A DNA stretch of 32,700 nucleotides from assembly GCA_030648295.1 (NCBI GenBank), contig JAUSID010000259.1, positions 1 to 32,700 of the forward strand, written 5' to 3'. Each line of letters starts with the position of its first letter. Within the stretch, counting starts at the first letter, position 1. The stretch is from Opitutaceae bacterium (GTDB lineage: Bacteria > Verrucomicrobiota > Verrucomicrobiia > Opitutales > Opitutaceae). Made by a program: the position numbers and the translations under genes. The notes under the pieces were generated by a model. The model did not search any database, was not told the origin of the DNA, and saw nothing but the letters and a program-made list of their open reading frames with translations. This document shows, piece by piece, positions 1 to 32,700 of this stretch.

Positions 1-52
1 CCGGCTCCCGCTGTTTGGAAGACAGCCGTGCATCTATGAACACCTCTCGGGC
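1..52 (-). tRNA. tRNA-Gly(UCC), 5' part only, cut by the window edge
   Basis: Read on the minus strand from 52 leftwards there is a 7-nt acceptor 5' strand (GCCCGAG), a 4-bp D stem GTGT/GCAC, and a perfect 5-bp anticodon stem GCTGT/ACAGC with loop CTTCCAA, giving anticodon UCC. The T arm and 3' acceptor strand lie outside the window. The D loop TCATAGAT carries A-G where G18-G19 are expected, the same change as in the three neighbouring tRNAs. It is the last visible member of a minus-strand tRNA array. The discriminator base and the acceptor pairing cannot be checked here. Confidence 0.7.
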
Positions 53-156
53 AAAATTGGCCGTGCCATCCGTAGCCTCGACCGCCGGCGGACGAATGCC
101 CTCCTGCGCCAAGGCTACGAAGGGCATCCTTCGTTCTCGCTGCGCTCGGCGAAGGA
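53..156. repeat. Palindromic repeat element between tRNA-Ala and tRNA-Gly
   Basis: The spacer is made of nested inverted repeats: catccttcg/cgaaggatg at its right end, and cgtagcct/aggctacg across its middle, around an internal CCGCCGGCGG palindrome. The words caaggctacg and gaagg also occur in the larger intergenic elements at 15009-15102 and 19882-19977, so this looks like a member of the same or a related family. No tRNA fold and no credible ORF is seen in it. Confidence 0.5.
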
Positions 157-231
157 TGGTGGAGCAGGACGGTTACGCTCCGTCGCCTCCGCATTGCGAG
201 TGCGGCGTGCTTCTATTGGCACTACAGCCCC
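157..231 (-). tRNA. tRNA-Ala(CGC) with non-canonical elbow
   Basis: A 75-nt minus-strand gene ends in an encoded CCA (157-159) with A73. The acceptor stem has a G3-U70 pair, the classical alanine identity element, and one U-U mismatch at 6-67. The D stem is GTGC/GCAC. The anticodon stem CCGCA/TGCGG is perfect with loop CTCGCAA, giving anticodon CGC. The T stem GACGG/CCGTC is perfect. The D loop (CAATAGAA) has A18-G19 instead of G18-G19, and the T loop is AGCGTAA, with G55 and swapped bases at 54 and 58. Only 3 bp separate it from tRNA-Cys, so both probably lie on one precursor. Confidence 0.75.
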
Positions 232-234
232 AGT

Positions 235-310
235 TGGACACGACGGCGGGACTCGCACCCGCGAACCTCAGCTTTGCAAACTGGTCCCTTGGCTGCTCGG
301 GCACGTCGTG
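235..310 (-). tRNA. tRNA-Cys(GCA) with non-canonical elbow
   Basis: A 76-nt minus-strand gene with a perfect 7-bp acceptor stem CACGACG/CGTCGTG, U73 and encoded CCA. U73 plus anticodon GCA are the main cysteine identity elements. The D stem is CCC/GGG. The anticodon arm is CCAGT/GCTGA around TTGCAAA, with a mismatch at 27-43. The T stem GCGGG/CCCGC is perfect. The T loop is TGCGAGT, so the usual G-T-psi-C is G-U-G-C, and the D loop has A18-G19. The gene lies between tRNA-Glu (257 bp upstream) and tRNA-Ala (3 bp downstream). Confidence 0.82.
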
Positions 311-384
311 AAAATAGAACCGCGGCTCAGGTCACTCGGCATCGGAAGACTTCTCCGACGTCCGTCCTCAATGACCGCGGGTTA

Positions 385-409
385 AGGAATTCGCGCAGCG
401 CGAATTCCT
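385..409. repeat. 25-bp perfect palindrome, copy 1
   Basis: Arms aggaattcgcg and cgcgaattcct (11 bp) flank a 3-nt loop cag. It lies between tRNA-Cys and tRNA-Glu. A second near-identical copy with loop ctg is at 708-732 and a degenerate copy at 517-540. There is no T-tract, so it does not look like an intrinsic terminator. Transcript processing, pausing or a repeat element are possible. Confidence 0.7.
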
Positions 410-516
410 GAAAACTCGGCCCCTGCTGGGCTTGGGCCGCCGGCTGGCTTCTTGTGGATCCGAGAGGGCGAAGCGGACTCCGGCCTCGGATCGAGAACCG
501 GCGCTTCCTTAAGGAA

Positions 517-540
517 AGGAATTTCGCTCCGCGAATTCCT
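517..540. repeat. Degenerate copy of the EcoRI-site palindrome
   Basis: aggaatttcg and cgcgaattcct arms match imperfectly around a short loop. The copy lies 28 bp from the 3' end of tRNA-Glu. The rest of 410-567 shows another inverted pair (gatccgag/ctcggatc near 457-492) but no gene. Confidence 0.5.
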
Positions 541-567
541 AGAGTGGAATTCAGCAGAACAAGAAAA

Positions 568-643
568 TGGTCGCCCGTCCGGGTGCTGCCCCCGGTCCTC
601 CGCCTTGAAAGAGCGGCGATCTAGCTGGTAATACCAACGGGCG
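568..643 (-). tRNA. tRNA-Glu(UUC) with non-canonical elbow
   Basis: A 76-nt minus-strand gene with a perfect 7-bp acceptor stem CGCCCGT/ACGGGCG, A73 and encoded CCA. The anticodon arm CCGCT/GGCGG encloses CTTTCAA, giving anticodon UUC. The T stem CCGGG/CCCGG is perfect but the T loop is GGCAGCA, which keeps only C56 of the conserved T-psi-C-R-A pattern. The D stem is weak (3 bp, GGT/ATC) and the D loop reads CCAG where CCGG is usual in tRNA-Glu, again A18-G19. It is the first tRNA of the array in the direction of transcription. It could be a decaying tRNA, but the perfect stems argue against simple decay. Confidence 0.68.
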
Positions 644-907
644 ATGAAATTGAAACGCGGCCGGCATCGCCGTTTAACGCCCTGGGGCGCACCGCGTGTT
701 TGATTTTAGGAATTCGCGCTGCGCGAATTCCTTTCGCAAAAAAGAACACACACCGTCGTCCCTCTCATCAGACGAAGTCCGATGGATTGGACGGCCGCAG
801 GATTTGCACGCGGACGTTGGGCTGATTGGCTGGGCTCAGCGATGAAGCCGCTTATGGAATATGGAAAGAGTTCTGACTCGTTCCCGGAAGCGGCCCCCTC
901 AGGGCAC
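644..907. other. Intergenic spacer between RNA terminator and tRNA-Glu
   Basis: No credible gene is seen. It contains the palindrome at 708-732. On the minus strand it also holds a 7-bp inverted pair (GCCGCTT/AAGCGGC, near 846-892) and a G-U-G-C-A-A-A-T stretch close to a CCA, which looks like a relic T arm but does not fold into a complete tRNA. Confidence 0.4.
708..732. repeat. 25-bp perfect palindrome, copy 2
   Basis: Arms aggaattcgcg and cgcgaattcct flank loop ctg. It is the reverse complement of copy 1 (loop cag) and lies 65 bp upstream of tRNA-Glu in the direction of transcription. Confidence 0.7.
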
Positions 908-936
908 AAAAAAACCCACTTCCGGGCGGAAGTGGG
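908..936 (-). terminator. Intrinsic terminator on the minus strand
   Basis: On the minus strand a 9-bp perfect stem CCCACTTCC/GGAAGTGGG with a 4-nt loop is followed directly by seven T residues (908-914). The plus strand has no T-tract, so the direction is clear. It ends the structured RNA candidate at 937-1139. Confidence 0.8.
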
Positions 937-1139
937 CCTCGACGTGAGGCTACAAATTAGCCTCGGCGTTAGGTAACACCACTTCCTGGAGGATTCGCGT
1001 AATCGGGTCGAATAAGACCTGGTTCACTACGCATCCTCGATGTCGTCGCCTGGGGTTGAATACCCGCACACAACGTATGCCATCCGGTTAACCGAAGGGC
1101 TGATAGCTGTATAAATTGTGCGGATTTCATGGGAAGTGG
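908..1139 (-). ncRNA. Structured RNA candidate with attenuator-like alternative pairings
   Basis: The minus strand contains an 11-bp helix with a 2-nt bulge (989-1001 with 1028-1038), an inner GGTC/GACC hairpin, a perfect 7-bp hairpin (946-952 with 958-964), a 4-bp hairpin at 1053-1065 and a 7-bp long-range pair (1064-1070 with 1117-1123), then a terminator. The sequence CCACTTCC or its complement occurs four times in alternating order: 1132-1139, 979-986, 928-935 and 916-923 (plus coordinates). Segment 1 can pair with 2 and segment 3 with 4 (terminator), or 2 with 3 (antiterminator). This is the layout of an attenuator or of a riboswitch with a closing stem. It could also be a stable small RNA. 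No known family is recognised, and the 5' end is a guess. Confidence 0.45.
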
Positions 1140-1216
1140 CAGAGAGACGTTTGAAGGTGTGATTAGTTACTACGGCTGGTGAGAAACGAAATTCAAGGGG
1201 TGGTTCGAAGTATTTT

Positions 1217-1432
1217 CTAAGATTCGTGGATGATGCGTCGAATGAGCTTTCGGGCGGCCTGCCGCTCCCGCTTGGAGACGCACCGCTTATTCCAAGGTCG
1301 AAGGTGTTTCCACCATTCGGGAGGAGCGGTCAGCGTATCCTTGCGGACGTGAGCCATCTGATTGCGCAGCCAGCTTACCTCATCCTGGTTTTCGTTGCCA
1401 TGGGAGTTCTCGTTGGATACCTGACTTTGCAA
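1217..1432 (-). CDS. Small basic hypothetical protein
   Basis: The frame opens right after a stop codon with a TTG at 1432 (71 residues). An ATG at 1357 would give a 46-residue protein and is the more usual start codon. The C-terminal half is rich in Trp, Lys and Arg (PPEWWKHLRPWNKR, then KRERQAARKLIRR), which looks like a real compact basic protein that may bind nucleic acid. No family is recognised. Read from TTG it would start back to back with the LysR gene, leaving 2 bp. It lies just upstream, on the same strand, of the structured RNA candidate. It may instead be a chance ORF. Confidence 0.4.
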   Translation of the reverse strand: MQSQVSNENSHGNENQDEVSWLRNQMAHVRKDTLTAPPEWWKHLRPWNKRCVSKRERQAARKLIRRIIHES

Positions 1433-1434
1433 TC

Positions 1435-2343
1435 ATGTTTGAAAATCTTTTCTCCGAACGCGGCCTTTCGCTGGACCGGCTGAAGGTTTTGATCGAAGTG
1501 CGCGATGCCGGCAGCATCGCGCAGGCGGCTCCTGGCGATCCGGTGCGTCAGAGCCAATACAGCCGGCAGTTACGTGAACTCTCAGAGTTCTTCGGCTGTG
1601 AAGTCGCCCAGCGCCGGGGAAAAATCTTGAAGCTCACGACGCAGGGCGAGCGACTCGCGGAGCTTGCCCGCGAGCAATTGCGTTCGCTCGAGGATTTTCG
1701 GGCGGAATGCAAAGAGCAAAGCGTCGCGTTCACCATTGGCGCCGGCGACAGCTTGATTCAATGGCTCGTGATTCCACGGCTCGGAAAAGTCATCGACGAA
1801 TTTCCGGGGACGCATTTCGCGACCACCAACCTCCGCACAAACGACATTGTCCAACAACTCACGGACGGTCGGATCGATTTTGGCATCATTCGCAAGAATG
1901 CGACCGCGCCCGGACTGAAATCGGTTTCCCTGGGTGTTGTCAGTTATGTCGCGCTGGTCCCGGACCAATTGGCGCGCCACAAAAAGAAGCTCACGTTGCG
2001 ACAGGCGTTGGCTGAAATCCCGCTCGCTACGCAGACCACCGATGGCCAATTCACGTCCGGGCTGCGGGCCATTGCGAAGGCGCTCGACGTACTCCTGAAG
2101 CCCGCGCTCGCGTGCCAGTCGTTTCCACAAACGGTGGCCGCACTGCGGTCCGGCCGGTTTTGGGCCATTGTGCCGGAAATCGCCGCGCCCGACTTCCCGT
2201 CGGGTGCGCCGCATCGGATTTCCGACTCATCCCTGCGGCAGTTGGATCGTGAAGCCATGCTTGCCTGGAATCCGCGCTTGGTGCGAATTCGGCCGAACGC
2301 GGCGAAAATCGCGACCAAGCTTCAGCATGTCTTGGCGCTTTGA
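1435..2343 (+). CDS. LysR-type transcriptional regulator
   Basis: A 302-residue protein of normal LysR length. Residues about 11-70 form the winged helix-turn-helix: LKVLIEVRDAGSIAQAA, then SQYSRQLRELSEFFG and the LTTQGERL wing. A periplasmic-binding-protein-like effector domain follows from about 90 (FTIGAGDSLIQWLVIPRL, TNDIVQQLTDGRIDFGIIR). LysR proteins usually bind as tetramers and control a divergent neighbour in response to a small ligand. Here the divergent neighbour is the small basic ORF and, beyond it, the structured RNA and tRNA array. The ATG has no clear Shine-Dalgarno site. The effector is unknown. The assignment to the LysR family is firm, the target is inference. Confidence 0.88.
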   Translation: MFENLFSERGLSLDRLKVLIEVRDAGSIAQAAPGDPVRQSQYSRQLRELSEFFGCEVAQRRGKILKLTTQGERLAELAREQLRSLEDFRAECKEQSVAFTIGAGDSLIQWLVIPRLGKVIDEFPGTHFATTNLRTNDIVQQLTDGRIDFGIIRKNATAPGLKSVSLGVVSYVALVPDQLARHKKKLTLRQALAEIPLATQTTDGQFTSGLRAIAKALDVLLKPALACQSFPQTVAALRSGRFWAIVPEIAAPDFPSGAPHRISDSSLRQLDREAMLAWNPRLVRIRPNAAKIATKLQHVLAL

Positions 2344-2460
2344 TCCGTTGGGTCGTTCAGATGCGACGAGCATCGACGAGTGATCCCATTCATCGGTCCG
2401 TCTCTTGACCCAGGGGACCTAATCTCATCGCCAAGACGCACGTTGGCACAAACTCCGGCC

Positions 2461-3765
2461 TTACCCAATTTTGTCTGGTGAGTCGGTAGCTGCAGGTGCT
2501 GCGTGGACCGTCGGCACCGCCCTGGGAATATGGGGTTTCGCCTGGAGGCGGGGGACTTTCTCTCCCAACCCCGCCATGTTCGTCGGCTTCATTTGAAAAT
2601 ACGCAGCCCCTTCCTTGGCGAGCACTGTGAAATTTAGATAACTCTGCTTCAGTACGTCCTCCGAATTTCCCATGTTCTTGATCAGGAATCCGAGGTCATT
2701 GTGCAGGGGGTAGTGATGGGAACCGTAACAGTGGCGGAGGATGTCGTTGTCCCAAGCGGACTCCTCACCATCAACTTTGACCCCGGCCGCGCGTTGGATC
2801 TGTTCAAAGGCCTTCCGAGAAAAATAGCCCGGAGCAAGGCCCGCCGCCTTACATTTCTCGAGAATGCCGGGCAACTGGTCGTGCATGGCGACGGTCCTCG
2901 TCTGCTTCTTTTTCGCGCGAAACCCGGTGATGACGCCGTTTTCAAACGAGAAATTGCTCCAGTCGGGCTTCATGCGCTTCACCTCGTCCGGCCGCATGCC
3001 GGACAACATGCAACTCGCAAAATACGGCAGCATGGCACCCTTGATTCGCTTGCGACCGCAAGGCTCCGCGGCGGCGGCATCCAGGAGAGCCTGGCACTGC
3101 GCGACCTTGAAGACCGCCACCTCGCCGTCGTTGGTGACCTTGGGCCGGTCGATTCCCTCGGTCAGATTCTTGGCGAGATGCTTTTCGTCCAGCAGGAAGA
3201 CCGAAAAATTGTGCAACAGGTCATAACGGTCGCGACGGGTGCGCACCTCAACCGACGTGTCGAAAATGAACGCTTTGACTTTCTCCGGAGACATTCCCGA
3301 CACGCGAGCGATCTTCGCCTTCGGATTGCCGACGAACTTCTTCAAAATCGACGCCGTGATGTCGGCCGTGATCGCCTGGTTGCCGCGGCGCAGGCGGCGC
3401 TCCTTGAAGTTTTCAATGGCCTTCTCCGCCTCGATGTCGACGACGACGACGGTCGCGTGGGTGAGGTAGTAGTCGACCGCCGTCATGAGGGAACCCGTGG
3501 GGAGGGCGGTTCGGAGGCGCTGATAGGCGAGTTCCGCGGTGTGGAGTTCCTGGTCGGTTTGAAATATTGTGAGCGCAGCCCGGGTCGGCGCACTTTTACC
3601 TTGATTGGCTGATCGGATAAGCCCATCCATGAACACTTCGGCCGCATCGCGGGTCGGAAAGTTCTTTTGCACTGAGTGCCCAGAGATCGTCCCGGTCACA
3701 CGCGAGACCAAGTTTCCGCTTGGGTTTTGGAACGGGATGATTTTGAGGGTGTGTTTGAAGGTCAT
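2461..3765 (-). CDS. Tyrosine recombinase / phage-type integrase with atypical active site
   Basis: A 434-residue protein with an N-terminal arm/core-binding part (about 1-215) and a C-terminal catalytic domain. Arg258 in LSGMRPDEVKRM is the first catalytic arginine, Arg344 in DILRHCYGSH the second, and Tyr376 in KQSYLN the likely nucleophile. The His of the usual HxxR box is Asp341, and the usual GHS is GNS (Asn367). A Pro/Ala-rich tail ends the protein. Such enzymes integrate or excise mobile DNA, often at tRNA genes, and tRNA-Pro lies 141 bp from its start. It is the only mobility gene in the window. It may be a full-length but altered or domesticated enzyme. The gene is convergent with the LysR gene. 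Confidence 0.85.
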   Translation of the reverse strand: MTFKHTLKIIPFQNPSGNLVSRVTGTISGHSVQKNFPTRDAAEVFMDGLIRSANQGKSAPTRAALTIFQTDQELHTAELAYQRLRTALPTGSLMTAVDYYLTHATVVVVDIEAEKAIENFKERRLRRGNQAITADITASILKKFVGNPKAKIARVSGMSPEKVKAFIFDTSVEVRTRRDRYDLLHNFSVFLLDEKHLAKNLTEGIDRPKVTNDGEVAVFKVAQCQALLDAAAAEPCGRKRIKGAMLPYFASCMLSGMRPDEVKRMKPDWSNFSFENGVITGFRAKKKQTRTVAMHDQLPGILEKCKAAGLAPGYFSRKAFEQIQRAAGVKVDGEESAWDNDILRHCYGSHHYPLHNDLGFLIKNMGNSEDVLKQSYLNFTVLAKEGAAYFQMKPTNMAGLGEKVPRLQAKPHIPRAVPTVHAAPAATDSPDKIG

Positions 3766-3906
3766 TACGTGCTCAGGATTTCAAGACGGATTTCAAACTT
3801 CTTGATAATTTGAGCCTGTATGAGACAATATGGCATACTCAAGGGTGATTCAGGCCAGTGACGGAAGTCCCTGGTAACAGCAGAAATAGGAAGGAAAAGG
3901 TGATGT

Positions 3907-3983
<77 letters not shown>

Positions 3984-4028
3984 TCTTCCCGGTTGCGCGC
4001 AACGGTGCCTGAAAGTGCAACGTCGCGA

Positions 4029-4889
4029 CTATAATCCCCTGTTCGTTTCGCTCGAATGCGAGTGTTCGAGGATCTGCAATTTATCGCGGACGGCAGCCAG
4101 GTCGGGACGCAGGCGGAGCGCGGCGCGATAATCTTCCGCGGCTTCGGATTTCCGGCCCAAGTTCAATCTGGCATCCGTCCGGTTGACGTAGACCTCGGCA
4201 TCACGTGGATTCACGCGCAATGCCTCGGAGAAGTGGTGCTCGGCAGATTCAAAACGCCCGCCGGAGGCAAGCAGCGTGGCGAGGTTGTTGTGGGCGTCAC
4301 CGTGGTTGGGGTTGATGCTCCCATGCTGGTCATCGTGAATACCAGGACCAGCCATGATGACGCGAGCGCGAGGTAGAACTTGCCCCTCGTGCGCAGCGCG
4401 GCCGGAAAGCTGCCGGCCGCGAATGCACGATCATACATCAAAACGATCACCGGGGCGGTAACCATGACTTCCTTCGTGGCCATGCCCGCGAAGCAGGTTA
4501 ACACGGCAAGCGCGCGCCAGGCCGCTTGTTTGGACGTTGAATCCAGTCCGCGAGCGAAGCTGTAGAGCGTGGCCAGATAGAAAAGCCCATCAGCGATTCG
4601 GTGCGCTGCGAGAGATATGTCACCGATTCAGTGTGCAACGGATGCACCGGCCAGATGAGGGCCGCAGAGCCGGCAAGGAGGTTCGCCGTGCTCGTGTACT
4701 TTCCGCGCCAGACCGGAAGCAGGAAAGTGCGGCGAACAAGTCCGAAGAGAATCACGGCGGCGGCCGCGTGAATGCCGATGTTGGCCAGATGGTGAGCGTG
4801 TTACTATATATCGCGACGACGGCAAAGATCAGAAAGAGGACGGCCAGATACAGGATTATTTTTTCGCGACTGGGGCGAAAAATGGTCAC
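4029..4889 (-). pseudogene. Decayed TPR membrane protein (TMTC / PMT-like architecture)
   Basis: Fragments of one protein lie in different minus-strand frames. In order they are a first membrane segment (EKIILYLAVLFLIFAVVAIY, from a GTG near 4889), a piece resembling HHLxNxxIHAAAAVILFGLVRR plus WPVHPLHTESVTYLSQRTESLMG, the continuation LFYLATLYSFARG and GMATKEVMVTAPVIVLMYDR in another frame, and a C-terminal TPR block (HNNLATLLASGGRFESAEHHF, then two repeats) ending at 4029. The SLMG/LFYL break fits loss of a single G. Two further junctions drop the expected loop between the first membrane segment and HHL, and the region between the later membrane segments and the TPRs. Intact relatives are multi-pass glycosyltransferase-like proteins with C-terminal TPRs. 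Confidence 0.75.
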
Positions 4890-5037
4890 AGCAGATTGGA
4901 AGCAGCAAAGATTTTCGAAGCAACTGCCAAACCCGCGCCGGGCCGCAAGCTTCGCGATCGTGATGCGACCCGGGATTTTTCCGGATGCGGAGCGGGACGC
5001 CGGCGCTCCCGCTAGCGGACACGAGCGTTTGCCCGGG

Positions 5038-5886
5038 CTACACCGCGAACGGGTTGTACCGGATCTCGTTGCCGGCGGTCGTCAGCGGGCCATGGCCCGG
5101 CGCGATGACCGTGTTTGGCGGCACCATGGCGAGCATGCGCTTGAGACTTAGCTGGAGTTGCTCGTGTGAAAAATACGCGCCGCCCACCGAACCCGCGAAC
5201 ACCAGGTCGCCGGAAATCAGCAGCGCGGCGCCGTGGCGGGCCTCCGGCGCGCGGACGAGGTAGCAATTATGTGCGGCCGCGTGCCCCGGGGTGGCGAACG
5301 CCGTGACCGTGAACGCGGCGAATGTTCGTGTCTCGCCCTCCCCCAGTGGCTGCCCGCAGGGTGCCGTCGCGCCTTTCGGAATAAACGCCGCCGGGGCGCC
5401 GAATCGCGCCACCACCTCGCACAGGCCACCCACGTGCTCGGCTTCCGCGTGGGTCAGGAACACCGCGTCGAGCTGCTTGATGCTGCGCGGCCACACCACG
5501 GCGAGCGCGTCGATGCCGGCTCCGGTGTCGAATAATACCGCGCGCGACGAACCGCATTCACCAACCAAATACGCGTTCGTCACGCCGATCCCGTGCGGCA
5601 TCCGCAGCGGCCACACGCAGAACGGCAGGGTGCCGATTTCCGGCTGCGGGTACGAGCCGGTGCCCAGCGCGCACAGCCCGATCTCGTTCAACCCCAGAAA
5701 CGCCGCGAGCCGGCGCAAATCATCGCCGGTCAAGTCCGGCCGGTAATCGATCGCGTCCATCAACCGCGCCGCCGCGACGCCGGTCTGCTGCGCCACTTCG
5801 TCCAACGTGACGCCCTTGCGACGCATCGCCTTCTCGAGCACGTCGCCAAGTTCGTCTTCCAGCGGCAGGGTGGACAGGTCAGTCAC
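5038..5886 (-). CDS. Helix-turn-helix / metallo-beta-lactamase-fold fusion protein
   Basis: The start is uncertain: a GTG at 5886 (282 residues) or a TTG at 5925 (295 residues); numbering below uses the longer form. Residues about 27-85 look like a XRE-type helix-turn-helix (LEKAMRRKGVTLDEVAQQTGVAAARL). A metallo-beta-lactamase fold follows: LFDTGAG, then THAEAEHVGG (His159, Glu161, Glu163, His164), TPGHAAAH (His215), ISGDLVFAG (Asp240) and APGHGP (His278). The usual HxHxDH metal motif is HxExEH here. The Glu in second place recalls flavodiiron proteins, which bind iron. The substrate is unknown. It could act as a hydrolase, a redox enzyme or a metal- or ligand-sensing regulator. It is transcribed away from pyrE. 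Confidence 0.8.
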   Translation of the reverse strand: MTDLSTLPLEDELGDVLEKAMRRKGVTLDEVAQQTGVAAARLMDAIDYRPDLTGDDLRRLAAFLGLNEIGLCALGTGSYPQPEIGTLPFCVWPLRMPHGIGVTNAYLVGECGSSRAVLFDTGAGIDALAVVWPRSIKQLDAVFLTHAEAEHVGGLCEVVARFGAPAAFIPKGATAPCGQPLGEGETRTFAAFTVTAFATPGHAAAHNCYLVRAPEARHGAALLISGDLVFAGSVGGAYFSHEQLQLSLKRMLAMVPPNTVIAPGHGPLTTAGNEIRYNPFAV

Positions 5887-5967
5887 AACGCGAGCAGGGT
5901 ATAGCTGCCGGCCGGTCGCACGCAAAATTGATTTTGTTTTTTACCGGCGTTGCCGCAGCGTCGGCGG

Positions 5968-6543
5968 ATGGATGCCAGCCAACAGGAAATCCTCGATATC
6001 TTCACCCGCACCCGCGCCCTGTTGCGCGGGCATTTCGTCCTGCGTTCCGGGCTGCATAGCGGCCACTACTTCCAGTGCGCGCAGGTATGCCAGCACATGG
6101 ATGCGGTTGAACGCCTCGCCGAGCTGCTGCTCGCCAAGGTTCGCGCCGCCGGCCTGAAGTTTTCGACCGTCCTCGCCCCGGCCATGGGTGGACTCGTCAT
6201 TGGCCAGGAAGTCGCCCGCCAGGCGAAGGCACGCTTCATTTTCGCGGAGAAGGAAAACAATGCACTCGTGCTCCGCCGCGGATTTACGCTGGCGGCAGGT
6301 GAGCCCGTCCTGGTGGTGGAGGATGTCGTGACCCGCGGCGGCCGCGTCATTGAGTGTCTCGACATCATCCGCCAGGCCGGCGGCAAGCCGGTGGGCGTTG
6401 CGATGCTCGTCGACCGCAGCGCGGGCACCAGCCGGTTCGATGGGCCGGCGATTTCGCTCCTGGAATTGAGTTTTCCCACCTACGCGGCAGACGCATTGCC
6501 GCCCGAGCTCGCCAAACTGCCGGTGGAAAAACCGGGAAGTTGA
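5968..6543 (+). CDS. pyrE: Orotate phosphoribosyltransferase
   Basis: Joins orotate and PRPP to make orotidine 5'-phosphate, the fifth step of de novo pyrimidine synthesis. The protein is 191 residues from the ATG at 5968, which fits the family. A TTG at 5950 would add six residues. Visible motifs are LRSGLHSGHYFQC near the N terminus, APAMGGLVIGQEVAR (substrate and phosphate loop), EKENNALVLRRGF (flexible catalytic loop region) and the PRPP-binding loop VLVVEDVVTRGG (usually VEDVxTTGGS). It stands alone on the plus strand, divergent from the HTH/metallo-beta-lactamase gene and convergent with htrA. Confidence 0.93.
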   Translation: MDASQQEILDIFTRTRALLRGHFVLRSGLHSGHYFQCAQVCQHMDAVERLAELLLAKVRAAGLKFSTVLAPAMGGLVIGQEVARQAKARFIFAEKENNALVLRRGFTLAAGEPVLVVEDVVTRGGRVIECLDIIRQAGGKPVGVAMLVDRSAGTSRFDGPAISLLELSFPTYAADALPPELAKLPVEKPGS

Positions 6544-6623
6544 TCCGGTTGGATTCTTCGCTGGCGCACAGAATGACAGCGTATCTCCACCGCCTCGTTA
6601 CCTCGGCTGCTACGAATGGCGGC

Positions 6624-8048
<1,425 letters not shown>

Positions 8049-8352
8049 GGGGACAGACACAAATCGGTAGGCACGAAACAATCCGGTGGCAACCAGCCGC
8101 GTGACTTTGCGCCATCGTTCCGCACGCCATAAGCCGCGGCCGGTTCCCGGAGCGCGGGCCTCGATCCCACTCCAAGACATTGCGGGCAAGAGGCCCGCGC
8201 TCCCAGGACAGACGCCGAGCGGATGGCAATCACCGCCGCCCGCGCCTCCGTCGACTCGCGTTCCCTGGTCGCCTACGGCGCCGCCGCAGGCGGGTAAACT
8301 TCCGCGTCTTGCCTGCCTCGCGTTCTTCTATCGCTGTCACGCCGCACGCAGC
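8049..8352. other. Gap between prs and htrA
   Basis: 304 bp without a gene. It contains the short palindromic repeat at 8146-8207. The open frames that run through it are shadows of the flanking genes. Confidence 0.5.
8146..8207. repeat. Short palindromic intergenic element
   Basis: Imperfect terminal inverted repeats cccggagcgcgggcctc and gaggcccgcgctcccagg surround about 27 bp. The ends match those of the larger elements at 15009-15102 and 19882-19977, so this is a short member of that family. Confidence 0.65.
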
Positions 8353-9300
8353 TCAAAAACCCTTCACGCGGAACAATCCGGTGACGCTCGCGTTGGTATT
8401 GATCCGCTGGATCGCCTGGCCGAGGAGCGACGCGATGCTCAGGACCGTGACGGGAATCCCGTGCGGATTGATCGGCGTCGAGTTGGTCGTGATCAATTCA
8501 TCGATCAATCCCGTCTTGAGCCGGTCGATCGCGACCTCGTTGAGAATGCAGTGGCTGACCGCAGCGCGCACGCTCCGGGCGCCGTGCTCACGGAGGATCT
8601 TCGCCGCCGCGCACAGGGTGCCCGCGGTTTCCGTGATGTCGTCCACGAGCAGCACGTCGCAGCCGTCGACCTCGCCGACGACGTTGATCGCCTCCACGTT
8701 GGTCGCGCTCGTGCGCTTCTTGGCCACCAGGGCGAGCCCGGCGCCGAGCACATCGGCATACGCGGCCGCCATTTTCATGCCGCCCACGTCCGGCGAGCAC
8801 ACGATGAGCCGCTCGGTCTTTATCCCCGAGAGATGCTCGAAGAAAACCGGCGACGCGTAGAGGTGATCGACCGGGATGTCGAAGAACCCCTGGATCTGCT
8901 GCGAGTGCAGGTCCATCGTCAAAATGCGGTTGGCGCCGGCCGCGACGATGAGATTCGCCACGAGTTTCGCGGTGATCGGCACGCGGGGCTGATCCTTGCG
9001 GTCCTGCCGGGCGTAGCCGTAAAACGGCAGCACCGCGGTGATCCGCTGTGCGGACGCGCGGCGCGCGGCGTCCATCATGATCAGCAACTCCATCAGGTTG
9101 TGATTCGATGGCGGGCAGGTCGATTGGATGATGAAAACATCCTGGCCGCGGATGTTCTCGTTGATCTTCACGAACGATTCGCCGTCGGGAAAGCTCGTGA
9201 CGGTCGCCTCGCCGAGCGGCTCGCCGATCGAGCGGCAGATTTCCTCGGCCAGTGGCCGGTTGGAGTTACCCGTGAAGATTTTAAGCCGCGACTCGCTCAT
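8353..9300 (-). CDS. prs: Ribose-phosphate pyrophosphokinase
   Basis: Makes PRPP from ribose 5-phosphate and ATP, feeding PyrE, PurD and histidine or NAD synthesis. The ATG at 9300 gives 315 residues, the usual length; a GTG at 9321 would add seven. Motifs include KIFTGNSNRPLAEEI at the start, FPDGESFVKINENIRG, the ATP-binding PFYGYARQDRKDQPR, the DLHSQQIQGFFD region and the PRPP loop DVLLVDDITETAGTL (usually DDxxDTAGT). It starts 27 bp after the lpxD stop, so it probably belongs to the bamA-ompH-lpxD operon, although no Shine-Dalgarno site is seen. Confidence 0.95.
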   Translation of the reverse strand: MSESRLKIFTGNSNRPLAEEICRSIGEPLGEATVTSFPDGESFVKINENIRGQDVFIIQSTCPPSNHNLMELLIMMDAARRASAQRITAVLPFYGYARQDRKDQPRVPITAKLVANLIVAAGANRILTMDLHSQQIQGFFDIPVDHLYASPVFFEHLSGIKTERLIVCSPDVGGMKMAAAYADVLGAGLALVAKKRTSATNVEAINVVGEVDGCDVLLVDDITETAGTLCAAAKILREHGARSVRAAVSHCILNEVAIDRLKTGLIDELITTNSTPINPHGIPVTVLSIASLLGQAIQRINTNASVTGLFRVKGF

Positions 9301-9327
9301 GGAGCGGCGATGTTGGGGCACGGACGG

Positions 9328-10380
9328 TCAGGAGGAAGACATTTTTGCTTCCCGCAACTGCTCCTCGAGCGAATCGACGCGCTTGAACAAGTCGGGCAGC
9401 CGCTGCTGCAATACCGCGATTCGCCTTTCCAGCAAGTAAGGAATGGCCGGCGTGCCGTTGATGAAGCTGCCGGCGGAAACATCGGTCGTGATGCCAGCCT
9501 GACCGCCCGCCTTCGTCCCCTTGCCAATTTTGATATGGCCACCGACACCGACCTGACCGCCAAGCACGACGTAATCTTCGAGCGTGGTGCTGCCGGAGAT
9601 GCCCACTTGGGAAACCAGGAGGCAGTGTCGTCCAATGACGACGTTGTGACCAATCTGGACCAGGTTGTCGATTTTCGTGCCCTCCCCCACCACGGTCCGG
9701 CTGAACCTCGCGCGATCCAGCGTGGAGTTTGCGCCCACCTCGACGTCGTCGCCAAGCACGACGATTCCGACCTGCGGGATTTTTTCATGACGCCCATGCA
9801 CGAACTCGTAGCCAAAACCGTCCGCGCCGACGATCGCCCCGGGCTGCAACCGCACGCGCTTGCCGAGGGAACATTCGGTCGCGACGACACTGCCGGGCAT
9901 GAGCCAGCAGTCCTCACTGATGACGGCGTTGCGGCCGACGAAAACCTGGGCCTGAAGGTGGGCGCGCTCGCTGATGATCGCTCCCGACTCGACGACGCAC
10001 AGCGGGCCGATGGTCGCGGACCGCGCGACCTGCGCGCCGGGATCGACCGCGGCGCTTGGGTGGATGCCCGGCTCGGGCCTGGGCCACAGCGCGAGTTCAA
10101 TCCGCGCACAGATGCGCGCGAGCGCCACCGAGGGATTCTCCGTCAGCAGGAACAGCTGGTTGGACTTCGGCTCACCGACATAATCAACCGGGAGCAGGAC
10201 AATGGACGCGCCGGTGCCGGCGACTTCGCCCTTGTACTTCGCATTGCCGAGAAACGACAGCTCGCCCGATGTCGCCTCCGCCAATGCCGCGAGCCCTCGA
10301 ATCGTCTCACTTGTGAAGCCTCGCGCCGCCTTAGGTTGAATGATGGCCGCGACCTCCGCAGCCGTAAACGAAACCTGCAT
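9328..10380 (-). CDS. lpxD: UDP-3-O-acylglucosamine N-acyltransferase
   Basis: Third enzyme of lipid A synthesis: it adds the second hydroxyacyl chain to UDP-3-O-acylglucosamine, using acyl-ACP. The 350-residue protein has an N-terminal uridine-binding part (to about 100) and a long left-handed beta-helix of hexapeptide repeats (about 108-320). His245 in [10 protein letters not shown] is the likely catalytic base. A C-terminal helical extension with a coiled-coil look follows ([20 protein letters not shown]). It starts 2 bp after ompH ends. Its presence argues for lipid A in this organism. Confidence 0.95.
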
Positions 10381-10382
10381 GA

Positions 10383-11090
10383 TTACTTCTTGCCCTTGGC
10401 GCCACCCACACCGGGGAACGTCACGGCGGGAGCGGAGCCGCCAGCCGGCAAGGCCGTCCCGGGTGACGTCGACGTCGACGCCGCCGGGGTTGCCGGAGCG
10501 GTCGGCGCGCCGGGCGGACGGTCCTTGTTGATCTCCTTCATTACTTCCTCGGTGATTTCGTACGCCGGATCGGCATAGACGATGTTCGAAATGCCGATGA
10601 GCGACGGGCCGGCCTTGTCGACGAGGAGCGTGGCCCCGCGGCGCTTGGCGACGTCGGTCGCGATCTTGCTGATCTCCTCGAGCATCAAGCTGCGGAAGGT
10701 CTGCAACCGCTGTTGCAGCGAATTGCGCGTGTTCTGGATGAAGGTCTGGACCTCGCGCTGTTTCAGCTGGATCCCCTCGAGCTTGCGCTGGGCCTCGCTC
10801 TGCGCCTTGGACTTCGCCTCCGCGGTGAGCGCCGGGTTGTTCGACTGCTCATTTAGGCTCTTGTATTCCTCGACGAGGGCGTTGCCCTCCTTGTTCATCT
10901 TGTCGACCTCTTCCTGCGCCTTCTGGTCGTCACTCTGGATCTTGGCGTTTTGTTCGACGGTCTTGTAGTGGCTGTCGTAGATCTTCGCCATGTCGACGAC
11001 GTTGATCTTGATCGCGGGCTGGGCACGCGCGGCGAGGGAGAAAGCGCCGAATGCCGCGATCGCGACAATGGTTTGAATTGTTTTCTTCAT
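10383..11090 (-). CDS. OmpH/Skp-family periplasmic chaperone
   Basis: Holds unfolded outer-membrane proteins in the periplasm and hands them to the Bam complex. The 235-residue protein has a signal peptide ([24 protein letters not shown]), a long charged coiled coil (about 50-150) and a conserved end of the fold ([20 protein letters not shown]). The last 40 residues are a Pro/Ala/Thr/Ser/Gly-rich tail not typical of Skp. It lies 38 bp downstream of bamA and 2 bp upstream of lpxD, the classical bamA-skp-lpxD order. Confidence 0.93.
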
Positions 11091-11128
11091 GGGTGAATTT
11101 GGAGAATGAAGGGTAAACCGGAACAGAA

Positions 11129-13507
11129 TCAGAACCGGGTGCCAAAGGAAAAATTGAACTGATTGCCCTTCTTGTTGAGCTTGTCGGCGGTGATGGGGAT
11201 GCCGAAGTCGAGGCTGAGTGGCGCGCCGGCGACAAACAGCCGCAAACCGAAGCCAAAGTTATCGTTATACGTCGAGGGGTTGAAATCGTAGGCCTTCCGG
11301 TTCACGAACCCGGCGTCATAGAAGATGGCGAAACGGATGGGGCTGACGATATCCAGCGAGTATTCCGCGCTGAAGAACCCATAGGTCTTGCCACCGATTG
11401 GCTCGTCGAACTCGTCGCGCGGGCTCACGTCGCGGAATTCGAAGCCACGCAGGTCGTTCGGGCCGCCGAGATAAAACTTGCGGTAGTACGGCACGTCGGT
11501 GCTGTCCCCGAAGTTCTGAATCACGCCGCCGCGGGCAATGAGGCTGAGCACCTGCGCCTGGGTTTCGAAAACGGGGAAGAACTGCGACCCGCGAAACTCC
11601 AGCCGATAGAAGTTGTTGATTTTGCTGCCGCCCAGCGGCCCGCCGGCAAACATGAGGTTCGCCTCCACGCGGTTGCCTGCGGTCGTGTTGATGATTTTGT
11701 CACGGGTGTCACGTTCGAGCTGGAGCGCGATGCTGGACGACGCGTTGCTGCCGGCCAGCGCCTGGATGATGGGCGAGGCGCTGGGCGAGACATCCTGAAT
11801 GTCGAAGATTTCGTACGTGTAACCGAGCCGGCCGTTCCACAATTCGAACAGGTGCTTGCGCAGATAGACTTCGAAGCCGGTCTCAACCTGGCTGTAGAAC
11901 GTGCTGTTGTATTCCGAACTCGTCCGGAAAACGCTGAACCCGAGCGCGAGTTGCCGCTCGAACAGCCATGGCTCCTCGAACGAGAGTACAACCTCGCTCG
12001 ACAGGGAGCCGAGTTGGAGCCGGAGTCGGAACTTCTGGCCGTCGCCTTGGAAGAAGGACCGGCGGTTGAAGATATCGAAATTCGACTGGGAAACTTCGGC
12101 GAACAGCGTCGCGCGCTCAAGTGAGCTGAAGCCCGCACCGAACGTGAGATTGCCGGTGCGGCCCTCGCGCACGGCGATGCGCATGTTGCGGCGGCCGGGT
12201 ATGTTCGTCTCCTGCGGCGTGACGTTCGTGTCCTCGAAGAAGCGCGTGTTCTCGAGCCGCAGTTTGCTGATCTTCATCAGCACGGTGCTGAAAACGTCGC
12301 CCGGGCCGAGCACCAATTCGCGCAGGATCACGATGCTCTTGGTCTTGGTATTGCCCTCGATGACGACCGACTCGACGTTGAACTTCTCGCTCTCGCGGAT
12401 CTGGTACTCGACGTCGATGTTGCCGGTGCCGACATTCGGCTTGCGGAGCAGCCGCACCTGCGTGTCGAGGTAGCCGTCCTTGCCGTAGAAGTCCTCCAGC
12501 CGCTCGCGATCGCTATCGAGCTTGGAGGGCGTAAACACCGAACCCTTCCGCTGCCGCACGACGCGGCCGAGCAGCCGCGAATCGAACAGCTTGTTGCCGT
12601 CGAACGACACCTCGCCGATCCGATACTGCCGGCCTTCATTGATCGTGACGACGAGTACCAGCCGGTCCGGCCGCGGGTAGTTGAACATCACCTTGTCCTG
12701 CGGGATATCGACGTCGAGAAAGCCCTGTTCGCGATAGTAGTCGCGCAATTTGTCGAGGTCGTCCTCGAACTGGTCGTCCTTGAACCGGCCCGAACCCGTG
12801 AGCCACGAAAACACCCACCACTTCTTGGTTTCCATCTGGCCGCGCAGTTTGCGCGGCGCCACGTGCGCGTTGCCGGCAAACTTGATGTCCGATATTTTGA
12901 CCTTCGCGCCTTCGCGGATCTTGAAAATGACGGTGCCGAATCCGCCCACGCGATCGCGGTCGATCGTGTAATTGATGTTAACCTGGTTGTATCCAGCCTT
13001 CTGGTAGTACTCGCGCAGCTTCTCCGCGTCCTCCTTCACCTGGCGCTCGTCCAAGGCGAGGTTCGGCCGAATCTTCACTTCCTTCTCCAGCCGGGCGGAC
13101 TTGACCTTCTGGTTGCCCTCGAACTTGACCGCGAACACCCGAAACTTCGGCGTGACCTCGACCACCAGGTTGAACGTGTTGCCGTCGACCGGTTCGTGTT
13201 TGACCTCGATGAACTCGAACAACCCGGTCCGGTAGAGCGACCGAATGTCGCGATCGAGCATGAGTTCGTCAAACTCGCCGCCTTCGCGGATCTGCATGTT
13301 GGCCCGGACGACCTGCTCGTTAACGTTCGCCGTACCGACGAACTTGATCGCGATTGTTCCAACCTTGTAAGTTGCTGGCTGATTAGGACCCTGAGGAGCG
13401 GCAGGCGCTTGCGCCGCCTTTAGGTTTCCTCCCCCGACGACCGCCCAACTGAGCGCAAAAAGAAGATAGGCGACCCTGCGAGCAGGGTTACTGATGAAAG
13501 TTTTCAA
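11129..13507 (-). CDS. bamA: Outer-membrane protein assembly factor BamA
   Basis: Inserts beta-barrel proteins into the outer membrane. The 792-residue protein has a signal peptide, five POTRA-type domains (about 45-420, for example VVEVTPKFRVFAVKFEGNQK and DVEYQIRESEKFNVESVVIEGN) and a C-terminal beta barrel with GGPNDLRGFEFRDVSPRD (the L6-like RGF motif) and a final Phe (FSFGTRF). The frame must start at TTG 13507, because no ATG occurs before the first POTRA domain. This start lies inside the last codons of dnaB, an overlap of 20 bp, so translation is probably coupled to dnaB. Confidence 0.95.
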   Translation of the reverse strand: MKTFISNPARRVAYLLFALSWAVVGGGNLKAAQAPAAPQGPNQPATYKVGTIAIKFVGTANVNEQVVRANMQIREGGEFDELMLDRDIRSLYRTGLFEFIEVKHEPVDGNTFNLVVEVTPKFRVFAVKFEGNQKVKSARLEKEVKIRPNLALDERQVKEDAEKLREYYQKAGYNQVNINYTIDRDRVGGFGTVIFKIREGAKVKISDIKFAGNAHVAPRKLRGQMETKKWWVFSWLTGSGRFKDDQFEDDLDKLRDYYREQGFLDVDIPQDKVMFNYPRPDRLVLVVTINEGRQYRIGEVSFDGNKLFDSRLLGRVVRQRKGSVFTPSKLDSDRERLEDFYGKDGYLDTQVRLLRKPNVGTGNIDVEYQIRESEKFNVESVVIEGNTKTKSIVILRELVLGPGDVFSTVLMKISKLRLENTRFFEDTNVTPQETNIPGRRNMRIAVREGRTGNLTFGAGFSSLERATLFAEVSQSNFDIFNRRSFFQGDGQKFRLRLQLGSLSSEVVLSFEEPWLFERQLALGFSVFRTSSEYNSTFYSQVETGFEVYLRKHLFELWNGRLGYTYEIFDIQDVSPSASPIIQALAGSNASSSIALQLERDTRDKIINTTAGNRVEANLMFAGGPLGGSKINNFYRLEFRGSQFFPVFETQAQVLSLIARGGVIQNFGDSTDVPYYRKFYLGGPNDLRGFEFRDVSPRDEFDEPIGGKTYGFFSAEYSLDIVSPIRFAIFYDAGFVNRKAYDFNPSTYNDNFGFGLRLFVAGAPLSLDFGIPITADKLNKKGNQFNFSFGTRF

Positions 13508-14882
13508 AGCGGGTGATGTCTCGGAGGAAAGTAAGTCGCAGTTCTCCTACCGGGCCGTTTCGTTGCTTGGCAACGATTAACTCCGCCGAGTCTGCCGCCA
13601 CCTGGAATTTTTCATCTGCATCTTTGGGCCGGGCCAGTATGAGAACCACATCTGCGTCTTGCTCGATTGATCCAGACTCGCGCAGATCGGACAGCTTCGG
13701 ATTGCGGTTATCCTTTTCGGACGAGCGATTCAGCTGGGATAATACAAGCACGGGGACGTCGAGTTCCTTCGCAAGTGCCTTCAATCCGCGGGATGCCTCC
13801 GCCACCTGCTGTTCGCGCGGAACACGCGGGTCGGTCGGGCTGAGTAGTTGCAAGTAATCAACCACAATGAACCCCAAGGGGCTCCGCGAGTGGACGCGGC
13901 GGGCCTTGGCCCGGAGCTGCATGATCGAAATGGCGCTGGAGTCGTCGATGAAGATGGGCGCCTTCGAAAACTCGTCGGCCGCCTCGAGCAGCCGGTTTTG
14001 CTCCTCGCCGTTCTTCGAGAGCAGGCCGTCGCGCAGCAGCTTCATGTTCACCCGCGCCCGCGAACAGAGCATGCGCAACGCGAGCTGCGAGGCGCCCATT
14101 TCGAGCGAGAAGAGCAGGACGGCGGTCGGCGCGCCTTTTTTGGGCAACGCGGCGGCCTCGGCAAAATTCAACGCCAGCGACGTTTTTCCCATCGAGGGGC
14201 GCGCCGCGAGGATGATCATTTCCTGGCGCTGGAAACCCCACATGAAATTGTCGAGGTCCTTGAACCCCGAGGAAATTCCCGTGAGCTCCCCCTTCTTCAT
14301 CATCATTTTCGTGATGACGTTCATCGCCTCGCGCGTGGGCTCGCGCATCTGCTTCGCCGATTCGCTGACGCGATTCTGCGTGACGGAAAAGATCTTCGTC
14401 TCGACCTGATCGACGAACTCGTCGATGCCGCCGGAGAAATTGTAGCAGTCCTCGACCGCGCCCGTGGCCGAGCGGATGATTTCGCGCAGCAGTGCCTGCT
14501 CGCGAACCTTCTCGATGAAATAACCCGCCTGCGCCGTGGTCGGAATCCGACTGCTGACCTGCGTTAGAAAAGCGTACCCGCCGACGGCATCGAGCTGCCG
14601 CGATGTTTTCAGCTCCTCGGCCACGACCGAAATGTCGATCGGCGCCTGCCGGTTGTAGAGCTCGAGCAGCCGCTCGAAGATGATCCCGTGCTTGTGATCG
14701 TAGAACGATTCGGGGCGTATCCGCGCTTCCAGACACCGCGACAGCACATCGGCGCCATCGAGCAGACAGCACGACAACAAATACTCTTCGGCTTCAATGC
14801 TGTGGGGAAGACTGCGCCCGGCGGCGGGAGGAACGGGGGCGGCGAGCGATCGGACGGGGGAGCTGGAGGTCTCTTTTACCAT
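13488..14882 (-). CDS. dnaB: Replicative DNA helicase DnaB
   Basis: Hexameric 5'-3' helicase that unwinds DNA at the replication fork. The 464-residue protein has an N-terminal primase-interaction domain (LPHSIEAEEYLLSCCL onward, about 25-130), a linker, and a RecA-type ATPase: Walker A RPSMGKTS at 228-235, Walker B FIVVDYLQLL around 338-347, and LRESGSIEQDADVV near 400-413. There is no sign of an intein. It is upstream of bamA and overlaps it, an unusual pairing of replication with envelope genes. The gap to the greA-like gene holds a palindromic repeat. Confidence 0.95.
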   Translation of the reverse strand: MVKETSSSPVRSLAAPVPPAAGRSLPHSIEAEEYLLSCCLLDGADVLSRCLEARIRPESFYDHKHGIIFERLLELYNRQAPIDISVVAEELKTSRQLDAVGGYAFLTQVSSRIPTTAQAGYFIEKVREQALLREIIRSATGAVEDCYNFSGGIDEFVDQVETKIFSVTQNRVSESAKQMREPTREAMNVITKMMMKKGELTGISSGFKDLDNFMWGFQRQEMIILAARPSMGKTSLALNFAEAAALPKKGAPTAVLLFSLEMGASQLALRMLCSRARVNMKLLRDGLLSKNGEEQNRLLEAADEFSKAPIFIDDSSAISIMQLRAKARRVHSRSPLGFIVVDYLQLLSPTDPRVPREQQVAEASRGLKALAKELDVPVLVLSQLNRSSEKDNRNPKLSDLRESGSIEQDADVVLILARPKDADEKFQVAADSAELIVAKQRNGPVGELRLTFLRDITRFENFHQ

Positions 14883-15008
14883 GGCGCGAACGGGGCAAAA
14901 TCGGGGGGCTGATCACACATGGCGAGAGGAATGAGCTCACATTCTCCAAACATCTTATTCAGATGTGAACAGCGGTGAATTCGTGAATAACGGCGGCACG
15001 GCGCCTTT

Positions 15009-15102
15009 CCTGGGAGCGCGGGCAGCCTGCCCGCCGTAGCCTTGGCGAAGGTGGGTCTCGCCCGCATCACCACGGAGCGGGCGAGACGCCCGCGCTCCCA
15101 GG
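15009..15102. repeat. Palindromic MITE-like element, copy A
   Basis: 94 bp bounded by terminal inverted repeats cctgggagcgcggg and cccgcgctcccagg. The interior contains gcagcctgcccgccgtagcc and cttggcgaaggtgggtctc. It is nearly identical to copy B at 19882-19977. It lies between greA-like and dnaB. Confidence 0.85.
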
Positions 15103-15159
15103 CCAGAGCCGCAGGCGGCAATCGGCCGCCGTTGGCTTGAAAAGTCAGTGGCTTCAGCC

Positions 15160-17010
15160 TCAGCTCGCGCTCTTGTCCGCGTAGCGGCTGATGTTGACGA
15201 TGGTGTAGTCGTCCTCGCCGCCGACGGCCTTCACCTTGACCGAGTCACCGCGCTTCTTTCCGAGCAGGGCGGCGCCGAACGCCGTCTTGTAGGAAATGAC
15301 GTGGTTTTCCGGATCACCGTCCCAGCCACCGAGAATCGTGTAGGTTGTCATCGCCCCGGAAGCGTTGTTCTTCACCTCGACGACGGTGCCGACACCGACT
15401 TGATCGACGGAGGTATCCTTGAAATCGGTCACGCGCGCGCGGGCGAGATCGCGCTCGAGTTGCGCCTTCTGCGCCATGAGCACGGTCTGGTCCTGCTTCG
15501 CCATCTTGAATTCGGAATTCTCGCGCAAATCGCCGTGTTCGCGCGCCGCCGCGATCGCCTTGGAGTTTTCCGGAATCCGCTTCGCGACGATCGTTTCGTA
15601 TTCCTCGCGCTTCCGGTCGTAGCTCGCGCGCGACACCTGCAACTGTTCTTCCTTCCCTTCCGCGTCGGCGGCGACGAGTGACTGGATCTTCGGGAAAATC
15701 TTGATGAACCGGGCGAGCAGCGACTTTTTCGTCAGCTCCTCGAATCCCTGGTTGAGCATGAGCGTGTTCGCCAAATCGCGGGCCGTCTCCGGATCCGCCG
15801 TTGAAAGCAGGTCCGAGATCAGATCCGGATCCTCGCTCAGGATGTCGCCCAGCGGAATCCGCCGGGCGCTCGAGGCCTGGAGCGCCTCGTAATCGATGGC
15901 AAAGAAGATGGCGCTCAGCAGCCGCGGCGTGATCAGGTCGTGCAGCAGCTTCGCGAATTTCTTCGAATGCCGATTCTTGACGATCCAAAGCAGCACCGGC
16001 GCGCGCAGGTTCTGCTCGGTCTGCCAGCGCTTCAGGGTCGCGGCGAGTTCATCGGCATGGCCGTGCTCGACCAGGAAGTTGATCACCTCGGTCGTGAACT
16101 TGCCCTGCGACGTCTTGAGCAGGTTGAAAAGAATGTCGCGCGACTCGATCGGATGTGTCTCCTGAATCAGATTGAGGAAACGCGACTGGAACTGCACCGG
16201 AATCTTCTCCGCGATGCCGGGCAGGTCGCGCACGTTCGCGATCAGCTGCGCCTGCGTCGGCTCGAAAGCCGTGTCGACGCTCAGCGCCTTGGCCAGATCG
16301 TCACGAATGGCGGCACCATAGAGTCGCTCGGCCGAATTGATTTGATTCGAATCCTTCACCGCGTCGCCGACGCCCTTCAGCACGGTCGTGAGATCGCCCT
16401 TGACCTCCTTCTTGCCGATCGCGCCGAGGAGTTCCTCCGCCAGCAGGATCCGCCGGCGGGCGGAGCGCGTCGTATTGAACTGTTCGAGGATCTCGTCCTC
16501 GGCTGAAACCGGGATATCGCGGACGATGTAACACTCGGTCTTCTTTTCCGGCACGGCGACACGGGGATCCTTGGCGACCAGCTTCTTCGCCGCCGACCAC
16601 CACTTCTTGAATTTTTCCTCGCCGATCACCTGCGCGAGCGTGATCTCCAGCTCGATCGCGGTGGCGGCGTTGTTCGGATAGGCCTGCAGCCCCTCGACGA
16701 CCAGCTGCGCCGGATCATCGGCCGCGAGCTCGGTGATCCGCTTCGGCTCCGTTTCCTTGCGCACCAGCAGATGGTTCTTCGGCAACACGTCCATGGTGCC
16801 GATGCAAAACGCCGGGTCCATCGCGTGCGCTTTCTTGCCCTTGAAATCGATAATCAGCTTCTGCGAAGCCTCGTCGTAGCTCTTGATTTGGCCAAAACCC
16901 CAGCTCCGATGAACCACGTAGGCGCCGGGGTCCATCGACTCGAGTTTGGCTTTATCCGCCTTCAAGGTCGGTGATTTGGCGATTAGCGCGGAAACAGCTT
17001 CGGAATTCAT
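15160..17010 (-). CDS. greA: Long GreA-type transcription elongation factor with a large N-terminal extension
   Basis: GreA rescues backtracked RNA polymerase by promoting transcript cleavage. Residues about 460-612 match GreA: a coiled coil with tip acidic residues in AREHGDLRENSEF (Asp494, Glu497) and the C-terminal FKBP-like domain (GTVVEVKNNASG, VISYKTAFGAALLGKKRGD). Normal GreA has about 158 residues; this protein has 616. The N terminus (about 25-80, YVVHRSWGFGQIKSYD and IIDFKGKKAHAM) resembles a small CarD/KOW-like beta barrel, and about 80-455 is helical without a recognised family. Very long GreA proteins are known in Chlamydiae and other PVC bacteria. It diverges from rsmB. Confidence 0.9.
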   Translation of the reverse strand: MNSEAVSALIAKSPTLKADKAKLESMDPGAYVVHRSWGFGQIKSYDEASQKLIIDFKGKKAHAMDPAFCIGTMDVLPKNHLLVRKETEPKRITELAADDPAQLVVEGLQAYPNNAATAIELEITLAQVIGEEKFKKWWSAAKKLVAKDPRVAVPEKKTECYIVRDIPVSAEDEILEQFNTTRSARRRILLAEELLGAIGKKEVKGDLTTVLKGVGDAVKDSNQINSAERLYGAAIRDDLAKALSVDTAFEPTQAQLIANVRDLPGIAEKIPVQFQSRFLNLIQETHPIESRDILFNLLKTSQGKFTTEVINFLVEHGHADELAATLKRWQTEQNLRAPVLLWIVKNRHSKKFAKLLHDLITPRLLSAIFFAIDYEALQASSARRIPLGDILSEDPDLISDLLSTADPETARDLANTLMLNQGFEELTKKSLLARFIKIFPKIQSLVAADAEGKEEQLQVSRASYDRKREEYETIVAKRIPENSKAIAAAREHGDLRENSEFKMAKQDQTVLMAQKAQLERDLARARVTDFKDTSVDQVGVGTVVEVKNNASGAMTTYTILGGWDGDPENHVISYKTAFGAALLGKKRGDSVKVKAVGGEDDYTIVNISRYADKSAS

Positions 17011-17123
17011 GATTGCGTGAGTGGAGGCCTGAACGGGAGAGTTGAGCGGACAATGTCTAACCTTGTCAAATCACGTGTCAAAACCCCGGGGACCAAGCGT
17101 CTTGGCAGCGGTCCGAAGGGCCG

Positions 17124-18428
17124 ATGAGCGCCCTCCACGAGCCAATTCCCTCAACCGCTTGGCCGGCAGCCGCCCGCTTGATCGCCCGCTGGCTGGACCA
17201 ACATGAACGGGCCGACACGCTGCTCGATGGGCTGCCGAAATCGATGCCGACCACCGAGCGGGCGCGGGCGCAGCACCTGATTCTCGGTGTCATCCGCCAC
17301 TTCGGCCGCATCGATGCCGCACTCGCGCGCTTGGTTGCGCATCCACCGCGGTTTTCCACCCGGGCCGTTTTGTTCGTGGCGGGCTTCGAATTGCTCGAGG
17401 CGGCAAACACCTCGGACGCGGAATCTGATGGATTGGTGGCGAAAATCGTTCATCACGCGGTCGAACAGACCAAGGCACTCGCGAGCCCGGCCGAAGCGCG
17501 GCTGGTCAATGCCGTCGCCCGCAAACTGGCGGCGGCGGTCGCCCAACCCCTTCCCGTGGCGGACGCGAAGCCGGAGGAACTGGCGGAATACTTCTCCCAT
17601 CCGGCCTGGCTGATCCAGAGCTGGCGGGCGCAGTTCGGACCCGAGTCCACCCGCGCATTGCTCGAGTGGAACCAGAAACCAGCAACCGTCCACGCGCGCT
17701 GGCGCGACCTGGCGTCGACGCCGCCGGATTTCCTGAAGCCGACACCATGGGCGGGCTTCTACGAGGTTCCGTCGGGTCGCTGGTCGGAGATTGAGCCACT
17801 GCTCAAATCGGGACGGATTTACTTGCAGGATCCGTCCACGCGTTTACCCGTCGAGCTCCTGGCGCCGCAGCCGAACGAGGCCGTGATCGATCTTTGCGCC
17901 GCGCCGGGCGGCAAGAGTCTCCTGATTGCGGATACGATGAAGACCGGCCGGCTGGTGGCCGTGGACGTTCCGGGGGCGCGCATCGACCGGCTGAAGGAGA
18001 ACCTGGCCCGCGCCGGCGCGGTCGATGTCGCGCTGGTGCAGGCGGACGTGCGGGAGGGAATCGCTCCCGTTCTGCGCGAACACCGGTTGCCGGAGAAGTA
18101 TGATGCCGTGCTGCTCGATGTCCCCTGCTCCAACACGGGCGTGATGCGGCACCGGGTGGACGTGAAGTGGCGGCTGCAACCGGGCGATTTCAAGAAACAT
18201 CCGCAGCAACAGCTCTCGATGCTTCATGCCGCGGCCCGGCTGGTTTCACTGCAAGGCCGGCTGGTTTACTCGTCGTGCAGCATCGATCGCGAGGAAAACG
18301 AGCACGTCGTCCGGCAATTCCTCGCCGGCAAAGCCGGCGAAGCATTTACGCTCGACGCTTCGGTGCTGAGCTATCCCTGGACCGACCACCACGACGGCGG
18401 CGCCGCGTTCCGCCTCCGGAGGAAATAG
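17124..18428 (+). CDS. rsmB: 16S rRNA (cytosine-5-)-methyltransferase, RsmB type
   Basis: Methylates a cytosine of 16S rRNA (C967 in E. coli) using SAM. The 434-residue protein has an N-terminal NusB-like RNA-binding domain (about 12-140), a linker, and a Rossmann methyltransferase domain: DLCAAPGGKS at 256-265, VAVDVPGARIDRLKENLAR, LDVPCSNTGVMRHRVDVKWR with Cys335 (product release) and YSSCSIDREENE with the catalytic Cys385. The ATG at 17124 has a plausible Shine-Dalgarno (GAAGGG) a few bases upstream. It diverges from greA across a 113-bp gap and converges with the aspartyl protease gene. Confidence 0.93.
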   Translation: MSALHEPIPSTAWPAAARLIARWLDQHERADTLLDGLPKSMPTTERARAQHLILGVIRHFGRIDAALARLVAHPPRFSTRAVLFVAGFELLEAANTSDAESDGLVAKIVHHAVEQTKALASPAEARLVNAVARKLAAAVAQPLPVADAKPEELAEYFSHPAWLIQSWRAQFGPESTRALLEWNQKPATVHARWRDLASTPPDFLKPTPWAGFYEVPSGRWSEIEPLLKSGRIYLQDPSTRLPVELLAPQPNEAVIDLCAAPGGKSLLIADTMKTGRLVAVDVPGARIDRLKENLARAGAVDVALVQADVREGIAPVLREHRLPEKYDAVLLDVPCSNTGVMRHRVDVKWRLQPGDFKKHPQQQLSMLHAAARLVSLQGRLVYSSCSIDREENEHVVRQFLAGKAGEAFTLDASVLSYPWTDHHDGGAAFRLRRK

Positions 18429-18440
18429 TTTCGCGTTTCG

Positions 18441-18575
18441 GGTTTCGCGTTTCGAGTTCAGCAAACCGCTATTCTGAGTTCTGAGTTCGGAGTTCGGAAT
18501 TTCGGTATGCGTTGCACTTTGTTCCAACACACCAACCCGAAACTCGAAACGCGAAACCGTTAACTCAGAACTCAG
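18441..18575. repeat. Two interlocked inverted repeats built from heptamer-like units
   Basis: ggtttcgcgtttcgagtt at 18441-18458 is exactly complementary to 18541-18558, and ctgagttctgagtt at 18474-18487 is exactly complementary to 18562-18575. The order is A, B, A', B', so the two pairs are not nested. The arms contain short tandem units related to tttcgcg and tctgagt. The block lies between the convergent ends of rsmB and the protease gene. Confidence 0.8.
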
Positions 18576-18595
18576 AACCCAGAACCGAGACCCGA

Positions 18596-19852
18596 CTACG
18601 GCACCAATTCGAAGACCCTTACTCGTTTCTCCGTTTCGTTGTTGCCGAGGAGAAACGTGAGCGTGATCTCGCCGCCGCCGGCGACCAGTTGTTCGTAACG
18701 CGGCAGATCCCAGCGCGTGACCGGTTCGCCGTTGATGCGCGTGACGAGATCGCCGACCTGCACGCCTTCGGCTTCCGCGGACGAGCCCGGCACCACGCCG
18801 ACCACGCGCCAATACGCCGGCGTCTTGTTGAAGCTGACCCCGGCACTCAGGCGCAGCGGGGCTCCGATCGGCTCGTGCGAATCGCGGAAGAATGTCACGC
18901 GATTCCGCTCCTGATCGAAGGTCACGACGAAGTATTTCAACACCGCGCCGCCGATCGACGATAGTTCATCCGTCAGGTCGACGATTGGCCGATCGAACAG
19001 ATGTCCGCCGATCGAAATCGGCTCGGCCAGCCGTCCGATCTGCTGCGTGCGATCGCCGGCCAGCGTCCCGATGGTCGCGCCCACCCGCGGCCCGAAGGCG
19101 AATTCCGGCTCCAGACCGATCGGGTTCAGGCTGAAGGCGGCATCGCTGCCGGAGTCAATCAGCGCGATGACCGAGCGCTCGCCGAGGTGAATCGGCACGA
19201 GCGGAGTTTTTCTCGTGTCGTTGAACGCGATGATCGCTCCCGGCACGGGGGTCACGGTTCGCGCGGGCTGGAGCAGAACGCGACTGCCCGGGTAGTCGAG
19301 GGTCAGGAGCAACTCGCGGAAGAGCGGAAACCCGAGCACGCCATCGACCCTGACGCCGAGGTGGGCGGACAGTGGCGCCGGATCGTAAACCAACACCGGC
19401 ACGTCATCGAACCGCGCCTCGCCGAGTTCCATGCGGCGCAAGGATGCCGATGGCAGTTCCGTCACGATCCCGTCCGCGCCCGTCACGCGCACGCGTGCGC
19501 CAGCCGAGAGTGGTTCGCGTCCCGGATAACGACGGACCAGGGTCGGGGACATCAGCGTGACCGACGAACCGGTATCGATCATGAAGCGATACGGTCCGTT
19601 GCGGTCCCACCGCGCCTCGATCAGCAGGTAGTTCCCGATATTCTGCGCCGGCAGCACGACAAGCGGAGCTTCCAGCCGGGTGCGACCGGGACGCGGAGGT
19701 TCGCGGCGAATCGACGCGCAGCCGCCTGAAATCAGCAGCAAAATGGCTACGGCGAGAAAACCGAGGAACGGACGGGCCAACACGTCACCGCTCGTACGCC
19801 GGCGTCGCAATTGCGGACCGTTATCCCCCACCGTCTGATGGCCGGACTTCAT
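18596..19852 (-). CDS. Two-lobed aspartyl protease with C-terminal PDZ domain, membrane-anchored or lipoprotein
   Basis: The ATG at 19852 gives 418 residues; the frame upstream of it is only a repeat. A hydrophobic segment (FLGFLAVAILLLISGGC) ends in Cys45, which may be lipidated, although the lipobox is not ideal and a later start is possible. Two retropepsin/pepsin-like active-site motifs follow in one chain: MIDTGSSVTLM (Asp93) and LIDSGSDAAF (Asp233). A PDZ domain occupies about 335-415 (VVGVVPGSSAEAEGVQVGDLVTRINGEPV). It probably cleaves envelope proteins. The substrate is unknown. The protease assignment is well supported, the exact family is not. Confidence 0.85.
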   Translation of the reverse strand: MKSGHQTVGDNGPQLRRRRTSGDVLARPFLGFLAVAILLLISGGCASIRREPPRPGRTRLEAPLVVLPAQNIGNYLLIEARWDRNGPYRFMIDTGSSVTLMSPTLVRRYPGREPLSAGARVRVTGADGIVTELPSASLRRMELGEARFDDVPVLVYDPAPLSAHLGVRVDGVLGFPLFRELLLTLDYPGSRVLLQPARTVTPVPGAIIAFNDTRKTPLVPIHLGERSVIALIDSGSDAAFSLNPIGLEPEFAFGPRVGATIGTLAGDRTQQIGRLAEPISIGGHLFDRPIVDLTDELSSIGGAVLKYFVVTFDQERNRVTFFRDSHEPIGAPLRLSAGVSFNKTPAYWRVVGVVPGSSAEAEGVQVGDLVTRINGEPVTRWDLPRYEQLVAGGGEITLTFLLGNNETEKRVRVFELVP

Positions 19853-19881
19853 TGAATGGTATTCGGAGACGGGGTTGACCG

Positions 19882-19977
19882 CCCTGGGAGCGCGGGCAGC
19901 CTGCCCGCCGTAGCCTTGGCGAAGGTGGGTCTCGCCCGCATCAGCACGGAGCGGGCAGGATGCCCGCGCTCCCAGGG
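19882..19977. repeat. Palindromic MITE-like element, copy B
   Basis: 96 bp bounded by ccctgggag and ctcccaggg, nearly identical to copy A at 15009-15102 in ends and interior. It lies between the MFS gene and the protease gene, which it separates. Confidence 0.85.
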
Positions 19978-20033
19978 GAATACTGGCACCAGTTTCGGAC
20001 GGGGTTGCTCCGCGCTGTGTTCGGCGGCCGGAA

Positions 20034-21365
20034 TCATTTCGTCGGTCTCGGCAGCGTGGTGCTGAGTCCCAACGCCATGAGCGAGAGCACCGCGCCGGCC
20101 ACGAACACACTTTCCGAGCCAAACCGCCAGAACACCACGCCGGCGAGCACGGGGGTGAAGGCGCGCGCGAGCGCGCTCAGCGAGCGAAAGATGCCGAGCA
20201 CGCGACCCTGTTCCTCCGCGCTCGTATAAAGCGAGATCAGCCCCGTCGTCGACGGATTCACCAACCCTGAGCCGAGCGCGAGCAGCGCGACGCCGACATA
20301 CAGCATCCACGGTTGAAGCGAATAACCAATGACGAGCAGGCCGACAGCTGAAAAGGCGAGGCCGGAGGTCAGCACCGGGATCTCATTTGCAACGCGGAGG
20401 AGCCGGCGGACGATGTACCCCTGGGTCACGATCGCGCACAGGCCGAGGAACCCGAGCAGGATGCCGTTTTCCTTCGCGGTATAGCCGAATCTTTTCGTGG
20501 TCAGAAAGGTGAGCGCCGACTCCATCGCGACAAATGCGATCGAGAAGACAAACGCCACGAGGTTCGTGCGCCGAACCGCGGGATCCTCGAGCCCGAAAAT
20601 CGCGGTGATCGGGTTGCGCAACCGAGGCTCGCGCGCCTGCGCCCGCATCTCCGGCGTCAGCGTCTCCTTGAAACGCGCGGATATCCACAGGAGGTTGATC
20701 ACACACAGGACCAGGGCGAGCAGCGCCGGGACCGAAAACGGGTTGATGCCGAAGCGTGCCAGTGACGGAAAATGGTCGAGCAGGTTGAACCGAATCGCCA
20801 CGGCGCCGAGCGTCGGACCTGTCACGAGCCCGAGGCCGAATGCCGCGCCCACGAGCCCCATCGACTTCGACCGTTCGTCGCGCGTCGTCACGTCCGCCAC
20901 CGCCGCGGTCGCGACGGAGAGATTGCCGCTGAAGGCGCCGCTGACGATCCGTGAAAGCAGGAACATCCAGAATGAACCGCTCACGAGCCACAGCAGATAA
21001 CCAACTCCGGTGCCCGTGACGGTCAGAAGCAGCACGCCACGGCGGCCACGCCGGTCACTGACGGCGCCCCAAAACGGCGCGAAGATGAACTGGAGAATCG
21101 AGAAGAACGAACTGATGACGCCGCCGAAAAGCACCGGCGCGTAGTTCTCGATCCCAAAAATCTGCGCCATCTGATCGGTCCAGCCCAGCAGCACCCCGAG
21201 CACACCGGTCCGCCCCTCGAGCCCGAGGTAATACTCGAGCAGATCCGGACCAAGTGGGAAAATGATCGAGAAGCCGATCAGGTCGATGTACAGGGTGAGA
21301 AAAATCACGCCCAGCGACAGCCGTCGGGGTGCGCGTGGGGCGGGTGTGGGAGCGTCGGTCGACAC
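20034..21365 (-). CDS. MFS transporter, DHA1 (TetA-like) type
   Basis: A 443-residue inner-membrane protein with about 12 hydrophobic segments. The first is LGVIFLTLYIDLIGFSIIFPLGP, which has the acidic residue and Gly-Phe pattern seen in TetA-like drug/proton antiporters. The loop 2-3 signature GAVSDRRGRRGVLLLT is the MFS motif A (GxxxDRxGRR), and SRIVSGAFSGNLSVATAAVAD with GAAFGLGLVTGPTLGA fits motif C. The first half carries an unusual insertion (GLEGRTGVLGVLLGWTDQMAQIFGIENYAPV). The substrate cannot be told from sequence. It starts 81 bp downstream of the histidine kinase gene. Confidence 0.88.
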   Translation of the reverse strand: MSTDAPTPAPRAPRRLSLGVIFLTLYIDLIGFSIIFPLGPDLLEYYLGLEGRTGVLGVLLGWTDQMAQIFGIENYAPVLFGGVISSFFSILQFIFAPFWGAVSDRRGRRGVLLLTVTGTGVGYLLWLVSGSFWMFLLSRIVSGAFSGNLSVATAAVADVTTRDERSKSMGLVGAAFGLGLVTGPTLGAVAIRFNLLDHFPSLARFGINPFSVPALLALVLCVINLLWISARFKETLTPEMRAQAREPRLRNPITAIFGLEDPAVRRTNLVAFVFSIAFVAMESALTFLTTKRFGYTAKENGILLGFLGLCAIVTQGYIVRRLLRVANEIPVLTSGLAFSAVGLLVIGYSLQPWMLYVGVALLALGSGLVNPSTTGLISLYTSAEEQGRVLGIFRSLSALARAFTPVLAGVVFWRFGSESVFVAGAVLSLMALGLSTTLPRPTK

Positions 21366-21446
21366 GGGAAAGGGACAACCAAAAGAGTTCCCCCGCAGAC
21401 GCCAAGGTACAAAAGGAGGTGCAGGCGCATGGCGAACGCACCGGAT

Positions 21447-24089
21447 TCAGGGAATGAGTTCGCGCAGTTTCCGTTCGAGGGCGTCGCGCGTGAACGGCTT
21501 CGCCAGAAACGCGAGTCGTCCTGCGCCCCCCACCCGCCCGAGAATATCGCCCTCGCTGTAACCGCTCATCAGCAGCACCGGTACATCGGCTCGCATCGCG
21601 CGCAATCGTTCCAGCGTTTGTTCACCGCTCAGCCCGGGCATCAGCAAATCGAGCACCACCAGGTCGAAATCGCGCGACTTCTCCCGGAAAATATCAACCG
21701 CCGCCGCCCCATCCGCGGCACCGTGCGGCTTCAGCCCAAATGTCTTGAGCGTGTCCATCACGACCAAGCGCACGAGTTCCTCATCCTCGACCACCAGCAC
21801 GGAGGCGCTCGATCTCCACCTGCCGCCCGAGGCCGCCGGAGTCGCGAGGGGGCGTGCCACCGCCGCCACCGGCGGCAGCAGCAGCCGGAAGGAGGAGCCG
21901 TGGCCGGGCGCGCTCGTCACGCGGAGCGCACCCTTGTGTCCGCGCACAATCCCGAGGACTGCAGCGAGCCCGAGGCCACGGCCGGCGAATTTCGTGGTGA
22001 AAAACGGGTCGAAGATTTTCGCCATCACCTCGGGCGTCATGCCGCAGCCGGTGTCACGCACCTCGAGGTAAACATAGTCGCCGCCCGGCAGTGCCGCGCC
22101 AGCAACGCAGCCCGCAAGCATCGCATGATCCGCGTGCATCATTCCCGCGGTGAGGATAATCTCGCCGCCGCGATCGCCAATCGCGTCGGCGGCATTGAGC
22201 ACGAGGTTCATCACGATCTGGCGCAGCTGCGTCGCATCCGCGAGCACGGCGGGCAAATCCTTCGGCAGGTTGAGGGTGAGCGTCGCCTGTCGCGCCACCG
22301 AGATTTTCAGCAGCGGCAGGAGTTCCTCCGTCATCGCGGTGAGATCGGTCGGCTCGATCACGAACTGGCCCTTGCCCGCATAGGCGAGCATCTGACGGCA
22401 GAGTTCCGCCGCCCGAAGCGAGGCATTCTCAATTGCCGACAGCTGGGGCTCCACGGCGGAGTTACCCGGCAGCGAGAGCCGCGCGAGCGTGGCATTGCCG
22501 AGAATCGTGCTGAGCAGATTGTTGAAATCGTGCGCGATGCCGCCGGCCAGAAGGCCGAGGCTTTCGAGCTTCTGGCCCTCGAGCAGCTTGCGCTCCAGCC
22601 CCAGCCGCGCCGCCTCGGCGTTCTTCTGCGCCGTGATATCAATGGCCAGCCCCTCGAAGATATCCCGCCGCCCTTCCGCGCTGTATCCTCCGCGACCGCG
22701 CGAAAGCACCCATTTCTCCTCGCCCGAACGATGGCGGATGCGGTACTCCACTTCGATGTCGCTGCCGTCATGCAGCGCGCCTCGCGTGGCCTCACGAACC
22801 CGTTGCAGATCGTCCGGATGCACACAGTCGCGAAAATGCACCGTGCCATTGAGGAACTCGGCCGCCGTCCACCCCGTCAGATGCTGCGCTCCGTCGCTTA
22901 CGAAAAGCACCGTCAGTTGCTCGTCGTAGCGACAGCGAAACGCCATCCCGGGCAACGCGTGGAGCATGCTGGCGAAGTGTCGCCGGCTCTCCGCCAGTTC
23001 GGCCGTGCGCTGCTCCACCTCCCGTCGAATCGTCTCGGTCCGCCGCCCGGTGATGTGGGCGAGTCCGGCGACGAGCCCCGATAACAACATCAGACCGATC
23101 GACCTCACCAGTGGTCGCCAGGTGTTTTGCTCCGCCAGCCAGCCGACGCGCGGCCGGTAGAGCACGCGCCAGTCGCGTCCACCGAACAGGATGGAGTGCT
23201 CCTGAGCCGGGTCGCGCCGAAACTCCTCCTCCGTGACACCGGCTTCGCCCGGTGAGGTCCCATTCGCGGCGCGATAATAAAGCACACGCTTGACGGGGTC
23301 CGGCTCGCTCGCGTCGACGAACAGCATGTCCATCATCGTATCCGGTTGGCGGCGACAGGCGGCGTCGAGCATGTCGGGCAGGCGGAACACGCACTGGAGA
23401 AAGCCGTTGAAGGCACCATCCTCCGGCTGCCCGGTCTTCGGCACGCGGTAAACCGGCCAGATCATCACGACGCCGCGCTGGCCGGGACGTCCCTGCACGA
23501 GCGGAACCGGCGGGGTCACGAGCACCTGCCGCGTTTCTCTTGCCTGTTGGAGGAACGCGTTCGTCGGTCCGGTGCTCAGATCATAGCCGAGCGCCGCCTC
23601 GTTTCCGCGCAGCGGCTGGATGTAGCTGATCGGATAATACACCGGCCGGTTGGCGGCGCGCTGCGGCAGACCGCTGGCGTCACGCTCGACGATGGCAAAA
23701 CTGCGCGATTCATAATAGCGCTGAAGGTCGGCCTCGAAACGCGCGCGCTGCGCGTGCGCGACGACGGGCACCCACTCGAACGCCTGGACGCCGCCAAGCC
23801 GTTCCTCCAACCGGCTGGTGGCGCGGATGAACTCGGAACGCGTGACCGTCGCGTCGAGCATGAACAGCGCCGACAAGCCGAACAGCGAGTCCTCGTATCG
23901 TCCGAGCACCTCGCGCGTCAGCGTGTGGCGCACCGTCGTGCGCCGGGCAAAGTCCGTCTCCGCCGCCTGCCGTTCGCCGGCGCGTACGATCTGGAAGGAA
24001 ACGACGCTGGCGATGAGTCCCACCAGCAACACTCCGAGGATGACGCCGCGGTGGGAAAGGAAAGCGGGCGTGCGCGGGGCGGCCATCAT
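21447..24089 (-). CDS. CHASE-PAS hybrid histidine kinase with receiver domain
   Basis: The ATG at 24089 gives 880 residues. A membrane segment (VILGVLLVGLIASVVSF) precedes an extracytoplasmic CHASE domain (about 65-320, FEWVPVV, YYPISYIQPLRGNEAALGYD). A second membrane helix (SIGLMLLSGLVAGLAHI) leads to a PAS domain (about 375-490). The kinase core has the phospho-acceptor His520 (GGIAHDFNNLL) and ATP-binding boxes MNLVLNAADAIGD, RDTGCGM and GRGLGLAAVLGIV. The C-terminal receiver has VVEDEE, Asp814 (VVLDLLMPG) and Lys864 (LAKPF). No separate response regulator lies nearby, so its output is unknown. CHASE domains sense small extracellular ligands. Confidence 0.9.
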   Translation of the reverse strand: MMAAPRTPAFLSHRGVILGVLLVGLIASVVSFQIVRAGERQAAETDFARRTTVRHTLTREVLGRYEDSLFGLSALFMLDATVTRSEFIRATSRLEERLGGVQAFEWVPVVAHAQRARFEADLQRYYESRSFAIVERDASGLPQRAANRPVYYPISYIQPLRGNEAALGYDLSTGPTNAFLQQARETRQVLVTPPVPLVQGRPGQRGVVMIWPVYRVPKTGQPEDGAFNGFLQCVFRLPDMLDAACRRQPDTMMDMLFVDASEPDPVKRVLYYRAANGTSPGEAGVTEEEFRRDPAQEHSILFGGRDWRVLYRPRVGWLAEQNTWRPLVRSIGLMLLSGLVAGLAHITGRRTETIRREVEQRTAELAESRRHFASMLHALPGMAFRCRYDEQLTVLFVSDGAQHLTGWTAAEFLNGTVHFRDCVHPDDLQRVREATRGALHDGSDIEVEYRIRHRSGEEKWVLSRGRGGYSAEGRRDIFEGLAIDITAQKNAEAARLGLERKLLEGQKLESLGLLAGGIAHDFNNLLSTILGNATLARLSLPGNSAVEPQLSAIENASLRAAELCRQMLAYAGKGQFVIEPTDLTAMTEELLPLLKISVARQATLTLNLPKDLPAVLADATQLRQIVMNLVLNAADAIGDRGGEIILTAGMMHADHAMLAGCVAGAALPGGDYVYLEVRDTGCGMTPEVMAKIFDPFFTTKFAGRGLGLAAVLGIVRGHKGALRVTSAPGHGSSFRLLLPPVAAVARPLATPAASGGRWRSSASVLVVEDEELVRLVVMDTLKTFGLKPHGAADGAAAVDIFREKSRDFDLVVLDLLMPGLSGEQTLERLRAMRADVPVLLMSGYSEGDILGRVGGAGRLAFLAKPFTRDALERKLRELIP

Positions 24090-24306
24090 TTGGGAATGCG
24101 GCCACTTTGGAAGTGCCACCGACCGCGGCAATCGCGATCAGCAGCACCATTGCCAGTGCGATTACGTAGGTCCGATCGCGCCGGCGGATCGCGCTCCACC
24201 CGCCAGGCGATCGACCGTGTTTCTCACCCGGAAAACCCCGTCGACCGTCCCCGCCGCCCCGTCGGCCAAACAAGCAACCAATCGGCAAAAAGCCCGCCTC
24301 TGGGGC

Positions 24307-25572
24307 TTACCAGCGATAAGGCAATGGGTGGCGCGAGGTCAGCGCGTCGACCCGCTTCTTGACCTCGCCAATCGCGCCGGCTTCGCCCGGCGTGCCGATC
24401 GCGGCGAGCACGGTGTCGATGCACGCGGCGATCTCCGCCATCTCCGCCTCGACAAACCCGCGCGTGGTGACGGCGGGCGTCCCGAGCCGGATTCCCGACG
24501 CCTGAAACGGGCTCCGCGTCTCGAACGGCACCGTGTTCTTGTTGCACGTGATGTGAGCCAAATCGAGGGTCTCCTGCGCCTTCTTCGCGGTCAGCTCCGG
24601 ATACTTGGGCCGCAGATCGACCAACATCAGGTGATTGTCCGTGCCGCCGGAAACGATCTTGTAGCCGCGGCCCGCCATGGCGGCGGCAAGCGCGCGGGCG
24701 TTCTTCACGATTTGCTCGGAGTACACCTTGAACTCGGGCTTCAGGCATTCGCCAAAGCACACCGCCTTCGCCGCGATCACGTGCATCAGCGGACCACCCT
24801 GCCCGCCGGGGAACATCGCGGAATCAACCGCCTTCGCGTGCGCCGTCCGGCAGAGGATGAGACCGCCCCGCGGCCCGCGCAGCGTCTTGTGCGTCGTCGT
24901 CGTGACAAAATCGGCGTGCGGCACCGGCGAGGGGTGGATGCCCGACGCTACCAGCCCGGCGATGTGCGCGATGTCCGCAAACAGCAGCGCGCCGGAGTTG
25001 CGCGCAATCTCGCCCATCCGCGCGAAGTCGATGACCCGCGAGTAGGCGCTCGCACCCACCGTGATCATCTTCGGCTTCTCGCGGTCGGCGACGCGCGCAA
25101 GCTCGTCGTAATCGAGCAGCCCGTTGTCCTCGCGCACGCCGTATTGGCAGAAATTGTACAGCTTGCCGGAAAAGTTCGCCGGATTGCCGTGCGTCAGGTG
25201 GCCGCCGTGGCTGAGATTCATGCCGAGGACCTTGTCGCCCGGTTTCAGTACGGAGGTGTAGACGGCGAAGTTCGCCTGCGACCCCGAGTGCGGCTGAACG
25301 TTCGCGTGCTCGGCGCCAAACAGCTGCTTCGCGCGCTCGATCGCGAGCGTTTCAATCCGGTCGACGTTCTCGCAGCCGCCATACCAGCGTTTGCCCGGGT
25401 AACCCTCGGCATATTTGTTCGTGAGGACGCTGCCCTGCGCCTCCATCACGGCCGGATAGGTGAAGTTCTCGGAGGCGATGAGCTCGATGTGGCTTTGCTG
25501 GCGGCCAAGCTCGGCCGCAATCACGGCATGGATTTCGGGATCGAGGGTTCGGAGAGGAGCCGAGGTCAACAT
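24307..25572 (-). CDS. glyA: Serine hydroxymethyltransferase
   Basis: Converts serine and tetrahydrofolate to glycine and methylene-tetrahydrofolate with PLP, the main source of one-carbon units and of glycine for PurD. The 421-residue protein shows [20 protein letters not shown] at the start, the SEGYPGKR-like [30 protein letters not shown], and the PLP-binding Lys229 in [15 protein letters not shown]. All are typical and the length is normal. It lies 89 bp downstream of the phosphatase gene, with a large inverted repeat in between. Confidence 0.96.
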
Positions 25573-25582
25573 TGCGGAGTGC

Positions 25583-25656
25583 GATTTCGGATTGCGAAGT
25601 TAATGCCAACTCGAACGCAGCGGATGTTCTTAATCCGCAATCCGCAATCCGAAATC
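25583..25656. repeat. Inverted repeat between phosphatase gene and glyA
   Basis: gatttcggattgcg (25583-25596) is exactly complementary to 25643-25656. The right arm contains tandem atccgca units. It fills most of the intergenic gap within a probable operon. It has no T-tract, so it is unlikely to be a complete terminator. Confidence 0.75.
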
Positions 25657-25661
25657 CGCCA

Positions 25662-26156
25662 TCAACTCGCCGGCGGCGGCGAAATCAGCGTCTTAAGGCG
25701 TTCCACCAGCGACGGGATCGATTCGACCATCTCGTCGCGGGCCGACTCGTAGACCTTGAACGGTCCACCGTAGGGATCCCCTATCTCCTTCTCGCCATCG
25801 CCGGGCAGGAATTGCCGAAACAAAAAGAGGTTCTTCGGCACCGGGTCGGCTTGGACCTCGATCATCGCGCGGTGCGACTCGGTCATGCACAACACGATCA
25901 GCGCCTCGTCGAGCAACTTCTGCGTCAATGGCTGCGCGCGGTGCTGCGAAACATCGATGCCCACTTTCTTCAGTGCGAAGACGGAATTTTCGGAAACCGA
26001 CTCGCCCGTTCGCGCCGCCACGCCGGCCGATATCACCTTGAGCGATTTCAACGGCTCGGGTTGCGCCGCCAAGGCGTGTTGCAGCAGGGCCGCTGCCATC
26101 GGACTACGGCAGATGTTGGCGGTGCAAACAACGACAATGGGCCCAAGTTCGGACAT
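25662..26156 (-). CDS. Low-molecular-weight protein phosphatase, YwlE/Wzb-like
   Basis: A 164-residue protein from the ATG at 26156 (an ATG at 26177 would add seven residues). The P-loop CTANICRS contains the catalytic Cys11 and Arg17, and DPYGGPF carries the general acid Asp. Family members remove phosphate from tyrosine or, as in YwlE, from arginine. YwlE-type genes are found near glyA in Firmicutes, and the same neighbourhood here favours that subgroup. The Ile-Cys-Arg-Ser end of the loop does not settle the substrate. It is upstream of glyA on the same strand. Confidence 0.88.
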   Translation of the reverse strand: MSELGPIVVVCTANICRSPMAAALLQHALAAQPEPLKSLKVISAGVAARTGESVSENSVFALKKVGIDVSQHRAQPLTQKLLDEALIVLCMTESHRAMIEVQADPVPKNLFLFRQFLPGDGEKEIGDPYGGPFKVYESARDEMVESIPSLVERLKTLISPPPAS

Positions 26157-26249
26157 CAACGCGGAGGGAAAGGACATGGATTTGCCTGAAAGGCAAAACT
26201 GGATTCCGCGCCGAAACCGCGGCGCGATTCCGCCACCGGCTAGTATCAC

Positions 26250-26918
26250 TCTGCAAAGTCCCTCGTGAAAAACGGCGATTTTCGAACGTCACGTATTACG
26301 TGACATTGCCTCTGAGATTCGTCGGCATTTGCAGCCGAACTTGACGAAGTAATGCTAGCCGGGAAATTTCCCACCGCGGCCTGTGGGCGCAACCAAACGG
26401 AGTTAGCCGCGAGAGAACGCAAAGAGCGCAGAAAATCGAACTCATCTTTGTGCTCCATGTGTTCTTTCGCGGCCCAATCCAGAACTTTGAAATCGTCGCA
26501 ATCCTGCACGATCCGGATCGATATCAGCCTACCGCGGCTCCTGCGGCAGCCAAAGGCACCGGGCAAAATTGCCACAAAGAGGCACAAAAAATCGGAGGCG
26601 ATTGAAGCTCTCGCTGCGCCTATAGGCGCCCGGGCAATTCTCGCCGGCCGGACGGATCATTTTTGCGCTTTCTTGCGGCCACCAAGATCGTCGCGGCTGG
26701 CGACGAAATGGAGGGATAGTCACCCACTCGTCTCGTGAATCGAGCCACACTCTGTCCGATGATCATTTCTGCATTCGCTGGCGCGCTTGGTGTCCGGGCA
26801 AAGATCCAAACCGCGCAGCGGTCTTGTTCTAGGCCGCATTTCATTGGGCGGGCGACGAGCCGGAGACATGTTCGTGAACCGATGGACATGAAATGCAGGT
26901 TGAGTGTGCTAATGCGGG
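26250..26918. other. 669-bp intergenic region without a credible gene
   Basis: Open frames here are short, overlap on both strands and show no family features. The region contains the inverted repeat at 26407-26474 and single short units of a gccacaaagaggcacaaa type near 26570. No RNA gene was recognised. Confidence 0.5.
26407..26474. repeat. Imperfect palindromic repeat of the cgcaaagagcgcag type
   Basis: The left arm gccgcgagagaacgcaaag and the right arm tgttctttcgcggc form an imperfect hairpin of about 26 bp around a short loop. A second copy of the same family is at 29241-29309. Confidence 0.6.
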
Positions 26919-27557
26919 CTACAGCTTCCGGAGCGCCACCAGCGCGCGATGCAGGTGCACCGCCCGCTGGAGCACGGCGTCCACCGGCGGCCGCTCGGTT
27001 TTGCCGCGGATCTCATCGGTCGCGGCATCGGCGGACGCGTCCGCGAGCCGGTCGCGCGAGAGGCTCGCCTCGTCGTTGCGCACCTTTTCCGGGTTGTCGG
27101 TCATCAGCGATCCCACGGCAGTGCCCGACGCGAGTGCGTCATAGGCGCGCCGTTCATCCGCCGCCGCGGTTTGCACCGCAACGTCAGGCTCAAAATTTCG
27201 TCCCGGCCGGCCGACGACGAGCACGCCGGGACTGCGGCGCAGCCCCGCCAGCATCCGGCGCAATTCGCCGCCCGTCTCCGCATTCGCGAGCACGAACACC
27301 GGCGTGCGCGCACTGGCGTGAAACTTCAGCCACGCCTCCGTGGCGATCGCGGCCGCTTCCTTGCCCTGGACGAACCGCAGATCAAGTACGAGCGGTTGCT
27401 TTCGCGCCGGCCCTGCTGTCGCTGGCAAATCCGCCGGCAGCTCGGTCACCCGGTGATAAAGCAGACGCTGGCCGAGCTCCCGTTGCAGCGGCGCAGCCAC
27501 GGTGGCCGTAACTGACGCCAGCAATAAAATCAAAAATGCACGCATGAAAACGGCCAT
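26919..27557 (-). CDS. Secreted hypothetical protein downstream of purD
   Basis: The ATG at 27557 (or 27545) places a signal peptide at the N terminus (MRAFLILLLASVTATVAAP), giving about 209-213 residues. The body has a strand-rich stretch PLVLDLRFVQGKEAAAI and TPVFVLANAETGGELRR. These weakly recall the VLDLR and VLVN segments of S41/ClpP-like folds, but the catalytic Ser-Lys motif is not visible, so this is no more than a hint. The C terminus is charged and helical. It begins 17 bp after the purD stop and is probably cotranscribed with it. No function can be assigned. Confidence 0.75.
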   Translation of the reverse strand: MAVFMRAFLILLLASVTATVAAPLQRELGQRLLYHRVTELPADLPATAGPARKQPLVLDLRFVQGKEAAAIATEAWLKFHASARTPVFVLANAETGGELRRMLAGLRRSPGVLVVGRPGRNFEPDVAVQTAAADERRAYDALASGTAVGSLMTDNPEKVRNDEASLSRDRLADASADAATDEIRGKTERPPVDAVLQRAVHLHRALVALRKL

Positions 27558-27574
27558 GGTCTTGGTCGAAGGCG

Positions 27575-28867
27575 CTAACCGCGACTCAGCTGCCGGGCGC
27601 CAATGTCGCGGCGGAAATACTTCGATGGGCACTCGATGGCATCGCACGCCGCATACGCGTTCGCGGCCGCCTGCTGCAAGGTCGACGCGAATGCGGTGAC
27701 CCCGAGTACCCGACCGCCGTTTGTCACGATTTCCCCCTCCGCGTTTCGCGCCGTGCCGGCATGGTAAATCGTAACGCCCGGGGGAAGCTTTTCCGGGACG
27801 CGAATCACGTCGCCCTTCGCATAAGCGTCCGGGTAACCCTTCGCCGCCATCACCACGCAGATCGCATGGTCGGGTTTGATCCCGAGCGTCATGCCGCGCA
27901 GCTGGCCTTTCGCCGCGGCCCAAAGCACGGACAGCAAGTCCGTCGCGAGCCGCGGCAGCACCACCTGCGTTTCCGGATCGCCGAACCGGGTGTTGAACTC
28001 GAGCACCTGCGGCCCCTGCGCCGTCAGCATGACGCCGATGAACAGCGTGCCGCGGAAATCGATGCCTTCGGCGCCGATTGCCGCAACGGACGGCGCGACG
28101 ATGTCGCGTTCAATTCGCGCGAGCAGTTCGGGCGTGACCACGTCGGCCGGCGAATACGTTCCCATCCCACCCGTGTTCGGGCCCGTGTCGCCGTCACCGA
28201 TGCGCTTGTGATCCTGCGAGGTCGGCAGGATGACGTAATCGCGACCCGAGACCACGACGAGAATCGACGTCTCCTCACCGTGCAGGCAGTCCTCGATCAA
28301 GATCTGCCGGCCGCTGGCGCCAAATTTTCCGGTCTCCAGCATGGCCCGAACCGCCGCTTCCGCTTCGTCGCGCGTTTGCGCAACGATGACGCCTTTGCCG
28401 GCCGCGAGCCCGTCTGCCTTGATCACGATCGGCACCGGCCGCGATCGCAGGTACTCGAGCGCCGCCGGGGCGTCGCCAAAAACTCCGGCCGCCGCGGTCG
28501 GAATGCTGTACTTCAACAGCAGCTGCTTCGTGAAAATCTTCGACGCCTCGAGTCGCGCGCCGTCCGCTTTCGGCCCGTAGACGGGAATTCCAGCCTGGAG
28601 CAATTTGTCCGCGAGCCCGAGTGCGAGCGGCACCTCGGGACCGACGACGACAAACTCGATCTTCTCGCGCAATGTCAGCGCCACCAGCCGCGCCACGTCA
28701 TCCGCCGCTTCGGCGAAACATGGAACATCGGCGGCGATGCCCGCGTTGCCGGGTGCGCACACGACGCGCGGCTTCGCCGGCGAAGCGAGCAGCGCGCGAA
28801 CGAGCGCGTGTTCGCGGCCGCCGGAGCCGACGACAAGAACCGAGCGAGGCAATGCGGTGGTGGTCAC
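27575..28867 (-). CDS. purD: Phosphoribosylamine-glycine ligase
   Basis: Joins glycine to phosphoribosylamine with ATP, the second step of de novo purine synthesis. The 430-residue protein has the N-terminal VVGSGGREHALVRALL, the ATP-grasp region IVIKADGLAAGKGVIVA, QDHKRIGDGDTGPNTGGMG and the metal-binding EFNTRFGDPETQ. A C-terminal barrel follows (GVTIYHAGT, NGGRVLGVTA). Length and motifs are standard. It links to prs (PRPP) and glyA (glycine) elsewhere in the window. Confidence 0.96.
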   Translation of the reverse strand: MTTTALPRSVLVVGSGGREHALVRALLASPAKPRVVCAPGNAGIAADVPCFAEAADDVARLVALTLREKIEFVVVGPEVPLALGLADKLLQAGIPVYGPKADGARLEASKIFTKQLLLKYSIPTAAAGVFGDAPAALEYLRSRPVPIVIKADGLAAGKGVIVAQTRDEAEAAVRAMLETGKFGASGRQILIEDCLHGEETSILVVVSGRDYVILPTSQDHKRIGDGDTGPNTGGMGTYSPADVVTPELLARIERDIVAPSVAAIGAEGIDFRGTLFIGVMLTAQGPQVLEFNTRFGDPETQVVLPRLATDLLSVLWAAAKGQLRGMTLGIKPDHAICVVMAAKGYPDAYAKGDVIRVPEKLPPGVTIYHAGTARNAEGEIVTNGGRVLGVTAFASTLQQAAANAYAACDAIECPSKYFRRDIGARQLSRG

Positions 28868-29240
28868 GTCCGGAGAAACACACCCACCCGCCCGCCCGTG
28901 GCAAGGCCGCGTTGCGGGCTAAGGGCGAGGGGCACGGGGCAAGGGGGAAGGGGGAAGCGGCAAAGCAATTCAGGTCTTCTTCGCGGTTTCGCGCCTTCGC
29001 GTGAGCCACTGGTCTGAAGTGGTCGGTGGTCGGTTGTCGGTGTCAGATGATCGACGTTCGCACGAACCCGAAACGCGAAACCTCCGCCGAAGGCGGGCTG
29101 GCTTTCACAGGAGGAAACGGAGGCAACCGAGCAATCCCCGCGCAAGCGCGTTGATCTCTGTTACCTCTGCGACCTCCTGTTAAATGCCTGGTGGTTTGGG
29201 CCAATCCTGAAAATGCACGCAAGCCGCGAGCATGAGTTAA

Positions 29241-29309
29241 CCGCAAGGAACGCAAAGAGCGCAGAGAAACTGCTCCTCTGCTCCCTTGCGTTCCTTGCGT
29301 TCTTTGCGG
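29241..29309. repeat. Imperfect palindromic repeat of the cgcaaagagcgcag type, copy 2
   Basis: The left arm ccgcaaggaacgcaaagag and the right arm gcgttccttgcgttctttgc form a long imperfect hairpin. It is related to the element at 26407-26474. Confidence 0.7.
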
Positions 29310-29599
29310 CTAAATCCATCTCCCTTCGGTTGCGGCCGTCTCGACAAGAGGGGCTGCGCCGCGCTGGGTGCTCTGTGACCCAGGTTTGATGGCTGGAATT
29401 TTCGATCCGTTAATCCGCCTCGTTCTGTTACCCCTCTCCACTCTCCGCGATTTTGCGGTTGTTCGCGGCCTGAAGATACCAGCGCCACGTGCGCGCAACG
29501 CGCGCAGTTCTCGCGCTTCGCGCGCGGTTCTGCGTTCTGGGTTTTGGGTTCTGAGTTCTCGCGCCAGGCGCGAGTGACAAGTGACCGGTGACACGACCG

Positions 29600-29664
29600 C
29601 TGACGTCTGACCTCTGACGTCTGACATCTGGCCTCTGGCCTCTGGTCTCTGGCTTCTGGTCTCT
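29600..29664. repeat. Heptamer tandem repeat (tctgacc/tctggcc units)
   Basis: About nine degenerate units of roughly 7 bp (ctgacgt, ctgacct, ctgacat, ctggcct, ctggtct, ctggctt) run head to tail, just past the end of the LOG-domain gene. Confidence 0.75.
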
Positions 29665-29690
29665 TCGCCCTTTGCCTCCTGCCCTTTGCC

Positions 29691-31595
29691 CTACAGCACT
29701 TGCAGCTTCTTCCGATAGAAGGCGACGACTTCGTCGGGGTCGTCGGTGAAAAGGATGTAGTCGGCGATCCAGGCCGGAGCGCGCTTTGTATTGATCATCG
29801 TCCGCAGCTGCCGGCGGAGATCGCCCCAGAATTTGGCGTTGAAGAAAACGTACGGGACGCGCGGCCGGATCCCAAGCTTGAGGTTGCACATTTCGATGCC
29901 GACCTCCTCGAGCGTCCCCACCCCGCCGACGTTGAAGATGCAAAAATCGGCGGCCTCGAACCATTTTTGGCGGAAATGCCGCGACGATTCCTGGAACGTG
30001 TTGAAAAAATCCACGCCCAACTCAGGCGGTTGCGCTTCCAGCTCGAGAAAACACGCGCCGGTGAGCGCGCCCTTGCCGCGCGCCTGATCGGTCGCGAGCC
30101 GCATGACCCCGCCACCACCACCCGTGAGCACGCCGAGATTGGTACCCATGAAGGTCGTCAGCTTGTCGACGAGCGACGAGATCCGATCCGTATCCTCTTT
30201 TTCCAGACCGATGGCCGAGCCATAGAACGCGAGGATGGTCGCCTCCTGAAACTTGCGGGCGCTCTCCTCCCGCACGAAGAACCCGTGCTCCTTTTTGTAC
30301 GTGTGCAGGTAGACGTCCTTGGTCAGCTCATCGTACCAGTACACCTGGAGACCGATCGCGTTGAACGTGTCGAGCCGGCCGTGCGCGTTGGCGGAAAGGA
30401 AGTATCCGTGGGTGCGTGACGCCTTGCGAAAGATGATCCGGCGCAGCTTCAGGTCGCTCATCCGGGTAATCAGCTCGATCTGCTCCAGCAACGCGGGAAA
30501 ATAATCGAGCACCAGCGTGTCGGCGTTCTCCGGCGCGGCGTCCAGCGCCTGGATGATCGTGCGGTAGCCGCAGGGCCCGCCCTCGCCGAGCACTTTGCGC
30601 ATGTCGTCCGTCGCACGCACGAACAGGCTGTGGTTCTCCATCGTGCCGCTCTGCCCCTTGACCGTGATCTTCGTCCGCGGCCGCGCCTCGCTGTTTTCAT
30701 GCCGCGGGTTTTCATCGAGACATTTGTAGAGCTCGGTGGCGGTGGCGAGCAGCCGGGTCCGGCGTTTGGCCAGCGCCTTGAATTCCGGATCGGTCGCCTC
30801 GGGCGCGCGGAACACCTCGACCGAAACGACCGGGTTCACCACCGGCTGGTCGCCGGTGTTGTAGATTTCGAGCATGATGTTCGTGCCGAAAGTCTTGATC
30901 GGATCGAGCAGGACTGCGCTGGTGTGGATGCCAAAATTCCCCTCGCCCTGGTTCAGGACCACGAAGTGCTCCTTCAGATACATCGAACAACTCGTGAGAA
31001 TTCCGGAACGCGGCGGAATCGTCAGCGGCGCCATCTCGTGCCGCACTTGCACGCGATCGAGGTAATTGCGTCCCGCGACGCCGCTGATCACGCGCTCGAA
31101 GTCGGCCCGGACCAGCTTCGAGCTGAGCGTGTAGCCGACCTGGTGCGGGGTGAGGAAAACGCGGCCGAGGCTGTCGATGCTGATCGTATTCGGGAGCTTG
31201 ATTCGATTTTCGCGCAGCGCATCCCAGATCTCGGCGGTGGAAAGTTTCGCTGCGACGGGCGCGAAGAACAGCCGCCCCACCGGCGCGCCGACGCGCATGA
31301 GCTTTTTCCAATAGGAGGCGTTCGGAAAACTCGCGTCGAAAATGAAGGTGTCCGCTTCGAGCTCGAGCCGGTTGCCCTCCACGTGCGGGGGCCCCTGGAT
31401 TGCCATCTCGACGCCGATTCGCGCCAGCGCGCTGCGCTCGCTGAACTTCAGCGCCGCGAGGTTGGTTTTAAGAAACTCGAACTCAGCGGGATGGCGGGGC
31501 CAGAACGCCAGCGTGAGCGTGACCGTGCGCTCATCCTTGTTCTTTACCGTGAGGATTTGACCGTCCTGGCTGGTCCAAAATTGGTCGCCGTTCAT
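29691..31595 (-). CDS. LOG-domain protein with a long N-terminal region of unknown function
   Basis: A 634-residue protein. The last 180 residues match the LOG (lysine decarboxylase-like) Rossmann fold: AFYGSAIGLEKED, GVLTGGGGGVMRLATDQA and the nucleotide-binding VGGVGTLEE at 556-564, where the usual PGGxGTxxE has Val instead of Pro. LOG enzymes release cytokinin-like bases from nucleoside monophosphates, and bacterial relatives hydrolyse nucleotides. Residues 1-450 are not recognised; they include strand-rich parts (FIFDASFPNASYWKK, FGTNIMLEIYNTGDQPVVNPVVSVEVF) and a segment that looks like a degenerate Rossmann half (DTLVLDYFPALLEQIELITRMSDLK). Normal LOG proteins have 180-250 residues. The substrate is unknown. 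Confidence 0.82.
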   Translation of the reverse strand: MNGDQFWTSQDGQILTVKNKDERTVTLTLAFWPRHPAEFEFLKTNLAALKFSERSALARIGVEMAIQGPPHVEGNRLELEADTFIFDASFPNASYWKKLMRVGAPVGRLFFAPVAAKLSTAEIWDALRENRIKLPNTISIDSLGRVFLTPHQVGYTLSSKLVRADFERVISGVAGRNYLDRVQVRHEMAPLTIPPRSGILTSCSMYLKEHFVVLNQGEGNFGIHTSAVLLDPIKTFGTNIMLEIYNTGDQPVVNPVVSVEVFRAPEATDPEFKALAKRRTRLLATATELYKCLDENPRHENSEARPRTKITVKGQSGTMENHSLFVRATDDMRKVLGEGGPCGYRTIIQALDAAPENADTLVLDYFPALLEQIELITRMSDLKLRRIIFRKASRTHGYFLSANAHGRLDTFNAIGLQVYWYDELTKDVYLHTYKKEHGFFVREESARKFQEATILAFYGSAIGLEKEDTDRISSLVDKLTTFMGTNLGVLTGGGGGVMRLATDQARGKGALTGACFLELEAQPPELGVDFFNTFQESSRHFRQKWFEAADFCIFNVGGVGTLEEVGIEMCNLKLGIRPRVPYVFFNAKFWGDLRRQLRTMINTKRAPAWIADYILFTDDPDEVVAFYRKKLQVL

Positions 31596-31791
31596 TTCGA
31601 AGGGGACAGGTGATGGCCCAATCGGGAGTGAGAGTGAAGGTGAAAGTTAGCCCGCATTTTTCACCCTCTGCATGTCATTCAGCATTCCTTCACTCTCTGA
31701 TTGCATTCGGTGGCCTCGACTGGCACTGGTGGAAACTTTTACGGCACAAACCCGGCGCCGGCGTTACTCCTTCCCGTCCCTCAAATCCACA

Positions 31792-32565
31792 ATGAAACTG
31801 AAGCATATCCTCACGATTTGCCTGCTCGCGCTCGGCCTGGCCGCAGCACGCGGCCAGGAAGTCAAAGCGAACATTCCCGGCAAGTCGGAGCAACCGGCCG
31901 CCAGCGTCGCCAAAGCGACGACGTACACTGAACCGCAGCTCCTCGAGGAGCTGGGGTGGTACATCGGCAAGCGCGCCCAGCTTTCCGAGCTCGAACTCAG
32001 CAAGGAGGAAGTGGATTCGGTGCTCAAAGGCATCGGCCTCGCGGCCAGCGGCAAGGATTCGCCGTTCGATCTCGAGAAGATCGGCCCGGCGATGGACGAG
32101 TTCATGCAGAAGAAACAGGCGACGTACATGAACAAGCTAAAGACCAAGAATGCCACGACCAACGCCGACTTCTTCAAAAAACTGAAGGAAAACAAAAACG
32201 TGGTCGAGCTGCCCAGCGGCCTGCGCTACGAAATCGTGAAGCCGGGTGCGGGGCCGTTCCCGAAGGACGACCAGACGGTACGTGTCCATTACACCGGCAC
32301 GCTGCTCGATGGCTCGGTGTTCGACAGCTCGGTCCAGCGCGGCGAACCCGCCGAATTCGGGCTCAAGGAAGTCATCCCCGGCTGGACGGAGGGTATCCAG
32401 AAGGTGAATAAGGGCGGCAAGATAAAGCTGTACGTCCCGCCGCAGCTCGCCTATGGCGACGACGGCCGCCCCGGCATCCCGCCCGGTTCGACGCTGATCT
32501 TCGAAGTCGAGCTGCTGGAAATCAAGGCCCCCGGCGCTGCCGCCGCGCCCGCCGCGAAGAAGTAA
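31792..32565 (+). CDS. Secreted FKBP-type peptidyl-prolyl isomerase
   Basis: Speeds proline isomerisation during folding of exported proteins. The ATG at 31792 gives 257 residues beginning with a signal peptide (MKLKHILTICLLALGLAAARGQ). An N-terminal helical dimerisation domain follows (about 45-135, GWYIGKRAQLSELELSKEEVDSVLKG), as in FkpA and Mip. The catalytic FKBP domain (about 150-245) has VRVHYTGTLLDGSVFDSS, EFGLKEVIPGWTEGIQ, LAYGDDGRPGIPPGSTLIFEVELL. A short Ala/Pro/Lys tail ends the protein. It is divergent from the LOG gene. Confidence 0.94.
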   Translation: MKLKHILTICLLALGLAAARGQEVKANIPGKSEQPAASVAKATTYTEPQLLEELGWYIGKRAQLSELELSKEEVDSVLKGIGLAASGKDSPFDLEKIGPAMDEFMQKKQATYMNKLKTKNATTNADFFKKLKENKNVVELPSGLRYEIVKPGAGPFPKDDQTVRVHYTGTLLDGSVFDSSVQRGEPAEFGLKEVIPGWTEGIQKVNKGGKIKLYVPPQLAYGDDGRPGIPPGSTLIFEVELLEIKAPGAAAAPAAKK

Positions 32566-32586
32566 GAGATTTCACCTGCGAACACG

Positions 32587-32618
32587 AAAGCCCGCGGCCC
32601 AACCGCCGGGCTTTTTTT
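32587..32618 (+). terminator. Intrinsic terminator after the FKBP gene
   Basis: aaagcccgcgg and ccgccgggcttt form an 11-bp stem with one bulged base and a short loop, followed by a run of seven T (32612-32618). It begins 22 bp after the stop codon. Confidence 0.88.
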
Positions 32619-32650
32619 ATGGGTAGCAGCCGAGGTGACGAGGCTGGGCG

Positions 32651-32700
32651 CCTGGGAGCGCGACCGCCCTCGGTCGCAATGTTCAAAAGCGACCGAGGGC
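32651..32700. repeat. Palindromic element at the right edge, incomplete
   Basis: It starts with cctgggagcgc, the same end as the elements at 15009 and 19882. It contains a perfect 12-bp inverted pair gccctcggtcgc (32666-32677) and gcgaccgagggc (32689-32700). It probably continues past the window. Confidence 0.65.

Follow-up and report, generated by a model that had tools for sequence, protein, structure and literature searches.

The first 643 nucleotides of the window (the whole stretch of 32,700 nucleotides analysed here) raise the question of whether a cluster of tRNA genes altered at the same elbow positions is a decaying remnant or a functional set apart from the other tRNAs of the genome. 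The sequence-only reading had listed Glu, Cys, Ala and Gly tRNAs on the minus strand, all with A-G for G18-G19 and with G55-C56 in the three visible T loops, together with G3:U70 in Ala, U73 in Cys, encoded CCA and a canonical tRNA-Pro. Rfam (for Cys and Ala), our parser and the sequence bore out these points, CCA being present in all three complete genes:

1–52, minus strand: 5′ part of tRNA-Gly(TCC), truncated at the contig end; read from the sequence; D loop TTCATAGAT, A18-G19
157–231, minus strand: tRNA-Ala(CGC); Rfam 44.1 bits and parser; A18-G19, G3:U70, CCA encoded
235–310, minus strand: tRNA-Cys(GCA); Rfam 48.7 bits, ARAGORN and parser; A18-G19, U73, CCA encoded
568–643, minus strand: tRNA-Glu(TTC), first gene of the array; parser; A18-G19, CCA encoded
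3907–3983, plus strand: tRNA-Pro(CGG), ordinary, G18-G19 and T55; Rfam 68.8 bits

The D loops of Glu, Cys and Ala were TACCAGCT, GAGCAGCCAA and CAATAGAA, again with A18-G19. The T loops were GGCAGCA in Glu (G54 G55 C56 .. G58), TGCGAGT in Cys (G55-C56) and AGCGTAA in Ala (A54 G55 C56 .. T58). Even with its threshold relaxed to E ≤ 1, Rfam detected neither the Glu gene nor the Gly fragment; the full-length counterpart of the latter was found in G029, a relative with a one-contig genome (L107:7630-7704), whose array likewise opens with Glu(TTC). In the Rfam alignments of Cys and Ala, A lies opposite consensus G18, G opposite G19 and G opposite U55. Because these Infernal alignments agree with our parser for both genes, the elbow reading is independent of it and a parser artefact was ruled out; G18 and U55 are not placed normally, and the swap stands. 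tRNA-Pro(CGG) is outside the island and is the in-window control.

Positions 1–643 are the broken 5′ end of a tRNA array, further parts of which are on contigs C17 and C181. An Rfam search of the genome gave 72 tRNA matches, 23 of them in array pieces on C15 (2), C17 (11) and C181 (10); the parser recognized 18 array tRNAs on C17, 17 on C181 and 3 in the window. The remaining 49 genome tRNAs include the tRNA-Pro of the window. T55 was present in all 48 that were parsed, and the 49th reads GGGTTCGACTCC. Thus, the swap at position 55 is confined to the array, which rules out a genome-wide tRNA oddity, and the earlier claim that 18 and 55 have changed in concert, and not at random, in a dedicated tRNA set was confirmed. 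TruB_N gave one match per genome in 8/8 genomes examined; therefore, ordinary tRNAs probably carry Ψ55, which G55 cannot be.

The elbow pair G18-U55 is swapped for A18-G55 in nearly every array gene, with compensation at 19-56 and interchange at 54-58. Among 270 array tRNAs parsed from 15 array pieces, 266 had G55, and in ten further loci G55 was found in 136/139. These 270 leave out tRNAs scoring below 17 (34/38 were retained in G029) and genes without an encoded CCA; overlapping candidates were resolved by score, and ARAGORN calls made with relaxed settings, many of them judged false, were excluded from the counts. A18-G19 accompanied G55 in 238 of the 266. The four T55 array tRNAs all carry G18 (two by rule, two by eye), and those with G at 56 have C19 in 9/9 cases. 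Twenty-seven of the G55 genes are neither AG nor GG by rule; eight Arg(TCG) genes and one Cys among them seem compensated at 19-56, and five Leu(CAG) genes and others do not fit. Positions 54-58 were TA in 190, AT in 27, GG in 24, CC in 15, CA in 11 and other in 3, and took more than one state for 20 anticodons while G55 stayed constant. In viral contigs, GG was present in 159/165 T55 tRNAs and 0/35 G55 tRNAs (parses below 19.0, those lacking G53-C61 and exact duplicates were removed; near-duplicates were retained). This covariation, of T55 with G18 in the arrays and independently in the viral contigs, indicates that A18-G55 is a genuine substitute for the usual elbow pair, carried by a full decoding set.

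Decay into pseudogenes was ruled out as the main reading by the constancy of G55 despite change at 54-58 and by the stems of same-anticodon genes, in which two-sided changes retained pairing in 1536/1624 cases, a count biased because the parser itself requires pairing. One-sided changes, subject to the same bias, were retained in 511/756 and broken in 245/756.

Array tRNAs parse as cloverleafs, and the complete array of G029 comprises 38 of them covering all 20 amino acids, with multiple isoacceptors for Leu, Ser, Arg and Thr. In this set one mis-parsed Ser gene was excluded, and the anticodons Ser CGA, Arg TCT and Ser GGA were added by eye. The set reads 60 of the 61 sense codons if U34 pairs with four bases, and 56/61 if it pairs with A and G only.

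The window holds the start of the island, that is, a LysR regulator, a leader and the first tRNAs. Its elements other than tRNAs were as follows:

317–383, minus strand: element B, conserved structured non-tRNA RNA with the loop GAAGTCT; nhmmer and consensus fold
416–507, minus strand: element A, likewise a conserved structured RNA other than tRNA, located between the Glu(TTC) and Gly(GCC) positions; nhmmer and consensus fold
734–760, minus strand: left inverted repeat flanking the array; its own arms pair better than those of other loci (permutation p 0.0002)
908–936, minus strand: intrinsic terminator within the conserved leader that separates LysR from the array; pattern search
1435–2343, plus strand: LysR-family regulator, divergent from the array; Pfam LysR_substrate 1.5e-20, HTH_1 1.5e-8

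The conserved order is LysR, leader with terminator, inverted repeat, array (a complete one has about 38 tRNA genes), inverted repeat, HNH, sigma factor and RtcB. Some islands have extra genes (DIP1984-like, AAA, Band-7, RlaP or phosphoesterase); the neighbourhood in G029 contains RlaP twice, plus Band_7. The LysR homologue was present in 17/31 loci examined and in 25/110 family genomes, RtcB in 18/31 loci, and the two jointly in 16. Besides the G029 strain, Geminisphaera colitermitum TAV2 and Ereboglobus sp. PH5-10 are cultivated carriers. RtcB matched PF01139 (6.5e-31; 108.4 bits, cut-off 27) and all NCBIfam RtcB models remained below their cut-offs, indicating a divergent RtcB. It was missing from C17, from L109 (20 kb), from the ~7–8 kb past HNH in L118, L254 and L258, and from three arrays of other gene order; of these three, L265 had an HNH match of 45%, and L264 and L266 had none. 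The presence of HNH (Pfam HNH_4, 6.4e-7) in most loci is no test, because those loci were located via HNH; G441 and G297, located by T-arm pattern, also carry it. The sigma factor is FliA/WhiG-like, with a score under the model's cut-off. The sequence-only reading had advised a search of the neighbours for tRNA-dependent ligases. A Pfam scan of 19 neighbour proteins, several of which had no match, named no ligase of the Fem/Mur type and no lantibiotic dehydratase; LysR, HNH, sigma factor, RtcB and others were found instead.

The interval 1–643 thus contained the tRNAs that had been described, together with two structured elements missing from the earlier list. Six of the 31 rows searched for these elements are duplicate copies of contigs, leaving 25 distinct loci. 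Counting the window, nhmmer matched element B in 15/25 loci (19/31 rows) and element A in 9/25 (12/31 rows). The consensus fold of B kept two-sided changes in 9/21 pairs and that of A in 7/25; certain rows break several pairs of B, and certain rows some pairs of A. Neither element was named by Rfam at E ≤ 1 across positions 1–1300. The right inverted repeat is at about 2251–2277 of C17, between the last array tRNA and the HNH gene; judged by how their arms pair, the repeats around the array covary, and they could act at the DNA level. The terminator pattern (≤2 mismatches) was found in 14/20 array pieces, some of which are without that end. A promoter scan of positions 1–1500 detected none.

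Some bacteria related to Opitutus possess, in addition to their ordinary tRNAs, a complete second set in which a contact that keeps almost all known tRNAs in shape is replaced by another. In most loci examined, this decoding set is linked to RNA-repair genes, and the usual clustering suggests an emergency reserve from which damaged tRNAs are replaced. With a probability of roughly one half, we infer that the array is an inducible replacement tRNA set within an RNA-repair island, and that its elbow avoids an agent that reads G18-U55. The island would stay silent as long as translation and tRNAs are intact; upon damage to either, LysR and the sigma factor would turn on a long transcript, from which a stem formed by the inverted repeats would let the tRNA precursor be excised from the mRNA. 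Host enzymes would charge the array tRNAs, which would stand in for damaged ones on the ordinary ribosome, with RtcB and RlaP meanwhile mending broken RNA. The swap would hide the set from the damaging agent, be it a nuclease, a toxin or a modifying enzyme, whose action requires G18-U55 or Ψ55/Gm18, and the 19-56 pair, used by the ribosome and enzymes, would be retained. No agent reading G18-U55 was found. A bolder proposal, which we consider possible but doubtful, is that the array is a second complete tRNA complement with an orthogonal elbow; the A18-G55 mark would set it apart from ordinary G18-Ψ55 tRNAs, so that translation could continue on either set after a tRNA-destroying agent (a phage, a toxin from a rival, or a suicide nuclease of the cell itself) had eliminated the other. 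Phages would have adopted the mark piecemeal, and a class of immunity or toxin proteins yet to be discovered would recognize G18-U55.

The swap might instead provide speed or independence rather than evasion, if A18-G55 with varied 54-58 folds without Ψ55, m5U54 and Gm18 and so needs no TruB, TrmA or TrmH; freshly transcribed emergency tRNAs would then be usable immediately. G55 is not a possible substrate of TruB, which is present, and T54 and A58 are dispensable in many array tRNAs because the 54-58 pair varies. However, with T-A still at this pair in 190/270, there is no avoidance of T54; both states occur together in viral arrays; and unmodified G18-U55 tRNAs are frequently functional. We therefore regard this explanation as unlikely. 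Nor do we think it probable that redundant, element-borne tRNAs have simply wandered under relaxed selection, with a neutral A18-G55 fixed array-wide by descent or gene conversion. Such drift is consistent with the lone A18-G55 tRNA of a Nostoc array, the mixed viral arrays, the loss of T8 in 75/270 and T33 in 37/270 array tRNAs, and stems far from those of ordinary tRNAs (best matches 53–74% identity), but G55 is constant across isoacceptors even where 54-58 varies (20 anticodons). The best ordinary match also had the same amino acid in 9/34 genes of G029 (permutation mean 2.3, max 9), 6/35 of G080 (1.7, max 8) and 10/33 of G025 (2.0, max 9). These values are above the permutation means and do not favour one tRNA remoulded into the whole set, although the test is weak, ordinary tRNAs being taken from G000 only.

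The sequence-only reading had offered two uses of its own. One was a dedicated set of non-ribosomal aminoacyl donors, held out of translation for aminoacyl transferases. The staphylococcal peptidoglycan tRNA-Gly, the model for this idea, has a G-U-G-C motif, has lost G18-G19 and serves a single amino acid; G55 recalls that motif and is common to both. In contrast, the G029 array spans all 20 amino acids with several isoacceptors, which a donor role would make superfluous, has A18 with G19 and a covarying 18-55 pair, and retains 19-56; moreover, the 19 scanned neighbours included no named ligase using aminoacyl-tRNA. The donor role was not supported and is highly improbable. The other use, tRNAs tuned to a mobile element, was upheld in part: HNH-linked arrays occur on plasmids and phages, and A18-G55 occurs in viral contigs, but no integrase, transfer or other mobility module tied to the island was shown. 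In G029 and G088 the array is on the genome's single contig, and its distribution among relatives is patchy. A XerD-like ORF beside the tRNA-Pro control (window 2461–3765; NCBIfam 0.00033, 20 bits vs a cut-off of 330) was considered, together with that tRNA, as a candidate integrase of the island and set aside; it faces the 5′ end of tRNA-Pro. It is conceivable that the inverted repeats are the terminal repeats of a mobile unit with the array as cargo, HNH serving as its nuclease for homing or transposition and RtcB being linked incidentally. The HNH homologues beside plasmid and phage arrays and the patchy spread of the LysR homologue would agree with this; however, no transposase was noticed between the repeats, HNH lies outside them, and LysR and RtcB flank the unit on either side in 16 loci. 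We consider such a unit improbable.

HNH-linked tRNA arrays were already known, and the set-wide elbow swap is unreported in the literature searched. In the openly licensed PMC literature, no paper was found that deals with A18-G55 tRNAs or describes tRNA arrays from Opitutaceae; the accessible parts of PMC7912444 and PMC2444032 held nothing contrary to the novelty of the swap, and the accessible part of a review terms Ψ55 universally conserved (PMC4810234). In the HNH-linked arrays of M. avium, Nostoc, Tsukamurella and the phages Tunturi_5 and S-CRM01, T55 was found in 79/82 parsed tRNAs (13/95 ARAGORN tRNAs were unparsed, and 7/12 loci had no tRNA). Because these five arrays keep T55, the swap is unnecessary for being a tRNA array. 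The Nostoc plasmid array has one A18-G55 tRNA, its other 16 parsed tRNAs having T55, and in phage arrays both states are mostly mixed.

The accessible text on array units of Mycobacterium avium plasmids describes 26–27 dense tRNA genes for 19–20 amino acids, anticodons that duplicate chromosomal ones and one conserved HNH gene (PMC12803027). As far as this text goes, the island resembles these units in its dense tRNA genes for most amino acids and its HNH gene, and differs in having LysR, sigma factor, RtcB and flanking inverted repeats. At the M. avium pS2b locus T55 was found in all 25 parsed tRNAs, in contrast to the set-wide A18-G55 of the island. The island departs from the ordinary G18-U55 elbow of the five other arrays (266/270 G55 vs 79/82 T55), a trait that may not be regarded as defining for tRNA array units. 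The trn operon of Anabaena, in the part of its description available, comprises 26 tRNAs, is silent and is induced by antibiotics against translation, and its repressor TrcR also represses rtcB (PMC10272220). To that extent it is, as proposed for the island, a big silent tRNA operon for translational stress with an rtcB connection, whereas its regulator is an RHH protein rather than LysR and its rtcB is chromosomal, apart from the plasmid operon. By Pfam names, bacterial Rtc and RlaP/Band-7 RNA-repair loci resemble the island in combining RtcB, RlaP and Band_7; unlike them, the island has a whole tRNA set upstream and linked LysR and FliA-like sigma regulators.

Some phage tRNAs escape tRNA-targeting defences through anticodon-loop changes. 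The idea of a damage-proof set is alike, whereas the common change of the island is in the elbow; in its anticodon loops only C33 is notable (37/270, with T in 233/270, vs T in 46/46 ordinary tRNAs), and C33 may hinder decoding or may be a second evasion. The 18-55 contact is regarded as universal in tRNA, and rapid translocation reportedly depends on it, according to the title of one paper; a natural, evolving, complete set with another pair is a test bed for the purpose of that pair. Through the link to RtcB and RlaP, large tRNA arrays, about whose purpose debate continues, gain a concrete testable role, and the array is a natural tRNA set distinguishable from that of the host. Evasion, if that is what the swap serves, would predict the existence of proteins, so far unknown, that recognize the elbow of tRNA.

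The genome that holds the window comprises 9.1 Mb in 294 contigs, one of which, C15 (32,700 bases), is the entire window. It contains the start of a dense second tRNA gene set (the array) and the upstream flank:

1435-2343: LysR gene, directed away from the array, as in other loci
908-936: intrinsic terminator in the leader between LysR and the array, found in 14/20 array pieces
643 to the left edge, minus strand: array start, in the order tRNA-Glu(TTC), element A, element B, tRNA-Cys(GCA), tRNA-Ala(CGC), tRNA-Gly(TCC)
416-507, minus strand: element A, a conserved structured non-tRNA RNA without Rfam match
317-383, minus strand: element B, a second such RNA without Rfam match, loop GAAGTCT almost invariant

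The sequence-only reading had assigned A18-G19 and G55-C56 to these tRNAs, in place of the ordinary G18-U55 elbow (T55 in DNA). A18-G19 was found in all four (Glu, Cys, Ala, and Gly, of which only the first 52 bases precede the contig edge), and G55-C56 in 3/3 visible T loops. In the alignments produced by Infernal itself, Cys and Ala have A at the consensus G18 position and G at U55; the result is therefore independent of our parser. Elements A and B were conserved in 9 and 15 of 25 distinct loci, respectively, with pairs kept through two-sided changes. Palindromic AGGAATTCGCG..CGCGAATTCCT repeats (386-410, 517-540 and 708-732) lie between array genes and in the leader.

A search of the whole genome with the Rfam tRNA family gave 72 matches, 23 in array pieces (C15 and two further contigs, C17 and C181) and 49 elsewhere. 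The proposal that the array set is distinct from the other tRNAs was borne out: T55 was present in all 48 that could be parsed (the 49th reads GGGTTCGACTCC). The 46 best ordinary tRNAs all had T54-A58, T8 and T33, and 45 had G-G at an allowed D-loop place; the exception, tRNA-Ala(CGC) (C149:52075-52147, L026), has G18-A19 together with T56, so the 19-56 pair is compensated. A fixed T-arm pattern with T55 occurred at 39 places in this genome, and at 41 and 32 places in two relatives, G029 and G080. The same pattern with G55 occurred at 21 places in this genome, 20 of them on C15, C17 and C181, and at 18 in G029, where 10/10 of those listed were inside the array. One of the 32 T55 places in G080 is an ordinary Met tRNA (G18-G19, T55; L117:5289-5363, array strand) among the 34 G55 genes of its array.

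Across 15 array pieces, 270 CCA-anchored tRNAs with score ≥17 were counted; these come from related genomes and are non-independent events. Position 55 was G in 266 and T in 4. Ten further loci, three of them (L264-L266) from other orders of the same class, gave 136 G55 and 3 T55. The D loop of the 266 G55 tRNAs had A-G at an allowed place in 238, and G-G in 11 if G-G was preferred. By this rule 27 had neither: eight Arg(TCG) with A18-C19 or A18-T19 facing G56 or A56, which look compensated, as does one Cys; five Leu(CAG) without compensation; three Met genes whose short D loop was missed by the rule; and scattered others. All four T55 genes carry G18. Two are Met genes with GG/TC, and the others, read by eye, are Arg(TCT) with G18-C19/T55-G56 and Arg(TCG) with G18-T19/T55-A56. 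Position 19 covaried with 56: G followed R18 in 240/256 tRNAs with C56, C in 9/9 with G56, and T in 2/5 with A56. The 54-58 pair was T-A in 190 of the 270, A-T in 27, G-G in 24, C-C in 15, C-A in 11 and other in 3, and 20 anticodons showed more than one state across arrays, whereas 55 remained G. Most array tRNAs retain the 19-56 pair and form 18-55 with different bases. The set is divergent beyond the elbow, because C33, which is unusual for decoding, replaced T33 in 37/270 (recurrently in Leu(GAG), His, Arg(GCG) and Val) and T8 was absent in 75/270. The stems of G029 array genes had 53-74% identity to their best ordinary match. The parser itself introduces a bias into any count of stem pairing.

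Viral contigs served as an independent check. Scanning with the G55 T-arm pattern gave at least 120 loci; this selection is uninformative on the D loop. Among 202 parsed tRNAs on the viral loci listed, G18-G19 was present in 159/165 with T55 and in 0/35 with G55 (Fisher p 3e-33, related contigs possibly being counted repeatedly). A-G was found in 31 of these 35, and three of the remaining four had C after A18 together with G56. Most loci listed were mixed; G55 predominated in L124 (3/3 tRNAs counted), L176 (4/5) and L229 (3/4). The viral association of 18 with 55 therefore indicates that mobile tRNAs repeatedly use A18-G55 as an alternative elbow pair. Seven of nine proteins from L190, L124 and L176 matched PHROGs, including HNH, endonuclease VII, methyltransferase, a phosphoesterase-like protein and RNA ligase.

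In G029, a single contig of 5,957,605 bases, the array is complete, with 38 tRNA genes for all 20 amino acids. Its coverage would be 60/61 sense codons with U34 reading four bases, or 56/61 with U34 reading A/G only, three anticodons having been read by eye. The tRNA with anticodon TAT (Ile, AUA, by anticodon; L107:9620-9711, also in C181 and in relative G025) carries an extended variable arm (about 23 bases), as in Leu/Ser/Tyr tRNAs. In the genome of the window, C15 breaks off within tRNA-Gly(TCC), and C17 starts, by eye, in sequence that in G029 separates tRNA-Val(GAC) from tRNA-Pro(CGG). The intervening stretch, Trp to Val in G029 order, was not found in this assembly, and the pieces were treated separately, unjoined. 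C17:213-2245 and the end of C181 are similar copies of the array 3' part in identical order. They may come from two strains (stated contamination 4%). On C181 (L032, array strand) a small ORF of about 60 aa separates Ser(GGA) from Ser(CGA), and tRNA-Glu(CTC) is interrupted by an insertion. C17 lacks both features, and the 20 kb searched there contained no RtcB.

Downstream of the array lie genes for HNH, a FliA/WhiG-like sigma factor (132.6 bits, under the model cut-off), AAA or DIP1984-like proteins and RtcB; the G029 island additionally has Band_7, DUF4145, two RlaP and a phosphoesterase. Because most loci were found through HNH, its presence is no test of linkage, and LysR and RtcB are the valid tests. 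Of 31 loci examined by local tblastn, 17 had LysR and 18 had RtcB, including 16 with both. RtcB was not found in C17 (L031), L109 (20 kb), L118, L254 and L258 (about 7-8 kb past HNH), in L119 and L120, whose contigs end about 2.5 and 4 kb past HNH, in the three other-order arrays, or in L033 and L268, both without array. LysR homologues (E≤1e-40) occurred in 25/110 family genomes, this one included, and at least 12 of the 25 have the array. The leader was conserved in the six loci aligned. Inverted repeats surround the array (upstream in 15/20 pieces, downstream in 16/20, some pieces being without that end). In 13 loci with both arms, own arms paired over a mean of 18.1 bases vs 14.8 for mixed arms (permutation p 0.0002); the arms covary. 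Pre-rRNA processing stems covary likewise, and covariation would also be expected if the repeats were terminal repeats of a mobile unit.

What is said here on function, expression and charging is inference. An inducible replacement tRNA set would account for the full decoding set, the constrained structure and the RtcB and RlaP genes linked to the array. A described precedent is the Anabaena trn operon; PMC10272220 describes 26 tRNAs, silent until antibiotics against translation induce them, and a repressor shared with rtcB. M. avium arrays are called a putative antidefense system in PMC12803027. We consider avoidance of something that reads G18-U55 the likeliest pressure on the elbow; no such reader was found in this analysis. 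The main rival is that independence from modification drives the swap; TruB_N was present in one copy in each of 8 genomes checked. Avoidance is favoured because G55 excludes TruB, and A18 replaces G18 across isoacceptors while 54-58 wanders. According to review PMC4810234, the exposed 19-56 pair is a platform for ribosome and enzymes; the review cites a paper whose title presents rapid translocation as dependent on the 18-55 pair.

The array HNH protein (identity ≥69%) was found in 14/142 genomes searched, this one included, with a fragment in relative G016; most of the remaining genomes have a paralogue of about 40% identity. A named-genome scan gave 19 loci, including Geminisphaera colitermitum TAV2 (two), Ereboglobus sp. 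PH5-10, Opitutaceae MAGs and one MAG labelled Akkermansia muciniphila. The HNH part of the protein encoded at L032:10542-11177 has weak similarity to Cas9d (4.8e-12) and IscB (6.1e-5) models, far below cut-offs. Relatives of the protein occur on plasmids (Nostoc, Mycobacterium, Tsukamurella, Paracoccus, others) and in phages. Twelve such loci were fetched and five contained tRNAs (95 by ARAGORN, 82 parsed). T55 was present in 79/82; the other three were one Nostoc A18/G55, one phage tRNA reading TCC and one apparently mis-parsed. HNH-linked arrays are thus an established kind of which the set-wide swap is not part. The complete set with A18-G55 is what is distinctive here, novelty being judged against the openly licensed literature. 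The Nostoc case is a single tRNA (anticodon CTC; plasmid pNsp_d of Nostoc sp. ATCC 53789, L057:6703-6779); the array around it is HNH-linked and otherwise has T55 in its parsed tRNAs. Phage Tunturi_5 (L061) carries a tRNA array with T55 in 12/13 parsed tRNAs (one reads TCC), HNH, tRNA nucleotidyltransferase and a gene annotated tRNA splicing ligase; its RtcB match was weak (25%).
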